DNA of 64,000 nucleotides, from NCBI GenBank assembly GCA_001570385.1, contig BBYL01000012.1:248001-312000 (forward strand). The letters are read 5' to 3'. Below, in pieces: positions 1 through 64,000 of this stretch (positions are counted from its first letter, which is position 1; the number at the start of each line of letters is the position of its first letter). Source of the stretch: Microtetraspora glauca (GTDB lineage Bacteria > Actinomycetota > Actinomycetes > Streptosporangiales > Streptosporangiaceae). The notes under the pieces were generated by a model. It was given only the letters and a program-made list of their open reading frames with translations. It ran no database searches and was not told the origin of the DNA. Both the position numbers and the translations under genes were made by a program.

Positions 1-1015
1 GGGCGGGCACCTCGATGACCGCGTCGGCGTCCAGGAACGGCAGCGTGCCGCCGTTGCGGGTGTTGACCACCTGGACGTCGCCCCGGTCGTTCACGAGGGA
101 GGCGATCAGCGCCACGGCCGCCTCCGAGTAGAAGGCGCCTCCCCGCTTCTCCAGCAGTTCCGGCTTGGTGTCCACCGAGGGGTCGGCGTACAGGTCGAGC
201 AGCGCGGACTCCATGGCCGCCACCTCGGCCGCCCTCGACGGCTTGCGCCGCTGCTCCTCGACCACCAGGTCGTGCGCGTAGAAGTAGCGCAGATAGTACG
301 AGGGGACCACCCCGAGGTCGCGGATCAGCTCCACCGGCAGTTCGAGACCGGCGGCGATCTCCTCGCCGTGCTCGGCGAGCACCCGGGGGAGGACGTCCTC
401 CCCGTCGAGATGGACGGAGCGCACCCAGGTCAGGTGGTTGAGACCGACGTGGCCGAGCGAGATCCGGTCGGGGGTCACGCCGAGACCGGCCGCGAAGCGG
501 CGCTGGAATCCGATCGCCACATTGCACAGGCCGATCGCGCGGTGGCCCGCGTCGAGCAGCGCCCTGGTGACGATGCCCACGGGGTTGGTGAAGTCCACGA
601 TCCACGCGTCCGGCGCGAGGCGGCGCACCTTCTCGGCGATGTCGAGCACCACCGGGACCGTGCGCAGCGCCTTGGCCAGGCCGCCCGCACCGGTCGTCTC
701 CTGGCCGACGCAGCCGCATTCGAGCGGCAGCGTCTCGTCCACGTTCCTGGCGGCCTGCCCGCCGACCCGCAACTGCAGCAGCACGGCTCCCGCCCCGGCG
801 ACGCCGTCCTCGACGGTCGTGGCCGTGCCGACCGTGGCGGAATGGCCGGCGCGGGCCAACATCCGCCGGGCCATCCCGGCCACGAGCGCCAGACGGTGCT
901 CGTCCGGATCGACCAGGACGATCTCGGAAAGCGGGAGTTCGTCACGCAGGCGGGCGAACCCGTCGATCAGCTCCGGTGTGTACGTGGAGCCGCCCCCGAC
1001 AACGGCCAGCTTCAT
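1..1015 (-). CDS. GH4-family 6-phospho-beta-glucosidase-like glycosidase (C-terminus beyond window)
   Basis: Predicted NAD- and metal-dependent family 4 glycoside hydrolase acting on a cytoplasmic, probably phosphorylated, disaccharide. About 338 codons are visible of the roughly 420-450 usual for the family; the C-terminal end lies past base 1. The N-terminus reads MKLAVVGGGSTYTPEL, the GH4 dinucleotide-binding signature. Further in are CNVAIGFQ (metal-site Cys-Asn region) and GHVGLNHLTW (active-site His region). The ATG overlaps the stop of the upstream permease by 4 bp (ATGA), so it is translationally coupled as the last visible gene of a sugar ABC operon. The family call is firm; the substrate is inferred from context. 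An ABC importer brings in unphosphorylated sugar, so the enzyme may act on a non-phosphorylated glycoside. Confidence 0.88.
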   Translation of the reverse strand, partial: MKLAVVGGGSTYTPELIDGFARLRDELPLSEIVLVDPDEHRLALVAGMARRMLARAGHSATVGTATTVEDGVAGAGAVLLQLRVGGQAARNVDETLPLECGCVGQETTGAGGLAKALRTVPVVLDIAEKVRRLAPDAWIVDFTNPVGIVTRALLDAGHRAIGLCNVAIGFQRRFAAGLGVTPDRISLGHVGLNHLTWVRSVHLDGEDVLPRVLAEHGEEIAAGLELPVELIRDLGVVPSYYLRYFYAHDLVVEEQRRKPSRAAEVAAMESALLDLYADPSVDTKPELLEKRGGAFYSEAAVALIASLVNDRGDVQVVNTRNGGTLPFLDADAVIEVPA

Positions 1016-1896
1016 TTCACTCCTGTCAGTTTGACGCCCTCGATGAAGACCTTCTGGGCGAAGAAGAACACGACGATCACGGGTGCCATGGCCAGGACGG
1101 TCGCGGCCATGGTGAGGTTCCACTGGACCCGGTGCACCGACCGGAACGCGGCCAGCCCCAGCGACAGCGTCCAGTTGTCCAGGTCGGTCCCCGCGTACAG
1201 CAGCGGGCCGTAGTAGTCGTTCCAGCAGTAGAAGAACTGGAACAGGGCGACGGCGGCGATGGCCGGTCTGGCCATCGGCAGGATCACCCGTATGAGCGTC
1301 CGGAACTCGCCGCAGCCGTCCACCCGGGCCGCGTCGGAGTACTCGCGCGGGATCGTCACGAGGAACTGGCGCAGCAGGAAGATCGAGAAGGCGTCGCCGA
1401 GCAGCATGGGGATGATCAGCGGCCACAGTGTCCCGGTCAGGTGGAACCGCGCCCACACCAGATAGACGGGTACGGCGACGACCTGCGGCGGAAGCATCAT
1501 CATGGTGATGACCAGCAGGAACGCCAGCTTGCGCCCCCGGAACCTGAACCGCGCCAGCGCGTACGCCACGGGGATCGACGACAGCAGCATGAACGCGGTG
1601 GCGAGCAGCGAGTACATGAGCGTGTTGCGGATCCAGGTCAGCAGCGGCGCCTTCTCGAAGATGTCCGAGAAGTTGTCCCAGTTCCAGGTGGTGGGCCACA
1701 GTTGGGACGTCAGCGCCTGCTGGTCGCTCATCACGGCGGTGAGCCCGATGAACACCAGCGGCCCGAGGAACATGATGGCCAGGGCGATGGCCACGGCGTG
1801 CTTGGCGATCCAGTACAGCGTGGCGCGGCCACGGGGCCCGCGCGCGGGCGCGGGCGGGCGGGCCGTCACCCGCTCGGGAACGGCGGTCGCGGTCAC
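1012..1896 (-). CDS. Carbohydrate ABC transporter permease (MalG/UgpE type)
   Basis: Inner-membrane permease of a CUT1-type sugar importer, 294 aa from a GTG start. It has an Arg/Pro-rich cytoplasmic N-terminus of about 25 residues, then six predicted membrane helices. The EAA loop that docks the ATPase is visible as EYSDAARVDGCGEF followed by the ILP motif. It pairs with the MalF-type permease 43 bp upstream and the lipoprotein binding protein before that. No ATP-binding subunit is encoded here. CUT1 systems in actinobacteria commonly share a MsiK-type ATPase encoded elsewhere, which is the likely partner (inference). Confidence 0.92.
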   Translation of the reverse strand: MTATAVPERVTARPPAPARGPRGRATLYWIAKHAVAIALAIMFLGPLVFIGLTAVMSDQQALTSQLWPTTWNWDNFSDIFEKAPLLTWIRNTLMYSLLATAFMLLSSIPVAYALARFRFRGRKLAFLLVITMMMLPPQVVAVPVYLVWARFHLTGTLWPLIIPMLLGDAFSIFLLRQFLVTIPREYSDAARVDGCGEFRTLIRVILPMARPAIAAVALFQFFYCWNDYYGPLLYAGTDLDNWTLSLGLAAFRSVHRVQWNLTMAATVLAMAPVIVVFFFAQKVFIEGVKLTGVK

Positions 1897-1939
1897 GGCG
1901 CCACGCTCCTCGGCACGGAGATCACCGCGGGGGCGGCGG

Positions 1940-2860
1940 TCATGATTCCTCCTCGGCGAACCCGCGGAACTGACGCAGCAGGATCAGGGTGAACACCATG
2001 GAGACCGCGAACAGGATGAGCGCGAGCACGCACGCGTAGCCCATCGCGAAGTCGCGGAACCCCTGCTGGAACAGCCATTCGGGGAAGGTCAGGGTGGACT
2101 GGTCGGGATAGCCGGGGGTGAAGACCGACCCGGCGGAGTCGGTCGCGCCGGAGGCGACCCGCGCGGCCACCATCGCCTGGGTGAAGTACTGCAGGGTCTG
2201 GATGACCCCGGTCACCGCGGCGAACATGAGCACCGGCCGGATCACCGGGAGCGTGATGTGCACGAACTGCCGCCAGCCGGTCGCGCCGTCGAGCGCGGCG
2301 GCCTCGTAGAGCTGTTTCGGCACGTCAAGCAGGGCGGCCATGAAGATGACCATCAGGTCGCCCACGGACCACAGGGCCAGCAGTGTAAGCCCCCACTTGG
2401 AGTAGGCGGGGTCGCCGAACCAGTCCGGTGACTGGACGCCGACCGCGCCGAGCATCGCCTGCACCGGCCCGGTGCTCGGGTTGAGCAGGTAGACGAAGCC
2501 GAGCGTCCCGGCGACGAGCGGCACCAGCGACGGCAGGTAGAAGATCGTGCGGAAGATCCCGGCGCCCGCCTTCAGCCGGGTGATGAGCTGCGCGACGCCG
2601 AGGCCGAAGACGACGCGCAGCGGGACCATCACGACCACCAGCCACAGCGTGTTCCTGATGGAGGTCCAGGCGGCCTCGTCCTTCAGGAAGTACTCGTAGT
2701 TCAGCAGCCCGACCGGTTCGAGGGTGAACAGGTCGTACCGCTGGAACGAGAAGTACACCGTGGAGATGAGCGGGTAGACGAAGAAGACCGCGAACCCGAT
2801 CAGCCAGGGGGAGAGGTAGGCGAGCGGGCGGAGCCGGTTCCCGAGGGTGATGGCGGCCAT
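1940..2860 (-). CDS. Carbohydrate ABC transporter permease (MalF/UgpA type)
   Basis: First permease of the sugar importer, 306 aa, with about six transmembrane helices starting with the segment after LRPLAYLSPWLIGF. The EAA motif reads QLYEAAALDGATGWRQF with a following ITLP, as in CUT1 permeases. A long periplasmic loop (about residues 225-260) is rich in small residues. Its ATG lies 4 bp after the stop of the binding-protein gene, so the two are in one transcription unit. It should form a heterodimer with the product of 1012-1896. Confidence 0.92.
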   Translation of the reverse strand: MAAITLGNRLRPLAYLSPWLIGFAVFFVYPLISTVYFSFQRYDLFTLEPVGLLNYEYFLKDEAAWTSIRNTLWLVVVMVPLRVVFGLGVAQLITRLKAGAGIFRTIFYLPSLVPLVAGTLGFVYLLNPSTGPVQAMLGAVGVQSPDWFGDPAYSKWGLTLLALWSVGDLMVIFMAALLDVPKQLYEAAALDGATGWRQFVHITLPVIRPVLMFAAVTGVIQTLQYFTQAMVAARVASGATDSAGSVFTPGYPDQSTLTFPEWLFQQGFRDFAMGYACVLALILFAVSMVFTLILLRQFRGFAEEES

Positions 2861-2864
2861 GAGG

Positions 2865-4187
2865 TCAGTCGCCCGCGGTGAGCTTGAGCTTGTCGTCGAT
2901 CTTCTTGTCCACCCCGGCGAGCACCGCGTCCAGGTCGGTGGCGCGGCCGGACTCCCAGGCGATCTGGGCCTCCTGGAGGGTCTGCTGGTTGAACACCGAG
3001 TTGATGTGCGCGGGCAGCGTGGAGCTGTTCGGGTTGGCGAAGATGTCGAGGAACGTCTGGAAGTTCGGGTCCTTGTTCAGCTTGGGCGACTGCAGCGCGG
3101 GCAGCGTGCTCGGCACGTTCCTGATCGCGTTGGAGAGCGTCACCAGCGCGTCTGTGTCGGTGGTGAGGTACTTGACCAGTTCCCAGGCGGCCTCCTGGTG
3201 CTTGGCGCCGCGCGGGATGCCGATGACCGTGCCGGCAATGAAGCCGGCGCCGTACCTGGCCGCCTGGTCGTCGGCGACCGGCAGCGGCGCGGTGCCGTAT
3301 TCCAGATCTGGCGCGTCGGCGGCGATCATGGCGTTGCGCCACTCGCCGTCGATGGCCATGGCGACCTTGCCCTGCTGGAACGGGTTCTCGGCGGACCATT
3401 CGTCGCCGAAGCTCTTGCGGAACTTCTCCAGCTTGTCGTAGCCGAACCAGTCGGTGAGCTCCTTCTGCCAGGTCATCAGCGTCTTCCAGGCGGGATCGGA
3501 GCCGATCGCGGAGGTGCCGTCGGGGTTGGTCCACTTGGCGCCGACCATGACACCGGTGTGGATCGGGGCGTTCTCGTACATCTGGCTGGTCGGCATGAAC
3601 CCGGCGACCTTGATGGTGCCGTCGGTGTTCTTCACCGTGAGCTTCTTGGTGAGGTCGGCCAGCTCGGACAGCGTCTTCGGCGGCTCGTTCCCCTTCATCA
3701 GCTTCTTGTTGTAGTAGAGGCCGTAGGTGTCGGCGAGCATCGGCATGACGCACCGCTTGCCCCCGTACTGGGTGTACTCGGCGATCACCTTCGGGAACAG
3801 CGTCGCCGCGTCGATCTTGCTCGCGGCCAGGTACGGGTTGAGGTCCTGGAAGATCCCGGCCTTGCAGAACTCGGCGACGCTGTCAGTGGTGAAGGAGAGC
3901 GCCACGTCCGGCGGGTTGCCGCCGCGTACGGCCTGCACGATCTGGGAGTCCTGGATGGCCTTGGTCGCCTTGACCGTGATCCACGGGAACTTCTGCTTGA
4001 ACCCGGCCAGGCTGTCCTCGAACGCCTTGAGCTCGTTGTCGGCGCTGAAACCGTGCCAGAACTCGATGGTGACCGGGTCGTTCGCGGTCGCGGACTTGAT
4101 CGCGGGAGCGGGGTTCTCGGTGCCCGCCGTACAGGCGGTGACCAGGGCGAGACCGGCCGCGGTGGAGATCGCCAGCAATCGTTTCAC
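2865..4187 (-). CDS. Sugar ABC transporter substrate-binding lipoprotein
   Basis: Extracytoplasmic solute-binding protein of family 1, 440 aa. The signal peptide MKRLLAISTAAGLALVTACT carries a lipobox ending in Cys19, so the mature protein should be lipid-anchored. The fold signature ITIEFWHGF-like segment (here VTIEFWHGFSADNELKAF) and the later GEWRNAMI region match maltose/oligosaccharide-binding proteins. It sits between the ROK regulator (9 bp gap) and the two permeases. The ligand is unknown; the GH4 enzyme at the end of the operon suggests a beta- or alpha-linked disaccharide. Confidence 0.92.
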   Translation of the reverse strand: MKRLLAISTAAGLALVTACTAGTENPAPAIKSATANDPVTIEFWHGFSADNELKAFEDSLAGFKQKFPWITVKATKAIQDSQIVQAVRGGNPPDVALSFTTDSVAEFCKAGIFQDLNPYLAASKIDAATLFPKVIAEYTQYGGKRCVMPMLADTYGLYYNKKLMKGNEPPKTLSELADLTKKLTVKNTDGTIKVAGFMPTSQMYENAPIHTGVMVGAKWTNPDGTSAIGSDPAWKTLMTWQKELTDWFGYDKLEKFRKSFGDEWSAENPFQQGKVAMAIDGEWRNAMIAADAPDLEYGTAPLPVADDQAARYGAGFIAGTVIGIPRGAKHQEAAWELVKYLTTDTDALVTLSNAIRNVPSTLPALQSPKLNKDPNFQTFLDIFANPNSSTLPAHINSVFNQQTLQEAQIAWESGRATDLDAVLAGVDKKIDDKLKLTAGD

Positions 4188-4196
4188 GTGTGCCTC

Positions 4197-5504
4197 CTAC
4201 GGGCGAAGGGGGGTGGTGGCGAGCGGGTTGCCGCCCCGCTCCGGCGCTTCCCGGCGCCCGGTCCATCCGAAGATCTCGTCCCGCGCGGTGTCGAGGGCGA
4301 GGTCGAGGGCGCCGGCGAGAACCGGATTGCCCTCGACGGTGGACAGGCGCAGCGGAGGTCGTGGGATGGTCAGCGTGTGCAGCTCGCGTTCGACCAGTTC
4401 ACGGAGCGGGTCGCCTCCGGCGATCAGCACCCCGCCGGACAGGACGACGATCTCGGGATCGACGACCGCCGTGATCGCGGCCAGGCCGACGGCGAGGCGG
4501 GAGGCGAGTTCCCGCAGCGCCTCACCGGCCGCCGCGGCGAGCCGCCCGCCGGACTCGGCCGCCAGCACCGCGTTCCGCACGGCCGCCGCCGGTGTGGTTC
4601 CGCGCAGCCCGTGCGCGCGCATGATCCGCAGTACGGCCGGGCCGCCCGCGAGCGCCTGGAAGCCGTGGTCGGCGCGCCGGCCGACGTCGCGGGCCGTGGG
4701 GGCGCCGATCGCGGGCATGTACCCGACCTCGCCCGCGCCGCCGGTGGCCCCTCTGTGCAGCCTGCCGCCGAGCACGAGCGCCGAGCCGATGCCCTCGTCC
4801 GCCCAGAGGAGGACGTAGTCCTGGTGCCCACGGGCGGCGCCGCGGGCCTGCTCGGCCTGGGCGACGAGGTTGACGTCGTTCTCCACGTCGACGGGCACGC
4901 CGACGCCGTCACGCAGGGTGCCGACGACGTCGGGGATGTGCCAGCCCGGGATGTGCGCGGCGTAGCCGAGACGGCCGGTCGACGGGTCGACGGCGCCGCC
5001 GATGCCGATGACCACGCGGCGCAGCGCGGTGGCGTCGATCCCGCCGCCGGTCCCAGTGCCGGGTTCGGTGCCAGGGTCCCCGTCGCCGAGCTTGACGCCC
5101 GCGCAGGCGCCGTCGAGCGCGGCCCGCACCTTCTCCACGATGTCGCCGCCCGACCGCCCGGGGGTGGGCAGGCGGTACTCGGAGACCACCGCGCCGGTGA
5201 TGTCGGCGACGGCGACGGCGATCCGCGTCGGGGTGACGTCGAGCGCCGCCACGTGCGCCGCGGACGCGTTGATCCGGTACAGCTCCGCCGTACGCCCGGG
5301 GAGGCCCTCGCGGATGCCGTCGAGGACGACGAGGCCCGCCTCCTGGAGCCGGGCCAGCAACTGGGACGCCGTGGGCTTGGACAGGCCGGTGAGCGCACCG
5401 AGCTCGGGCCGGGTGAGGGGACCGCGTTCGAGCAGGACCATCAGCGCGGCGCGGTCGTTGATCGCGCGCAGCAGGCTGGGCGTGCCGGGGGTCGGCTGGC
5501 TCAC
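4197..5504 (-). CDS. ROK-family transcriptional regulator of the sugar operon
   Basis: 435 aa, GTG start preceded by GGAAGGA. The N-terminal winged helix spans about residues 12-75 (LLRAINDRAALMVLLERGPL, then LTGLSKPTASQLLARLQEAG). The rest is a ROK sugar-kinase fold with GIGGAVDPSTG, ENDVNLVAQAE and GEVGYMP. The usual CxCGxxGC zinc motif of ROK proteins is not evident where expected, after GEVGYMP. It is the first gene of the operon, 9 bp upstream of the binding protein, so it is probably autoregulated through the operators at 5530-5580. Likely a repressor relieved by the imported sugar (inference). Confidence 0.9.
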   Translation of the reverse strand: MSQPTPGTPSLLRAINDRAALMVLLERGPLTRPELGALTGLSKPTASQLLARLQEAGLVVLDGIREGLPGRTAELYRINASAAHVAALDVTPTRIAVAVADITGAVVSEYRLPTPGRSGGDIVEKVRAALDGACAGVKLGDGDPGTEPGTGTGGGIDATALRRVVIGIGGAVDPSTGRLGYAAHIPGWHIPDVVGTLRDGVGVPVDVENDVNLVAQAEQARGAARGHQDYVLLWADEGIGSALVLGGRLHRGATGGAGEVGYMPAIGAPTARDVGRRADHGFQALAGGPAVLRIMRAHGLRGTTPAAAVRNAVLAAESGGRLAAAAGEALRELASRLAVGLAAITAVVDPEIVVLSGGVLIAGGDPLRELVERELHTLTIPRPPLRLSTVEGNPVLAGALDLALDTARDEIFGWTGRREAPERGGNPLATTPLRP

Positions 5505-5529
5505 TGGAGTCCTTCCAGGGGACGAGAGA

Positions 5530-5580
5530 AGTTAGGAAAGGTCCCTAACTGGAAGAGAAAGTAAAGAAACCTTCCGAACT
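5530..5580. promoter_or_regulatory. Two 21-bp ROK-type operators
   Basis: Box 1 (5530-5550) has arms AGTTAGG and CCTAACT separated by AAAGGTC. Box 2 (5560-5580) starts AGTAAAGAAA and ends CCTTCCGAACT, the same layout with a more degenerate left arm. The two start 30 bp apart, close to three helical turns, so they would lie on the same DNA face. The pattern resembles operators described for actinobacterial ROK repressors (A/T-rich centre, GTTAG and CTAAC ends). They lie just upstream of the ROK gene start at 5504. Confidence 0.65.
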
Positions 5581-5643
5581 CGTCAAGGGGTCGCCGCACC
5601 CCGCAACCGACTCGTGACGTGACCGGACCGCCGGGGCCCCGCC

Positions 5644-5853
5644 TTACTGCCAGCGGAAGAGGCGGGCGACGGCGTCGGGGAGGTTCCCTGTCGGTCCGAA
5701 CACACCGAAGGCGAGCACGGGGTCACTCGGGAGGCGGACGTCGAAGAGCACCGTCGCGACCCCGACGGCGAGGACGATGCCGACCGCGGACTGGCGATGC
5801 TCGTGGAGCTCGGGCGAGGGGGAGATGGAGGCACTGCCGAGGGGCACGTACAA
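5644..5853 (-). CDS. Possible small membrane-associated protein, unrecognised
   Basis: A 69-residue frame opening with TTG at 5853. It contains a hydrophobic stretch (AVGIVLAVGVATVLF) and ends PDAVARLFRWQ. No clear ribosome-binding site precedes the TTG; the nearest GAGG is about 16 nt away. It lies divergently against the helicase gene, and its start overlaps that gene's likely -10 box. It could be real, because the hydrophobic segment and the charged ends look protein-like. It could equally be chance coding in a GC-rich spacer. Confidence 0.35.
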   Translation of the reverse strand: MYVPLGSASISPSPELHEHRQSAVGIVLAVGVATVLFDVRLPSDPVLAFGVFGPTGNLPDAVARLFRWQ

Positions 5854-5854
5854 T
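5849..5854 (+). promoter_or_regulatory. -10 box (TACAAT) of the helicase gene
   Basis: TACAAT fits the actinobacterial TAnnnT consensus and ends 10 nt before the ATG at 5865. Transcription would begin only a few nucleotides before the start codon, giving a very short or absent leader. The -35 region is poor (TGGAGG near 5826). No ribosome-binding site is visible before the ATG, consistent with near-leaderless translation. Confidence 0.45.
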
Positions 5855-5864
5855 CGGGCGGCCT

Positions 5865-8111
5865 ATGCCTCATTCATCGGCGGGCGAACTGGCCCGGGAA
5901 CAGACGTACGTCGCCGCTCTCTACGAGCGGCTCGACGTGCTGCGGGCGCGTACCCGCGGGCAACTGGACGACGTGCTCGCCCAGGGCGCCACGGGCACGC
6001 ACCAGAACCGTTCCGAGCGCGACTCGTTCGCCGGCATGTACGCGCAGCGTCTGGCGAGGTTGTGGGCCGTCGAGAACGGCCTGTGCTTCGGCCGCCTCGA
6101 CAACACCGACGGCGGCCGGCTGTACATCGGCAGGATCGGCCTGGCGGACGACGACCAGGAGCGGCTGCTGATCGACTGGCGGGCGCCGGTCGCCCAGCCG
6201 TTCTACCGCGCCACCCCGGCCGCGCCGATGGGCGTCACCCGCCGCAGGCACCTGCAGACCCGGGGCCGTACCGTCACGAACGTCGACGACGACCTCCTCG
6301 ACCTCGACGGCCTGTCCGACGCCGACCGCGCCTCGCTCAACGGCGAGGCCGCCCTGCTCGCCGCGCTGGACGAGAAGCGCACCGGCCGCATGCGCGACAT
6401 CGTCGCGACCATCCAGTCCGAGCAGGACGCGATCATCCGCAGCGACCTGAACGGCGTGCTCGTCGTCCAGGGAGGACCGGGAACCGGCAAGACCGTGGTG
6501 GCCCTGCACCGCGCCGCCTACCTGCTCTACACCTACCGCGAGCGGTTGGAACGGCGCGGCGTCCTCATCATCGGCCCGAACCTCACCTTCCTGCGCTACA
6601 TCGAGCAGGTCCTGCCCTCGCTGGGCGAGACCGACGTGCTGCTGTCCACCGTCGCCGAGCTGTACCCCGGCCTCACGGCCACCCGCTGGGAGCCGCAGGA
6701 GGCCGCCGCGGTCAAGGGCGACGTCCGGATGGCCGAGGTGATCGCGAAGGCCGTACGGGACCGGCAGCGCGTGCCGTCCAAGCCGGTCGAGATCCGCCTG
6801 GACAAGTTCACGCTCAAGCTCGACCGCCAGACCTTCGAGGCGGCCAAGTCGCGTGCCGTCCGGTCGAAGAAGCCGCACAACCAGGCGCGGGCCGTGTTCG
6901 TACGGCAGCTGCTCAACGCGCTGACGAGGCAGGCGGCCAGGCAGCTCGGACGCGGCATGCTCGACGACGACGACTTCGCCGACCTGCGCGAGGATCTGCG
7001 GACCGAGACGCCCGTGCGCACGGCGCTCAACCGTCTGTGGCCCTACCTCACGCCGCAGCAGCTCCTGATCGGGCTGTACACCTCCAAGGAGCGGATGGCC
7101 TACGCGGGGCTGGACTCCGACGAGCGCGACCTGCTGCTCCGGGAACCGCCGCGACCGGGCGAGAACTGGTGGAGCGAGGCCGACGTGCCGCTCCTCGACG
7201 AGGCGGCCGAGCTCCTCGGCGACATCGACGAGGGCGTGCTGCGCGCGGCCCGGCGCGCCGAGGAGGAGCGCGAGGAGCGGCTCGCCTACGCCCGCGAGGT
7301 GCTGGAGCTGACCGGCATGGCGGACATCATGGACGCCGAACGGTTCGCCGCCAGGCAGCAGGCCGACGAGGTCTACCTGACGACCGCGGAACGGGCCGCC
7401 AAGGACCGCACCTGGGCGTTCGGTCACGTGATCGTCGACGAGGCGCAGGAGCTGTCCGCGATGGCCTGGCGCGCGGTGATGCGGCGCTGCCCGAGCCGGT
7501 CGATGACCGTGGTGGGCGACATCGCGCAGACGGGATCGGCGGCCGGAGCGGCGAGCTGGGGCCGGGTGCTCGACCCCTACGTCGCGGGCCGCTGGCGCGA
7601 GGCGGGGCTCTCGGTCAACTACCGCACGCCGGCCGAGATCATGTCCGTGGCCGGTGACGTGCTCGGCCTGGTCGGCTCCGGCCTGAAGGCCCCGGAGTCC
7701 GTACGCGAGACGGGCGAGCGGCCGTGGGCGCTGCGGCTCGCCGACCCGGAGACCGGCCTGCCGCCCGTCATCAGGGAGGAGATCGTCCCGGACGGTCGCC
7801 TGGCCGTGATCGTCCCGCACGCGCGTGAGGCGGATCTGGGAGCTGCGCTGGTGGCCGGGGTGCCGGGCGCGGCCGCGGGCCCCGGCCCCGCGGCGCTCGA
7901 CGCGCCGGTGTGCGTGCTCACCGTCGCGGACGCCAAGGGCCTGGAGTTCGACTCGGTGATCGTGGTCGAGCCCGGTGAGATTCTCCGGGAGTCCCCGCGA
8001 GGACCAAGCGATCTTTATGTGGCGCTGACCCGGGCGACGCGACGGCTCGGCGTGATCCACTCCGAGGGGCTGCCCGAGGCGCTGCGGAGCCTTGTTCCGC
8101 GTCCTGAGTGA
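5865..8111 (+). CDS. helD: HelD-like RNA polymerase-associated ATPase (UvrD/Rep superfamily 1)
   Basis: 748 aa superfamily 1 helicase-like protein of the HelD/HelR class, which in Gram-positive bacteria removes stalled RNA polymerase from DNA and, as HelR, can protect against rifamycins. The N-terminal helical arm (residues 5-60, REQTYVAALYERLDVL) is the part that enters the polymerase secondary channel in known HelD structures. Walker A is GGPGTGKT near residue 203, Walker B VIVDEAQEL near 522, a QTGS-containing motif follows, then NYRTPAEI near 585. The C-terminal motif LTRATRRLG lies near 720. The ATG at 5865 is chosen because upstream frame is Arg-rich noise and a -10 box lies just before it. 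No rifamycin-associated element palindrome is seen upstream. Confidence 0.9.
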   Translation: MPHSSAGELAREQTYVAALYERLDVLRARTRGQLDDVLAQGATGTHQNRSERDSFAGMYAQRLARLWAVENGLCFGRLDNTDGGRLYIGRIGLADDDQERLLIDWRAPVAQPFYRATPAAPMGVTRRRHLQTRGRTVTNVDDDLLDLDGLSDADRASLNGEAALLAALDEKRTGRMRDIVATIQSEQDAIIRSDLNGVLVVQGGPGTGKTVVALHRAAYLLYTYRERLERRGVLIIGPNLTFLRYIEQVLPSLGETDVLLSTVAELYPGLTATRWEPQEAAAVKGDVRMAEVIAKAVRDRQRVPSKPVEIRLDKFTLKLDRQTFEAAKSRAVRSKKPHNQARAVFVRQLLNALTRQAARQLGRGMLDDDDFADLREDLRTETPVRTALNRLWPYLTPQQLLIGLYTSKERMAYAGLDSDERDLLLREPPRPGENWWSEADVPLLDEAAELLGDIDEGVLRAARRAEEEREERLAYAREVLELTGMADIMDAERFAARQQADEVYLTTAERAAKDRTWAFGHVIVDEAQELSAMAWRAVMRRCPSRSMTVVGDIAQTGSAAGAASWGRVLDPYVAGRWREAGLSVNYRTPAEIMSVAGDVLGLVGSGLKAPESVRETGERPWALRLADPETGLPPVIREEIVPDGRLAVIVPHAREADLGAALVAGVPGAAAGPGPAALDAPVCVLTVADAKGLEFDSVIVVEPGEILRESPRGPSDLYVALTRATRRLGVIHSEGLPEALRSLVPRPE

Positions 8112-8231
8112 TGCGGGAGTGTCGGGATCTGTGGAAATATGAGCGAGATCGCCCACACGTCCCGCCTCGATCACGGACATCCAGCCTGTCCTAGCTGCGA
8201 AAACTTGGTGTTTCCGCTGTTCGGGGCACGG

Positions 8232-8259
8232 TTGACATCTGCGCTGAGGTCGGTAGTTT
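8232..8259 (+). promoter_or_regulatory. Sigma-70-like promoter for the lnt leader
   Basis: Perfect -35 TTGACA (8232-8237), a 16-bp spacer and -10 TAGTTT (8254-8259). Transcription should start near 8266, about 530 nt before the lnt start codon. It is the best promoter match in the 8.1-8.8 kb gap. It lies 120 bp after the helicase stop codon. Confidence 0.6.
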
Positions 8260-8265
8260 GCTGCG

Positions 8266-8735
8266 CAGTCCAGCACGGGACTGACCGGTTGACCGTCTTC
8301 TGACTTCGCCCGATTCTGCGTCCGTGACGGAGGGGGACTCCGTCTGCACAGCCAGGCGCAGCGCTGGCGTTCCGTCGAGTCGGGGCACCTCAGCCGGCCG
8401 GGGGGTTGGACCCGGGAGGGGTCCGGATACCCAGTAGACAACGGAGCTCCGCGCCCGCCGCCGACGGGACGGATCCGGTCCGAAGGGTCTGTCCGGGCCC
8501 CCTTCCGTCACCGTGCTTCCTCGCCGGAGGGGTGAGGTCCCGTCCCGCGGAGAGTGAAGCCCTGCCCGGCCTGCCGGTACGACCAGATAAGGTCGGGGTG
8601 TTCCGCGATGGCCAAGTGGAATGTACACATCTGCTTTCTGCTCGAAACGCGGCAGGGCGTGTCGTGTCTGCGCGGGGAGGCTTCGGGGTTGCCCGGCCTG
8701 TGAACCGTGAACCAACAGGCCCGGCCGGAAGGCCG
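8266..8735 (+). other. Hairpin-rich 5' leader of lnt-ppm1, candidate structured RNA
   Basis: This 680-bp gap between the helicase and lnt holds no convincing long gene but many inverted repeats. CAGTCC/GGACTG lies at 8266-8283. GACGGAG/CTCCGTC lies at 8326-8344 with loop GGGGA. GCCAG/CTGGC lies at 8351-8368 and GGACCC/GGGTCC at 8407-8423. GACGGGAC (8463-8470) can pair over distance with GTCCCGTC (8537-8544). CGACC/GGTCG lies at 8580-8595, GGCCTGT/ACAGGCC at 8695-8721 and CGGCC-GGAA-GGCCG at 8722-8735. A strong promoter lies directly upstream. It matches no riboswitch class I can name. GC-rich DNA makes chance hairpins, so RNA function is inference. Confidence 0.45.
8608..8703 (+). CDS. Possible 31-codon leader ORF in the lnt leader
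   Basis: ATG at 8608 with a weak GGGGTG upstream opens a 31-codon frame beginning MAKWNVHICFLLETRQG. Its stop TGA (8701-8703) falls at the end of the left arm of the hairpin 8695-8721. A short ORF ending inside a hairpin recalls translation-coupled leader control, but no run of a single regulatory codon is seen. Low confidence. Confidence 0.2.
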   Translation: MAKWNVHICFLLETRQGVSCLRGEASGLPGL

Positions 8736-8797
8736 TGCGCTGTGATCCCCGGTTTCGGGCCGTGGGAGGACGTCAAAGGCGAGGAGAACACCGCCCC

Positions 8798-10435
8798 GTG
8801 GCAACCGAAGTGAAACCGCAGGCGATGCCGGCCCCCTCCGGTGCCGGTCGGCCGGCGCCCGGCGCGCGCCCTGCCGTCCGCGCCGCCGCCTCCGTCGCGG
8901 GCGGGCTGCTGCTCTTCCTCGCCTTCCCGCCGATCGATCTCTGGTTCTGCGCCCCCATCGGCGTCGCGCTGCTCACCCTGGCGCTGTACGGCACGCGCCC
9001 GCGCCGGGCGGCCTGGCTGGCCTACGCCGGCGCGGTGGCGTTCCTGTTGCCGACGTTGTCATGGGTGCGCCCGATCGGTGATGACACCTGGCTGGCCCTG
9101 GTGGCGATCGAGAGCGTGTTCTGGGCCGTGCTCGGGGTGGCGGCCACCCTCGTGATGCGCGTGCGTCTGTGGCCGCTCTGGGTGGCCTGCCTGTGGGTCG
9201 CCCAGGAATGGGCCCGCGGCGTCGTCCCCTTCGGGGGATTCCCGTGGGCCCGGCTGGCGTTCAGCCAGGGCGATTCGCCGTACACCGGCTACGCCGCGCT
9301 GGGCGGCGCGCCGCTTGTAACTTTCACGGTGGTCCTGTCCGGGACGCTGCTGTCCCTGCTGCTCATCCGGCTCGTCCGGAGCATCCGGTGGACCCGCGTC
9401 GTTGCGGGCGCGCTTCTCGGTGCGATAGCCGTACCCCTGCTGGGGTTCGCGGTGCCCCGGCCCGGTGACGAGGGCAGGACAGTGAAGATCGGGGTCATCC
9501 AGGGCAACGTGCCCGGCCGGGGAATGTACTTCCTGGGCGACGAGCCGGCCGTCGTGCTCCAGAACCACGCCAACGAGACCCACCGCCTGGCCGAGGCCGT
9601 ACGCGCGGGAAAGCTCCCCAAACCCGACATCGTGGTCTGGCCGGAGAACTCCAGCGACATCGACCCGTACCGCAGCGAGTTGGCCAGGGGCATCATCGAC
9701 TCGGCGGTCAAGGACGTCGGCGTACCCGTCCTCACCGGCATCGTCGCGCTGATCGGCGACGAGAACCGCGCGACGCGGAGCCTCATCTGGGACCCGGTCA
9801 CCGGCCCCGGCGCCTACTACGACAAGCGGAACCTCGTGCCGTTCGGCGAGTTCACCCCGTTCAAGGAGATCATCCTGGCGCTGTCGGAGCGGGCCAACCT
9901 GGTCGGCCGCCAGTCCATCCCGGGGGACGGCCCCGGCGCGCTGCGGATGGGCCCTGTCACGATCGGCGCGATCGGTTGCTACGAGGTCGCCTTCGACGGG
10001 ACGGTGCGTGACGCGGTCGTCGCGGGCGGCAGCCCGCTCGTCGTGCAGACCAACAACGCCAGCTACGCGCTGACCAACCTGCCGCCGCAGCAACTCGCGA
10101 TGTCGAAATTGCGCGCCGTCGAGCACAACCGGAGTGTGATCACTACCGCCACGACGGGTATATCCGCATATGTGGACCCAGATGGCACGGTCGAGTGGCA
10201 GACCCGCGAGTTGGAGCCCGCGATGAACGTCGTGACCGTCCCCGTCAGGACACGCGACACGCTTGCCACGGAACTGGGCGCGGTTCCCGAGTGGATGCTG
10301 ATACTGATGGGAGCCGGCGCGACGGCTGTGGCGGTCATCTCACGGAAGCGAACCCGGAACGTGAGCGGCGTGGACGTCCCGCCCGTGCCCCCGGTACGGC
10401 CGGAAGGCATCGGCGACGCGAGCGAGGAGCGGTGA
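8798..10435 (+). CDS. lnt: Apolipoprotein N-acyltransferase
   Basis: 545 aa membrane enzyme that adds the third acyl chain to the N-terminal Cys of lipoproteins. The N-terminal half has about six to seven helices, followed by a nitrilase-like catalytic domain (about residues 225-490). The expected Glu-Lys-Cys triad is visible in VVWPENSSD (Glu near 284), YYDKRNLVPFGEF (Lys near 343) and IGCYEVAFDG (Cys near 393). A last helix lies near 500-520. The GTG at 8798 is chosen for GAGGAG 11 nt upstream. It is followed by ppm1 with a 4-bp overlap; in mycobacteria the two domains are fused in one protein. Confidence 0.95.
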   Translation: MATEVKPQAMPAPSGAGRPAPGARPAVRAAASVAGGLLLFLAFPPIDLWFCAPIGVALLTLALYGTRPRRAAWLAYAGAVAFLLPTLSWVRPIGDDTWLALVAIESVFWAVLGVAATLVMRVRLWPLWVACLWVAQEWARGVVPFGGFPWARLAFSQGDSPYTGYAALGGAPLVTFTVVLSGTLLSLLLIRLVRSIRWTRVVAGALLGAIAVPLLGFAVPRPGDEGRTVKIGVIQGNVPGRGMYFLGDEPAVVLQNHANETHRLAEAVRAGKLPKPDIVVWPENSSDIDPYRSELARGIIDSAVKDVGVPVLTGIVALIGDENRATRSLIWDPVTGPGAYYDKRNLVPFGEFTPFKEIILALSERANLVGRQSIPGDGPGALRMGPVTIGAIGCYEVAFDGTVRDAVVAGGSPLVVQTNNASYALTNLPPQQLAMSKLRAVEHNRSVITTATTGISAYVDPDGTVEWQTRELEPAMNVVTVPVRTRDTLATELGAVPEWMLILMGAGATAVAVISRKRTRNVSGVDVPPVPPVRPEGIGDASEER

Positions 10436-11208
10436 GCGACCCCTTGGGCATGGAGGAAGAGCTGATGGAGCGGACTTCCGGGCGGGTGCTCGTCATCGTC
10501 CCCACCTACAACGAGTGTGAGAACCTGCCGATGATCGTCGGGCGGCTGCGTGCGGCGCTGCCGGACGTGCATCTGCTCATCGCCGACGACAACAGCCCCG
10601 ACGGCACCGGCAAGATCGCCGACGAGTTGGCGGAGAAGGACGACCACGTCCACGTCATGCACCGTCCGGGCAAGCAGGGGCTCGGCGCCGCCTATGTCGC
10701 GGGGTTCCAGTGGGGCCTCGCCGAGGGGTACGACGTCCTGGTGGAGATGGACGCCGACGGCTCCCACCAGCCCGAGGAGCTGCACAAACTGCTCGACGCG
10801 GTGGCCGCGGGCGCCGATCTGGCGATCGGCTCCCGCTGGGTGCCGGGCGGGAAGGTCGTCAACTGGCCAGCCTCCCGCGAGTTCCTGTCCCGGGGCGCCA
10901 ACACCTACAGCCGCCTCATGCTCGGCATGCCCGTACGGGACGCCACCGCCGGCTTCCGCGCCTACCGGGCCGCCACCCTGGAGAAGGTCGGCCTGAACGA
11001 CGTCGAGTCGCAGGGATACTGCTTCCAGGTGGACCTCACCCTCCGCACGGTACGTCAGGGCCTGCGCGTGGCCGAGGTCCCGATCACGTTCGTCGAGCGC
11101 ACGGCCGGCGCCAGCAAGATGAACCGCAACATCATGGTCGAGGCCTTCTGGCGGATCGCCGTCTGGGGCGTCGGCGGCCTGCCCGACCGCTTCCGCAAGA
11201 AGGGCTGA
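10432..11208 (+). CDS. ppm1: Polyprenol monophosphomannose synthase (GT2 family)
   Basis: 258 aa glycosyltransferase that moves mannose from GDP-mannose to polyprenyl phosphate, the donor for protein O-mannosylation and glycolipid synthesis. Visible GT2 features are VPTYNECENL, the nucleotide-binding DDNSPDGT, and EMDADGSHQ with the metal-binding DxD. Near the end are GYCFQVDLT and ERTAGASKMNR, typical of DPM1-like enzymes. There is no C-terminal membrane domain, as in the soluble DPM1 class. The GTG start overlaps the lnt stop (GTGA), so the two are coupled. Confidence 0.93.
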   Translation: MSDPLGMEEELMERTSGRVLVIVPTYNECENLPMIVGRLRAALPDVHLLIADDNSPDGTGKIADELAEKDDHVHVMHRPGKQGLGAAYVAGFQWGLAEGYDVLVEMDADGSHQPEELHKLLDAVAAGADLAIGSRWVPGGKVVNWPASREFLSRGANTYSRLMLGMPVRDATAGFRAYRAATLEKVGLNDVESQGYCFQVDLTLRTVRQGLRVAEVPITFVERTAGASKMNRNIMVEAFWRIAVWGVGGLPDRFRKKG

Positions 11209-11226
11209 TCCGCGCCGCTCTCCTTG

Positions 11227-11261
11227 GCGGGCCGGTTCCCGGTCGATCATCGGCGGCCCGC
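11227..11261 (+). terminator. Possible terminator after ppm1
   Basis: GCGGGCC (11227-11233) and GGCCCGC (11255-11261) can pair across a 21-nt loop, followed by a short TTTCGCTC tract. It sits 19 bp after the ppm1 stop. The loop is long, so it is a moderate candidate. Confidence 0.35.
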
Positions 11262-11330
11262 GCGCTTTCGCTCTGAGCGATACCGGAACCGCCTGGGCCG
11301 ATGGCGGCGTTCCTCCTAACGGAGGTCGTG

Positions 11331-11870
11331 ATGTCGCGTGCTGGGCTGTTCCTCGCTTTTCTGATCATTCCCGTCATCGAGATCTGGCTGCTGATCCTGG
11401 TCGGCCAGACGATCGGCGGCGGGGCCACGGTCGTGCTGCTGCTGGCCGCCGCCGTGCTCGGTGGGTGGCTGATGCGCAGAGAGGGGCGCCGGGCCTGGGC
11501 GGGGCTGCAGACCGCCCTTCAGTCGGGCCGCATGCCGGAGCGCGAGCTGGGCGACTCCGCCATGGTGATGGCCGGTGGTGCCCTGCTGCTGGTCCCGGGC
11601 TTCCTCAGCGACATCGCCGGGATCTTCCTCGCCCTGCCGGTCACCCGGCCGATCGCGCGACGCGCTCTCGCGTGGTTCTTCGGCCGCCGTGTGGGCGCCA
11701 TGGCGGCCCGCTCGCCGTACGGCCCGCTGTTCGACCGCGCGGGCGGTCCCGGTGCTCCGGGAGGTCCCGGTAGTGCGGGCCGGGTCGTCCACGGCGAGGT
11801 GATCCAGGACGACGAGGTCGTCGAGGGGCAGATCGTCGTGCGGCGCCAGGACCCCCGGCAGAGCCCCTGA
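11331..11870 (+). CDS. fxsA: FxsA family membrane protein
   Basis: 179 aa. Hydrophobic segments lie at about residues 5-25 (FLAFLIIPVIEIWLLILVG), 30-48 and 78-100 (GGALLLVPGFLSDIAGI), the conserved FxsA core. The C-terminal 50 residues are Gly/Pro-rich and acidic, without motif. In E. coli overexpressed FxsA eases phage exclusion by F-plasmid PifA; the normal role is not known. The ATG at 11331 has GGAGG 5 nt upstream; a GTG one codon earlier would be too close to it. Apparently monocistronic. Confidence 0.88.
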   Translation: MSRAGLFLAFLIIPVIEIWLLILVGQTIGGGATVVLLLAAAVLGGWLMRREGRRAWAGLQTALQSGRMPERELGDSAMVMAGGALLLVPGFLSDIAGIFLALPVTRPIARRALAWFFGRRVGAMAARSPYGPLFDRAGGPGAPGGPGSAGRVVHGEVIQDDEVVEGQIVVRRQDPRQSP

Positions 11871-12035
11871 TCGACGGCGGGTCCCCTGTCGAACCACGGT
11901 CGGCGGCTCGCGGGTGACCGAGGGAGCCCCCGGCCGGATCCGCGGCGGAGGCGGCGAATGATCCCAGTAGCGCATGGACCCTCCCCGAACCGCACGCTCA
12001 CCGGCGGAGGAGGGCTCGCTCCCTAGCCTGGGCGC

Positions 12036-12065
12036 ATGGCGCAGCGACTCCACGGGCCGTCATGA
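12036..12065 (+). CDS. Possible 9-codon upstream ORF coupled to the YncE-like gene
   Basis: ATG at 12036 lies 6 nt after TAGCCT (12024-12029), a TAnnnT -10 box, so it could be a leaderless start. The frame encodes MAQRLHGPS and its TGA (12063-12065) overlaps the ATG of the next gene at 12062. That arrangement would deliver ribosomes to a gene with no ribosome-binding site of its own. The evidence is positional only. Confidence 0.25.
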   Translation: MAQRLHGPS

Positions 12066-13318
12066 CGGCGGCCGACCCCTTGTGGCGAGCAGGTACGGGC
12101 TTCAGTAGGGACGTCGGCCCGGGGCGTCTCCGTTCGGTCACCCTGGTTCTTCTCGGGGCGGTCCTCGCCGGATGCGGCTCGGCTCCTCACGGTGCCACGA
12201 CCAGCCCCGCCGCGGAACGCGGCGCCGTCCCGGCATCGCCCACGCCCAGCGCGTCCACGACCGCGTCCGGGACCACGACCGCGCGCTCGTCCGCGCAGGC
12301 GGATCCGAAGCGGGGCGGGGCCGAGCGTGACATCTACGCCGCCGACCGGCCGGGGATGCTCAGCCCCGCGGTCAGAGGTTTCCCGTCCCGCGTGTACGTG
12401 CCCAACAGCGAGAGCAACAGCGTCCACGTCATCGACCCCGCGACGTACAAGGTGGTCGACCGGTTCAGGACCGACCGCCTGCCGCAGCACGTGGTGCCGT
12501 CATGGGACATGAAGAAGCTGTGGGTCAACAACAACATCGGCAACACGCTCACCCCGATCGATCCGAAGACCGGCAAGCCCGGCCGGTCCATCCCGGTCGA
12601 GGACCCGTACAACCTGTACTTCACGCCCGACGGCACGACGGCCCTGGTGATGGCCGAGCGGAACAACGAACTCGATTTCCGCGACCCGCGGTCCATGCGG
12701 CTGTTGCACTCCATGCCGGTGCCCTGCCGGGGGATCAACCACGCCGACTTCACCGCGGACGGATCCGTCTTCCTCGCGAGCTGCGAGTTCTCCGGCGACC
12801 TCGTCGTCATCGACTGGCAGCGGCGGAAGGTGCTCAAGACGATCGCCCTGGGCTCCATGACCATGCCGCAGGACGTCAAGCTGTCACCGGACGGCACGAC
12901 CTTCTATGTGGCCGACATGTCGAGGGGCGGGGTCTGGCTGGTGGACGCGGCCACCTTCAAGGTCATCCGGTTCATGCCCACCGGGGCCGGGGCGCACGGC
13001 CTGTACGTCAGCAGGGACTCGCGCGTGCTCTATGTCTCCAACCGGGCCGCCGGATCCGTGTCGGTCGTGTCGTTCAAGGAGGGCAAGCCGATCGCGACCT
13101 GGTACATCCCCGGAGGCGGCTCGCCGGACATGGGCGGGCTGACCGCCGACGGCCGCGAGCTGTGGTTGTCCGGGCGCTACAACAGCGAGGTCTACGTCTT
13201 CTCCACGGTGTCCGGTGAGCTGACGCACCGGATCAAGGTCGGATCGGGGCCGCACGGCCTGTGCGTGTATCCCCAGCCGGGCCGCTACTCGCTCGGTCAC
13301 ACCGGGATCTTCCGGTGA
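12062..13318 (+). CDS. YncE-like beta-propeller lipoprotein
   Basis: 418 aa. A basic start and hydrophobic segment end in the lipobox VLAGCG near residue 38, so it should be a secreted lipid-anchored protein. A Ser/Thr/Ala-rich linker (40-80) is followed by a propeller of repeated blades: VYVPNSESNSVHVIDPATYKVV, KLWVNNNIGNTLTPIDPKTG, TFYVADMSRGGVWLVDAATF, and VLYVSNRAAGSVSVV are spaced about 42 residues apart. This is the YVTN/YncE fold. Its function is unknown in most bacteria. The stop overlaps the deacetylase start by 4 bp, so the two probably act together at the cell envelope. Confidence 0.82.
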   Translation: MTAADPLWRAGTGFSRDVGPGRLRSVTLVLLGAVLAGCGSAPHGATTSPAAERGAVPASPTPSASTTASGTTTARSSAQADPKRGGAERDIYAADRPGMLSPAVRGFPSRVYVPNSESNSVHVIDPATYKVVDRFRTDRLPQHVVPSWDMKKLWVNNNIGNTLTPIDPKTGKPGRSIPVEDPYNLYFTPDGTTALVMAERNNELDFRDPRSMRLLHSMPVPCRGINHADFTADGSVFLASCEFSGDLVVIDWQRRKVLKTIALGSMTMPQDVKLSPDGTTFYVADMSRGGVWLVDAATFKVIRFMPTGAGAHGLYVSRDSRVLYVSNRAAGSVSVVSFKEGKPIATWYIPGGGSPDMGGLTADGRELWLSGRYNSEVYVFSTVSGELTHRIKVGSGPHGLCVYPQPGRYSLGHTGIFR

Positions 13319-14145
13319 CCTCAGAGGGACCGGAGGCGTCCGGGGAGGTCCCGCCTTCGGGCCTTCCACGGCTGCGGCGCCGCCTGCTCTTCGTGGCTGG
13401 TGCGCTGGCCGTCGCCTCCGCCTGCTCCGACCCCCGTGACGACCCCCGTGACGGCACCCGCGCGGGAACCGGTGACGGCGGCCGCCGCGCCGCCGCCGCG
13501 CGTGGCGGCTCGCCCGGCTCGTCGGCCCGTGCCGTCCCCCGGTTGCCCGCGGAGGTGGCCCACGGCCGCCGCGATGATCCCGTGGTGTCCCTGACCTTCC
13601 ACGGCTCCGGCCCGCCGAAGCTCGCGGAGGAGGCGCTCAGGGCGATCGAGAAGGCGGGCGGGCACGCCACCGTGCTCGCCGTGGGCACCTGGCTCGACCG
13701 CTATCCGGCGATGGCCCGGCGGGTCCTGGACGGCGGCCACGATCTCGGCAACCACACACAGAACCATCTCGACATCTCGTCGCTGGACGCCGCCTCCGCG
13801 CGGAGAGAGATCGAGGAGTGCGCGGCCCGGCTGCGGGCCCTGACCGGGTCGATCGGCTCGTGGTTCCGGCCGTCGGCGGCCCGCACCGCCACGCCGCTCG
13901 TGCGGAGGCTCAGCGCCCAGGCGGGCTATCCCACGTGCCTGTCCTACGACGTCGACTCGCTCGACCACACCGATCCGGGGCCGGACGCCGTCGTCGCAGG
14001 CGTCCTGCGCGCCGTACGGCCCGGCTCCGTCGTGAGCATGCACCTCGGGCATCCGGGGACGGTGACGGCACTTCCCCGGATCCTGGACGGGCTGCGGTCC
14101 CGGAACCTGCGCGCGGTGACCGCGACCGAGCTCCTGCGTCGCTGA
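13315..14145 (+). CDS. Polysaccharide deacetylase-like (NodB) exported protein with altered motif 1
   Basis: 276 aa. GTG start overlaps the propeller gene's stop. Residues 20-38 form a signal segment ending ASAC, a weak lipobox. The NodB-like domain covers about 85-275. The HTxxH metal motif is intact (GNHTQNHLD) and later motifs are recognisable (FRPSAAR, SYDVDSLDHTD, SMHLGHPG). Motif 1, normally TFDDG with the catalytic base and a metal-binding Asp, reads TFHGSG. Both Asp residues are missing, so the protein may be inactive, use another metal site, or bind glycans only. The pairing with a propeller lipoprotein suggests cell-wall or surface-glycan work (inference). Confidence 0.8.
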   Translation: MTSEGPEASGEVPPSGLPRLRRRLLFVAGALAVASACSDPRDDPRDGTRAGTGDGGRRAAAARGGSPGSSARAVPRLPAEVAHGRRDDPVVSLTFHGSGPPKLAEEALRAIEKAGGHATVLAVGTWLDRYPAMARRVLDGGHDLGNHTQNHLDISSLDAASARREIEECAARLRALTGSIGSWFRPSAARTATPLVRRLSAQAGYPTCLSYDVDSLDHTDPGPDAVVAGVLRAVRPGSVVSMHLGHPGTVTALPRILDGLRSRNLRAVTATELLRR

Positions 14146-14219
14146 GCCGGGGACCCTCGGCCGTCCGGCTCGCGTCCACGACCGGGGTACCGGCCCGCTG
14201 GTGAAACGTTCATCGATGT

Positions 14220-14250
14220 CCGGCCGGCGCCGAGGGCGGGCGCCGGCCGG
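14220..14250. terminator. Bidirectional terminator
   Basis: A perfect 12-bp stem, CCGGCCGGCGCC paired with GGCGCCGGCCGG, encloses a 7-nt loop. It lies between the convergent deacetylase and ROK kinase genes and touches the kinase stop codon at 14251. There is no long U tract, as is common in actinobacteria. Confidence 0.75.
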
Positions 14251-15279
14251 TCAACGGCCGACGCTCTCGGCGAGGGCGGCCAGTGCCGCGCCCCGGGCGC
14301 CCGCCATGTCAAGGTCGTCCACCAGTGACACGGTCGCGACCCGCCGCTGCTCCTCACGCAGGAGGGTGTGCTCGCGCACCTTCTCCAGGAACCACTCACG
14401 GAAGTGCGGCGCCGCCTCGACCACCCCGCCGCCCAGGAAGTACGCGCTGGGATCGGTGAAGTTGGCCGCGATCGTGAAGAGCCGGCCGATCGCCATGGCC
14501 TGCTGCTCGAAGACCTTGAGGGCGAGCGGGTCGCCGGTCTCGCCGTAGCCGCGCAGCAGCTTGGCGGCCTTCCCGATGGGCTCGACGGAGGCCAGCTCAT
14601 GGTCGGGGAACCGGGTCAGCCAGTAGGGCAGCAGGTTCTTCTCGATGCCGGTCAGGGACGCCACGCTCTCGGCGTCGCCGGTGAATCCGCAGTTGCACTC
14701 CGGCAGCGGCTGCCCCTCCTCCAGCAGGCCGTGCAGCGGGATGTGGACGTGCCCCAGCTCGCCCGCCATCCCGGCGGCCCCCTTGACCACCCGCCCCTCC
14801 TCGATGATGCCGCCGCCGAGCCCCGTGCCGACGATCGCGGAGATCGAGGAGTACTCCCACTCGCGGGCCCCGAAGCGTACGTGATGGGCGTAGAGGGCGG
14901 CGGCGTTGCCGTCGTTGTTGTAGACGACCGGAAGGTCCAGATGGGCTTCCAGCGCCCCCCGGAAGTCGAAGCCGTGCCAGGCGGGCTCGGAGAAGTTGGT
15001 CGCGCCCTTCGTCGAGATGACGCCGTCCGCGCTGGCCGGGCCCGGAGTGTCCAGGCCGACGGCGCGCACCTGGGAGCGGGTGATCCCGGTCAGCTGGAGC
15101 ACGTTCTCCATGGCATGGGCCAGCTGCTCGACCGCCACCTCGGGTCCCTCGCGCACCAGGCTCGGCGTCTCCGCCATCCGATCCACCAGGAAGCGGCCGG
15201 AGGCGTCGAGCACGGTCGCGTTGTTGCTGGTGCCGCCGTTGTCGAGTCCGACGACGACCCACGAGTCTGCATGTGCCAT
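14251..15279 (-). CDS. ROK-family sugar kinase
   Basis: 342 aa cytoplasmic kinase, probably phosphorylating glucose or an amino sugar. The phosphate loop reads GLDNGGTSNNATVLD, the hinge NNDGNAAALYAH with catalytic Asp, and the glycine motif SAIVGTGLGGGII. GELGHVHIP supplies the zinc-site His region, while the canonical CxCGxxGC is reduced to ECNCGFTGD, so some metal ligands differ. There is no HTH domain, so it is an enzyme and not a regulator. It follows the HAD gene on the same strand after 142 bp with its own possible TAGTCT -10 box. Confidence 0.85.
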   Translation of the reverse strand: MAHADSWVVVGLDNGGTSNNATVLDASGRFLVDRMAETPSLVREGPEVAVEQLAHAMENVLQLTGITRSQVRAVGLDTPGPASADGVISTKGATNFSEPAWHGFDFRGALEAHLDLPVVYNNDGNAAALYAHHVRFGAREWEYSSISAIVGTGLGGGIIEEGRVVKGAAGMAGELGHVHIPLHGLLEEGQPLPECNCGFTGDAESVASLTGIEKNLLPYWLTRFPDHELASVEPIGKAAKLLRGYGETGDPLALKVFEQQAMAIGRLFTIAANFTDPSAYFLGGGVVEAAPHFREWFLEKVREHTLLREEQRRVATVSLVDDLDMAGARGAALAALAESVGR

Positions 15280-15421
15280 GCGGGAGATTCCTTTGCCCTC
15301 GCTTGTCAGTGCGAAGACTATTGCGAGAACCGCCCCGGAGGCACCTGCCGTACGGACCCGAATCGCCGACCGGTCCCCGGGACGGCGGGCGTGGCGACCG
15401 GCATCGAGACCGGCGCGCGGG

Positions 15422-16174
15422 TCAGCGTGCGGTCACGGGCACCCGGCCGGTCACCGACACCTCGTCGAGGTCGGAGACGAGGAGATCCGCCATGGCGAAA
15501 CCGGTCCCGGTGCCGGACGGCGTATCCCGCGCTCCGCCCCGGTCCACGCCGACGATCAGTCCGAAACCGCCCCGCCGTGCCGCCTCAAGGCCGGGAAGCG
15601 TGTCCTCCACCACGATCGTCCGTTCCGGTGGGACGCCGAGGCGGCGGGCGGCCTCCAGGAACATCGCGGGGTCGGGCCGTCCGGGAAGCCCGAGCCGTCC
15701 GGCGTCGTCGCCGTCCACCAGCTGGTCGAACAGGTGGCCGACCGCCGCCGAGGTGAGGATCCGGCGGCAGTGCCTGCTCGCGGAGACGGCGGCGATGCGC
15801 AAGCCACGCCGCCGCAGCTCGCGGAGCAGGGCCACGCTTCCGGGGTGGGCCGCGACGCCGTGCCGCCGCAGATGCGCGGTGAAGAGCGCGTCCTTCTCCT
15901 CGGCCAGCGAGCGGACGCTGGCGGTGCCGGGCGGGCCGTCCTCGGGCAGGCTGAGGCCGCGGGAGGCCAGGAACGTGCGGATGCCGTCGAGCCGTGGCCG
16001 CCCGTCCACGTGGCGCAGGTAGTCGTCGCGGATGTCGAACGGCTCCGAGCGGCCGTGCAGGAACGTGTCGAACACGTGCTTCCAGGCCGCGGCGTGCACG
16101 CGCGCGGTGTCGGTGACCACGCCGTCCGTGTCGAGGATCGCCGCGTTGAACGAGGTCAGATCGATGGCCGCCAT
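15422..16174 (-). CDS. HAD-superfamily hydrolase, beta-phosphoglucomutase-like
   Basis: 250 aa. Motif I is ILDTDGVVTDTARVH, with a Thr where beta-phosphoglucomutases usually have Phe (DFDGV). The cap domain contains HVDGRPRLDGIRTFLASRG, typical of beta-phosphoglucomutase and related phosphatases. Motif II is AAVSASRHC, and motif IV VVEDTLPGLEAARRGGFG. The ATG at 16174 has AAAGGG 7 nt upstream; the longer upstream frame looks non-coding. With the neighbouring ROK kinase it may process glucose phosphates from maltose-, trehalose- or kojibiose-type disaccharide phosphorolysis (inference). Confidence 0.83.
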   Translation of the reverse strand: MAAIDLTSFNAAILDTDGVVTDTARVHAAAWKHVFDTFLHGRSEPFDIRDDYLRHVDGRPRLDGIRTFLASRGLSLPEDGPPGTASVRSLAEEKDALFTAHLRRHGVAAHPGSVALLRELRRRGLRIAAVSASRHCRRILTSAAVGHLFDQLVDGDDAGRLGLPGRPDPAMFLEAARRLGVPPERTIVVEDTLPGLEAARRGGFGLIVGVDRGGARDTPSGTGTGFAMADLLVSDLDEVSVTGRVPVTAR

Positions 16175-16473
16175 GGCGCCGCCCTTTCCGTGCTGGACGT
16201 TGGAGTGAACACGAGCCTCTCCGTTCCGGTTCGGATGGGCACCACCGGACCGTTCCATCATGAGGGACGGCTCCATGGCGGCCTGGAACCACCCCACCAT
16301 CTCGCGAGATCCGGGGGAAAGGCCGAAGGTCCGTGATCGGCGGGCCCAATGTCCCCGGCGTACGGCACCGCGGGGGCGGAGGCGCACCGCCCAGGTCCCG
16401 GGCCGTCGCGGCGGCTCCGGACAGAGGGTCCAGAGTAGGGGGAGGGGCATTCACCTCGGAGGAGGGGACGGAC

Positions 16474-18759
16474 GTGAGACGGTTCGGCCTCATCGCACTG
16501 CTCGTCGTGACGATCGGCGCGTTGTTCGCGGGCGGCGCCTTGTACCTGTTCGGCGCGGTCGGCGCGGCCGACGTGGCGTGGACTGTGGGGACCGTAGCCG
16601 CCCTGTTCCCCGCCGCCTGGTGGGTGATCTCGGCGCTGCGGCACGGCAGGTTCGGCGTGGACGCGATCGCCGTGCTCGCCCTGGCCGGTTCCCTCGCCGT
16701 GCGGGAGTACCTGGCGGGTGCGCTGATCGGTGTGATGCTCTCGACCGGCCAGGTCCTGGACGACTACGCGCTGCGCCGGGCGCGCCGTGACCTGACGGCC
16801 CTGTACGAGCGCGCGCCGCGTACGGCACGCCGCTACGACGACGGCACGCCGTACGTCGTCCCCGTGGACGACGTACGGCTCGGCGACCTGCTGCTCGTCC
16901 CGAGCGGCGAGACGGTTCCGGTGGACGGCGTGGTGCGGCGGGGCGTCGCGCTGCTCGACGAGTCGGCGTTGACCGGGGAGTCGCTGCCGGTGGAGCACTC
17001 CGAGGGCGAGAGCGTGCCCAGCGGCGTCGTCAACGCGGGCGCGGCCTTCGACATGTGCGCGACGGTGACCGCGGCCGAGAGCACCTACGCGGGCGTGGTG
17101 CGGCTGGCCCGCGAGACGGAGGCGGACAGCGCCCCCATCGTGCGGCTCGCCGACCGGTTCGCGGCCTGGTTCCTGCCCGCGACGCTCCTGGTCGCCGGGC
17201 TGGCCTGGCTGGTCTCCGGTGAGCCGGTCCGCGCGGTCGCCGTGCTGGTCGTGGCGACCCCCTGCCCGCTGCTGCTCGCCGCGCCCGCCGCCATCGCCTC
17301 CGGCCTGTCCCGTACGGCACGGCACGGTGTGGTGGTGAAGGGCGGCGGCGCGCTGGAGACCCTCGGCCGGGCGCGCACGCTGGTGCTGGACAAGACCGGG
17401 ACGCTCACCGTCGGCCGGCCGCAGGTGGTGGACATCGTTCCCGCCCCCGGCCGGGACCGCGACGAGGTTCTGCGGCTGGCGGCCGCCGTGGACCAGATGT
17501 CGTCGCATGTGCTGGCCGCGGCGATCGTCCGTACGGCCCGAGAGAGGGGCCTCGCCCTGCCCGCGCCCGGCGACGTGCGGGAGGAGCCGGGCTCGGGCAC
17601 GACGGCGCTCGTCGAGGGGAGCAAGATCCGCGTCGGGAAGGCGCGCACGGCGTCACGCTCCCCCTGGGAGGACGCCCAGCGGGCCAGAGCCGCGCTCGAC
17701 GGGGCGATGACCGTCTGGGTGACCGTGGACGACCGGGTCGCCGGTGTGATCCTGCTGCGGGATCAGGTGCGCGGCGACGCCGGGCGCACGCTGCGGCGGC
17801 TGCGCACGGCCGGGATCGACCGGGTGGTGATGCTCACCGGGGACCGGGCCGAGGTCGCGGAGAGCGTCGCCACGGTGCTGGGGGTGGACCAGGTGCTCGC
17901 CGAGCGCAGCCCGGCCGGCAAGGTGGAGGGGGTCAGGGACGAGGTGCGGCGGGCCACGACCGCGATGGTCGGCGACGGCATCAACGACGCGCCCGCGCTG
18001 GCCGCCGCCGACGTCGGCGTGGCGATGGGCGCGCGCGGCTCCGGCGCCTCGGCGCAGGCCGCCGACGTGGTGCTCACCACCGACCGGATCGACCGGCTGG
18101 CCGACGCGATGGACGTCGCCCGCCGGTCGCGGCGCATCGCCGTGCAGAGCGCGGGCGTGGGCATCGGGCTGTCCCTGGCCGCCATGGTCGTGGCCGCGCT
18201 GGGATACCTGCCCCCGGCGGGCGGCGCCCTGCTCCAGGAGGGCATCGACGTGGCCGTCATCCTGAACGCGCTCCGGGCGCTCACCCCCGGCCTCGGCGCG
18301 CGGCGGCGGGTGGACGGCCGCACGGACGCCCTGCTCCGCCGGTTCGAGAGCGAGCACGCCGAACTGCGCCCTCCCCTAGAGATGATCAGGGACGTCGCCG
18401 ACGAGCTCTCCTCACCTCCGGCGCCGGACACCCTCGCCCGGCTGCGGCGGGTTCACGACTTCCTCACCCAGGAACTGCTGCCCCACGAGCACGAGGAGGA
18501 GGAGCGGCTCTATCCGGCGATGGGCGACCTGCTCGGCGACCCAGAGGCGACGGTGACGATGAGCAGGGCGCACGCCGAGATCGACCGGCTGGTCACCCGG
18601 CTCGGCCGGCACATCGAGCTCGCGGAGCCCGACGGCCCGCGTCCGGGGCAGCTTGACGACCTGCGGGCCTGCCTGTACGGCCTGTACGCCGTGCTGACCC
18701 TGCACTTCGCCCAGGAGGAGGAGGCGTACTTCTCCCTCGCGACGAGCTCCCGCGAGTGA
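16474..18759 (+). CDS. Heavy-metal P-type ATPase fused to a C-terminal hemerythrin-like domain
   Basis: 761 aa. Residues 1-600 are a P1B-type pump: A-domain TGES near 168, membrane metal motif ATPCPLLLA near 264, phosphorylation site DKTGTLT near 305, and GDGINDAPALAAADVGVAMG near 500. The membrane motif is TPCP in place of the usual CPC or SPC. No N-terminal metal-binding (HMA) domain is present. From about residue 615 the chain becomes a hemerythrin-like four-helix region with FESEHAEL, HDFLTQELLPHEHEEEERLYP, RAHAEIDRL and LHFAQEEEAYF, giving the His/Glu set expected for a di-iron or cation site. GTG start follows GGAGGAGGGG by 5 nt. Iron or redox sensing linked to metal export is inferred. 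Confidence 0.88.
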   Translation: MRRFGLIALLVVTIGALFAGGALYLFGAVGAADVAWTVGTVAALFPAAWWVISALRHGRFGVDAIAVLALAGSLAVREYLAGALIGVMLSTGQVLDDYALRRARRDLTALYERAPRTARRYDDGTPYVVPVDDVRLGDLLLVPSGETVPVDGVVRRGVALLDESALTGESLPVEHSEGESVPSGVVNAGAAFDMCATVTAAESTYAGVVRLARETEADSAPIVRLADRFAAWFLPATLLVAGLAWLVSGEPVRAVAVLVVATPCPLLLAAPAAIASGLSRTARHGVVVKGGGALETLGRARTLVLDKTGTLTVGRPQVVDIVPAPGRDRDEVLRLAAAVDQMSSHVLAAAIVRTARERGLALPAPGDVREEPGSGTTALVEGSKIRVGKARTASRSPWEDAQRARAALDGAMTVWVTVDDRVAGVILLRDQVRGDAGRTLRRLRTAGIDRVVMLTGDRAEVAESVATVLGVDQVLAERSPAGKVEGVRDEVRRATTAMVGDGINDAPALAAADVGVAMGARGSGASAQAADVVLTTDRIDRLADAMDVARRSRRIAVQSAGVGIGLSLAAMVVAALGYLPPAGGALLQEGIDVAVILNALRALTPGLGARRRVDGRTDALLRRFESEHAELRPPLEMIRDVADELSSPPAPDTLARLRRVHDFLTQELLPHEHEEEERLYPAMGDLLGDPEATVTMSRAHAEIDRLVTRLGRHIELAEPDGPRPGQLDDLRACLYGLYAVLTLHFAQEEEAYFSLATSSRE

Positions 18760-18887
18760 GGCCGCCCCGTGGCGACGGCGCGGCCGGGCGCGGGGTCCGG
18801 CCGGGGCGCAGAGCATGATCATCTTCTGGGTGGCCAGGTCGTACAATTGCCAACGGGCCGGGTCCTTCACCTTGGGAGGTGGAGAGC

Positions 18888-19241
18888 GTGCGTGACTTCC
18901 GTGTGTCGGTCTCGCCGCACCCGCCGTTCACGGTCGTGAGCGTGATCGGTGAACTCGACGTGCTGACCGAGCCCGAGCTCCGCGAGCAGGTGGAGCGGAC
19001 CCTCGACAGGGAACCGTCGTGTCAGCTGCTCTTCGACTTGACCGCGCTGCGGTTCATCGACAGTTCCGGCATCCGGGTCATCCTCGACTGCTACACGCGC
19101 ACCCGCGGCTCCGGCGGGGGCGTGACGGTGTGCGGGCTGAGCCCGCACATCCAGCACCTGTTCACCATCCTCGGCCTCACCGTCAGGATGAACATCTATC
19201 CCACGCTCGCCGCCGCGCTCAGCCACGCCGTCGGCGAGTAG
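18888..19241 (+). CDS. STAS-domain anti-sigma factor antagonist
   Basis: 117 aa single STAS domain, the SpoIIAA/RsbV type that frees a sigma factor by binding its anti-sigma kinase. The phosphorylatable serine lies in LRFIDSSGIRVIL, near residue 58. The GTG at 18888 is chosen for GGGAGG 8 nt upstream, rather than the GTG at 18879 that overlaps this site. TACAAT at 18842-18847 may be its -10 box. No anti-sigma kinase or sigma gene lies adjacent, so partners are elsewhere. Confidence 0.88.
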   Translation: MRDFRVSVSPHPPFTVVSVIGELDVLTEPELREQVERTLDREPSCQLLFDLTALRFIDSSGIRVILDCYTRTRGSGGGVTVCGLSPHIQHLFTILGLTVRMNIYPTLAAALSHAVGE

Positions 19242-19243
19242 CA

Positions 19244-19290
19244 CCGGCTCACCGGACGGCCCGGCTCACCGGACGGCCCGGCTCACCGGA
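19244..19290. repeat. 17-bp tandem repeat, 2.8 copies
   Basis: CCGGCTCACCGGACGGC occurs at 19244-19260 and 19261-19277, with a partial third copy at 19278-19290. It fills the gap between the convergent STAS and DUF5335 genes, and its third copy contains the DUF5335 stop codon. Each unit carries CCGG twice, so the transcript could fold. Confidence 0.8.
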
Positions 19291-19645
19291 TCTCGGGCCG
19301 GAGGTGGAGGGTCACCAGCGTCTGCGTCCCGTCCTCGTCCTCTATGTCCAGCGCCCACGGCGTCCCCGGAATCGACGACGTCGTGAGGATCCGCCGCGGC
19401 CGCGTGACGGCATGCCGCAGCACCACCGGATACTTGCTGTCACGCCCGCCCAGGCCGACGGAGAAGCAGTCGTCCTTCTCGTCGTACTCCAGGTAGGCGA
19501 GCGGGAGCTTCGCGGCCTCCAACTGGTCCCCGAACGCGCGGTCCAACACCTCGACGGTGACGTCGGCACCCTCATAGTCCTTGGTCAGCATCTCGAAGAA
19601 GCTGTGCCATTGCGCGCGGGGAAGCTCGGCTCGCTGCTCGGTCAT
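19283..19645 (-). CDS. DUF5335 family protein
   Basis: 120 aa acidic soluble protein with no signal or membrane segment. It begins MTEQRAELPRAQWHSFFEML and has the conserved pattern VEVLDRAFGDQLEAAKLPL, LEYDEKDDCFSV and the RILTTSSIPGTPWALDIED region. This matches an actinobacterial family of unknown function that I recall as DUF5335. AAGGAG stands 6 nt before the ATG. The gene is alone between a convergent STAS gene and the SARP regulator. Confidence 0.75.
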   Translation of the reverse strand: MTEQRAELPRAQWHSFFEMLTKDYEGADVTVEVLDRAFGDQLEAAKLPLAYLEYDEKDDCFSVGLGGRDSKYPVVLRHAVTRPRRILTTSSIPGTPWALDIEDEDGTQTLVTLHLRPEIR

Positions 19646-19745
19646 CTCCTGGCTCCTTCGGCTCGCCTCACTTCATGCTGATCACGCCTCGGAGCCGTCA
19701 CATCACCCGATCGGGTAGGACTCGGTCACGAATGGTCCACGCGGA

Positions 19746-22736
19746 TCACCGCCGGTACACCGCGTCGTCCCCCGGGCTGGTGTGGATCAGGCGTCTGGCC
19801 GTCGCGGTGACGTCGTCGCGGCTCAGGCTCGCGCCCATGGCGACCGCGTCCGCATAGGTCTCCTCTGGCAGGGCGGAGCGTACGGCGGCGACGTTGCGCG
19901 GGCCGTCCACCGGGTCCATGGCCGCGGGGGAGTAGCCGACCCGGCCGCCGATGGCCTCCACCGCGCCGAGCAGCACCGCGCCCTCCATCGGCTGTCCCGC
20001 CATGCCGAGCGCTCCGGCCAGCACGTGCACGCCCGCGAGCCAGCTGGTGACGTCCAGTCTCCGGTCGAGCTGGACGACGGCGTGCGCCGCCTGGCGGATC
20101 GCCCGCTCCGCGTCGCCCAGGTCCATGGACACCTTGGCGGCGATCCACCACGACGAGACGGACGCCCAGTCGTGCCCGCACAGGTCGGCGATGTCCGCGG
20201 CCTGGATGAGCTGGGCGGCGGCGAGCCGGAAGTCCCCCGTCGCCCTGGTGATCTGGCCGCGGATCATCATCATCTCCGCCTCGATCCACGGCAGGCCGAC
20301 GCTCGGGATCAGCCGGGCCGCTTCCTGGATCAGTTCCTGCGACCGCCCCGGGTTGCCGGTGAGCTGCTGGAAATAGGCCCGGTACGGCAGGGCGCGGGCG
20401 ACGACCTCGATCTCGCCCGTCCGCTCCCCCTCCTCCGACGCCTGGACGACGTCCTCGTTGCCGCCGAAGGCGTCGCCCACGAGGTAGCGCAGCATGGCCC
20501 GGCCCACCAGCGCCTGCCCGCGCCCCGGATGGTCGGCCCCGGCGGCGTCGAGCGCCCTGGTCAGCCATCCGATGCCCTCGTGCCCGTGTCCGGTGCGGTA
20601 CCAGTACCAGGACAGGGCGCAGGCGAGCCGCAGCGCGGAGTCGACGTCGCCCGTCGCCATGGCGTGGCCCAGCGCCGCGCGCATGTTGGCCTGCTCGTGC
20701 TGGAGCCGGCGCATCCAGACGTCGGCGTCGAACGACCTCAGCCGCCGGTTCGCGGTTTCGGCCAGCTCGTTCGCCCAGGCGACGTGCCGGTCCGCCCAGC
20801 GGCGCCGTTCGTCGCCGGTCAGCAGGCGCTCCGCGTACCGTCTGATCGTCTCCAGGATCCGGTAGCGCCGGGGGGAGCCCGTGGCCTCGGCCGCGACCAG
20901 CGACTTGGCGACCAGGGCGCTCAGGCTCGGCAGCACGCGCGGCTGGTCGGTCAGCCACTGGGCCGCCTCCAGGTCGAAGCCTCCCTCGAACAGGGCGAGA
21001 CGGGCCAGGAGTTCCCGTTCGCCCTCGGTGAGGAGGCGGACACTCGACTCGATCACCGCCTCCAGGTCGCGGTGTCGTGCCGGGGCCGTACGGGATCCCG
21101 TGGAGAGCAGGTCGAAACCGTCGGCGAGGCCGTCGGCGATCTGCTCCAGCGACAGGATCCGGGTCTGCGCGGCGGCCAGTTCGATCGCCAGTGGGAGCCC
21201 GTCGAGGGCACGGCAGATCCCCGACACGATCTCCCGCTCCGAGCGGCGGGGCCGCCAGCCGGGTCGCAGGGCGAGGGCGCGCTCGACGAACAGCTCGACG
21301 CCGGCGCCGTCCGCGTCCAGCGGGGGTATCTCCCAGGTGACCTCTCCCGTGATCGCGAGGGCCTCCCGGCTCGTGGCCAGCAGCCGCAGGCGCGGACAGC
21401 GCGACAGCAGCTCCTCCGTGAGGGCGGCGACATCTCCCACCAGGTGCTCGCAGTTGTCGAGGACGAGGAGGATCTCGCGGTCGCCGATCGCGGTGGCCAG
21501 CTCCGCGGTGCCCCGCACGAACGACGCGCCCATGGCCGCGCCGATGACGTCGGGCAGGAGCTCCGGGTCGGTCAGGTCGGCGAGCAGCACGGCCCACGGA
21601 CCCTCGCCCGCGCCGTGGCCCCTGGCCGCCTCGAACGCCGCGCGCGTCTTGCCGGACCCGCCGGGCCCGCTGATCGTCACGAGCCGATGGGACTCCAGCA
21701 GCTCCCTGATCGCCGCCACGTCACCGTCGCGGCCGATCAGCCTGGTCAGCGGAACCGGGATCGACGAGACCGCCGCGGAGGAGGAGGGGATCCGTGGGAT
21801 ATGGGGTGCCGTCGCGGGGGCGGGCGAGGCGGTGGAGGAGGCGGGGGCGGCCGTGCCCGGCTGGTCCCCGTTGGGCTGGGCCCCCAGCCGCGACGCGGGC
21901 CCGTCCAGCTCCGGGTCCTGTTTCAGGATCGCGGTCTCCATGGCGCGCAGCCCCGGTCCCGGATCGACGCCCAGCTCCTCAAGCAGATGGTCGCGGGCCG
22001 AGCGCAGCGCCGCCAGCGCGTCACCCTGCCGCCCGCTCCGGTAGAGGGCGAGCGCGAGGAGCTCCCAGGCGCGCTCGGCCAGGGGGTGCTCGCGGACCAG
22101 CGCCTCGAGATCGCTGAGGGCCGATGCGTCCGCGCCCATGGCGAGCCGGGCCGCCGCGTGGTCCTGGCGGGCGTCGAGCCTGGTGCTCTCCAGGCGGGCG
22201 ATCTCGGCCGCCGCCACCTCGCTGTTCCGCAGGTCGGCGTAGGCGGGGCCGCGCCAAAGGGAGAGCGCGGCCGACAGGTGCTCCGCCGCGTGGATGGGAT
22301 CGTCGTTCAGCAGGCGGGCGCCGCGTTCGGCGAGCGCGGTGAACCGCTCCGCGTCCACCGACTCGGGCCGTACACGAAGCACGTAACCGGGCCCCTGCCG
22401 GTCCACGAACCCGTGCGCCGCGCGGGGCGGCCGATCCGGCTCGATCGTGCGGCGCAGCTTGGTGACGTAGGAGTGGAGGGTGCCCACCGCGGATCCGGGA
22501 GAGCGCCCGTCCCAGATCGCCTCGACGATCCGGTCGACGGTGACGACCCTCCCCTGCGCGATGAGCAAAGTCGCGAGCAGCGCCTTGACCCGTGTCCCCC
22601 CGAGATCGAGTTCCGAGCCCGCTCGCGTCACCGTCAACGGGCCGAGAACGGAAAAGTAAAGCCCAGCCCCCGTAGCGTCCAAGATGACCTGCCCCTTCGG
22701 CCATGACCCTGCAATGTGCGCAAGGATATTGCGCAT
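19746..22736 (-). CDS. Large AfsR/SARP-type regulator with BTAD, NB-ARC-like ATPase and TPR-like region
   Basis: Up to 996 aa. A winged-helix OmpR-like domain (residues 25-110, LYFSVLGPL to LHSYVTKLRRTIEPD) is followed by the bacterial transcriptional activation domain (115-265, ending RPSDALAALRSARDHL-like text with EELGVDPGPGL). A low-complexity linker leads to the ATPase: Walker A ISGPGGSGKTRAA near 355, LLVLDNCEHL near 425, and the LPLAIELAAAQ segment near 515. The last 350 residues are helical repeats. Such proteins activate antibiotic or pleiotropic gene sets. The ATG at 22736 has no ribosome-binding site and overlaps a -10-like TATAAA; the TTG at 22682, 11 nt after GAAGGGG, is an alternative start. 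Confidence 0.87.
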   Translation of the reverse strand: MRNILAHIAGSWPKGQVILDATGAGLYFSVLGPLTVTRAGSELDLGGTRVKALLATLLIAQGRVVTVDRIVEAIWDGRSPGSAVGTLHSYVTKLRRTIEPDRPPRAAHGFVDRQGPGYVLRVRPESVDAERFTALAERGARLLNDDPIHAAEHLSAALSLWRGPAYADLRNSEVAAAEIARLESTRLDARQDHAAARLAMGADASALSDLEALVREHPLAERAWELLALALYRSGRQGDALAALRSARDHLLEELGVDPGPGLRAMETAILKQDPELDGPASRLGAQPNGDQPGTAAPASSTASPAPATAPHIPRIPSSSAAVSSIPVPLTRLIGRDGDVAAIRELLESHRLVTISGPGGSGKTRAAFEAARGHGAGEGPWAVLLADLTDPELLPDVIGAAMGASFVRGTAELATAIGDREILLVLDNCEHLVGDVAALTEELLSRCPRLRLLATSREALAITGEVTWEIPPLDADGAGVELFVERALALRPGWRPRRSEREIVSGICRALDGLPLAIELAAAQTRILSLEQIADGLADGFDLLSTGSRTAPARHRDLEAVIESSVRLLTEGERELLARLALFEGGFDLEAAQWLTDQPRVLPSLSALVAKSLVAAEATGSPRRYRILETIRRYAERLLTGDERRRWADRHVAWANELAETANRRLRSFDADVWMRRLQHEQANMRAALGHAMATGDVDSALRLACALSWYWYRTGHGHEGIGWLTRALDAAGADHPGRGQALVGRAMLRYLVGDAFGGNEDVVQASEEGERTGEIEVVARALPYRAYFQQLTGNPGRSQELIQEAARLIPSVGLPWIEAEMMMIRGQITRATGDFRLAAAQLIQAADIADLCGHDWASVSSWWIAAKVSMDLGDAERAIRQAAHAVVQLDRRLDVTSWLAGVHVLAGALGMAGQPMEGAVLLGAVEAIGGRVGYSPAAMDPVDGPRNVAAVRSALPEETYADAVAMGASLSRDDVTATARRLIHTSPGDDAVYRR
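22717..22735. promoter_or_regulatory. 19-bp palindrome at the SARP gene start
   Basis: TGCGCAA (22717-22723) and TTGCGCA (22729-22735) form a perfect inverted repeat around GGATA. On the minus strand a TATAAA box (22741-22736) lies immediately upstream, so the palindrome would straddle the transcription start. That position suits a repressor or autoregulatory site. A second perfect palindrome, TACTGCAGTA (22771-22780), lies about 35 bp further upstream. Confidence 0.5.
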
Positions 22737-22780
22737 TTATACCGTGAACCGGAATCCCCGCGAGGAACGTTACTGCAGTA

Positions 22781-23085
22781 CGGAACATGCCATACGCGGG
22801 ACTTCTCTGGCCTTTCGCCCTCTGCCTGCGGCTTCCGTCTTGTCGCTGTCTTATGGAGCTTTCGGATTGTTGCGGAGGCTCCCGATTTCACCGGATCATC
22901 CGCGTGTTGCCGTCGGCAGTGCTGTCCGGTATGGCATATGGCGGTGTGTCGGGTTTCGCATCGCCGGGTGCCGCGTGACCAGTGAGGCGCCCGCGTCCCC
23001 GCTCCCGTCGCGCGCGCCTTGGCTACCCTGATCAAGGGGCGGGCGGCCACAGCGGGGCCGCGGCAGGGCGACGGGAGAGGTGCGG
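22781..23085. other. Gene-free divergent spacer
   Basis: The 349 bp between the SARP regulator and the MBL-fold gene hold short frames only, none with a ribosome-binding site or family resemblance. The stretch 22741-22970 is noticeably less GC-rich than its surroundings. Apart from the palindromes described separately I see nothing further here except GGGAGAGG just before the ATG at 23086. Confidence 0.6.
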
Positions 23086-24195
23086 ATGGCGGGAAACCGG
23101 GCGTTGCGTGTGGGGGCGGTCCTGGCCGGGGCGGCGGCCCTCGCCGCCGCGGGATGGGCGCTGAGAGAGGTCCCGGCGGAGCTCGGCGCCAGACCCAGGG
23201 GCGCGCGGGCCGCGCGCGTGCGCCGTTCACCGCAGTTCAAAGGTTCGGCCTTCGCCAACTCGATGCCCAGCGTGGTCGCCACGCCGGCGGACAGCCGCCA
23301 GCTCGTTCGCGACATGCTCATGAGCGGGCGGCGGCGCAAGCCGGCCGGGCCGGTCCCCGTGCTGGTCCCGACCGCCGCCGCCGAGTCCGACCTTGACATC
23401 GTCTGGTACGGCCACGCGACCACCTTGGTGGAGATCGAGGGTCGCCGCGTGCTGTTCGACCCGGTGTGGAGCGACCGCTGCTCGCCGACGCCGCTGCTGG
23501 GGCCGAAGCGGCTGCACCCGCTCCCCGTGCAGGCCGAGGAACTGCCGCCGCTGGACGCGATCGTGATCTCCCACGATCACTACGACCATCTCGACATGGC
23601 GACCGTCCGCACGCTGACGAGAACGCAGGTGGCGCCGTTCCTCGTGCCGCTGGGGGTGGGCGCGCACCTCGACCGCTGGGGCGTTCCCTCGAACAGGATC
23701 GTCGAGCTCGACTGGAACGAGACCTTCACGATCGCCGGGCTGCGCGTCACGGTCACCGAGGCCCGCCACTTCTCCGGTCGCGGGCTCTCCCGTAACCCGA
23801 CCCTCTGGGGCTCCTGGGTGCTCGCCGGCGAGCGCCGGAAGGTCTTCTACACCGGCGACAGCGGATACTTCGACGGCTACGCGGCGATCGGCGCGGCGTA
23901 CGGGCCGTTCGACGTGACGCTGATGCAGATCGGCGCGTACAGCCCGAGCTGGCCCGACATCCACATGACCCCGGAGGAGGCCGTCGAGGCCCACGTCGCG
24001 CTGGGCGGGGAACTGCTCGTGCCGGTGCACTGGGCGACCTTCGTCCTCGCCTTCCATTCCTGGGCGGAGCCCGTCGACCGGCTGTGGCGCGAGGCGAAGG
24101 CCCGTGACCTGCGGCTCGCCGTGCCACGCCCGGGAGAGCGGATCAGTGCGGACCGGCCGCCCGCCGTCGACGGCTGGTGGCAGGGCGTCGCCTGA
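23086..24195 (+). CDS. MBL-fold metallohydrolase, NAPE-PLD-like, membrane-anchored
   Basis: 369 aa. Residues 5-25 form a hydrophobic anchor (VGAVLAGAAALAAAGWAL). The beta-lactamase-fold core starts WYGHATTLVEIEGRRVLFDPVWSDR, with the metal motif SHDHYDHLD (HxHxDH) near 165, the HFSGRG loop near 225, TGDSGYFDG near 255 and PVHWATF near 305. This arrangement resembles N-acylphosphatidylethanolamine phospholipase D and the UlaG/RomA group. The ATG at 23086 has GGGAGAGG 5 nt upstream. A phospholipid or other phosphodiester substrate is an inference from the family; topology would place the active site at the membrane. Confidence 0.85.
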   Translation: MAGNRALRVGAVLAGAAALAAAGWALREVPAELGARPRGARAARVRRSPQFKGSAFANSMPSVVATPADSRQLVRDMLMSGRRRKPAGPVPVLVPTAAAESDLDIVWYGHATTLVEIEGRRVLFDPVWSDRCSPTPLLGPKRLHPLPVQAEELPPLDAIVISHDHYDHLDMATVRTLTRTQVAPFLVPLGVGAHLDRWGVPSNRIVELDWNETFTIAGLRVTVTEARHFSGRGLSRNPTLWGSWVLAGERRKVFYTGDSGYFDGYAAIGAAYGPFDVTLMQIGAYSPSWPDIHMTPEEAVEAHVALGGELLVPVHWATFVLAFHSWAEPVDRLWREAKARDLRLAVPRPGERISADRPPAVDGWWQGVA

Positions 24196-24273
24196 CCGCG
24201 CGGGACCAGGCGACTCTCCCGGTTGTCCAATAGGTATGCCGGTATTGTTATCACGGTTGCTAGGATCGCGGTC

Positions 24274-24528
24274 ATGGTGCGACCCCCGCTGACCGAGCTG
24301 GATCACGAACGAGGCAACCGCCTGGGCAATCTGCTGCGGCAGGCCAGAGGCGAGCGGAGCATGGTGGAGGTCGCCGCCGCCGCCGGCCTGTCCGCGGAGA
24401 CACTGCGCAAGATCGAGACGGGGCGCGTGCCGACACCGGCCTTCTTCACCATCGCGGCGCTCGCCGCCGTTCTGAACGTCTCCCTGGACGTGCTCGCCGA
24501 GGTCTGCGCCCAGGACCGCGCCGCGTGA
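24274..24528 (+). CDS. Small XRE-family HTH protein
   Basis: 84 aa, essentially one Cro/C1-type helix-turn-helix (residues 12-70: RLGNLLRQARGERSMVEVAAAAGLSAETLRKIETGR). No toxin partner is encoded next to it. The ATG lies 7 nt after TAGGAT (24261-24266) with no ribosome-binding site, so the mRNA is probably leaderless. Its target is unknown. Confidence 0.8.
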   Translation: MVRPPLTELDHERGNRLGNLLRQARGERSMVEVAAAAGLSAETLRKIETGRVPTPAFFTIAALAAVLNVSLDVLAEVCAQDRAA

Positions 24529-24576
24529 CGTGCCTGCCCTGACCGGCTGCGGCGTGGCCCGGGCGGCCCCGTACGG

Positions 24577-25206
24577 TTACGACGGCGTCTCGCGGCGGCG
24601 GGGGAGCCGCAGGGTCAGCAGCTTGGCGCGCGGGGCGACACGTCCAGCGAGGCTGAACAGCGCCTCGGTACGCGTACGGTCGGCGTCGAGGTGGGTGAAG
24701 AGGTTGACGCCGAGATAGAAGGTGATCGCCGCATAGGCGAGATCGCGTGGCGGCAGCAGCTTGGCGAGCGGTGAGCCTCCGATGACGCGATCGAGGGTCT
24801 GCTCGACGAACTCGATCCAGGGTTCGGCCCGTTTGACGATCTCCTCGCGGAGGTCGGGGCGGGCGATGCTGGCGCCGACCAGTTCGGTGAAGAGCGTGAT
24901 GTGGCCGCCCTCGATGTCGGCGCGGTAGATATCGGTGGCCACCTCGGCCAGTTCCTCCAGGTTTCCGGCCTTCGCGACAGCCTCACGGTAGGCCGTCATG
25001 CGCTGCTCCGACGACCTGTCGAGCGCCGCGAGCAACAGCGGATCGACCCCTCCGAAGTGGTAGAAGACCAGGGCCGAGTTGACCCCGGCCGTCTTGGCGA
25101 TGGTGCGCGCGCTGGTGCCCGCGTATCCCTCCGTGCGCAGGGTCTCGGCGGCGGCGTCGATGAGCCGGTCCCGCGTCTCCGCCCCCGGCTGCTGCTTCCC
25201 GGCCAC
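24577..25206 (-). CDS. TetR-family transcriptional regulator
   Basis: 209 aa from the GTG at 25206, which has a GGAG-containing purine tract just upstream. An ATG at 25251 would give 224 aa but would place the start beside the operator. The HTH is visible as RDRLIDAAAETLRTEGYAGTSARTIAKTAGVNSALVFYHFGG (given in pieces RDRLIDAAAETL, GTSARTIAKTAGV, NSALVFYHFGG). The C-terminal ligand domain is generic. It is divergent from the membrane-protein pair 25294-27443, and the palindrome at 25253-25276 between them is the obvious operator. Confidence 0.88.
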   Translation of the reverse strand: MAGKQQPGAETRDRLIDAAAETLRTEGYAGTSARTIAKTAGVNSALVFYHFGGVDPLLLAALDRSSEQRMTAYREAVAKAGNLEELAEVATDIYRADIEGGHITLFTELVGASIARPDLREEIVKRAEPWIEFVEQTLDRVIGGSPLAKLLPPRDLAYAAITFYLGVNLFTHLDADRTRTEALFSLAGRVAPRAKLLTLRLPRRRETPS

Positions 25207-25252
25207 TCGTCTCCGTCCTCTTGACAACATCACGGTTCGTTGCTTCATCATA

Positions 25253-25276
25253 CGGTTTAATCAACTGATTAAACCG
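25253..25276. promoter_or_regulatory. 24-bp near-perfect palindrome, TetR operator
   Basis: Arms CGGTTTAATCA (25253-25263) and TGATTAAACCG (25266-25276) are exact reverse complements around a 2-bp centre. It lies in the divergent spacer between the TetR gene and the membrane-protein operon, 17 bp before the latter's ATG at 25294, whose AAGGAG is at 25284-25289. An AT-rich palindrome in such GC-rich DNA is unlikely by chance. Confidence 0.8.
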
Positions 25277-25293
25277 ATCGATGAAGGAGCGGG

Positions 25294-26169
25294 ATGGAGC
25301 AGCCTGTCGCACGCCGGATCCTGGCCGCCGTACTCGTGGCCGTGTTCGCGGCGATGTTCCTCTACCGCGTGCTCCACCAAGGGGGTCTGGCGGAGACGGC
25401 ACTGTTCTACGTCGGGATTCCGGCGGTGATCGCGGTCTCGGTGGCGCTGACCGCCAAGCCGAGGAGCGTCACGGGCCTCATCATGGTCACGATCACGATT
25501 TGCCTCGCTCTGGCCGGGCCGTTGCTCGCGGAAGGCTTCGTGTGCCTGGTGATGGCGTCCCCGCTCTTCTACCTGATCGGCCTGGTCATGGGGCTCACCA
25601 TCGACTGGGCGCGACAGCACCCACGCCACCCGCACGCCCTGCTGGCGCTCCCGTTGGTGCTCGGGCTCTCCCTGGAGGGCGTCACGGACGCGTACTCGCT
25701 TCCCCGCGACAACGAGGTGACCGTCGTACGCCAGGCGACGCCGGGCATGGACATCGAGGCGGCGCTCGCGTCGTCACCGCGGTTCCCTCCGGTCGAGTCG
25801 CCGTTCCTCACCATCGGATTCCCCAAGCCCGTCACCTGCGTGGGGGAGGGCCTCGATGTGGGCGACACCAGGACCATCACCTTCACCCCGCGCAGGTCGC
25901 TCGGCATCGGCGCGCCGCTGGAGCCGCGGAGCCTGACACTGCGGGTCAGCGAGCGCGGACCCGGGCGGGTCGTGTTCGCCGTGACCGAGGACACGACGGT
26001 GGCGCGCTGGCTCGACCTGCGCGAGACCGAGTTCCGCTGGAGGGACGATCGGATCACAGTGACCATGCGCTACCGCCGCACGTTCGACCCGGGCTGGTAC
26101 TTCGGCCCGCTCCAGCGGTACGCGGTGTCCGAGGCCGGCGCCTACCTGGCGGGCGCGTTCACGTCGTGA
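25294..26169 (+). CDS. Membrane protein of unknown function (TetR-controlled)
   Basis: 291 aa, family not recognised. Four hydrophobic segments occupy about residues 8-25, 35-52, 60-93 and 107-125. A soluble C-terminal domain (130-291) looks beta-rich, with FPPVESPFLTIGFPKPV, TITFTPRRS, LTLRVSERGPGRVVFAVTEDTT and RRTFDPGWYFGPL. AAGGAG lies 4 nt before the ATG. The stop overlaps the next gene's GTG by 4 bp, so both are made together under the TetR operator. Confidence 0.75.
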   Translation: MEQPVARRILAAVLVAVFAAMFLYRVLHQGGLAETALFYVGIPAVIAVSVALTAKPRSVTGLIMVTITICLALAGPLLAEGFVCLVMASPLFYLIGLVMGLTIDWARQHPRHPHALLALPLVLGLSLEGVTDAYSLPRDNEVTVVRQATPGMDIEAALASSPRFPPVESPFLTIGFPKPVTCVGEGLDVGDTRTITFTPRRSLGIGAPLEPRSLTLRVSERGPGRVVFAVTEDTTVARWLDLRETEFRWRDDRITVTMRYRRTFDPGWYFGPLQRYAVSEAGAYLAGAFTS

Positions 26170-27443
26170 GCGCCGCCATCCGGGCGATCGCCCTCTTCGC
26201 ACCGATCGCCGCCGTCTGGAGCGCGGTGACGCTCCGCCGCGCCTCGGCCAGGGACGTCGCCGCGATGATCCTGTCCACCGCCTGGGCTTTGCTCACGCTC
26301 TCGATCGCGAACGTGGTCGCGGTCAGGGCGGGCTGGTGGTCGTTCCAGGCCGATGGCGCCGTGGTCGAGGGGATTCCTGTCGACCTGATGCTCGGCTGGG
26401 CGCTGTTGTGGGGCGCGCTGCCCGTCCACGCGGCGCGCGGCCTGCCGCTCCCGCTCGTCGCCGCCACCCTCGTCTGGCTGGATCTCGCGCTCATGCCGCT
26501 CGCCCATCCCGTCGTCCAGCTCGGCCCGGACTGGTTGTACGGCGAGGCGCTCACCGTGGCGGTCTGCCTGCTGCCCGCGCTGCTCCTCGGCCGGTGGACG
26601 GCGGACGACCGGAGGCTGCCGGAGCGGGCCGTCCTCCAGGTGCTCCTGTCGGGCGGGCTCATGCTCGGCCTTCCCATCGCGCTGACGGAGGTGTGGCGGC
26701 AACCGGCCTGGCTGGCCGGTCTGGGAGCGCAACTCCTGGTCGTGACCTCGCTGCCGGGGGTGGCCGCGGTCCGCGAGTTCGCGGTCGCGGGGAAGGGCAC
26801 ACCACTGCCCTACGACGCCCCCGCGCGCCTGGTCACCGGTGGCCCGTACGCCTATGTGCGCAATCCGATGCAGGTGTCGATGACCGCGAGCTACCTGGTG
26901 CTCGGCATCGCGGACGCGCGGTTTCTTCTCGCGGCGGGCATCGCCTTCGCGTACGGCGCCGGCCTGGCCGCCTGGCACGAGAACGAGCAGCTCACCGGGC
27001 GCCACGGGCACGCGTGGCAAGGGTACCGGGCGGAGGTGCGACCGTGGATTCCCCGTCTCCGCCCGTACTCGGGCCTGCCTCCGGCGGTCGTCCACGTGGC
27101 CGCGACCTGCGCGCAGTGCGCCGAGGTCGGCCGGTGGATCGAGCGGAGGCGGCCCGTCGCGCTGCGGATCGTGCCCGCCGAGGACCACCCGCGGGGCATC
27201 CGCCGGATGACCTATGAGCGGGCCGATGGGACGCGCGCCGCGGGCGTGGCGGCATTCGCCCACGCGGCCCAGCACCTGAACCTCGGCTGGGCCCTCGTGG
27301 GATGGCTCCTGCTGCTTCCCTTCATCGGCTGGTTCGCCCAGCTGTGCGCGGACGCGCTGGGAGCCGGCCCGCGATCGGTCCGGTGGCCGGAGGGATCCGC
27401 CGGCCACCGGTGTGAGAACGCACCCGAGGTCAGCGGTCGGTGA
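26166..27443 (+). CDS. Membrane methyltransferase-like (isoprenylcysteine carboxyl methyltransferase type) with C-terminal DUF393-like region
   Basis: 425 aa. The first 270 residues contain seven or more hydrophobic helices. The ICMT/PEMT signature follows: [21 protein letters not shown], then [20 protein letters not shown] ending RPWIPR, which binds S-adenosylmethionine in this family. The last 110 residues carry [18 protein letters not shown], a CxxC motif placed as in DUF393 thiol-oxidoreductase-like proteins, and end with another hydrophobic segment. GTG start in GTGA overlap with the upstream gene. The 3' end overlaps the convergent tex gene by 14 bp. Methyl acceptor unknown. Confidence 0.75.
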
Positions 27444-29790
27444 GACCGGCGCGGCGCAGGGCCTCGGCCATGGAGCCGCCGGGAGCGTTGCCACCGGCGC
27501 CCCGGCCCGAGGCGCCGCCGCCGGAGGAACCGCGGTTCGACCGGCCGCGATCCTTCTGGGACCGGCCGCCCTCCTCCTTGGGAGCGCCGTCCCGCCGGCC
27601 GCCGCGCGCGCCGCCCTGACGCTGCTCGCCGCGGGCGGGGGTCTCGTCGTCGAGCCGGAGGGTGAGCCCGATGCGCTTGCGCGGGATGTCGACGTCGAGG
27701 ACCTTCACCCGGACGATGTCACCCGGCTTCACCACGTCGCGCGGGTCCTTCACGAAGCTGGTCGACATGGCGGAGACGTGCACCAGCCCGTCCTGGTGGA
27801 CGCCGATGTCGACGAACGCGCCGAACGCGGCGACGTTGGTGACCACGCCCTCGAGCAGCATGCCCGGCGTGAGGTCGGAGATCTTCTCGACGCCCTCCTT
27901 GAAGGTGGCCGTCTTGAAGGCGGGCCGCGGGTCGCGGCCCGGCTTCTCCAGCTCCTTGAGGATGTCGGTGACGGTCGGCAGGCCGAAGGTGTCGTCCACG
28001 AACCGCGCGGGCTCGATGGCCCGCAACGCCGCCGTGTTGCCGATCAGGGTCGTGATGTCGCTCCTGGTGGTGTCCAGGATGCGCCGGACGACAGGGTAGG
28101 CCTCGGGGTGCACGCTGGAGGCGTCGAGCGGGTCGTCGCCGCCGGGGATGCGGAGGAAGCCCGCGCACTGCTCGAACGCCTTCGGACCGAGGCGGGCCAC
28201 GTCCTTGAGCGCGCGGCGGGACCGGAACGGACCGTTGGCGTCGCGGTGCGCCACGATGTTCTCCGCCAGGCCGGAGCCGATGCCGGAGACGCGGGTCAGC
28301 AGCGGGGCCGAGGCGGTGTTGACGTCGACCCCGACGGCGTTCACGCAGTCTTCCACCACGGCGTCGAGCGAGCGGGACAGCTTGAGCTCGGACAGGTCGT
28401 GCTGGTACTGGCCGACGCCGATCGACTTGGGGTCGATCTTGACGAGCTCAGCCAGCGGGTCCTGCAGGCGGCGCGCGATGGAGACGGCGCCGCGCAGCGA
28501 CACGTCCAGGCCCGGCAGCTCCTGCGAGGCGTACGCCGACGCGGAGTAGACCGACGCCCCGGCCTCGGAGACCACGATCTTGGTCAGTCCGGGCATCAGC
28601 TTGACCAGCTCACCGGCGAGCTTGTCGGTCTCCCGTGAGGCGGTGCCGTTCCCGATGGCGATCAGCTCGACGCCGTGCTGCTGGACGAGCCGCCCGAGGA
28701 CGGCGAGCGACTGGTCCCACTGCCGCTTCGGCTCGTGCGGATAGATCGTCTCGGTGGCGACCACCTTGCCGGTCGCGTCGACCACCGCCACCTTCACGCC
28801 GGTGCGCAGGCCGGGGTCCAGGCCCATGGTCGCCCGGGTGCCGGCCGGTGCCGCGAGCAGCAGGTCGCGCAGGTTGGCGGCGAACACCCGGACCGCCTCC
28901 TCCTCGGCCGCCTGCCACAGGCGCGTGCGCAGGTCGATGCCGAGGTGGACGAGGACGCGGGTGCGCCACGCCCAGCGGACGGTGTCGGACAGCCAGCGGT
29001 CGGCCGGCCGCCCCTGGTCGCGGACGCCGAAGCGCTGCGCGATGCGCAGCTCGTATCCGTTGGGCTCCTCGGCCTCGGGGTCGAGCGTGAGGGTCAGGAC
29101 CTCCTCCTTCTCGCCACGGAACATGGCGAGGATGCGGTGGGAGGGGAGCTTGGTGAAAGGCTCGGAGAAGTCGAAGTAGTCGGCGAACTTGGCGCCGGCC
29201 TCCTCCTTGCCCTCGCGCACGGCGGCGGCCACCCGGCCCCGCGACCACATGCGCTCGCGCAGCTCGCCGATGAGGTCGGCGTCCTCGGCGAACCGCTCGA
29301 CCAGGATCGCCCTGGCGCCTTCGAGCGCGGCGGCCGCGTCGGCCACCGCCTCGCCGACGAAGGTCTCGGCGGTGGCCTGCGGGTCGAGGGTGGGGTCGCC
29401 CAGCAGCCTGTCGGCCAGCGGCTCCAGCCCGGCCTCCCTGGCGATCTGCGCCTTGGTGCGCCGCTTGGGCTTGTAGGGAAGGTAGATGTCCTCGAGCCGT
29501 GACTTGGAGTCGGCGGCCATGATCTGCGCCTCTAGGGCGTCGTCGAGCTTGCCCTGGGAGCGGATCGACTCCAGGATCGCCGCGCGGCGCTCCTCCATCT
29601 CGCGCAGGTAGCGCAACCGCTCCTCGAGCGTGCGCAGCTGCGCGTCGTCGAGCATGCCGGTTACTTCCTTGCGGTAGCGGGCGATGAACGGCACGGTCGC
29701 GCCGCCGTCGAGCAGGTCGACGGCCGCGGTCACCTGGGCCTCACGCACGCCGAGCTCGTCGGCGATCCGCTGCTGAATAGAGGTCGTCAC
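27430..29790 (-). CDS. tex: Tex-like S1 RNA-binding protein
   Basis: 786 aa conserved nucleic-acid-binding protein, near-universal in bacteria and linked to transcription. Order: N-terminal helical domain with [15 protein letters not shown] near 30, YqgF/RNase H-like domain near 325-450 ([17 protein letters not shown]), helix-hairpin-helix motifs near 500-560 ([16 protein letters not shown]), and an S1 domain at about 645-715 ([31 protein letters not shown]). The tail is Gly/Arg-rich, as is usual in actinobacteria. GTG start. It is convergent with, and overlaps by 14 bp, the membrane methyltransferase gene. Confidence 0.95.
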
Positions 29791-29923
29791 GGTCGCCTAT
29801 TCTGCCCGACGCCTCCGACAATCCGCGTCGTACGTCCAGGCCGGGCCGTACGCGGGGCGAGGGAACGGGGCGAGGGAGCGGGGCGGGAACACGGGGAAAG
29901 CGGGGGAGAGGGAGGAAGTGGTG

Positions 29924-29953
29924 CCGGGGGCGCGGGTCGGGCCGCGCCCCCGG
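29924..29953 (-). terminator. Terminator of the chitinase gene
   Basis: CCGGGGGCGCGG and CCGCGCCCCCGG form a perfect 12-bp stem with a 6-nt loop, 8 bp past the chitinase stop codon. There is no poly-U. It could also stop antisense transcription towards tex. Confidence 0.75.
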
Positions 29954-29961
29954 CGGCCGGC

Positions 29962-32229
<2,268 letters not shown>

Positions 32230-32379
32230 GCGTGCTCCACGTCCAGTGGGCTGATGGGGATGGGGGGTGCGATGGACGCGTGCGACGCGGCGGACCGCCG
32301 GTCGCGGGGTGGTGAGGCGCGGGGTTGCCTCATCGGGTGGTGATCGCGGCATGGACGCGCTCCCGCCTGCGGGTCTCCG

Positions 32380-32405
32380 GCTTACTATTAGTAAGCTTTC
32401 CTTTT
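32380..32405. promoter_or_regulatory. Palindrome and ROK-like operator upstream of chitinase
   Basis: GCTTACTA and TAGTAAGC are perfect arms around a single T (32380-32396). Overlapping it, TTAGTAAGCTTTCCTTTT (32388-32405) resembles the ROK operator style seen at 5530 (GTTAG, A-rich centre, TTTCC). The rest of the 322-bp spacer 32230-32551 between the chitinase and the divergent Rv2466c-like gene shows only a notably AT-rich tract at 32397-32415 and no gene. Confidence 0.5.
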
Positions 32406-32551
32406 TATTTTCCCGTGAACCTACCCGCGGTCGGATCGCGCGTCAATATCTCCGATGAGGCGTGCCTGGCAGGCGGGGAACATCTGGCGTACGCGGGTGT
32501 TGTCCCTGCGGGCATCAGCCCCAGAGAGACCGTGAGAGAAAGGGCCACCCC

Positions 32552-33136
32552 ATGGCCGACGTGACCTTCCATTTCGACCCGCTGTGCCCGTGGACCTGGC
32601 GTGCCTCGCGCTGGCTCGTGAACGTCGCGCAGGCCCGCGGCCTCGACGTCGAATGGCGGTCGTTCAGCCTCGCCGCGCTCAACGAGGGCAAGGAGATCCC
32701 GGAGGCGTACCGCGCTCCGATGGCGGCCTCCTCGCGGGCGTTGCGGCTGGTCGAGGCGTTGCACGCGGACGGAAGGGACGAGGACGCCGCCGCCTTCTAC
32801 GCGGAGCTCGGCTCCCGGGTGCACGAAGCCGGCGCGCCGTTGTCCGGCGAGGTCGTCGCCGAGGCCGTCAAGGCCGCGGGGGTGGAGGATGCCGCCGCCG
32901 CTCTGGACGACGAGTCATGGGACGCGGCCGTCCGCGCGGCGCACGTTCGGGCGTTCTCCTCGGCCGGGCCGGACATCGGCTCGCCCGTCATCATCCTGGA
33001 GGGCGCGGAGCGGGGCCTGCACGGCCCGATCCTGTCCGAGATCCCCGGCGTGGACGACAGCGTGACCCTGTGGGACTCGATCGTCCCGCTGTTCCACAGC
33101 CCGATCTTCTTCGAGGTCAAGCGCGGCCGCGGCTGA
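32552..33136 (+). CDS. DsbA-fold protein, mycothiol-dependent nitroreductase (Rv2466c) family
   Basis: 194 aa thioredoxin-fold protein. The opening FHFDPLCPWTWRASRWL, followed by FSLAALNEGKEIPEAYR, closely follows my memory of Mycobacterium Rv2466c, a mycothiol-dependent reductase active on nitro prodrugs. The active motif is CPWT, so the second Cys of the CPWC pair is absent and a monothiol mechanism would be needed. GSPVIILEG carries the cis-Pro. The C-terminus FHSPIFFEVKRGRG also fits. ATG at 32552 with AGAAAGGG about 8 nt upstream. Soluble and cytoplasmic. Confidence 0.83.
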   Translation: MADVTFHFDPLCPWTWRASRWLVNVAQARGLDVEWRSFSLAALNEGKEIPEAYRAPMAASSRALRLVEALHADGRDEDAAAFYAELGSRVHEAGAPLSGEVVAEAVKAAGVEDAAAALDDESWDAAVRAAHVRAFSSAGPDIGSPVIILEGAERGLHGPILSEIPGVDDSVTLWDSIVPLFHSPIFFEVKRGRG

Positions 33137-33148
33137 AACGACCCCTGA

Positions 33149-33724
33149 TCAGTGGATCCGCACCCTGCGGTAGAACTCGAAGGTCATGAAGATCAGGAGA
33201 GAGATCGCCAGCAGGGTGTAGAGCAGGTACGAGGGCCGGTGGCGCACCCGCGCCGCCCGCCCGAACGCCCGCCGCGCGGCGGGCCCGGTCCGCCCGCCGG
33301 GGCGTCGCGCGGCGACAGGCTCTCTCGTGTGCCCGGTGTCCGCCGCGCGCCCGGCGTTCTCGGCGCGCCGGGCCGAAGGCGTCGCCGGCACCGGCTCGAC
33401 CCGTTCGACCGGCTCAACCGGTCCAACCGGTCCGACCGGTCCGACTGGTACGGCGGGTACGTGCGAGGTCGTGTCGATCTCGGCGTGGTGCGCGAGATAT
33501 CCGGCGGGGAAGGTGGTGACACTGCCGCACCCGCAGTTCGGGCAGATCACCCCGGTCCACGGCGACTGGGCGGGGAAGCCGCCGCGCAGCCACACGACGA
33601 CGTCGTTGCCGTGCCCGTCGGAGGCGTGCTTGACGACGTACTCCTCCTCCCAGACGAGCCAGCAGCGCAGGCACTCCAAAGGCCACTTCTCGTTGGTGCT
33701 GAATCCCTCGCGCACCAGGATCAC
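33149..33724 (-). CDS. Unrecognised tail-anchored protein with N-terminal Cys cluster
   Basis: 191 aa from a GTG. The N-terminus has four or more cysteines in zinc-ribbon spacing: ECLRCWLVW near 18 and CPNCGCG near 61. A Pro/Val/Glu linker made of PVGPVGPVGPVEPVERVEPV-like triplets (90-112) and a basic Ala/Arg region (120-165) follow. A single hydrophobic helix at the end (LLYTLLAISLLIFMTFEF) anchors the C-terminus, leaving RRVRIH. The layout suggests a cytosolic metal-binding head on a flexible stalk. I do not recognise the family. It is convergent with the Rv2466c-like gene. Confidence 0.7.
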   Translation of the reverse strand: MILVREGFSTNEKWPLECLRCWLVWEEEYVVKHASDGHGNDVVVWLRGGFPAQSPWTGVICPNCGCGSVTTFPAGYLAHHAEIDTTSHVPAVPVGPVGPVGPVEPVERVEPVPATPSARRAENAGRAADTGHTREPVAARRPGGRTGPAARRAFGRAARVRHRPSYLLYTLLAISLLIFMTFEFYRRVRIH

Positions 33725-33872
33725 CCCCGCAGGCGCACTGTTCTGCCGTGGATTTCCCAGTGTCCGCGCGGCTGGGGAACGCCAGCAAGCCGACGAATCA
33801 CTACGAACAGTATTGAATCGATTACCTTAAGTCAGGATGATGTCACCTGAACGGTAGGCCGGTGCCGGGTGG

Positions 33873-35033
33873 TCAGGCGTGCGCGCCCACGGTCACCGTG
33901 CCGATCGTCACCCGTGGCGTCCCCTCCAGGATCATGGCGACCCGCTCGGCCTGCTCGTCCAGTTCGGCCCGCTGGGCGGCGGTGAGCGGGACGAGGGGCT
34001 CCACAGTGATGTCGAGGCGGCGGCCGGAGCGGCGCTGGTGCCACAGGCCCGTGACGACGCCGTCCACCACGAGGTTCTGGAAGGCGCCGGGCAGGACACG
34101 TTCGGCGGCCCGCCCCGGATACAGCTGTTCGGGACACTGGACGCCGACCCGGTAGGAGTAGCCGTCGAAATAGGGCAGCAGGCGGACGCCGCCGTGCGCC
34201 TCCGGCGGTGCCTCGGCGTCCCCGTCCGCCACCCAGGCCGGGGTGCCCTCGACCTCGACCCGCCGCAGCTCGTCGCCGAGCGCGTCGAAGATCTCCGACG
34301 CGCGCGGGACCGACAGGCTCAGCCAGTTCGCGAACCGTCGCGGCGTGGACGGCCCGTAGGCGTGCAGGTAGCTCCGGACGGCCCAGGCGAGTGCCGGCTC
34401 CGTGTCCGCGGGCCGGAACTCCGGCAGCCACCGCCGAGGGTTGGTGTAGGTGACCTTCCTGCCCCGGTTCGGGCCGAAGCACAGCGCGCCGCGCATCCCC
34501 GCCAGGTGCATCACCTGCCGCCACCTGGGCCACATGCCCTGGAACGCCGGCATGACCAGGTCGCCGGCCCACGGCCCGGTACGCCCGATGACCTCGTCGC
34601 CCAGTTCGTCGATGGTGAGCATGTCGTCCGCCAGGGCGTCCCCGATCGCGGCCACGACCTCCTCGGCCTGGTCGGGCGTCAGCCGTACGTGAGGAGGGAA
34701 CGTGGTGGGCACGGACGCCGCCGCCGACAGCGCGCCGATCCACATGCCCAGGTCGCGGGTGGGCAGGAGGTGCACCGTGCCACGCGGCCCGTACGTCTTG
34801 ACCAGGCTGTGCTCGTCCCACAGCGCGGCCCGCACGTCGGAGCGGGTGGAGTGGCCGAGGCGCAGCCCGATCGCCAGCTCCGCGGCCGACATCACCTGGG
34901 CGTGCGTACCGGCCATGGCCGCGACGACGTCGGCGGGTCCCGATCCGGTGAACGGCGTCGCCAGCCCGTGCCGGCGCAGGCGCCGGGCGCGGACCTCGGC
35001 CCAGGTCATCTTCTGAACGTCGGTGGAGGTCAT
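33873..35033 (-). CDS. HTH_42 winged-helix DNA-binding protein (AlkZ-like superfamily)
   Basis: 386 aa. The family (PF06224 as I recall it) includes the AlkZ/YcaQ DNA glycosylases, but many actinobacterial members are uncharacterised. Visible conserved parts are VRARRLRRHGL, the GLRLGHSTRSDVRAALW segment, VKTYGPRGTVHLLP, and near the C-terminus LLPYFDGYSYRVGV with the GLWHQRRSGRRLDITVEP hairpin region. Hence a role in DNA repair is possible, but I cannot place the catalytic residues with certainty. ATG at 35033 with GAGGAG about 11 nt upstream. Divergent from the WYL regulator. Confidence 0.78.
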   Translation of the reverse strand: MTSTDVQKMTWAEVRARRLRRHGLATPFTGSGPADVVAAMAGTHAQVMSAAELAIGLRLGHSTRSDVRAALWDEHSLVKTYGPRGTVHLLPTRDLGMWIGALSAAASVPTTFPPHVRLTPDQAEEVVAAIGDALADDMLTIDELGDEVIGRTGPWAGDLVMPAFQGMWPRWRQVMHLAGMRGALCFGPNRGRKVTYTNPRRWLPEFRPADTEPALAWAVRSYLHAYGPSTPRRFANWLSLSVPRASEIFDALGDELRRVEVEGTPAWVADGDAEAPPEAHGGVRLLPYFDGYSYRVGVQCPEQLYPGRAAERVLPGAFQNLVVDGVVTGLWHQRRSGRRLDITVEPLVPLTAAQRAELDEQAERVAMILEGTPRVTIGTVTVGAHA

Positions 35034-35085
35034 CCGGTTGTCGCTCCTCAGCGGACGGCGGTCGAACGCGATCAACGCTAGAGGC

Positions 35086-35093
35086 CCTATAGG
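35086..35093. promoter_or_regulatory. Symmetric CCTATAGG, possible bidirectional -10
   Basis: CCTATAGG is its own reverse complement, so TATAGG reads on both strands between the divergent HTH_42 and WYL genes. Either reading could serve as a -10 box (starts near 35100 rightwards and 35079 leftwards). No good -35 is seen on either side. Confidence 0.3.
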
Positions 35094-35130
35094 TCAGATC
35101 CTGTCCTAGATGCGAGCCATGATGGTGGTC

Positions 35131-36138
35131 ATGGCGGACGCATCGGCACGGTTGCTCGGACTGCTCTCCCTTCTGCAGGCCCCCCGCGAATGGTCCGGGA
35201 GCGAACTCGCCGCGCGTATGGGGGTCAGCCCGCGAACCATCCGCCGCGACGTCGAACGGCTGCGCGACCTCGGCTATCCGGTGCAGGCCACGATGGGGCC
35301 GGACGGCGGTTACCGGCTGGTCGCGGGTGCGGCGATGCCGCCGCTGCTGCTGGACGACGAGGAGGCCGTGGCCATCGCGATCGGCCTGCGCACGGCCGCG
35401 GGGAACGCCGTCGAGGGGATCGAGGAGGCGTCCGTCCGTGCCCTGGCCAAGCTGGAGCAGGTACTGCCGTCGCGGCTGCGGCGGCGCGTCGCCACCCTGA
35501 ACGCCGCCACCGTCCCGCTGCAGGCGGGCGCCGGTCCGAGCGTCGATCCGGGCGTTCTGGCCGTCGTCGCGTCCGCGTCCGCCGGCGGGGAGCGGCTGCG
35601 GTTCGCCTACAGCGCGGCCGACGGGAGCGGCAGCAGGCGGCTGGTGGAGCCCTACCGGCTGGTGGCGTCCGGGCGGCGCTGGTATCTCGTCGCCTACGAC
35701 ACCGGCCGCGACGACTGGCGGTCCTTCCGCGTCGACCGGATGACGGAGCCGTTCGCGACCGGTGAGCGGTTCGCGCCGCGCGTGCCCCCGGAGGAGGACG
35801 CGGCGGCGTTCGTCACCCGCAGGCTCTACTCGCAGGCCCCGGTCTACCGGCCCGTCGTGACCATCAGCCTGCCGATCGAGCGCGTACGGGGACGGCTGTC
35901 GGAGCGGCCCGGCGACCTGGAGGCGATCGACGGGAACACCTGCCGGCTGAGCGGCCACGCCGACACCCTGGAATGGCTGGCGGCCCGGCTGCTCATGCTC
36001 GGGTGTGAGTTCGAGGTGCACGAGCCGCCCGAACTCCTCGACCACCTGAGGGAACTGGCCGGGCGGGCCGCGCGCGCCTGTTCCGCCCGTGCCGGTGGAC
36101 CGGTCGATGACGGACGGGTGGCCGACGCCGGTCGTTGA
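35131..36138 (+). CDS. YafY/PafC-type regulator with HTH and WYL domains
   Basis: 335 aa from the ATG at 35131; ATGs at 35110, 35119 and 35122 are also in frame and none has a clear ribosome-binding site. The DeoR-like HTH covers residues 3-58 (GSELAARMGVSPRTIRRDVERLRDLGYPV). The WYL domain spans about 140-215 with PYRLVASGRRWYLVAYDTGRD, followed by the WCX region. WYL proteins often sense single-stranded DNA or nucleotide ligands and control DNA-damage genes. Divergence from a possible DNA-glycosylase relative fits that theme (inference). Confidence 0.87.
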   Translation: MADASARLLGLLSLLQAPREWSGSELAARMGVSPRTIRRDVERLRDLGYPVQATMGPDGGYRLVAGAAMPPLLLDDEEAVAIAIGLRTAAGNAVEGIEEASVRALAKLEQVLPSRLRRRVATLNAATVPLQAGAGPSVDPGVLAVVASASAGGERLRFAYSAADGSGSRRLVEPYRLVASGRRWYLVAYDTGRDDWRSFRVDRMTEPFATGERFAPRVPPEEDAAAFVTRRLYSQAPVYRPVVTISLPIERVRGRLSERPGDLEAIDGNTCRLSGHADTLEWLAARLLMLGCEFEVHEPPELLDHLRELAGRAARACSARAGGPVDDGRVADAGR

Positions 36139-36223
36139 CGGGCGGAGGCCGATGCCCAGGCGTCCCCCTCCGGAGCGGCGGGAACGGTCCACCGGGAAGG
36201 GCGGGGCGAGGCCGGGGCGGGGG

Positions 36224-37921
36224 TCAGGGCAGGCGCAGTCGCTTCCTCCTGGTCACCACGCGCAGGTCGGCCTCGATCCGGGCGGCCGTGTCGGTGAGCG
36301 GCGGCAGCAGGGCCGCGAGAGCCTCCTCGGCGGGGCCGCGGGCGGCGTGTGTCGCGACGTTGAGCGCGGCCACGACCCGGCCCGTCCCGTCCCTGACGGG
36401 AACGGCCAGCGCCCGCAGGCCCTCCTCCAGTTCCTCGTCCACGAAGGCGTGGCCCCGCTCCGCGACGCCGTCGATGATCCTCGTCAGCTCGGCGGGATCG
36501 GTGACCGTCCGCTCGGTGATGGGGCGCGCGGCCGTACCGGCCAGCAGGGCCGCGCGCTCGGTGTGCGGGAGGCCGGCGAGCAACACCCGCCCCATCGAGG
36601 TCGCGTACGCGGGGAACCGGGTGCCCAGCGTGATGTCCACGCTCATGATGGTGTAGGTCGGCACCCGGGCGACATAGCGGATGTCGTCGCCGTCGAGCAC
36701 CGCCATGGACGCCGACTCGCGGGTGCGCCTGACCAGGTCCGCCATGTGCGGCTGGACGATCTCGGCGAAGCCGAGCGACGACAGGTGGGCGTAGCCGAGC
36801 TCCAGCACGCGGGGCAGCAGCCGGAAGTCGTGCCCGATCCGCTCGACGTAGCCGAGGTGCTCCAGGGTGAGCAGGGCGCGCCGCGCGGTGGCCCTGGCCA
36901 GGCCGGTGGCGTCGGCGACCGCCGAGAGTGAGCGCGTGCCGTCGAGCGCGCACAGCACCGTGAGGCCCCGGGCCAGCGACTGCAGGAACTCCGGGCCCAA
37001 CTCGCGCTTGGCCGTGCGCGCGGGATCGCCGCCGATGACGGGAACGCCCTCGTCGGCGGTGCCCGCAGTACCCGCAGTACCCGCCGTGCCCGCAGTGTCC
37101 GCCGTGCGTGCGCCCCGTGTGCCCCATGTGCCCGAGGACGCGGCCTGCTCGGCGAGAGCCCGCGCCAGAGCCTCCTCCATGGCGCCGGTCTCTGCGCGCA
37201 GCCGGGGCAGCGTGGCCTCGGCGAGCGAGGCGACCGTGTGCCTGCTGGTGTGGCTGACCACGCTGACCGCGCAGGCCGTACGGCCGGCCGGGTCGCGCAC
37301 GGGCACGGCGACGGCGATCAGGCCGGGCTCGATGAGCTGGTCGTCCGCCGACCAGCCGTCCGCCGCGGCGCGGGCGACCCGCTCGTCGAACACCTCAGCG
37401 CTCGTGGCGGGGCGGGGGGGCACGGCGGGGAAGCGCTCGGGGGAGTCCCGCCGATCGAGCCATGCGGCCCTGTCGGCCTCGTCCCACCCGGCGGCGAAGA
37501 GCGCGCCGGGGGCGCAGCGCTCCGCGGGCAGCAGGTCGCCGATGCGGAACGCCAGAGACATGGTGCGGCGGCGGGTGATCTGGGTGACGAACCTGACGCC
37601 GTCGCCGTCCGGCACGGCGATGGAGACCGACTCGTCGAACTCGTCGGCCAGCCGCTCGGCGACCGGCCCGAGCGCGTCGGGAACACCGCATCCCGTGAGG
37701 TAGGCGTTGCCGGGCTCCATCAGGGGCGGGGCGAGCTCGACTTCCCGGTCGACCTCTCTGAGGTGGCCGAGGTGGATGAGCGTGGCCAGCACGCGGTCCA
37801 CGGTCGAGCGGGCGAGGCCGGTGGCCCGGGCGAGCTCGCTCGGGCGCATCCGGTGCCCTCCGGGCGCCGACATGGCGCGGAGCACGGCCAGCCCTCGGTC
37901 GAGTGGCCCGACGACATCCAT
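36224..37921 (-). CDS. Tandem double-IclR regulator of the pca/pob operon
   Basis: 565 aa, twice the length of a normal IclR protein. Copy 1: HTH at residues 5-60 (LDRGLAVLRAM, LARATGLARSTVDRVLATL) and effector domain to about 260. Copy 2: HTH at about 312-370 (LARGLTVLCALDG, VADATGLARATARRALLTL) and effector domain to the end. The joint is a low-complexity linker of repeated TAG tripeptides from a 9-bp repeat near 37060-37105. Copy 2 resembles the PcaR/PcaU/PobR regulators of beta-ketoadipate genes. It is divergent from pcaI with an 84-bp spacer, so it most likely controls that operon in response to protocatechuate or 4-hydroxybenzoate. Confidence 0.9.
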   Translation of the reverse strand: MDVVGPLDRGLAVLRAMSAPGGHRMRPSELARATGLARSTVDRVLATLIHLGHLREVDREVELAPPLMEPGNAYLTGCGVPDALGPVAERLADEFDESVSIAVPDGDGVRFVTQITRRRTMSLAFRIGDLLPAERCAPGALFAAGWDEADRAAWLDRRDSPERFPAVPPRPATSAEVFDERVARAAADGWSADDQLIEPGLIAVAVPVRDPAGRTACAVSVVSHTSRHTVASLAEATLPRLRAETGAMEEALARALAEQAASSGTWGTRGARTADTAGTAGTAGTAGTADEGVPVIGGDPARTAKRELGPEFLQSLARGLTVLCALDGTRSLSAVADATGLARATARRALLTLEHLGYVERIGHDFRLLPRVLELGYAHLSSLGFAEIVQPHMADLVRRTRESASMAVLDGDDIRYVARVPTYTIMSVDITLGTRFPAYATSMGRVLLAGLPHTERAALLAGTAARPITERTVTDPAELTRIIDGVAERGHAFVDEELEEGLRALAVPVRDGTGRVVAALNVATHAARGPAEEALAALLPPLTDTAARIEADLRVVTRRKRLRLP

Positions 37922-37991
37922 TTGACATCCGTTCGTAGGCGGGAGGAAACTCCAGGCAGGCCAATTATGAACGAAAGTTCACTGGACGAAC
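37922..37991. promoter_or_regulatory. pca operon control region
   Basis: The spacer between the double-IclR gene and pcaI contains TTGACA at 37922-37927, GTTCGT at 37931-37936, the palindrome TGAAC-GAAA-GTTCA at 37968-37981, and ACGAAC at 37986-37991. GTTCG/CGAAC half-sites in multiple copies are what IclR-type pca regulators bind in other bacteria. The -10 box belonging to TTGACA is not clear. Confidence 0.5.
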
Positions 37992-38005
37992 AACTCTGAG
38001 GAGCG

Positions 38006-38815
38006 ATGGCAGATATCCGGAGTCTGCGTGACGCCGTGGCCGAGCTCGTCCATGACGGCGACACGGTCGCCATGGAGGGCTTCACCCACCTGATCCCGTT
38101 CGCGGCGGCGCACGAGATCATTCGCCAGGGCATCACGGACCTGACCCTCGTCCGCATGACACCCGATGTGATCTACGACCAGCTCATCGGCATGGGCGTC
38201 GCGCGGCGGCTCGTCTTCTCCTGGGGCGGCAACCCCGGCGTGGGCTCGCTGCACCGGTTCCGCGACGCGGTGGAGAACGGCTGGCCCCGGCCGCTGGAGC
38301 TCGACGAGCACAGCCACGCCGGGATGGCGAACCGCTATGTCGCGGGCGCGTCCCGGCTGCCGTTCGCCGTGCTCCGCGGCTACCGGGGCAGCGATCTGCC
38401 GGAGCGCTCCTCGACCATCGCGACCGTCACCTGCCCGTTCACGGGCGAGGAGCTGGCCGCGGTGGCCGCGGTGAACCCCGATGTCACGGTCATCCACGCG
38501 CAGCGGGCCGACAGGAGGGGCAACGTCCAGCTCTGGGGTCTCGTCGGCGTCCAGAAGGAGGCCGCTCTCGCCGCCGACCGGGTCCTGGTCACCGTGGAGG
38601 AGATCGTCGACGAGCTGGAGCCCCGGCCGGACGCCGTGGTCCTGCCGAGCTGGACGGTGCACGCCGTGGCGCACGTGCCGAACGGCGCCCACCCCTCGTA
38701 CGCCGCGGGCTACACGGTTCGTGACAACGACTTCTACCAGGCATGGGACCCCATCTCCCGCGACCGTGAGACGTTCCTCGCCTGGATCCGCGAGCACGTG
38801 CTGGAGGCGCCGTGA
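38006..38815 (+). CDS. pcaI: 3-oxoadipate CoA-transferase, subunit A
   Basis: 269 aa, moves CoA from succinyl-CoA to beta-ketoadipate together with PcaJ. It starts at ATG after GAGGAG. Motifs: DGDTVAMEGFTHLIPFAAAHEI, the FSWGGNPGVGSLHRFRDA segment and RADRRGNVQLWG. The sequence is nearer to the CatI/glutaconate CoA-transferase branch than to the short proteobacterial PcaI (length about 270 versus 230). First gene of the aromatic operon; stop overlaps the pcaJ GTG by 4 bp. Confidence 0.9.
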   Translation: MADIRSLRDAVAELVHDGDTVAMEGFTHLIPFAAAHEIIRQGITDLTLVRMTPDVIYDQLIGMGVARRLVFSWGGNPGVGSLHRFRDAVENGWPRPLELDEHSHAGMANRYVAGASRLPFAVLRGYRGSDLPERSSTIATVTCPFTGEELAAVAAVNPDVTVIHAQRADRRGNVQLWGLVGVQKEAALAADRVLVTVEEIVDELEPRPDAVVLPSWTVHAVAHVPNGAHPSYAAGYTVRDNDFYQAWDPISRDRETFLAWIREHVLEAP

Positions 38816-39699
38816 CCGTGAACAACACAGCGACCGACACAGCGACCGACACAGCCACCGACACAGCGACCGACACAGCGACCGACACAGCCACCGACAC
38901 AGCCACCGACACAGCCACCGACACTGGGAGCCCGGCCGTGACCTGGACGCCCGACGAGCTGATGACCGTCAACGCCGCGCGGGCGCTCAGTGGCTCCCGG
39001 ACCTGTTTCGTCGGCATCGGCCTGCCCAGCGCCGCCGCCAACCTGGCCCGCCGCACGTCCGAACCGGACCTCGTCCTGATCTACGAGTCCGGCACGCTCG
39101 GGTCCAAGCCGAGCAGGCTGCCGCTGTCGATCGGCGACGGCGAGCTGGCCGCCACGGCGGACGCGGTGGTGTCCGTGCCGGAGATCTTCAACTACTGGCT
39201 GCAGGCCGGCCGGATCGACGTCGGCTTCCTCGGCGCCGCCCAGGTCGACAGGTTCGCCAACATCAACACGACCGTCATCGACCGCGGTCCCGGCCGGTCC
39301 GAGGGCCGCCTCCCCGGCGCCGGCGGCGCTCCCGAGATCGCGGCGAGCTGCGGCAAGGTGCTCATGGTGCTGCGCCACTCGCGGCGCAACTTCGTGGAGA
39401 AGCTCGACTTCGTGACCACCGTCGGGCACGGCTCCGGCCCCGGCGACCGGGCCAGGCTGGGCCTCCTGGGGGAGGGCCCGGTGGCCGTGATCACCGACCT
39501 CGGCGTCCTGCGGCCCGACCCCGAGACCGCCCAGCTCGTCCTCACCGAGATCCACCCGGGCGTCACCGTCCCGCAGGTGATCGAGGCGACCGGCTGGAAG
39601 CTGCGGATCGCCGACACCGTCGGCGTCACCGAACCCCCCACGCAAGCCGAGCTGGCCGCGCTGCGCGCGCTCAAATCCGGAGGTGACACCCGTGCGTGA
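38812..39699 (+). CDS. pcaJ: 3-oxoadipate CoA-transferase, subunit B, with N-terminal (TATD)8 repeat
   Basis: 295 aa from the GTG overlapping the pcaI stop. The core (from about residue 43, VTWTPDELMTVNAARAL) contains CFVGIGLPSAAANLARR, the catalytic Glu in LIYESGTLG, and EIFNYWLQAGRIDVGFLGAAQVD, all CoA-transferase subunit B features of the CatJ type. Residues 6-37 are eight TATD tetrapeptides encoded by a 12-bp minisatellite. A GTG at 38938 just before the core is an alternative start that would leave the repeat untranslated, though it has no clear ribosome-binding site. The 3' end overlaps pcaF by 8 bp. Confidence 0.9.
   Translation: MTVNNTATDTATDTATDTATDTATDTATDTATDTATDTGSPAVTWTPDELMTVNAARALSGSRTCFVGIGLPSAAANLARRTSEPDLVLIYESGTLGSKPSRLPLSIGDGELAATADAVVSVPEIFNYWLQAGRIDVGFLGAAQVDRFANINTTVIDRGPGRSEGRLPGAGGAPEIAASCGKVLMVLRHSRRNFVEKLDFVTTVGHGSGPGDRARLGLLGEGPVAVITDLGVLRPDPETAQLVLTEIHPGVTVPQVIEATGWKLRIADTVGVTEPPTQAELAALRALKSGGDTRA
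38827..38922. repeat. 12-bp minisatellite, 8 copies, at the start of pcaJ
   Basis: Eight tandem copies of ACAGCGACCGAC or its one-base variant ACAGCCACCGAC, in the order G,G,C,G,G,C,C,C at the variable base. The unit length keeps the reading frame. Confidence 0.95.
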
Positions 39700-40864
39700 C
39701 GTCTACATCGTGGACGCCGTCCGCACTCCCGTCGGCAGGTACGGCGGGGCGTTGTCCGGCGTGCGGCCGGACGACCTCGCCGCTCATGTGATGCGCGCGA
39801 TCGCCGACCACAGCCCGGACCTGGATCCCGCGCGCGTGGACGACGTGGTGTTCGGCAACGCCAACGGCGCGGGTGAGGAGAACAGGAACGTCGCGCGCAT
39901 GGCCGCCCTGCTCGCCGGGTTCCCGGTGACCGTCCCGGGCACCACGGTCAACCGGCTCTGCGGTTCCGGGATGGAGGCCGTGATCCAGGCGTACCGCGCC
40001 ATCGCGGTCGGAGACGCCTCCGTGGTGATCGCGGGCGGAGTCGAGTCGATGAGCCGCGCCCCCTGGGTCGTCCCCAAGCCCGAGCGCGCCTTCCCCGCCG
40101 GGCACCAGCAGATGGTGTCCACGACGCTCGGCTGGCGGCTGGTCAACCCGCGCATGCCGGAGGAGTGGACGATCGCGCTGGGCGAGAGCGCCGAGCTGCT
40201 CGCCGACGAGTACCGCCTGACCCGCGAGGCCCAGGACGCCTTCGCGCTGGCCAGCCATGAGAAGGCGGCCCGGGCCTGGAAGGACGGCGCGTACGACGCC
40301 GAGGTCGTTCCCGTGAACGACCTCGCCCGTGACGAGAGCATCCGCGAGGACACCTCGATGGAGGCGCTGGCCAAGCTCAAGCCCGCCTTCAGGAAGGGTG
40401 GCACCGTCACCGCGGGCAACTCCTCCCCGCTGAACGACGGCGCGGCCGCGCTGCTGCTCACGGACGAGGCGGGACTGGCCGCCACCGGGCGCGAGCCGCT
40501 CGCGCGGATCAGGGCCTCCGCCGTGACCGGCATCGCGCCGCAGTACTTCGGCGCGGGCCCGGTCGAGGCGGTCAACCGGGCGCTCGGACGCGCCTCGCGC
40601 GGTTTCGGCGACCTGCTGACCTTCGAGCTCAACGAGGCGTTCGCGGCCCAGGCGCTGACCTGCCTCGGCCAGTGGCCCGACCTCGACCCGGCCGTCGTCA
40701 ACCCGCGCGGCGGCGCCATCGCGATCGGCCACCCGCTGGGCGCCTCCGGAGCCCGGATCACCGGCGCGGTCGCCCACCAGCTCGCGGCGGCCGGTTCCGG
40801 CACCGGCGTGGCCGCGCTCTGCATCGGCGTGGGCCAGGGCCTCGCCGTCGTCCTGGAACGCTGA
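39692..40864 (+). CDS. pcaF: 3-oxoadipyl-CoA thiolase
   Basis: 390 aa thiolase that splits beta-ketoadipyl-CoA into succinyl-CoA and acetyl-CoA. Active-site nucleophile Cys in NRLCGSGMEAV near residue 90, His in GGAIAIGHPLGASG near 350, and second Cys in ALCIGVGQG near 380. GTG start with GGAGG 8 nt upstream, overlapping the pcaJ end. The context, between CoA-transferase and protocatechuate dioxygenase genes, fixes the substrate better than the sequence alone. Confidence 0.93.
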   Translation: MRDVYIVDAVRTPVGRYGGALSGVRPDDLAAHVMRAIADHSPDLDPARVDDVVFGNANGAGEENRNVARMAALLAGFPVTVPGTTVNRLCGSGMEAVIQAYRAIAVGDASVVIAGGVESMSRAPWVVPKPERAFPAGHQQMVSTTLGWRLVNPRMPEEWTIALGESAELLADEYRLTREAQDAFALASHEKAARAWKDGAYDAEVVPVNDLARDESIREDTSMEALAKLKPAFRKGGTVTAGNSSPLNDGAAALLLTDEAGLAATGREPLARIRASAVTGIAPQYFGAGPVEAVNRALGRASRGFGDLLTFELNEAFAAQALTCLGQWPDLDPAVVNPRGGAIAIGHPLGASGARITGAVAHQLAAAGSGTGVAALCIGVGQGLAVVLER

Positions 40865-40904
40865 CCGGCCAAGGAACGAGCCCTATGACAGCGAGGAAGC
40901 AGGC

Positions 40905-41684
40905 ATGAGCACGAACCCCCCGACTCCGGAACCGCAGGCCCTCATCGACGCCGAGACGGCGCGGATCCAGGCCGAGGCCGACAAGGCGCTCGCGGACGGC
41001 GGCCAGGAGGAACTCCACCCGCGGCGCGACTACCCGCCCTACCGCAGCTCGATCCTGCGCCATCCCAAGCGGCCCCTCGTCGCCGCGCGGGAGGCGTTCA
41101 CCGAGCTGCGCGGGCCGGTGTTCGGCGTGACCGACGTGACGGAGCTCGACAGCGATCTCACCCGGCAGCACCACGGCGAACCGCTCGGTGAGCGCATCGT
41201 GGTGACCGGGCGGGTCCTCGACAGGGACGGCCGCCCGGTGCGCGGGCAGCTCGTGGAGGTCTGGCAGGCCAACGCGTCCGGCCGGTACGCGCACAAGCGC
41301 GACCAGCACCCCGCGCCGCTGGACCCCAACTTCACCGGCACCGGCCGTTGCCTCACCGACGACGAGGGCCGGTACACCTTCACCAGCATCAAGCCGGGGC
41401 CCTACCCCTGGCGCAACCACCTGAACGCCTGGCGTCCGGCGCACATCCACTTCTCGCTGTTCGGCACGGCGTTCACCCAGCGGCTCGTCACCCAGATGTA
41501 CTTCCCGGGCGATCCGCTGTTCCCGTACGACCCGATCTTCAACTCGATCACCGACGAGCGGGCGCGGCAGCGCCTGATCGCCGGATACGACCATGACCTG
41601 TCCAGCCCCGAATGGTCACTCGGTTACCGTTGGGACATCGTCCTCGACGGGCCGTCCGCGACCTGGATGGAGGAAGGCCGTTGA
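40905..41684 (+). CDS. pcaH: Protocatechuate 3,4-dioxygenase beta subunit
   Basis: 259 aa iron(III) intradiol dioxygenase subunit that carries the metal. Likely iron ligands are a Tyr in ASGRYAHKRDQH or in PGPYPWRNHLNAWRPAHIHFS plus the two His of HIH, matching the Tyr2His2 site. The family phrase GQLVEVWQANASGRY is complete. ATG 40 bp after pcaF with AGGAAGCAGGC-type upstream purines. Works as a heteromer with PcaG, whose TTG overlaps its stop. Confidence 0.95.
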   Translation: MSTNPPTPEPQALIDAETARIQAEADKALADGGQEELHPRRDYPPYRSSILRHPKRPLVAAREAFTELRGPVFGVTDVTELDSDLTRQHHGEPLGERIVVTGRVLDRDGRPVRGQLVEVWQANASGRYAHKRDQHPAPLDPNFTGTGRCLTDDEGRYTFTSIKPGPYPWRNHLNAWRPAHIHFSLFGTAFTQRLVTQMYFPGDPLFPYDPIFNSITDERARQRLIAGYDHDLSSPEWSLGYRWDIVLDGPSATWMEEGR

Positions 41685-42247
41685 GACCGCCCACACCGTC
41701 CCAGACCGTCGGTCCCTTCTACGGCTACGCGCTGCCGTTCACCGAGGGGGGCGAGCTCGTCCCTCCCGGGCATCCCGGGGCGATCACGCTGCACGGCGTG
41801 GTCTACGACGGCGCCGGGCAGCCGATCCCCGACGCGCTGCTGGAGTTCTGGCAGGCCGACCCCGACGGGGGGCTCGACGGCGCTCCTGGCTCGATGCGCC
41901 GTGACCCGGTCACCGGCACGTTCGCCGGCCGCTCCGGTGTGGACTTCACCGGGTTCGGGCGGGTCGCCACCGACGCCGCCGGCCACTGGACCCTCCGCAC
42001 GGTCGTCCCCGGTCCGGCGGCCCCCGGTGCCGTGCCGTACATCTCGGTGTGCGTGTTCGCGCGGGGGCTGCTGCACCACCTGTACACCCGCGTCTACCTG
42101 GAGGACGGCGCGGGCGACCCGCTGCTCGACTCCCTCGACGCGGACCGTCGCGCCACCCTGGTCGCCCGGCCCGAGCCGCACGCGACCTACCGGTTCGACA
42201 TCCACCTCCAGGGGAGCGAGGAGACGGTCTTCCTTGAGTTCGGCTGA
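41681..42247 (+). CDS. pcaG: Protocatechuate 3,4-dioxygenase alpha subunit
   Basis: 188 aa. The TTG at 41681 overlaps the pcaH stop (TTGA) and has GGAGGAAGG just upstream. PSQTVGPFYGYALPF opens the domain, with LLEFWQADPDGG, GFGRVATDAAGHWTLRTVVPGP and YISVCVFARGLLHHLYTRVYL following. The alpha subunit lacks the complete iron site and shapes the substrate pocket. Its end overlaps pcaB by 14 bp. Confidence 0.93.
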   Translation: MRPPTPSQTVGPFYGYALPFTEGGELVPPGHPGAITLHGVVYDGAGQPIPDALLEFWQADPDGGLDGAPGSMRRDPVTGTFAGRSGVDFTGFGRVATDAAGHWTLRTVVPGPAAPGAVPYISVCVFARGLLHHLYTRVYLEDGAGDPLLDSLDADRRATLVARPEPHATYRFDIHLQGSEETVFLEFG

Positions 42248-43607
42248 CGAGTCGGGCCTGCTCACCCCCATCTGGGCCGGGAGCGCCGTAGCGGCCGCCA
42301 CGGGCGACGCCGCCGTGCTGCAGGCGATGCTCGACGCCGAGGCGGCGCTCACCCGGGCCCAGGCGGAGCTCGGGTTCGTCCCGGACGCGGCGGCCGAGGC
42401 CGTGGGCGAGGTCGCCGACGTCCGGCTCTACGACGTGCGGGACATCGCGGTGCGGGCCAGGTCCGGTGGCAACCCGGCGATCCCGCTGGTCGCGGATCTC
42501 ACCGCCGCCGTGGCCCGTCGCTCGCCCGAGGCCGCGCCGTACGTGCACCAGGGCGCGACCAGCCAGGACATCGTGGACACGGCGCTGATGCTGGTGGCGT
42601 CCCGCGCGCTGCCACCGATCATCGCCGATCTGGGGCGCGCCGACGCCGCGCTGGCCCGGCTCGCCGCCGAGCACCGCGACACGGTGCTGGCCGGGCGCAC
42701 GCTCACCCAGCACGCCGTGCCCACCACCTTCGGCCTGAAGGCGGCGGGGTGGCGCGCGCTGGTCCTCGACGCCGTGGACCGGCTCTCCCGGATCGGCCCG
42801 CCCGCCCAGCTCGGCGGGGCCGCCGGGACGCTGGCCGCCTTCCAGGAGTACGCCGGGAGCGGCTCGGACGAGGGCTCCGGCGGCGCCGGACCGGCACTCC
42901 TCCGCGAGTTCGCCGGACAGCTCGGGCTGGCCGAGCCGTCGCTGCCCTGGCATGTCCTGCGCACGCCGGTGGCCGACCTCGGTACGGCCCTCGCGTTCAC
43001 CGCCTGCGCTCTCGGCAAGATGGCCGCCGACGTGCTGGTCCTCTCCCGCACCGAGATCGGCGAGGTCTCCGAGGGCACGGGCGGCACGTCCTCCGCGATG
43101 CCGCACAAGAGCAACCCCGTCCGGGCCACGCTCATGGCGGCCGCCGCCCGGCAGGCTCCCGCGCCCGCCGCCGTACTCCTCGGGTCCCTCGTCGCCGAGG
43201 ACGAGCGGCCCCCGGGGGCGTGGCACGCCGAGTGGCCGGCCCTGCGGGACCTGCTGCGGCTCGCGGGCGGGGCCGCCGCGAGCGCCGCCGAGCTGGCGGA
43301 GGGGCTGCGGGTCCACCCCGCGCGGATGCGCGCCAACCTCGACCGCACCGGCGGCCTCGTCCTCGCGGAACGCGTCGCGGCGGCGCTCACCCCGCTGATC
43401 GGCCGCTCCGAGGCCAGGGCCGCCGTGGAGCGCGCCTCCCGCAGGGCGGCGGCCGAGGGGATCGGCCTGGGGGAGGCGCTGGGTGACGAACGACTTCCTC
43501 TCACAGAGGGCGAGCTGCGCCGCCTGCTCGACCCCGCCGCCTACGTGGGCTCCGCACCGGCGCTGACCGATCGGGCCCTCCGCCGCCACCCGCAGGTCAA
43601 GGAGTGA
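42234..43607 (+). CDS. pcaB: 3-carboxy-cis,cis-muconate cycloisomerase
   Basis: 457 aa, fumarase/aspartase superfamily enzyme that lactonises the ring-cleavage product. The family signature GTSSAMPHKSNPV lies near residue 285; HQGATSQDIVDTAL near 105 and GRTLTQHAVPTTFGLK near 150 are further conserved sites. The start is TTG at 42234 (LSSADESG), supported by GAGGAG about 11 nt upstream and the usual N-terminus of the family. The longer upstream frame is pcaG read out of frame. Confidence 0.92.
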   Translation: MSSADESGLLTPIWAGSAVAAATGDAAVLQAMLDAEAALTRAQAELGFVPDAAAEAVGEVADVRLYDVRDIAVRARSGGNPAIPLVADLTAAVARRSPEAAPYVHQGATSQDIVDTALMLVASRALPPIIADLGRADAALARLAAEHRDTVLAGRTLTQHAVPTTFGLKAAGWRALVLDAVDRLSRIGPPAQLGGAAGTLAAFQEYAGSGSDEGSGGAGPALLREFAGQLGLAEPSLPWHVLRTPVADLGTALAFTACALGKMAADVLVLSRTEIGEVSEGTGGTSSAMPHKSNPVRATLMAAAARQAPAPAAVLLGSLVAEDERPPGAWHAEWPALRDLLRLAGGAAASAAELAEGLRVHPARMRANLDRTGGLVLAERVAAALTPLIGRSEARAAVERASRRAAAEGIGLGEALGDERLPLTEGELRRLLDPAAYVGSAPALTDRALRRHPQVKE

Positions 43608-43609
43608 CG

Positions 43610-44806
43610 ATGAAGCCTGCCCACGCTCCCGAGACACCGGAGACACCGGAGACACCTGAAACGTCCGGGGGGCCGCGCCTGCACCACCGCGCCGACGGCC
43701 CCGACAGCGCTCCCGCGCTCCTGCTCGGCCCCTCACTCGGCACCTCGCTCTCCGTGTGGGACCCGCAGGTGCCCGCGCTCGCCCGCGACCACCGGGTCCT
43801 GCGCTGGGACCTTCCGGGGCACGGAGGCTCCCCGTCCGTGTTGCCGGAGGGGGCCACGGTCGCGGATCTCGCCGCGCTCGTCCTCGATCTCGCCGACAGC
43901 CTGGGCGTCGGCCGGTTCCACTACGCCGGGATCTCCCTGGGTGGCGCGGTCGGCGCGTGGCTGGCGCTCCACCATCCCGAGCGGGTGTCCTCGCTGACCA
44001 TGGTCTGCTCGTCGGCGTGGTTCGGTCCGCCCGGCGGGTGGCATGAGCGGGCCGCGCTCGTCCGGGCGAAGGGCACCGCCGTCATGGCGGAAACCGCCGC
44101 CCAGCGGTGGTTCACCCCCGCGTTCGAGGGGGCGGATCCGTTCCTCGACGACCTGCGCGAGGTCGCCGCCGAGGGATACACCGCCTGCTGCGACGCGCTC
44201 GCGGCGTACGACATCCGCGCGGAGCTGGGCCGGATCACCGCGCCGACCCTGGTGATCGGCGGGCGGGACGATCCGGCCACGCCGCCCGCGCACGCACGCG
44301 AGTTGGCGGACGGCATCCCCGGCGCCACGCTCGTGGAGGTCCCGGGCGCCGCCCACCTGGCCGGCGTGGAGCGCCCAGAGCCCGTGCTCGCAGCACTCCT
44401 CACCCACCTCGGCGGCGGGGACGGCGCGCGCGGGTACGCCGCCGGCATGAACGTGCGCCGCGCCGTACTCGGGGACGCGCACGTGGACCGCGCGACCGCG
44501 AAGGCCGACGCGTTCACCGCCGACTTCCAGGACTTCATCACCCGCTACGCGTGGGGCGAGATCTGGACGAGGCCCGGCCTTGACCGGCGGACGCGCAGCT
44601 GCATCACGCTGACCGCCCTGGTCGCGGGCGGCCATCTGGAGGAGCTGGCGATGCACGTCCGGGCCGCGCTCCGCAACGGGCTCACCCCCGACGAGATCAA
44701 GGAAGTTCTGCTGCAGGCCGCCGTCTACTGCGGCGTCCCGGCCGCCAACGCGGCATTCGCCGTGGCTCAGCGCACACTTCGTGAGGCCCAGGAGAGAAAC
44801 CGATGA
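43610..44806 (+). CDS. pcaL: Fused 3-oxoadipate enol-lactonase / 4-carboxymuconolactone decarboxylase
   Basis: 398 aa PcaD-PcaC fusion (PcaL), known in actinobacteria. Residues 1-20 include a short PET repeat. The alpha/beta hydrolase part (20-262) shows DLPGHGGS, the nucleophile Ser in YAGISLGGAVG and His in GAAHLAG. The decarboxylase part (275-398) shows MNVRRAVLGDAHVDRA, TRSCITLTALVAGGHLEEL and LQAAVYCGVPAAN. One protein thus performs two successive steps to beta-ketoadipate. ATG at 43610 with AAGGAG 5 nt upstream; stop overlaps pobA ATG. Confidence 0.95.
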   Translation: MKPAHAPETPETPETPETSGGPRLHHRADGPDSAPALLLGPSLGTSLSVWDPQVPALARDHRVLRWDLPGHGGSPSVLPEGATVADLAALVLDLADSLGVGRFHYAGISLGGAVGAWLALHHPERVSSLTMVCSSAWFGPPGGWHERAALVRAKGTAVMAETAAQRWFTPAFEGADPFLDDLREVAAEGYTACCDALAAYDIRAELGRITAPTLVIGGRDDPATPPAHARELADGIPGATLVEVPGAAHLAGVERPEPVLAALLTHLGGGDGARGYAAGMNVRRAVLGDAHVDRATAKADAFTADFQDFITRYAWGEIWTRPGLDRRTRSCITLTALVAGGHLEELAMHVRAALRNGLTPDEIKEVLLQAAVYCGVPAANAAFAVAQRTLREAQERNR

Positions 44807-45990
44807 GCATTCCCGCCCACACCACAGTCGCGATCATCGGGGCCGGTCCCGCGGGGCTCCTCCTCGCCCGGCTGCTCCGGCGGTCCGGAATCGACTCCGT
44901 CGTCCTGGAGCACCGCGACCGCGCGTACGTCGAGCAGCGCCAGCGCGCCGGCATCCTGGAGCAGGGCACGATCGACGTCCTGCGGGAATGCGGAGCCGGC
45001 GAGCGGATGGACCGGCAGGGGCTTCCGCACAACGGCGTCGAGCTGCGCTTCGATCGCCGGGGCCACCGGATCGACTTCCCTTCCCTCTCCGGCGGGCGCG
45101 CCGTCATGGTCTACGCCCAGACCGAGATGGTGAAGGACCTGGTGGCGCTCCAGCTCGCCGACGGAGACCCGCTGCTGTTCGAGGCGCAGGCCGTCGCCAT
45201 CGACGGTCTGGAGTCGGGACAGCCGTCCGTCAGATACGTCCACGAGGGCCGCGAGCGGACCCTGTCCTGCGACTTCGTGGTGGGCTGCGACGGGTTCCAC
45301 GGCATCGCGCGGGCCGCCGTCCCGTCCGGCGTGCTGCGGACCTTCGAGCGCGAGTACCCGTACTCCTGGCTCGGCATCCTGGCCGACGTCCCGCCGTCGT
45401 CCGACGAGCTGATCTACGCGCACTCCGAGCACGGCTTCGCCCTGCTGAGCATGCGCTCGCCGACGGTGAGCCGGCTCTATCTCCAGGTGCCGAACGGCAC
45501 GGACGTGGCCGACTGGCCGGACGAGCGGATCTGGGACGAGCTGGACCTGCGGTTCGCCGTGGACGGCGACTGGAAGCTGGAACGCGGGCCGATCACCTCC
45601 AAGTCGATCACTCCGATGCGGAGCTTCGTCGCCGAGCCCATGCGGTACGGCCCGCTCTTCCTCGCGGGGGACGCCGCGCACATCGTGCCGCCGACCGGGG
45701 CCAAGGGGCTGAACCTGGCCGTCTCGGACGTGGTCGTCCTGGCGAAGGCGCTCTCGCGGTGGCACGCCACGGGAGAGACCGACCTGCTCGACGGATACTC
45801 CGACACCTGCCTGCGCCGGGTCTGGAGGGCGGAGCACTTCTCGTACTTCATGACCACGACGCTGCACCCCGACCCCGCGCAGAGCGAGTTCGACACCCGG
45901 CTGCAGCTCTCCCAGCTGCACCGGATCGCCGACTCCGAGACCGCGGCCGCCGAGCTCGCCCAGAACTACGTCGGCACTCCCTTCGAGTGA
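44803..45990 (+). CDS. pobA: 4-hydroxybenzoate 3-monooxygenase
   Basis: 395 aa FAD-dependent aromatic hydroxylase that makes protocatechuate from 4-hydroxybenzoate. It has the N-terminal dinucleotide motif VAIIGAGPAGLLLARLL, the conserved DG motif CDGFHGIAR near 165, and FLAGDAAHIVPPTGAKGLNLAVSD near 285. RQRAGILEQGT and YAQTEMVKDL are typical PobA segments. Last gene of the operon, coupled to pcaL by ATGA. Placing the entry enzyme last makes the operon a self-contained 4-hydroxybenzoate route. Confidence 0.95.
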   Translation: MSIPAHTTVAIIGAGPAGLLLARLLRRSGIDSVVLEHRDRAYVEQRQRAGILEQGTIDVLRECGAGERMDRQGLPHNGVELRFDRRGHRIDFPSLSGGRAVMVYAQTEMVKDLVALQLADGDPLLFEAQAVAIDGLESGQPSVRYVHEGRERTLSCDFVVGCDGFHGIARAAVPSGVLRTFEREYPYSWLGILADVPPSSDELIYAHSEHGFALLSMRSPTVSRLYLQVPNGTDVADWPDERIWDELDLRFAVDGDWKLERGPITSKSITPMRSFVAEPMRYGPLFLAGDAAHIVPPTGAKGLNLAVSDVVVLAKALSRWHATGETDLLDGYSDTCLRRVWRAEHFSYFMTTTLHPDPAQSEFDTRLQLSQLHRIADSETAAAELAQNYVGTPFE

Positions 45991-46053
45991 AGACGCGAGT
46001 GAAGCGACGAGTGAGAAGCGGCGAGTGAGACGCGCCGTCGCCCGCAGGCCAGG

Positions 46054-46078
46054 TCACGCCCTCGCGAGAGGGCGGTGA
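46054..46078 (+). terminator. Terminator of the pca/pob operon
   Basis: TCAC-GCCCTC pairs with GAGGGC-G-GTGA around a GCGA tetraloop, leaving one bulged G. It lies 64 bp after the pobA stop. Confidence 0.65.
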
Positions 46079-46142
46079 TCCGGCCCGTGGGCGCCGGGTC
46101 AGCGGGCTGTACCCCGACCGGATGGTGCACGCAGGTCGCGCT

Positions 46143-46172
46143 ATGACGTATGCCTATTTATAGGCAGATAAT
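46143..46172 (+). promoter_or_regulatory. Promoter with palindrome in the spacer
   Basis: A -35-like ATGACG (46143-46148) and a -10-like GATAAT (46167-46172) are 18 bp apart. The spacer is filled by the perfect inverted repeat TGCCTAT-TT-ATAGGCA (46151-46166). A protein bound there would block the polymerase. The downstream genes are a small membrane protein (46236) and the exporter (46619). Confidence 0.55.
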
Positions 46173-46235
46173 GCGTGACCTGCTGTTGGGAGGGCACCTA
46201 CCTGTCCTTCAAGGTCGGAGTCGGGGAGGAAGCGG

Positions 46236-46487
46236 ATGATTGAGCTGCTGGGAGCGATGATCTCCCTGGCGGCCGTGACGGTGCTCGGTCTGATCGCGTT
46301 GCTGCTGATCTCGTTCTGCGTGCTCGTGGGGCTGGCGGCGCTGGCCGCGTCCACGCGGCGGGAGCGGTACGAGCGGGAGCCGGCGGGACGCGAACGGGCG
46401 GCGGGTGAGACCACCTCGCGGGAGCGGCTCATCCGCTACGGTTCACCTCCTCGTCCCGGCCCGGCGCGCGGGCACGGTTCCCCCTGA
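46236..46487 (+). CDS. Small single-helix membrane protein, unrecognised
   Basis: 83 aa. Residues 3-38 are strongly hydrophobic (LLGAMISLAAVTVLGLIALL, then LISFCVLVGLAALAA), enough for one long or two short helices. The rest is a basic/acidic tail rich in Arg and Glu, ending in Pro/Gly. A GGAGGAAG site stands 3-5 nt before the ATG, and the operator-bearing promoter lies 60 bp upstream. It may be cotranscribed with the exporter 131 bp downstream. Function unknown. Confidence 0.65.
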   Translation: MIELLGAMISLAAVTVLGLIALLLISFCVLVGLAALAASTRRERYEREPAGRERAAGETTSRERLIRYGSPPRPGPARGHGSP

Positions 46488-46579
46488 TCAGGGGCGCGGG
46501 ATCCTCCTGACCTCCTCGTTCACAGCTCACAACTCGCACCTGCTTCCACGGGCTGTCACCGGCTCCCGGGACCCGGTGA

Positions 46580-48643
<2,064 letters not shown>

Positions 48644-48790
48644 TCACTCGGTCAGTTTGACCGGTGTCGCCTCCGTCAGCGCGTCGACGATCTTGGTGAG
48701 ATGGGCGAGCCGGCTCTCCAGGCCGCGTATCCGCGCCTCGAGTTCCGCCATTGACGGCTGCTGGAGGCTTTCGTGGATCTGCCTGGCCAT
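48644..48790 (-). CDS. Small coiled-coil protein
   Basis: 48 aa: ATG at 48790 with GGGAGG 4-5 nt upstream. The stretch MAELEARIRGLESRLAHLTK has Leu/Ile at heptad positions and should form a short coiled coil; the rest is unremarkable. Stop abuts the stop of the convergent exporter gene. No family recognised, but the start signal and heptads favour a real gene. Confidence 0.55.
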   Translation of the reverse strand: MARQIHESLQQPSMAELEARIRGLESRLAHLTKIVDALTEATPVKLTE

Positions 48791-48995
48791 CGGTCCTCCC
48801 GGGCTGCGGCCGGACGGAGGCGTCCGGCATGTGACGGCACGCCTGACGACGGATACGAAACTGCTTTTGCCCAAAAATCGGGGTTCGAACACGGGAAACC
48901 GGGCTCCACATGTCGGCGCGAGGCGTCCGCGTCACGGTCCGGCAAAGCAGCGGGGCACGGAGGCATACGGCGGCAGGGCTGGGCAGGTGACGGGT

Positions 48996-49463
48996 ATGAC
49001 CGAGCACACGAGACCGGAACCCGATCCGCGGTCCCGGGCCGAGGACGAAGGCATCCCCGACCTCAGGGAGGGAACCCCGGAACGGGAGTGGGCACACGAC
49101 CCGCAGGAGGAGCCGCTCCCTGGGGAATCGCCGGTCGGCATCGACGAGTACGGCACCACGTCCGAGGAGATGGCCCGGGGGGAGTCGCTGGACATGCGGC
49201 TCAGCCGGGAGGTCCCCGACAAGAGCCTGCTCTACGGCTCCCCGGAGGACGCCGAACCCGACATCGCCGACGAGAGTGTCCCGTACGGCGGTGAGGAGGA
49301 CGCGGGCTATCCGGAGAACGCACGCCACCCCACGGGGCGCCTGGTGGATCCGGACGAGGGGGCTCACGAGGACGTGGACCGGGAGATGATCGGGGAGGAC
49401 GTCGGCCCCGACGCCGGTGGTTTCGCGCCCGAGGAGACCGCGATGCGGATCGAACCGGACTGA
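48996..49463 (+). CDS. DUF5709 family acidic protein
   Basis: 155 aa, highly acidic (many Asp/Glu) and probably disordered. The core DEYGTTSEEMARGESLDMRLSREVPD is the motif I associate with DUF5709, a family found across actinobacteria. PTGRLVDPDEGAHEDVDREM is the second conserved block. ATG at 48996 with AGGTGA about 6 nt upstream. Function unknown. Confidence 0.75.
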   Translation: MTEHTRPEPDPRSRAEDEGIPDLREGTPEREWAHDPQEEPLPGESPVGIDEYGTTSEEMARGESLDMRLSREVPDKSLLYGSPEDAEPDIADESVPYGGEEDAGYPENARHPTGRLVDPDEGAHEDVDREMIGEDVGPDAGGFAPEETAMRIEPD

Positions 49464-49601
49464 CGCGTCCCCGGCGCGCGGCGCGGGAATCCGCGGAGGC
49501 GCGACCAGGGAGCGACCGGAAGATCCGTGACGAGATCGGCTGTGAGCGAAGTGGGCCGCCGAGATCGGCGAGCCCTCGGCCGGACCCGTTACGCTGCGAT
49601 G

Positions 49602-50015
49602 ATGGCGGGTGTTGACGCGCGGCGCGAGTGGCGGGTGCCGCGGCAGATGATGGTGGTCAAGGCGGTCGCCGCCGCCGTCTGCGTCGTCCTGGCGCTGATC
49701 GGTGACTCCTACCAGACTTTCCTGGCGGGGGTCGCCGCGGCCGGGTTCGCCGCGCTGGTCCTGCGCGACCTGCTCGCGCCGGTACGGCTGGCCGTGGACG
49801 AGGGCGGCGTCACGGTCGTCTCCGGCTTCGCGGGCAGCGAGCGATACTCCTGGAACGACGTCGACCGGATCCGGGTGGACACCCGCCACCGCTACGGGGT
49901 CACCACCCGCCTCCTGGAGATCGACACGGGTGATCAGGTGCACCTGTTCAGCCGCCACGACCTCGGCACTCCCGTGATCGAGGTGGCCGAGGCCGTGATG
50001 CGGCTGCGCCCGTGA
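49602..50015 (+). CDS. PH-domain-like membrane protein
   Basis: 137 aa. Two hydrophobic helices (about 18-36 and 40-58) precede a small beta-domain of bacterial PH type: VRLAVDEGGVTVVSGFAGSERYSWNDVDRIRVDTRHRYG is cut here as VDEGGVTVVSGF, ERYSWNDVDRIRVD and LLEIDTGDQVHLFS. The ATG at 49602 lies 6 nt after TACGCT (49590-49595) and lacks a ribosome-binding site, suggesting a leaderless mRNA; ATG 49599 is equally in frame. Confidence 0.75.
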   Translation: MAGVDARREWRVPRQMMVVKAVAAAVCVVLALIGDSYQTFLAGVAAAGFAALVLRDLLAPVRLAVDEGGVTVVSGFAGSERYSWNDVDRIRVDTRHRYGVTTRLLEIDTGDQVHLFSRHDLGTPVIEVAEAVMRLRP

Positions 50016-50128
50016 CGAGGGAGCCGCTCGATCGGCATCGGTTCACGGGCGCTTCATGAACAAGTGCCGCGCCTCATGACAAGTCCGTCGCAAGTGGGAA
50101 TCAATCGCGCTGCCGTACGTTTCGCGGC

Positions 50129-50545
50129 GTGTCAGAAAGCACCATCGCCATCCTCGTTCTCGGCCTGATCGGCGTGATCTTCTCGCTGGTGGGGGCAGGC
50201 CTGCTCATCAACGCCCGGGAGTTCCGCAGACGCGCCCTGCGAGCGCCGGGCCACGTCGTCGGGTTGCGCCGCAGCGACTCCGGCGACGGCCCCACCTTCT
50301 ATCCGATCGTGCGGTTCATGACGGCGTACGGCCAGGAGGTGGAGACGCAGAGCCGTTTCGGGAGCAACCCGCCGGCCGCCCGCCCCGGTCAGACCGTCAC
50401 GGTCATGTACGATCCCGCGGATCCGCGCCGAATCCGCATCGACAACGCGACCGGCAACGGGACCCTGCTGGGCGGCATCTTCCTCGGAGTCGGCCTGCTG
50501 CTCCTGCTCGCCGGCATCGGGGTCGGGGTCGCCTCCGTCCTCTGA
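50129..50545 (+). CDS. DUF3592 family membrane protein
   Basis: 138 aa. N-terminal helix (5-27) and C-terminal helix (115-136) flank a beta-rich loop with APGHVVGLRRSD, FYPIVRFMTAYGQEVE and VTVMYDPADPRRIRID, the DUF3592 pattern. GTG at 50129 lies 7 nt after TACGTT (50116-50121) without a ribosome-binding site. Function unknown. Confidence 0.8.
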   Translation: MSESTIAILVLGLIGVIFSLVGAGLLINAREFRRRALRAPGHVVGLRRSDSGDGPTFYPIVRFMTAYGQEVETQSRFGSNPPAARPGQTVTVMYDPADPRRIRIDNATGNGTLLGGIFLGVGLLLLLAGIGVGVASVL

Positions 50546-50644
50546 GTGGCCGGCCGGTCATCCGGCGGGTCACGTTCGGTGCACCCCGCCGACCGGGGCG
50601 CGTCGCGCGCGGTGCACCATCACTGGTGATAGCGGATCAGAAGA

Positions 50645-50761
50645 ATCGGACAGAATCATCGGGCAGAAACATCGGGCAGAAACATCGGGCAGAAACATCG
50701 GGCAGAAACATCGGGCAGAAACATCGGGCAGAAACATCGGGCAGAAACATCGGACAACGGG
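50645..50761. repeat. 13-bp tandem repeat upstream of the WS/DGAT gene
   Basis: Seven perfect copies of ATCGGGCAGAAAC (50658-50748) are flanked by degenerate copies ATCGGACAGAATC (50645-50657) and ATCGGACAACGGG (50749-50761). The array ends 14 bp before the ATG at 50776, so it lies in the promoter or 5' leader. The unit has no internal symmetry. A 13-bp spacing is not one helical turn. Confidence 0.95.
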
Positions 50762-50775
50762 GGCAGTGACCAGGT

Positions 50776-52218
50776 ATGGCGCGGCAACTGAGCGCGCTCG
50801 ACGCGCAGTTCCTCAATTTCGAGACGAGCGCCAACCTCGCGCACATCGCGGGGCTGGCGGTCCTCGACCCGTCCACGGCGCCGGGAGGTGAGGTCACCCG
50901 TGCGACGCTGATCGACCTGATCAAGGAGCGGGCGCATCTCGCTCCGCCGCTGCGCCGCCGCCTGGTCCAGGTGCCGTTCCGGCTCGACCACCCGTACTGG
51001 GTGGAGGATCGGGAGATCGACTTCGACTACCACGTCCGCGAGATCGCCCTACCGCGCCCAGGTGACGACCACCAGCTCGGCGAGCAGGTCGCCCGCCTGC
51101 ACGGTCGGCGCCTGGACCGGCGGCGCCCGCTGTGGGAGCTGTACCTGATCCACGGGCTGTCGGGCGGCCGCGTCGCCGTCTACACCAAGGTGCACCACTC
51201 CGCCATCGACGGCGTGACCGGCGCCGAGGTGCTCGCCGCGCTCATGGACCTCGGTCCCGAGCCGCGCCGCGAGGCCGCCCCGCCGCAGTCCGAACCGGAG
51301 GCGCCGCCGGAGACGATCGAGATGATCGCTCGCGGCGTCGCACGCGTGCTGGAGAACCCGGGAGCGGCGGTGCGCTTTGTCGCGGGCGTGATGCCCCGCC
51401 TCGACGAGATCCCGGTCGTCTCGCAGCTTCCCGGCGCCGGGCTCGTCTCCCGGCTCATCCGCGGCATCGGCGCGGAGCCGCTGCCCGGCCTGCCGAGGAT
51501 GGCCGTGCCGCGTACCCCCTTCTCCGGGCCGATCTCGCCCCATCGCAGGTTCGCGTTCGGGACGCTGCCGCTCGCCGACGTCAAGCGGATCAAGAACGAG
51601 TTCGGCGTGACGGTCAACGACGTGGTCCTGTCACTGTGCGCCGCCGCGCTCCGGCGCTGGCTGGTCCAGCGCGACGAGCTGCCCCGCGAGCCGCTGGTCG
51701 CGGGCATCCCCATCTCCAGCAGGGGGATCACGGAAGGCGGTGACATCCCCGCCAACGAGGTGGTCCTCGCGCTGGCGACGCTCCCCACGGACGTCTCCGA
51801 CCCCGGCGAGCGGCTGCGCGGGGTGAGCCGTTCCATGAAGACCGTGAAGGACCGGTACGCCGCGGCCCCGGCCACCTGGCTGCTGGAGTTCAGCGAGGCC
51901 ATGCCCGCCGCGCTGAACGGCCTCGCCGACCGCGCCGCCTTCCGGATCGCCTCGCGTACGGCACCGGCCATGAACCTGATGGTGTCGAACGTTCCCGGGC
52001 CGCAGTTCCCGCTGTACATGTGCGGAGCGCGGCTGCTCGCCCACTATCCGGTCTCGGTGATCACCGACGTCAGCGGCGGGATCAACATCACGGTGTTCTC
52101 CTACGACGGGTCGCTCGACGTCGGCATCGTGGTCGACCGTGACATGGTGCCCGACGTGTGGGACTTCATCGACTATCTGAAGGACGCCTTGGACGAGTTG
52201 CGCCGTACGAACTCGTGA
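50776..52218 (+). CDS. Wax ester synthase / diacylglycerol acyltransferase (WS/DGAT)
   Basis: 480 aa bifunctional acyltransferase that makes triacylglycerol or wax esters at the membrane. The catalytic HHxxxDG is KVHHSAIDGVTG near residue 137. Other family marks are MARQLSALDAQFL at the start, the PLWELYLIHGL block, NDVVLSLCAAALRRWL near 285 and NLMVSNVPGPQFPLYMCGARL near 400. ATG start; ribosome-binding site weak (GGGGGC). The upstream 13-bp array may influence its expression. Confidence 0.93.
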   Translation: MARQLSALDAQFLNFETSANLAHIAGLAVLDPSTAPGGEVTRATLIDLIKERAHLAPPLRRRLVQVPFRLDHPYWVEDREIDFDYHVREIALPRPGDDHQLGEQVARLHGRRLDRRRPLWELYLIHGLSGGRVAVYTKVHHSAIDGVTGAEVLAALMDLGPEPRREAAPPQSEPEAPPETIEMIARGVARVLENPGAAVRFVAGVMPRLDEIPVVSQLPGAGLVSRLIRGIGAEPLPGLPRMAVPRTPFSGPISPHRRFAFGTLPLADVKRIKNEFGVTVNDVVLSLCAAALRRWLVQRDELPREPLVAGIPISSRGITEGGDIPANEVVLALATLPTDVSDPGERLRGVSRSMKTVKDRYAAAPATWLLEFSEAMPAALNGLADRAAFRIASRTAPAMNLMVSNVPGPQFPLYMCGARLLAHYPVSVITDVSGGINITVFSYDGSLDVGIVVDRDMVPDVWDFIDYLKDALDELRRTNS

Positions 52219-52260
52219 GCGTGCACGGGGAGCGGCCCGCGAAGCGCGACCAAGGGGAGG

Positions 52261-53979
52261 TCAGGTGCTCCGGGCGAACCGGCTCCCCGAGGTGTCGTTC
52301 CCGTACAGCCTTCCCAGGCACCGGTAGCTGCGCATGCCCGCCGCGTACTTGGCCGCGCTCGGCGGCAGCACTGTGATCTGCCACTTGTTCGCCGGGATCT
52401 TGGCGGAGGCGCCGCGCCGGGACAGCAGGAGGACGTACTTCGAGCAGAGAAGCGTCACGGTGGGGTGGCTCGCCACGGTGTCCTCGTCGGTGGTGACCCC
52501 GGGGGGCAGCGGCGCGATCGCGAACGTCTCCCACGCGTGCGGTTTCGCGCAGGGGACGGACCGCGCGGTCACGTCGCCCGCGATGGAGACCGTGCCGGCC
52601 CAGCACTCGGGATCGGTGACGCACGCCGCGGAGGCCGAGGCCACCTCGGCGGCGGGGCAGCCGGCCGTGTAGGTCGCCACCTCGATCCCGTTCCGCCCTC
52701 CGCCCGCGGTCGAGGCGGGTCCGGTGGTCCCGGTGGCCGGGGCGGACGGGACCGCGGAGCCGGTGGTGGAGCCGGTTGATCCGGGGTGTGCGTCCACGCC
52801 TACGCCGTCGGGGCTCCATGGGGCCAGCAGCACGATTCCGAGGACGAGCAGGGTCGCGAAGACGGCCGCCATCGTGGCGTAGACCGCCGAACGGCGGTGC
52901 GTGCGCGGTTCCGGCGGAAGGGTGGCGAGCGCGGAGTGCGGGCTCACGACCTGGTACGGCCCCGCGCCTCCGGCCGTCACATGGGGATTACGCGCCCCGC
53001 CCGTGGTTCCCAGGAAGCGTCCCGGCACTCCTCCTGCGGCCTCCGGAGCCCGCTCCACGCGGCCCGCCGCGCCGTTCGTCCGCGGCTCCACGCGAGGCCA
53101 GGCATGGGACTCCGGGCCGGGCTGCCGACCGGACTCCTCGTGAGATGCGCCGTCAGGACGGAGCCTCGAGAGCGCGTCGCGCAGTTCCGCCGCGCTCCCG
53201 ATGCGCTCCCGGGGGTCGCTCGCCATGCCGTCGCGCAGCACGCCCACCAGCGCGGGCGGCACTCCGGGGATCTCCGGGATGGGCAGGCGGTGGAGCGCGA
53301 GGATCGCCGCGACGTTGACGACGCCTCCCTCGGGGAACCGGGGCGGCCTGCCCCGCAGCAGCGCGTACAGCGTGGCGGACAGCGCGTAGACGTCCCCGGC
53401 GGCGGTGGGCTCGGTGAGGTCGAACGCCTCGGGCGGCGCGAACGCCGGGGTGAGTGACTCCAGGGTCACCGAGGCGTGCTCCCCGCCGCCCTTCCCCGGC
53501 ATCGTGGCCAGCCCGAAGTCGGACAACGCCACCAGACCGTACGAGTTGATCAGGATGTTCGCCGGCTTGACGTCCCGGTGCAGCACACCGGCGGAGTGCG
53601 CGGCGGCCAGCGCGTCGGCGATCTTGATTCCGATGTCGCGGACCTCGGCCGCGCCCAGCGGTCCGTACGCCTTGACGCGGTCCGCCAGCGACCCGCCGGG
53701 GCACAGCTCCAGCACCATGTACGGCCGGCCGTCCGGCAGCACGCCCGCGTCGTAGACGTCGGCCACGTGCGGGTGGCCGGACAGCGCCCCGGCCGAGGTC
53801 ACCTCGCACAGGAACCGGCGGCGGTCACGGTCGGACAGCAGGACGCGGTTGTCGAGCTTGAGGGCGACCTCGCGGCCCACGGCCAGCTGGCGGGCCCGGT
53901 AGACCACGCCGAAACCGCCCTGCCCGAGGACGCCGAGCGTCTCGTAGCCCGGCAACAGCGGCATGCCCGCCTCGCCCAC
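52261..53979 (-). CDS. Membrane Ser/Thr protein kinase with septum-formation-like exported domain
   Basis: 572 aa from GTG 53979, chosen because GGAGG lies 7 nt upstream; a TTG at 53997 is also in frame. The kinase domain (10-265) has the GQGGFGVVYRAR loop, ALKL lysine, HRDVKPANILI near 134 and SDFGLATMPG. The linker (265-370) is Pro/Gly/Ala-rich. One helix (about 372-392, YATMAAVFATLLVLGIVLL) leads outside. The extracellular part contains paired cysteines, CVTDPECWAG, SVPCAKPHAWETFAI and RSYRCLGRLYG, like the septum-formation domain family. It could phosphorylate division or wall proteins in response to an external cue (inference). Confidence 0.87.
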   Translation of the reverse strand: MGEAGMPLLPGYETLGVLGQGGFGVVYRARQLAVGREVALKLDNRVLLSDRDRRRFLCEVTSAGALSGHPHVADVYDAGVLPDGRPYMVLELCPGGSLADRVKAYGPLGAAEVRDIGIKIADALAAAHSAGVLHRDVKPANILINSYGLVALSDFGLATMPGKGGGEHASVTLESLTPAFAPPEAFDLTEPTAAGDVYALSATLYALLRGRPPRFPEGGVVNVAAILALHRLPIPEIPGVPPALVGVLRDGMASDPRERIGSAAELRDALSRLRPDGASHEESGRQPGPESHAWPRVEPRTNGAAGRVERAPEAAGGVPGRFLGTTGGARNPHVTAGGAGPYQVVSPHSALATLPPEPRTHRRSAVYATMAAVFATLLVLGIVLLAPWSPDGVGVDAHPGSTGSTTGSAVPSAPATGTTGPASTAGGGRNGIEVATYTAGCPAAEVASASAACVTDPECWAGTVSIAGDVTARSVPCAKPHAWETFAIAPLPPGVTTDEDTVASHPTVTLLCSKYVLLLSRRGASAKIPANKWQITVLPPSAAKYAAGMRSYRCLGRLYGNDTSGSRFARST

Positions 53980-54113
53980 CGACCCACCTCCAGACAACCG
54001 TGCGGAACACTACCGCAGAGATCACGCCATGGATGGAAATAGCAGGATCACCTGGGCGCCGTCCGGCGAGGAGGCGAGAGGAAGCGGGAGGTAGGGGAGG
54101 AGGTCCGGCCGCG

Positions 54114-55034
54114 CTACGCGCCGTCCTTGTCGGAGTCGGCGGAGAAGACGATGACGCCGAGATAGCCGTCGCCGTCCTCGGTGACCTTCAGCAACATGCT
54201 GTCCTTGTAGATGCCGTCGGCGTCGTTGACCATGTCCCTGCCGGTGTGCGCGGAGTACGGGGCCTCCTTGTAGACCTTGGCGTTGAGGTCCTCGTCGAAC
54301 ATCAGCTGCGTGGTCAGCACCCGGGCGTTGTCGACGTGCACCATCGCGTGGATGTGCACGGTGCGGCCGGTGTACCACCCCGGCCAGATCGTGGTGAACT
54401 GCACGATGCCGTCCGCGTTCGTGACCTGCGCCCCACGCAGGTAGCGCTTGTCGTCCTGCGGCTTGAGGTCGGCCAAACCGTCGTCCTCGCCGCCGCCCGG
54501 TCCACCGGGCCCTCCGGGCCCGCCGCTCGGCGCGCCGCTGGGACGGGGACCACCCGGCCCCCCGCCCTGGCCCCCTTGACCACCCTGGCCGCCCTGACCA
54601 CCGCCGGCGCCGGCCGACATCGACTCCGCCCCGGAGTAGATGCCGGCGGCGTCACAGTGCCAGATCTCGACGACCGCGTTCGGCAGCGGCTTGCAGGTCT
54701 CGCTGTCCTGCACCTTGATGGCGACCTTCAGCCGCTTGCCCTGCCGGTCCTCCCGGATGTCGGCACGGATCTTGTCGGCGTCGAAGTAGTACGGCCCCTG
54801 CGTGGTCGAGGCGGTGAGCACACAGGTGTTCGATCCGGCGAACAGGCTGGTCAGGTCGGCGGTCGTCTGGGCCTGCGGCGTGATCGTGGCGGTCGCGCCC
54901 GTGGAGGTGGTGACCGCGGACGAGGTGCCCGCCTCCTTGCCGCAGGCCGCCACGAGGACGCCCAGCCCGATCGTGCTGATGCCGGTGAGGGCCATGCGGC
55001 GGCTCACCCGCTGGCCCTCGTGGTCGTGTCCCAT
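54114..55034 (-). CDS. Secreted intradiol dioxygenase-like lipoprotein with Gly-rich insert
   Basis: 306 aa. Twin arginines (SRRMALTG) and the lipobox VLVAACG suggest Tat export and lipid anchoring. The dioxygenase fold shows TTQGPYYFDADKI, VVEIWHCDAAGIYSG, RGAQVTNADGIVQFTTIWPGWYTGRTVHIHAMVH with the Tyr and HIH iron ligands. Between them, residues 135-185 are an insert of Gly, Gln and Pro (repeated GGQ and GGPGGP). Such exported proteins are widespread but their substrate is not established. It is not part of the pca operon, and faces the cell exterior. ATG with GAGGGGA upstream. Confidence 0.85.
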   Translation of the reverse strand: MGHDHEGQRVSRRMALTGISTIGLGVLVAACGKEAGTSSAVTTSTGATATITPQAQTTADLTSLFAGSNTCVLTASTTQGPYYFDADKIRADIREDRQGKRLKVAIKVQDSETCKPLPNAVVEIWHCDAAGIYSGAESMSAGAGGGQGGQGGQGGQGGGPGGPRPSGAPSGGPGGPGGPGGGEDDGLADLKPQDDKRYLRGAQVTNADGIVQFTTIWPGWYTGRTVHIHAMVHVDNARVLTTQLMFDEDLNAKVYKEAPYSAHTGRDMVNDADGIYKDSMLLKVTEDGDGYLGVIVFSADSDKDGA

Positions 55035-55180
55035 GTACGTCCCCTCGGTGTTCCGGTTGCTGTTCCGGTGTCAGCTCGGAAACCTAGGAAGGGCACATGA
55101 GGAATCGCTGAGAAATCCTGAAAGATCGTCTCAAATCGGGCCGGGGGTGAATCGAGGCACCGGGCGCGGGCCGTACGGGC

Positions 55181-56767
55181 TCAGGAGGAGCCGGCGACCT
55201 CCAGATCGTGGACGCGGGGGTCGCCCCGGTCGGCGACGTAGTCCTCGGGCCGGGTGGCGTCCTGACCCTCCGCCATCTTGAACGCGCGGGCCAGGAACGT
55301 CCCGAGCACGGCGACGACCAGGTTGACGGCCAACGCGAGGAACCCGGCGTAGATCGTCATCTTGGTGTCCAGGCCCAGCTTCTCCAGCGGGAACGCCGAG
55401 CCGCCGAAGTGCGCGTGCTTGTTGGCCGGGTTCGCGATGTTGTACAGCATCAGCAGGCCCGAGCCCATCCCGGCGATCCATCCGGCGATCAGACCCGCCC
55501 GGTGGAACCAGCGCCCGAAGAGCCCGAGCGCCACCGACGGCAGGGTCTGCAGGATGATCACGCCGCCGATGAGCTGCAGGTCGATCGAGAACTGCGGGTC
55601 GATGAGCAGGATGAACAGCACCGCCCCGACCTTCACGACCAGCGAGGTGATCTTGCTGACCGATGCCTCCTGGGCGTCGGTGGCGTCCGGCCTGATGTAC
55701 TCCCGGTAGATGTTGCGGGTGAACAGGTTCGCCGCGGCGATCGACATGATCGCGGCGGGCACCAGCGCGCCGATGCCGACCGCGGCGAACGCCACGCCCG
55801 CGAACCAGTCGGGGAACATCGTGTCGAAGAGCTGGGGTACGACGGTGTTCACGTCGGTGCCGATGGGCTTGACCCCGGCCGCGATGGCCATGTACCCGAG
55901 CAGGGCGATCAGCCCGAGCAGCAGGCTGTACGCGGGCAGCGCCGACATGTTGCGCTTGATGACGTCGCGGCTCTTCGACGCCAGCACGCCCGTCACGCTG
56001 TGCGGATAGAGGAACAGGGCCAGGGCCGACCCGAGGGCCAGTGTGACGTACTGCAGCTGGTTGTTGGCGTTGAGCAGGGTGCCGTCGCCCGGCGCCGGAG
56101 TCGCGTCGAACTTGGCCTGGGCCTTGCCGAAGATCGCCTCCCACCCCCCGAGTCGCGACGGGATGTAGATCACCGCGACCAGGATCACCACGTAGATCAG
56201 GATGTCCTTGACGAAGGCGATCAGCGCCGGAGCGCGCAACCCCGACTGGTACGTGTACGCCGCGAGGATCGCGAACGCGATGATCAGCGGCAGGTCGCCC
56301 TTCACGCCCATGGTCTTCAGCACGGCCTCGATGCCCACGAGCTGCAGCGCGATGTACGGCATGGTCGCCACGATGCCCGTGATCGCGACCAGCAGCGCGA
56401 GTGTCGGCGAGCCGAACCTGGCCCGGACGAAGTCCGCCGGGGTGACCAGCCCGTGCACGTGCGAGACCGACCACAGCCGGATCATCACGAGGAACACCAG
56501 CGGATAGACCACCACCGTGTACGGCACGGCGAAGAACCCGGTGGCGCCCGCGCTGAACAGGAGGGCGGGCACCGCCACGAAGGTGTACGCCGTGTAGAGG
56601 TCGCCGCCCACGAGGAACCAGGTGATCCACGAGCCGAAGCTGCGGCCGCCGAGACCCCACTCGTGCAGGCTGGCCAGGTCGTCCGCCCGACGCCACCGGG
56701 CGGCCACGAATCCCATGCCGCTCACCAGCAGGAAGAGGACCGCGAAGATGACGATCTCGGTGTTCAC
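55181..56767 (-). CDS. mctP: Sodium:solute symporter, monocarboxylate-permease (MctP) type
   Basis: 528 aa, SSS family with 13 or so hydrophobic helices. The start EIVIFAVLFLLVSGMGF and HEWGLGGRSFGSWITWFLVGGDLYTAYTF match acetate/lactate/pyruvate permeases. GIGALVPAAIMSIAAANLFTRNIY near 310-335 is the SSS signature region. GTG start overlaps the DUF3311 stop by 4 bp, the standard partner gene. Likely imports short carboxylates; the exact substrate is inferred. Confidence 0.9.
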   Translation of the reverse strand: MNTEIVIFAVLFLLVSGMGFVAARWRRADDLASLHEWGLGGRSFGSWITWFLVGGDLYTAYTFVAVPALLFSAGATGFFAVPYTVVVYPLVFLVMIRLWSVSHVHGLVTPADFVRARFGSPTLALLVAITGIVATMPYIALQLVGIEAVLKTMGVKGDLPLIIAFAILAAYTYQSGLRAPALIAFVKDILIYVVILVAVIYIPSRLGGWEAIFGKAQAKFDATPAPGDGTLLNANNQLQYVTLALGSALALFLYPHSVTGVLASKSRDVIKRNMSALPAYSLLLGLIALLGYMAIAAGVKPIGTDVNTVVPQLFDTMFPDWFAGVAFAAVGIGALVPAAIMSIAAANLFTRNIYREYIRPDATDAQEASVSKITSLVVKVGAVLFILLIDPQFSIDLQLIGGVIILQTLPSVALGLFGRWFHRAGLIAGWIAGMGSGLLMLYNIANPANKHAHFGGSAFPLEKLGLDTKMTIYAGFLALAVNLVVAVLGTFLARAFKMAEGQDATRPEDYVADRGDPRVHDLEVAGSS

Positions 56768-56967
56768 CGGCCGCTCCTGGTCATCCGGTAGACCAGTGTG
56801 GTGGTGGCGACGCCGAGCAGGATGAAGGCGAGCTGGAGCCAGTAGAACAGCGGGATGCCGAACAACCGCGGCTCGACGGCGTTGAACAGGGCGGGGATCA
56901 GCGGGATCGCGATCGGTATCAGAAGCAACCAGTTCCAGGGACTGCGGTCACTGCGCGGGGCGGCCAA
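56764..56967 (-). CDS. DUF3311 family small membrane protein
   Basis: 67 aa with two helices (about 13-32 and 40-60). It has the conserved WNWLLLIPIAIPLIPALFN and LFGIPLFYWLQLAFILLG segments of DUF3311. It typically precedes a sodium:solute symporter gene, as here, and is thought to be a small accessory subunit. TTG start with GGAGGG 4-5 nt upstream. Confidence 0.88.
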   Translation of the reverse strand: MAAPRSDRSPWNWLLLIPIAIPLIPALFNAVEPRLFGIPLFYWLQLAFILLGVATTTLVYRMTRSGR

Positions 56968-57000
56968 CGCGCCCTCCTCTCTGACAGGGGATCGCTCCGC

Positions 57001-57023
57001 AGCGTAAAGTGACGTGTGTCACA
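57001..57023 (-). promoter_or_regulatory. CRP-like site next to a -10 box for DUF3311-mctP
   Basis: AGTGA-N6-TCACA (57008-57023) matches the CRP/GlxR consensus TGTGA-N6-TCACA at nine of ten positions. On the minus strand TACGCT (57006-57001) follows directly and can serve as the -10 box. The site would cover the -35 and spacer region. Confidence 0.55.
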
Positions 57024-57067
57024 GCAGGATCACCGATCGCCGAACGGTCGTGTTGGCGCGCCGAGCG

Positions 57068-58687
57068 TCAGTGCGCCCCGACCCGGGGGAAGACGACCGC
57101 GGAGGGGTGGGCGGGGTCGTGCAGCACCTCGTGGTCGCAGCAGACCATGGCCGAACCCGGCCCGAGCGGGTCGCCGGTTCCGGTGTTGCGGGAGATCCGG
57201 GGATACGCGCCGCCCGCCACCTGGACCCTGATCCGGTGGCCGCGCCGGAACCTGTGACCGATCGGCCACAACTCCACCCGGACCCTTCGTACGCCGTCGG
57301 CGTCGGCCCGGTCGGCCGGGGTCAGCCTGCGGACGCCCTCGCACACGTTCATCGACGTGCCGTCCGGGTGGACGTCGCACACGCGGACCACGACGTCGGC
57401 GTGCTCCGTGCTCGTCCGGACGAACAGGTCCGCCGACACCTCCCCGATCATGTCGGCGTCCGCGGCCAGCGGCGGCGAGGTGTGGACCAGCACGTCCTGC
57501 CGCGACTCCACCCGCCGGTTGTCCCTGGGCATCGAGTTGCCGAGGAGGACGGGGCCGCCGAGCACCGGGGTGGGATGCCGCGGGTCGTACCGGAAGCGGT
57601 CCGGCTCCGACGGCGACGGGTTGCCGGTGGAGAGTCCCGAGCCGGCCTGCAGATGCCAGCGTTCCGCCCGCGTCCCGGGCACCGGCCAGTCCGAGTGGTC
57701 CCGCCACTCGTCCGCGCCGGTCACGTAGACCCGCACGGGGGAGGCGCGCAGCCCGGACGGATCGCCGAGCAGGTGGGCGCGGAACCAGGCCAGCGCGTCC
57801 GCTCCCGCGGCCCTCTCCATCTTGAGGCCGGCGTGATACCACGGCCCGATCGTCAGGTACGGCTGCCGCCCCGCCGCCCGCATCGCCGCGTAGTCCTTGA
57901 GCTGCCACGGCAGGAACACGTCATACCAGCCGCCGGTCATGGTGACCTCGGCCAGCACGTCGCCGACCGAGGCCGAGAAGTCCCGTTTGCGCCAGTACGG
58001 CGACTCCGGGTCGGCGTGGTCGGCGTGATTGGCGAGCAGCTCTCGGAAGAACGGCAGCGGCCGCCCCGCCGAGAGGAGGTCGAGCTCGGACAGCGGGCGC
58101 CCGGACATGACCGCGCGGCGGGTCCGGCGTGGGGCGAGGAACGCGGCGGCACCGCCGAGCCGCCCCTCCATGCTCGCGGTGAGGGTCGTCCACGCGAGCG
58201 TGGACTCCAGCGCGAACGAGCCGCCGACATAGGCGGCCTCGCGGAAGCACGAGGCGGTCACCTGCGTGGCCATCGCCCTGAGGTCCGGCGTCTCCGCGGC
58301 GATCGCCCACTGCGTGTATCCGAGGTAGGAGGGGCCGTACATCGCGAAGCTGCCGCCGTACCAGGGCTGGGACCGCATCCACGTGACCGTGGCCAGGCCG
58401 TCCTCACGTTCGTTGGCGAGCGGGTCGAGCAGCCCTCCGGAGCCGAATCCGCCCCGGCAGCTCTGCAGCACCACGTGGAAACCGTGTCGCGCGAACGCCC
58501 TGCCGTACATCCAGCCGAGGAATCCGGCCCGGCCGTACGGGGAGCGGATGAGGATGGTGGGCGGGTTCACCGCGCCGACCGGTACGTATCGGTCGGCGAG
58601 AAGCATGACGCCGTCGGGCATCGGCACGGGCACGTCACGGTGGACGAGCACTCGATGGGCGGCGCGCCGGGGTAGAGTGAACGTCAT
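57068..58687 (-). CDS. CocE/NonD-type alpha/beta hydrolase
   Basis: 539 aa. The N-terminal catalytic domain shows PMPDGVMLLADRYVP, SPYGR, QSCRGGFGSGG and the nucleophile Ser in MYGPSYLGYTQW near 118. The C-terminal half is a jelly-roll (galactose-binding-like) domain with DVHPDGTSMNVCEG and HRIRVQVAGGAYPR, as in cocaine esterase and Xaa-Pro dipeptidyl peptidases. No signal peptide. ATG at 58687 with GGAGG 4 nt upstream. The substrate cannot be predicted; ester or amide hydrolysis is expected. Confidence 0.88.
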   Translation of the reverse strand: MTFTLPRRAAHRVLVHRDVPVPMPDGVMLLADRYVPVGAVNPPTILIRSPYGRAGFLGWMYGRAFARHGFHVVLQSCRGGFGSGGLLDPLANEREDGLATVTWMRSQPWYGGSFAMYGPSYLGYTQWAIAAETPDLRAMATQVTASCFREAAYVGGSFALESTLAWTTLTASMEGRLGGAAAFLAPRRTRRAVMSGRPLSELDLLSAGRPLPFFRELLANHADHADPESPYWRKRDFSASVGDVLAEVTMTGGWYDVFLPWQLKDYAAMRAAGRQPYLTIGPWYHAGLKMERAAGADALAWFRAHLLGDPSGLRASPVRVYVTGADEWRDHSDWPVPGTRAERWHLQAGSGLSTGNPSPSEPDRFRYDPRHPTPVLGGPVLLGNSMPRDNRRVESRQDVLVHTSPPLAADADMIGEVSADLFVRTSTEHADVVVRVCDVHPDGTSMNVCEGVRRLTPADRADADGVRRVRVELWPIGHRFRRGHRIRVQVAGGAYPRISRNTGTGDPLGPGSAMVCCDHEVLHDPAHPSAVVFPRVGAH

Positions 58688-58706
58688 TCGTCCTCCTCGC
58701 CACCCG

Positions 58707-58735
58707 AGTTTACTTGGTAGTAACATTATTGGCCA
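58707..58735 (-). promoter_or_regulatory. Promoter with embedded palindrome for the CocE-type gene
   Basis: On the minus strand TGGCCA (58735-58730), a 17-bp spacer and TAAACT (58712-58707) form a plausible promoter. TTACT-TGGT-AGTAA (58710-58723) lies across the spacer and -10. No regulator gene is adjacent. Confidence 0.4.
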
Positions 58736-58754
58736 CGGCCGGGGAGGGCCGTCG

Positions 58755-58784
58755 TTGCATGATCGTGCGCGAGCCCGCTAATCT
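58755..58784 (+). promoter_or_regulatory. trp promoter
   Basis: TTGCAT (58755-58760), 18-bp spacer, TAATCT (58779-58784). The predicted transcription start coincides with the ATG of the leader peptide at 58792, so the leader peptide would be translated from a leaderless mRNA. Confidence 0.6.
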
Positions 58785-58791
58785 GTACGAC

Positions 58792-58824
58792 ATGCGAACT
58801 CCGAATCAGTGGTGGCGCCGCTAG
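58792..58824 (+). CDS. trpL: trp leader peptide
   Basis: Ten-residue peptide MRTPNQWWRR with two consecutive Trp codons at positions 7-8, followed by TAG. Ribosome stalling at these codons when charged tRNA-Trp is scarce would cover segment 1 of the attenuator. Its position in front of trpE(G), and the fit of the RNA segments after it, make the call strong. Confidence 0.88.
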   Translation: MRTPNQWWRR

Positions 58825-58889
58825 CAGGCGGCGTGGTTTTCGCATTCGCGAGCAGGAGCAACTGGCCGCCCCGACAGGCGGCCTTCTTC
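58816..58889 (+). promoter_or_regulatory. trp attenuator (segments 1-4)
   Basis: Segment 1 CGCCGC (58816-58821) pairs with segment 2 GCGGCG (58828-58833) around the trpL stop. Segment 2, as GGCGGC (58827-58832), can instead pair with GCCGCC of segment 3 (58865-58870) as antiterminator. Segment 3 GGCCGCC (58864-58870) pairs with segment 4 GGCGGCC (58877-58883) around CCGACA, followed by TTCTTC, as terminator. Stalling at the Trp codons frees segment 2 and lets transcription continue into trpE(G). Confidence 0.85.
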
Positions 58890-58933
58890 ATGTCCGCCCC
58901 CGGGGCATTACGTAAATCAAGGGGCGAGACAAA

Positions 58934-61063
58934 GTGGATAGCAGCGGATACACCACGGCCGGCGGCGTCGAGGTCGAACGCTTCGTGCGAGAGGTGCCCG
59001 AGGCGGCCCTCGAAGAGATCGTGACCTCGCTCGGCGAGCGTCGTGGCGGGGCGTTCTCCTCCGGAATGGACTATCCCGGCCGGTACAGCCGCTGGGCGTT
59101 CGGCTACGTCGACCCCTGCGTGGAGATCGTCGCCAGGGGGCGGCGGATCTCGGCCCGCGCGCTCAACGAACGCGGCCGCGTCGTCCTGCCCGCCGTCGCC
59201 TCGTGCCTGCTCGCGGCCGGCAAGCCGGTGAGCGCCCCGACCCCGGAATACGTCGAGGTGACGGTCGACGAGTCCGAGGACCTGCTCCCCGAGGAGATGC
59301 GCAGCCGGCGCCCGACCGTGTTCACCGCGATCCGCGAGCTGATCGCGGCCTTCCGCGGTGACGACCCGCACCTCGGGCTGTACGGAGCCTTCGGATACGA
59401 CCTGGCCTTCCAGTTCGAGCCGATCCGCTACAACCTGCCCCGGCCGGGCGACCAGCGTGACCTCGTGCTCCACCTGCCGGACCGGCTGGTCGTGATCGAC
59501 CGTGTGCGCGAGACCAGCATGGAGTACCTGTACGACTTCGTCGTCGACGGCGCCTCCACCCGGGGCCTGGAGCGGACGGGGGAGACGTTCCCGCTGGTCA
59601 CCCCCACCGAGATCCCGGGAGACCCGGAAAAGGGGGCATACGCCGAGATCGTCGCCAAGGCGAAGGAGAAGTTCAAGCGCGGCGACCTGTTCGAGGTCGT
59701 TCCCGGCCAAATCTTCCACGCCTCCTGCACCGACCCCGCCGGTTTCTACCGGTCCCTGCGCACGAGCAACCCCGCGCCGTACGAGTTCCTGCTCAACCTG
59801 GGCGAGGGCGAGCACCTGGTGGGCGCCTCACCCGAGATGTACGTCCGCGTCACCGGTGACCGCGTCGAGACCTGCCCGATCTCCGGCACCATCGCCCGCG
59901 GGGCCAACCCGGTCGAGGACGCCGAGGCCATCCGCACCCTCCTCTCCAGCGTGAAGGAGGAGTCCGAGCTGACCATGTGCACCGACGTGGACCGCAACGA
60001 CAAGTCGCGGATCTGCGTCCCCGGCAGCGTCCGGGTCATCGGCCGCCGCCAGATCGAGATGTACTCCCGGCTCATCCACACCGTCGACCACATCGAGGGC
60101 CGGTTGCGTCCCGAGTTCGACGCCCTCGACGCGTTCCTCACCCACATGTGGGCGGTCACCGTCACCGGCGCGCCCAAGACCTGGGCCATGCAGTTCATCG
60201 AGGACAACGAGGCCACCACCCGGCGCTGGTACGGCGGAGCCGTGGGCTTCATCGGCTTCGACGGCTCCATGAACACCGGTCTCACGCTGCGTACCGCGCA
60301 GATCCGCGGCGGTGTGGCCACGGTCAGGGCCGGTGCGACGCTGCTGTTCGACTCCGACCCCGGGGCCGAGGAGCGCGAGACCGAACTCAAGGCGAGCGCC
60401 CTCCTCGGCGCCCTCGCCTCCGTCGGCCAGGCGCCGCAGGAGGAGGCGCGGCAGCAGGACGCCGAACTGCCCGGTACGGGCCACACCGTGCTTCTCGTGG
60501 ACCACGAGGACTCGTTCGTCAACACGCTGGCCGACTACTTCCGCCAGCAGGGCGCGTCCGTGGTGACCATGCGGCACGGGTTCCCGCAGGAGATGCTCGA
60601 CGAGATCGCGCCGACGCTCGTCGTGCTGTCCCCCGGCCCCGGCTGGCCGTCCGACTTCGGCTGCTCCGCTCTCATCGAGGCGCTGTACGCCAGGGAGTTG
60701 CCCGTGTTCGGCGTCTGCCTCGGGATGCAGGCGATGATCGAGCAGGCGGGCGGCACCCTGGAACTGCTGCCGTACCCCGAGCACGGCAAGCGGGGCCAGG
60801 TGCGCAGGGAAGGGGAGAGCGCCCTGCTCGACGGCCTGCCCGCCGAGTTCGTCGCCGCGCGTTACCACTCGCTGCACGCGAAGCGGCCCGGTGTGCGCGG
60901 CTTCGCCGTCACCGCCTCGACGCCGGACGGCGCGGCGATGGCCATCGAGGACGCCGAGAACCGGCGCTTCGCCGTGCAGTTCCACCCCGAGTCGATCCTG
61001 ACCACCCAGGGCGGCGCGGGTGCCAAGATCATCGCCAACGTCCTGCGTCTCTGCGCGAAGTAG
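58934..61063 (+). CDS. trpE: Fused anthranilate synthase TrpE(G)
   Basis: 709 aa. Residues 1-505 are the chorismate-using component (LFEVVPGQIFHASC, VGASPEMYVRV, CPISGTIARGANP, CTDVDRNDKSRICVPG, TVTGAPKTWAMQFI, RWYGGAVGFIGFDGS). After a Gln/Glu-rich linker, residues 520-709 are the glutamine amidotransferase: VDHEDSFVNTLADYF, catalytic Cys in FGVCLGMQAM and His-Glu in QFHPESIL. The fusion order TrpE-TrpG is known from Streptomyces TrpE(G) and related enzymes. GTG start with AAGGGG about 9 nt upstream. No other trp genes are in the window. The attenuator argues for tryptophan supply rather than phenazine-type secondary metabolism. Confidence 0.95.
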   Translation: MDSSGYTTAGGVEVERFVREVPEAALEEIVTSLGERRGGAFSSGMDYPGRYSRWAFGYVDPCVEIVARGRRISARALNERGRVVLPAVASCLLAAGKPVSAPTPEYVEVTVDESEDLLPEEMRSRRPTVFTAIRELIAAFRGDDPHLGLYGAFGYDLAFQFEPIRYNLPRPGDQRDLVLHLPDRLVVIDRVRETSMEYLYDFVVDGASTRGLERTGETFPLVTPTEIPGDPEKGAYAEIVAKAKEKFKRGDLFEVVPGQIFHASCTDPAGFYRSLRTSNPAPYEFLLNLGEGEHLVGASPEMYVRVTGDRVETCPISGTIARGANPVEDAEAIRTLLSSVKEESELTMCTDVDRNDKSRICVPGSVRVIGRRQIEMYSRLIHTVDHIEGRLRPEFDALDAFLTHMWAVTVTGAPKTWAMQFIEDNEATTRRWYGGAVGFIGFDGSMNTGLTLRTAQIRGGVATVRAGATLLFDSDPGAEERETELKASALLGALASVGQAPQEEARQQDAELPGTGHTVLLVDHEDSFVNTLADYFRQQGASVVTMRHGFPQEMLDEIAPTLVVLSPGPGWPSDFGCSALIEALYARELPVFGVCLGMQAMIEQAGGTLELLPYPEHGKRGQVRREGESALLDGLPAEFVAARYHSLHAKRPGVRGFAVTASTPDGAAMAIEDAENRRFAVQFHPESILTTQGGAGAKIIANVLRLCAK

Positions 61064-61149
61064 CCGTTCCGCGGGCGTCTGTCGCGCGCGTCAGGTAGGT
61101 GTCGGGCAGGTGTCCGGCAGGGGACGGCGTGACTGGGCTGGTGAGGTGG

Positions 61150-61193
61150 GAGCCGTACCGGCGGGCGGGTAACCGTCCGATCCGGTACGGCTC
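61150..61193 (+). terminator. Long hairpin with GUAA tetraloop after trpE(G)
   Basis: GAGCCGTACCGG (61150-61161) pairs perfectly with CCGGTACGGCTC (61182-61193). Inside, CGGGCGG pairs with CCGTCCG (one G-U) around the loop GTAA, a GNRA tetraloop, with a 2-nt AT bulge. It lies 86 bp after the trpE(G) stop. Probably the terminator. Confidence 0.7.
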
Positions 61194-61754
61194 TCGCGTT
61201 CCCGGCGGCGGCGCGCTCGGCCGCGACGCCATGCGGGGGGTCGCAACCGAGACCCGGGGCCGGTGGCCAGCGACTGGTGGTGAGACGGGCCATTGCGTGG
61301 GCGGCGTTATTGGGGCGAATGGCGGCGACATGGATCGGAGTACAAGGCTCCGCGCGCTGTGAGGCCGGCCTGGAAGGCAGGGACCGCGATGGTGCCGGAC
61401 GACCTTCGTGGTGGCAGAGAACATTGGGCCCTCTGCGTTGGGTGATGCCGATGTCGATGCCGATGGTTTGGCGGGGGACATATGGCGGCGCGGAAATCGC
61501 GCGAGCGGCTCACCAGATCGTGATTGTCACGGCGTTCCGGCGGGGTCGGCCGTCGCAGCGCGGTGACCGACGCGAACTCGGACCCGCGAACGCGAACCAC
61601 GAACGCGAACCACGAAGGCGAACCATGAACGCGAACATTGGTCGGCTGGTCGCCCGAATGAGAGCTATGTGTACCCAGATTCACATCTTTTCGATCGTTT
61701 TCTCGTCACAAAGTAGGAGGAAATTGGATGATCTCGGGTTGATAATCGCCTGCG
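61194..61754. other. Long gene-free region upstream of the ABC transporter
   Basis: About 560 bp without a convincing gene. It contains a 13-bp repeat array (listed separately), an AT-richer end from about 61650, and AGGAGG at 61715-61720 that could serve the TTG at 61724 (frame LDDLGLIIACDDCD, stop overlapping the ABC gene's ATG) or ATG 61728 (four codons). GATAAT at 61741-61746 may instead be a -10 box 8 nt before the ABC gene's ATG. The 163-codon frame running through the region looks non-coding. Confidence 0.5.
61587..61638. repeat. 13-bp tandem repeat, 4 copies
   Basis: CGAACGCGAACCA twice, then CGAAGGCGAACCA and TGAACGCGAACAT. Lies 117 bp upstream of the ABC transporter gene. Unit sequence is unrelated to the 13-bp array at 50.7 kb. 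Confidence 0.85.
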
Positions 61755-62645
61755 ATGACTGCGATTGAGATCCGAAACCTGTCGAAATCTTTCGGCGCGG
61801 TGCGAGCGGTCGACGGCGTCTCCTTCACGGTGGAGGCGGGCTCCGTCACCGGATATCTCGGACCGAACGGCGCCGGAAAGACCACCACACTGCGCTCCCT
61901 ACTCGGCCTGGTCACGCCGGACTCCGGCGAGGCTCTGGTCAACGGGAAGCGCTACACCGCCATGGCCACGCCCCTCAACGAGGTGGGGGCCGTGCTCGAA
62001 GCCACCAACTTCCATCCCGGTCGTACGGCGCGCAACCATCTGCGCCTGCTCTGCGTCGCGGCCGGACTTCCGGTCACCAGGGCCGACGAGGCACTCGGCC
62101 AGGTCGGCCTGGCGGAGGCGGCGGGTAAGCGTGTCGGCGGCTTCTCGCTCGGCATGCGCCAGCGGCTCGCGCTCGCCTCCGCGCTGCTCGGCGAGCCCAA
62201 GGTCTACATTCTGGACGAACCGGCCAATGGGTTGGACCCCGCCGGCATCCAGTGGCTGCGCGGCTTCCTGCGTCACCTCGCCCACGATCGGGGCGCGGCC
62301 GTCCTTGTGTCCAGTCACGTGCTGTCCGAGGTCGAGCAGACCGTCGACAACGTCGTGATCATCGCGGGTGGCCGTCTCGTACGGCAGGGCACGCTCGCCG
62401 AGCTCACCACCAACGGCGAGAAGACCGTACGGATCCGCACGGTGGAGGGTGGTGACCTCGGACCCGCGCTCGAGAAGGCGGGGGCGACGGTCGACCGGCT
62501 CGACGACGGCGCGCTGCGCGTCCACGGTCTCGAACCCGAGGAGATCGGGCAGATCGTGCTCGACCAGCGGGTGGTGCTGACCGAGATGGCCGCCGAACGG
62601 TCGGACCTGCAGAAGGTCTTCCTGGAACTGACGGAGGAACGATGA
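61755..62645 (+). CDS. ABC transporter ATP-binding protein (exporter type)
   Basis: 296 aa. Walker A GPNGAGKTTTL near 40, signature FSLGMRQRLALASALLG near 135 (LSGGQ equivalent FSLGM), Walker B VYILDEPANGLDP near 157 and the switch His in SSHVLSEVEQ. The C-terminal extension is typical of drug, bacteriocin-resistance or sodium exporters (CcmA/DrrA class). It overlaps the permease ATG by 4 bp. Substrate unknown; self-resistance or cell-envelope stress are possible. Confidence 0.92.
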   Translation: MTAIEIRNLSKSFGAVRAVDGVSFTVEAGSVTGYLGPNGAGKTTTLRSLLGLVTPDSGEALVNGKRYTAMATPLNEVGAVLEATNFHPGRTARNHLRLLCVAAGLPVTRADEALGQVGLAEAAGKRVGGFSLGMRQRLALASALLGEPKVYILDEPANGLDPAGIQWLRGFLRHLAHDRGAAVLVSSHVLSEVEQTVDNVVIIAGGRLVRQGTLAELTTNGEKTVRIRTVEGGDLGPALEKAGATVDRLDDGALRVHGLEPEEIGQIVLDQRVVLTEMAAERSDLQKVFLELTEER

Positions 62646-63412
62646 TCGGCCTGGTGCGTGCGGAGCTGCTGAAGCTGTCCACCACGCGGCTCTGGTGGGT
62701 CATGCTCCTCGTCACGCTCCTTCTGATCGGTGTGAACCTCGCCTTCTTCATCGGGTTCGCCGGGAATCCGCAAGGCGGCCTGCCCGCGCTGGACACGCCG
62801 GAGTGGGTACAGTTCGCCTGGTCGGCCGGATCGGGCGGCGGGATCTTCGTGATGATCCTCGGCGTGGTTATGATCACTTCGGAGTTCCGCTACCAGACGA
62901 TCACCGGTACGTTTCTGACGACGCCGCGCCGGGAGCGCGTGATCGCCGCCAAGCTGTTCGCCGGTCTGATCGTCGGCGCCCTGTTCGCGGTGGCCGTACT
63001 GATCTTCACCGCTCTGGTCGTGATCCCCACCGTGATGATCGCCGGCGGCGAGCTGTCGCTCGGGGAGTCGCGCGTTCCGCAGATCAGCCTCGGCATTCTC
63101 GCCTCGCTCGCCCTCTACACGCTCTTCGGCATCGGATTGGGCGCGCTCGTACGCAACCAGATCGCCGGCATCGTCGGTGCCGTGGCCTGGGCGTACGTTA
63201 TCGAGAACATCTTCCTTGGAGTTCCCGCCCTCCAGGTCGTGGGCAAATGGCTCCCCGGCGGCGCGGCACGGGCGCTGATGAGCATCGACGTGGACACCGG
63301 CATGGACGCGAACATGTTGCCCGCCTGGGGCGGTGCCCTCGTGCTCGCCGGATACGCGGTGGTCTTCGCGATCGTGGCCTCCGCGACCACCGTCCGCCGC
63401 GACATCACCTGA
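62642..63412 (+). CDS. ABC transporter permease (ABC-2 type)
   Basis: 256 aa with six predicted helices. The start MIGLVRAELLKLSTTRLWWVML and SEFRYQTITGTFLTTPRRERVIAAKL are characteristic of ABC-2 permeases that pair with a CcmA/DrrA-type ATPase. Coupled to the ATPase gene by ATGA. A perfect 14-bp terminator follows. Confidence 0.9.
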   Translation: MIGLVRAELLKLSTTRLWWVMLLVTLLLIGVNLAFFIGFAGNPQGGLPALDTPEWVQFAWSAGSGGGIFVMILGVVMITSEFRYQTITGTFLTTPRRERVIAAKLFAGLIVGALFAVAVLIFTALVVIPTVMIAGGELSLGESRVPQISLGILASLALYTLFGIGLGALVRNQIAGIVGAVAWAYVIENIFLGVPALQVVGKWLPGGAARALMSIDVDTGMDANMLPAWGGALVLAGYAVVFAIVASATTVRRDIT

Positions 63413-63423
63413 GGTCTGCTCAG

Positions 63424-63456
63424 GGCCGGCCGCCGCATCAGCTGCGGCGGCCGGCC
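63424..63456 (+). terminator. Strong terminator after the ABC exporter pair
   Basis: GGCCGGCCGCCGCA and TGCGGCGGCCGGCC form a perfect 14-bp stem with a 5-nt loop (TCAGC), 12 bp past the permease stop. No U tract. Confidence 0.85.
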
Positions 63457-63752
63457 GCTCCACGGCGCACATCCGCCTCGCCGGTCTGCGCAGCAGGGGT
63501 TACACTGCGTGACCATCCCTTTCTCTTTCGATCTTGAAGCACGCATCTCGAAGGGATCAGGCGACAGCCGTCGTCATTTCATGGCGTCAGGCCCTTCACC
63601 AGCTACACATCCCAGGTGGACGTCACAGCTCCGAGAGGACAGCACTGCACAGCCCCGAGGGGACAGCACTGCAGCTTCGCGGGAACGTCCCCTTGTGCCC
63701 CTATCGGGGGCCTTGCCCGGGTGCGGGTACGCAGATGGCGAGTGCACTGGTC
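63457..63752. other. Gene-free spacer with a short direct repeat
   Basis: Nothing convincing is coded here. A 19-bp sequence, CCGAGAGGACAGCACTGCA (63631-63649), is repeated with one change at 63655-63673 (24-bp period). TACACT at 63501-63506 looks like a -10 box, but the GTG 3 nt after it opens a frame with atypical codon use. Confidence 0.5.
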
Positions 63753-63998
63753 TTATCTCCGGCTGGTGCGGGGGCCGGTGTAGGCGAAGGCCCAGCGATC
63801 CTGCCCAGCCCGATAGAGCTGGTAGCGGTCGGGGTTTCGGTAGCGGTCGCGGTTGTGGAACTGGCAGGTGGGGCCGAGTTTGTCCAGGTCGGTGGCGCCG
63901 CCGTCGCTCCAGTTGTCGATGTGGTCGATCTGGCAGAGGTGGGCGGGCAGGTGGCAGCCGTCGACCATGCAGGTGGCGTAGCGGGTGAGGATGACCCG
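63753..63998 (-). CDS. HNH endonuclease, C-terminal end (DUF222/13E12 type)
   Basis: About 81 C-terminal codons; the gene starts beyond base 64000. Reading RVILTRYATCMVDGCHLPAHLCQIDHI and so on, it has the zinc Cys pair (CMVDGC), the HNH metal core CQIDHIDNWSDGGATDLDKL and CQFHNRDRY. This matches the actinobacterial DUF222-HNH (13E12 repeat) proteins, often associated with mobile or repeated loci. Activity cannot be judged from the fragment. Confidence 0.85.
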   Translation of the reverse strand, partial: RVILTRYATCMVDGCHLPAHLCQIDHIDNWSDGGATDLDKLGPTCQFHNRDRYRNPDRYQLYRAGQDRWAFAYTGPRTSRR

Positions 63999-64000
63999 TC

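Follow-up and report, generated by a model that had tools for sequence, protein, structure and literature searches.

The gene at positions 16474 to 18759 on the forward strand of the window (the whole stretch of 64,000 nucleotides of Microtetraspora glauca DNA that was analysed) almost certainly encodes a P1B-5-ATPase, a metal-export pump like Nia of Sinorhizobium meliloti and the P1B-5 protein of Acidothermus cellulolyticus. The pump carries a hemerythrin-like domain at its C-terminus, and it is very likely that the protein both belongs to this class and binds iron with its tail domain. Fused hemerythrin-like domains are described in PMC9388753 for some P1B-5-ATPases, namely those of A. cellulolyticus (2010) and S. 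meliloti (Nia, 2013). The fusion of pump and hemerythrin has thus been known in print since 2010, and the protein is an ordinary member of a poorly understood family.

The gene and its pump core

The gene is one open frame of 761 residues plus stop, with the coding part at 16474-18756 and the stop codon ending at 18759. The GTG start lies eight bases after an AGGAGG, and the start and the codons that follow it are the same in three congeners; because of this spacing and conservation the start is judged to be sound. A frame error or a chance fusion was considered and ruled out, as the same fusion is found in three congeners (91-93% identity) and, overall, in a total of 55 distinct proteins, the window's included. 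The gene and the parts of its pump core are as follows.

16460 to 16465, forward strand: AGGAGG, likely ribosome-binding site, seen in the sequence
16474 to 18759, forward strand: P1B-5-type metal ATPase with C-terminal hemerythrin-like domain (761 residues plus stop), from profile matches and the congener-conserved start
16813 to 17325, forward strand: E1-E2_ATPase domain (actuator and adjoining membrane helices), residues 114-284, PF00122, E 2.7e-44
17257 to 17268, forward strand: TPCP metal-site motif in M4, residues 262-265, seen in the sequence and invariant in 12 of 12 alignment rows
17374 to 18012, forward strand: P/N (haloacid-dehalogenase-type) domain, residues 301-513, PF00702 Hydrolase, E 7.5e-27
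17389 to 17403, forward strand: DKTGT, residues 306-310, seen in the sequence within the P/N domain
18235 to 18249, forward strand: QEGID (QExxD) motif in the last membrane helix (M6), residues 588-592, from the sequence and a motif scan

The sequence-only reading had taken the protein for a P1B-type pump that lacks an HMA domain, and this is borne out by a score of 533.6 bits against the NCBIfam heavy-metal P-type ATPase model TIGR01525 (cut-off 346.25), by the matches to PF00122 and PF00702, and by a Pfam search of the 761 residues in which no HMA domain was found at E<=0.001. Its choice of TPCP, at residues 262-265, as the metal motif holds as well. TPC(P) in M4 and QExxD in the last membrane helix are the marks of the P1B-5 class, and the pump has both of them. 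The AlphaFold2 model of the whole protein (22 sequences, mean pLDDT 81.5, pTM 0.67) has helices at residues 2-25, 29-56, 63-75, 79-112, 223-248, 251-283, 540-575 and 581-603, these eight predicted helices are read as the membrane helices, and the sixth of them (251-283) is broken at 261-263, at the TPCP.

The hemerythrin-like tail domain

The tail beyond the last membrane helix runs from residue 604 to 761, about 158 residues, with a four-helix part of about 146.

18337 to 18738, forward strand: hemerythrin-like domain, residues 622-755, PF01814 and AlphaFold2

A hemerythrin profile search had been named beforehand as the check that could refute such a domain, and it returned a match of residues 622-755 in the full protein to PF01814 Hemerythrin at E 3.3e-15, with 57.1 bits where the cut-off is 25.3; the isolated tail matches at E 1.3e-16. 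From the tail alone (47 sequences) AlphaFold2 predicts a confident four-helix bundle with a pLDDT of 95.3, and the four tail helices in the model lie at 615-644, 651-687, 690-717 and 724-760. The only NCBIfam match of the tail at E<=0.001 is the RIC model, at 25 bits, which is far below the FeS_repair_RIC cut-off of 204.7 bits, so the tail does not count as RIC/YtfE. YtfE is also the first match in a profile search against solved structures, at E 3.1e-4.

Hemerythrins did not stand out in either of the two fold searches of the tail, Foldseek and VIA-align. None of the 375 Foldseek matches at E<=10 reaches E<=0.001, and the list is headed by receptors and designed bundles; VIA-align placed 3cax first (Z 13.4) and 2p0n third (Z 13.0) amid designed bundles of equal Z. 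Both structures, which we take to be HHE proteins, are also weak sequence-profile matches to the tail, at E 0.053 for 3cax and 0.022 for 2p0n. The genome from which the window comes has nine places that match PF01814, all above the cut-off, the tail of the P1B-5 pump being one of the nine.

The putative metal site

The candidate ligands were counted over 55 distinct hemerythrin-bearing proteins of more than 600 residues, the window's included, with the two frame-broken genes L129 and L029 dropped; the rows are related and were chosen by likeness, so that they are not independent.

18355 to 18357, forward strand: His628, putative iron ligand, helix 1, His in 55 of 55 rows
18484 to 18498, forward strand: His671-Glu672-x-x-Glu675, putative ligands, helix 2, His671 in 55 of 55 rows
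18571 to 18579, forward strand: His700-x-Glu702 (HxE), putative ligands, helix 3, His and Glu each in 55 of 55 rows
18703 to 18717, forward strand: His744-xxx-Glu748, putative ligands, helix 4, His in 54 and Glu in 55 of 55 rows

The hemerythrin-like spacing of His and Glu over about 145 C-terminal residues, on which the sequence-only reading had remarked, is not due to chance, since the four His and the final Glu of the site are each present in at least 54 of the 55 proteins. Position 672 is Glu in 54 and Asp in one, position 675 is Glu in 40 and Asp in 15, and the set of four His and two carboxylates is complete in 54 of the 55. The single hemerythrin-bearing relative without the full set (L131, G314:C34:18500-23200) has Gln for His744. 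The hemerythrin domains of the relatives diverge to as low as 22% identity with that of the window protein.

The pattern in the family is H-HE..E/D-HxE-HxxxE, as against the H-HxxxE-HxxxH-HxxxxD of the oxygen carriers. The five-His site of oxygen-binding hemerythrins is therefore absent, with no HxxxH in helix 3 and Glu rather than Asp at +5 after His744, and position 704, where the oxygen carriers have their fifth His, is occupied by Asp in the window protein, with just three of the 55 proteins having His there. The HHE-type pattern H-HxxxE-H-HxxxE is found instead, in order and in spacing, as His628, His671/Glu675, His700 and His744/Glu748. The published P1B-5 motif places the last ligand at +5, as HxxxxD (PMC9388753). 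Position 749, at +5 here, is Glu in 45, Asp in nine and Leu in one of the 55 proteins; because all 55 have Glu at +4 and Leu occupies +5 in the S. meliloti protein, Glu748 seems from the alignment to be a better candidate for the last acidic ligand than the +5 residue.

Comparison with known pumps and hemerythrin-like proteins

The homologue on pSymA of S. meliloti 1021 is co-linear with the window protein, with 47.6% identity over 99% of it, and the TPCP, the QExxD and the hemerythrin ligands align between the two. The site of the S. meliloti protein reads H-HxxxD-HxE-HxxxE, with Asp at the place of 675 and Leu at +5 after His744, whereas the window protein has Glu at both. This match is presumably Nia (SMa1163), the record having no annotation at that place. 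Nia has Ni2+ and Fe2+ as its substrates, and both metals build up in a nia mutant (PMC4932525, citing Zielazinski 2013); in the nia deletion made by the authors of PMC4932525 themselves, the tolerance of S. meliloti to Cu, Zn, Cd, Pb and Ni is unchanged, with iron not among the metals named in that part of PMC4932525. Nia is also counted among the bacterial iron exporters, in a sentence of PMC7762939 that files all of its examples under P1B-4. By analogy with Nia, Fe2+/Ni2+ is probably the substrate of the window pump.

The P1B-5-ATPase of A. cellulolyticus (A0LQU2), described as the first member to be characterised, has the same order of domains as the window protein; its sequence is absent among the 80 loci listed from the contig scan, and the likeness is one of description. 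The 2010 study of this protein reportedly found two irons per hemerythrin domain, and by analogy the C-terminal domain of the window protein probably also binds two.

In the profile alignment of RIC/YtfE with the tail, the H-HxxxE and the HxE of helix 3 align, and the His of HxxxE is followed by Met in YtfE and by Glu in the window protein. The hemerythrin domain of FBXL5 (3v5z) aligns with the tail model over 131 residues at Z 10.9 and rmsd 3.0, a Z that unrelated bundles also reach, and the sequence-profile search with the tail does not bring up FBXL5 at E values up to 10. In FBXL5, described as a human iron sensor, the domain is fused to an F-box protein, whereas in the window it is fused to a metal pump. 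The ligands of FBXL5 presumably include the pair of Glu in an HExxE, as in the window protein. The iron site of FBXL5 is given as the basis of iron sensing (PMC12541023) and as one that does not bind oxygen (PMC4919030; PMC12541023). The site in the window also fits the pattern of the plant protein BRUTUS, H-HxxxE-H-HxxxE (PMC12022348), the middle part of which is matched in YtfE in the profile alignment.

Distribution and possible gain and loss of the domain

Genomes with a pump of this kind were counted in tallies that rest on the score to the window protein and so count pumps without a hemerythrin domain too. The search of relatives found the pump above threshold in 11 of 60 genomes (E<=1e-100) and that of the window's phylum in 46 of 396 (E<=1e-130), the window's own genome being included in both. 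Four further searches, each including the genome used as its centre, gave 24 of 398 genomes in the phylum of a Bradyrhizobium (E<=1e-110), 3 of 194 in that of a Thermoplasmata archaeon, 5 of 199 in that of a Lactiplantibacillus and 17 of 149 in that of an acidobacterium (all three at E<=1e-100). One of the 11 pumps from the relatives search (L018) is an SPC-type pump without a hemerythrin domain, and a short relative in Lactiplantibacillus daoliensis (L027), also without the domain, has SPCP in place of the TPCP of the class. A tblastn search of plasmid records at E<=1e-60 gave 264 records, 79 of them with one place that covers at least 80% of the query.

The link of the domain to the class was followed in 197 open reading frames scored on a pump profile, which were picked by likeness to the window protein, with a few duplicates among them, and the counts from which describe this sample and not nature. 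The script called TPCP in 107 of them, 55 with a hemerythrin domain (the frame-broken L129 among them) and 52 without (among them L184, truncated by the end of a contig, and one of the halves of L029), and it found QExxD in 98 of the 107, with no call in nine. Two of the other 90 have a hemerythrin domain, L150, which in fact has TPCP, and the second half of L029, the first half of which has TPCP. None of the 197 has a hemerythrin domain on a CPC or an SPC pump. L029, which is from a metagenome assembly, and L129 are P1B-5-hemerythrin genes with a frame broken by either sequencing error or decay, in which parts of the hemerythrin domain lie in another frame.

A quick tree was made of 105 P1B-5 cores, 56 with the domain and 49 without, together with five outgroup pumps. 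All the cores with the domain fall within a single branch of 76 rows (SH-aLRT 99), 20 of which lack it, and three branches outside this one (13, 7 and 9 rows) lack it throughout. The fewest changes of the hemerythrin label on the tree are seven, or six without L184, and with a minimum of six it appears that the pump often does without the domain. One gain followed by several losses would fit these data, with the reservation that the count of changes is blind to gain as against loss and that a tree made quickly, some of its branches long, does not prove the point.

Four of nine tails that lack the domain stop within five residues of the NALRAL that closes the last membrane helix, one stops after 13, and the remaining four are longer and still without it; further pumps without the domain end 3-5 residues past NALR. 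Since relatives exist that end so soon after the last membrane helix, the domain looks like a dispensable add-on to the pump. No stand-alone match to the hemerythrin profile was seen beside the pumps without the domain in the loci examined, bar the pieces of L129 and L029, and this is a weak test of a split gene as most loci extend only 1.5-2 kb past the pump.

Gene neighbourhood

There are no iron genes among the four neighbours scanned in the window.

14251 to 15279, reverse strand: ROK-family protein, from the neighbour scan
15422 to 16450, reverse strand: HAD hydrolase, from the neighbour scan
18879 to 19241, forward strand: STAS protein, from the neighbour scan
19283 to 19645, reverse strand: DUF5335 protein, from the neighbour scan

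The consensus of a DtxR/IdeR-type iron box has no match at three or fewer mismatches in the whole window, where 0.18 would be expected by chance. A wider survey took up to three gene calls per side at 20 loci with the domain (111 of 117 calls scanned) and at 17 of 20 loci without it (87 of 93 calls), a simple gene finder having given no pump call at L218, L225 and L232; the six calls omitted from each set were mostly the shortest and the longest. No family of iron transport or storage recurs among the 25 commonest neighbour families of these 20 and 17 loci. A THAP4-like heme-binding domain is present in two of the 111 calls near domain-bearing pumps and FecCD in one of the 87 near the others, and universal stress proteins make up six of the 111 and three of the 87.

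Two plasmids carry the gene in other surroundings. On a plasmid of Mycolicibacterium aubagnense from mine sediment (L021, NZ_CP122996.1 141067-155328) ferritin-family, VIT-family and aquaporin genes come after the P1B-5-hemerythrin gene, in what is possibly an iron-handling island. On a plasmid of Streptomyces fungicidicus (L020, NZ_CP023408.1) the homologue lies near genes for pyruvate phosphate dikinase, a GH65 hydrolase, a universal stress protein and a flavodoxin-domain protein.

Possible roles of the domain

By analogy with the known pumps, Fe2+ (and/or Ni2+) would be exported at the cost of ATP via a phosphoenzyme at Asp306. A regulatory role of the hemerythrin domain is somewhat favoured; filling or oxidation of the di-iron site might alter the contact of the domain with the cytosolic domains of the pump, and this could tune export under iron excess or in an oxidised cell. 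Whether iron occupancy rather than oxygen is the main signal is rated at a little under an even chance. A further reading, held to be less likely than not, is that the domain senses iron occupancy and not oxygen: a carboxylate-rich site (the four His, Glu672, Glu675, Glu702 and Glu748), with the Glu at +4 and not the residue at +5 as last ligand, would gauge the Fe2+ of the cytosol in the manner of the iron sensors FBXL5 and BRUTUS, and the pump would be on when the site is filled. Such an iron gate is a reasonable reading because the FBXL5 site, with a presumably similar set of ligands, senses iron without binding oxygen. Two published observations stand against it, the unusually stable oxy form of the S. 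meliloti protein (PMC9388753) and the reaction of the diiron centres of BRUTUS with O2 and H2O2 (PMC12022348). Both would suit a sensor of oxygen or redox state in the manner of DcrH or Bhr-DGC, with the pump switched when its di-iron site binds O2 and autoxidises, as would the rapid autoxidation of the A. cellulolyticus protein (PMC9388753) and the universal stress protein and flavodoxin-domain protein near the S. fungicidicus homologue. The missing fifth His, with Asp at 704, argues against a simple oxygen carrier, the review itself is undecided in its account of P1B-5 domains on placing them with the oxygen sensors (PMC9388753), and an oxygen sensor is held to be rather doubtful.

It is more unlikely still that the domain acts as an iron buffer, a delivery domain or a ferroxidase/peroxidase module, which would hand Fe2+ to the pump or detoxify locally and would not be a gate. 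The likeness to RIC and YtfE in the profile searches, together with the middle of H-HxxxE-H-HxxxE that aligns with YtfE, is consistent with a function of this kind, but the RIC cut-off is far from reached, and a position where the last membrane helix ends would suit a regulatory domain. A structural helical bundle that holds no metal is very improbable; relatives without the domain are scattered over the tree and L131 has Gln for His744, yet the full set of ligands persists in nearly all of the domains although these have diverged so widely.

Implications

The 2022 review describes it as unclear whether the P1B-5 domain senses oxygen or redox state, or iron (PMC9388753). The ligand statistics, together with the relatives that naturally lack the domain, provide a ready design for a test of iron against oxygen. 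Should the tail turn out to gate the pump by iron, the protein would be an exporter under the direct control of iron, of the kind that the sequence-only reading had proposed.
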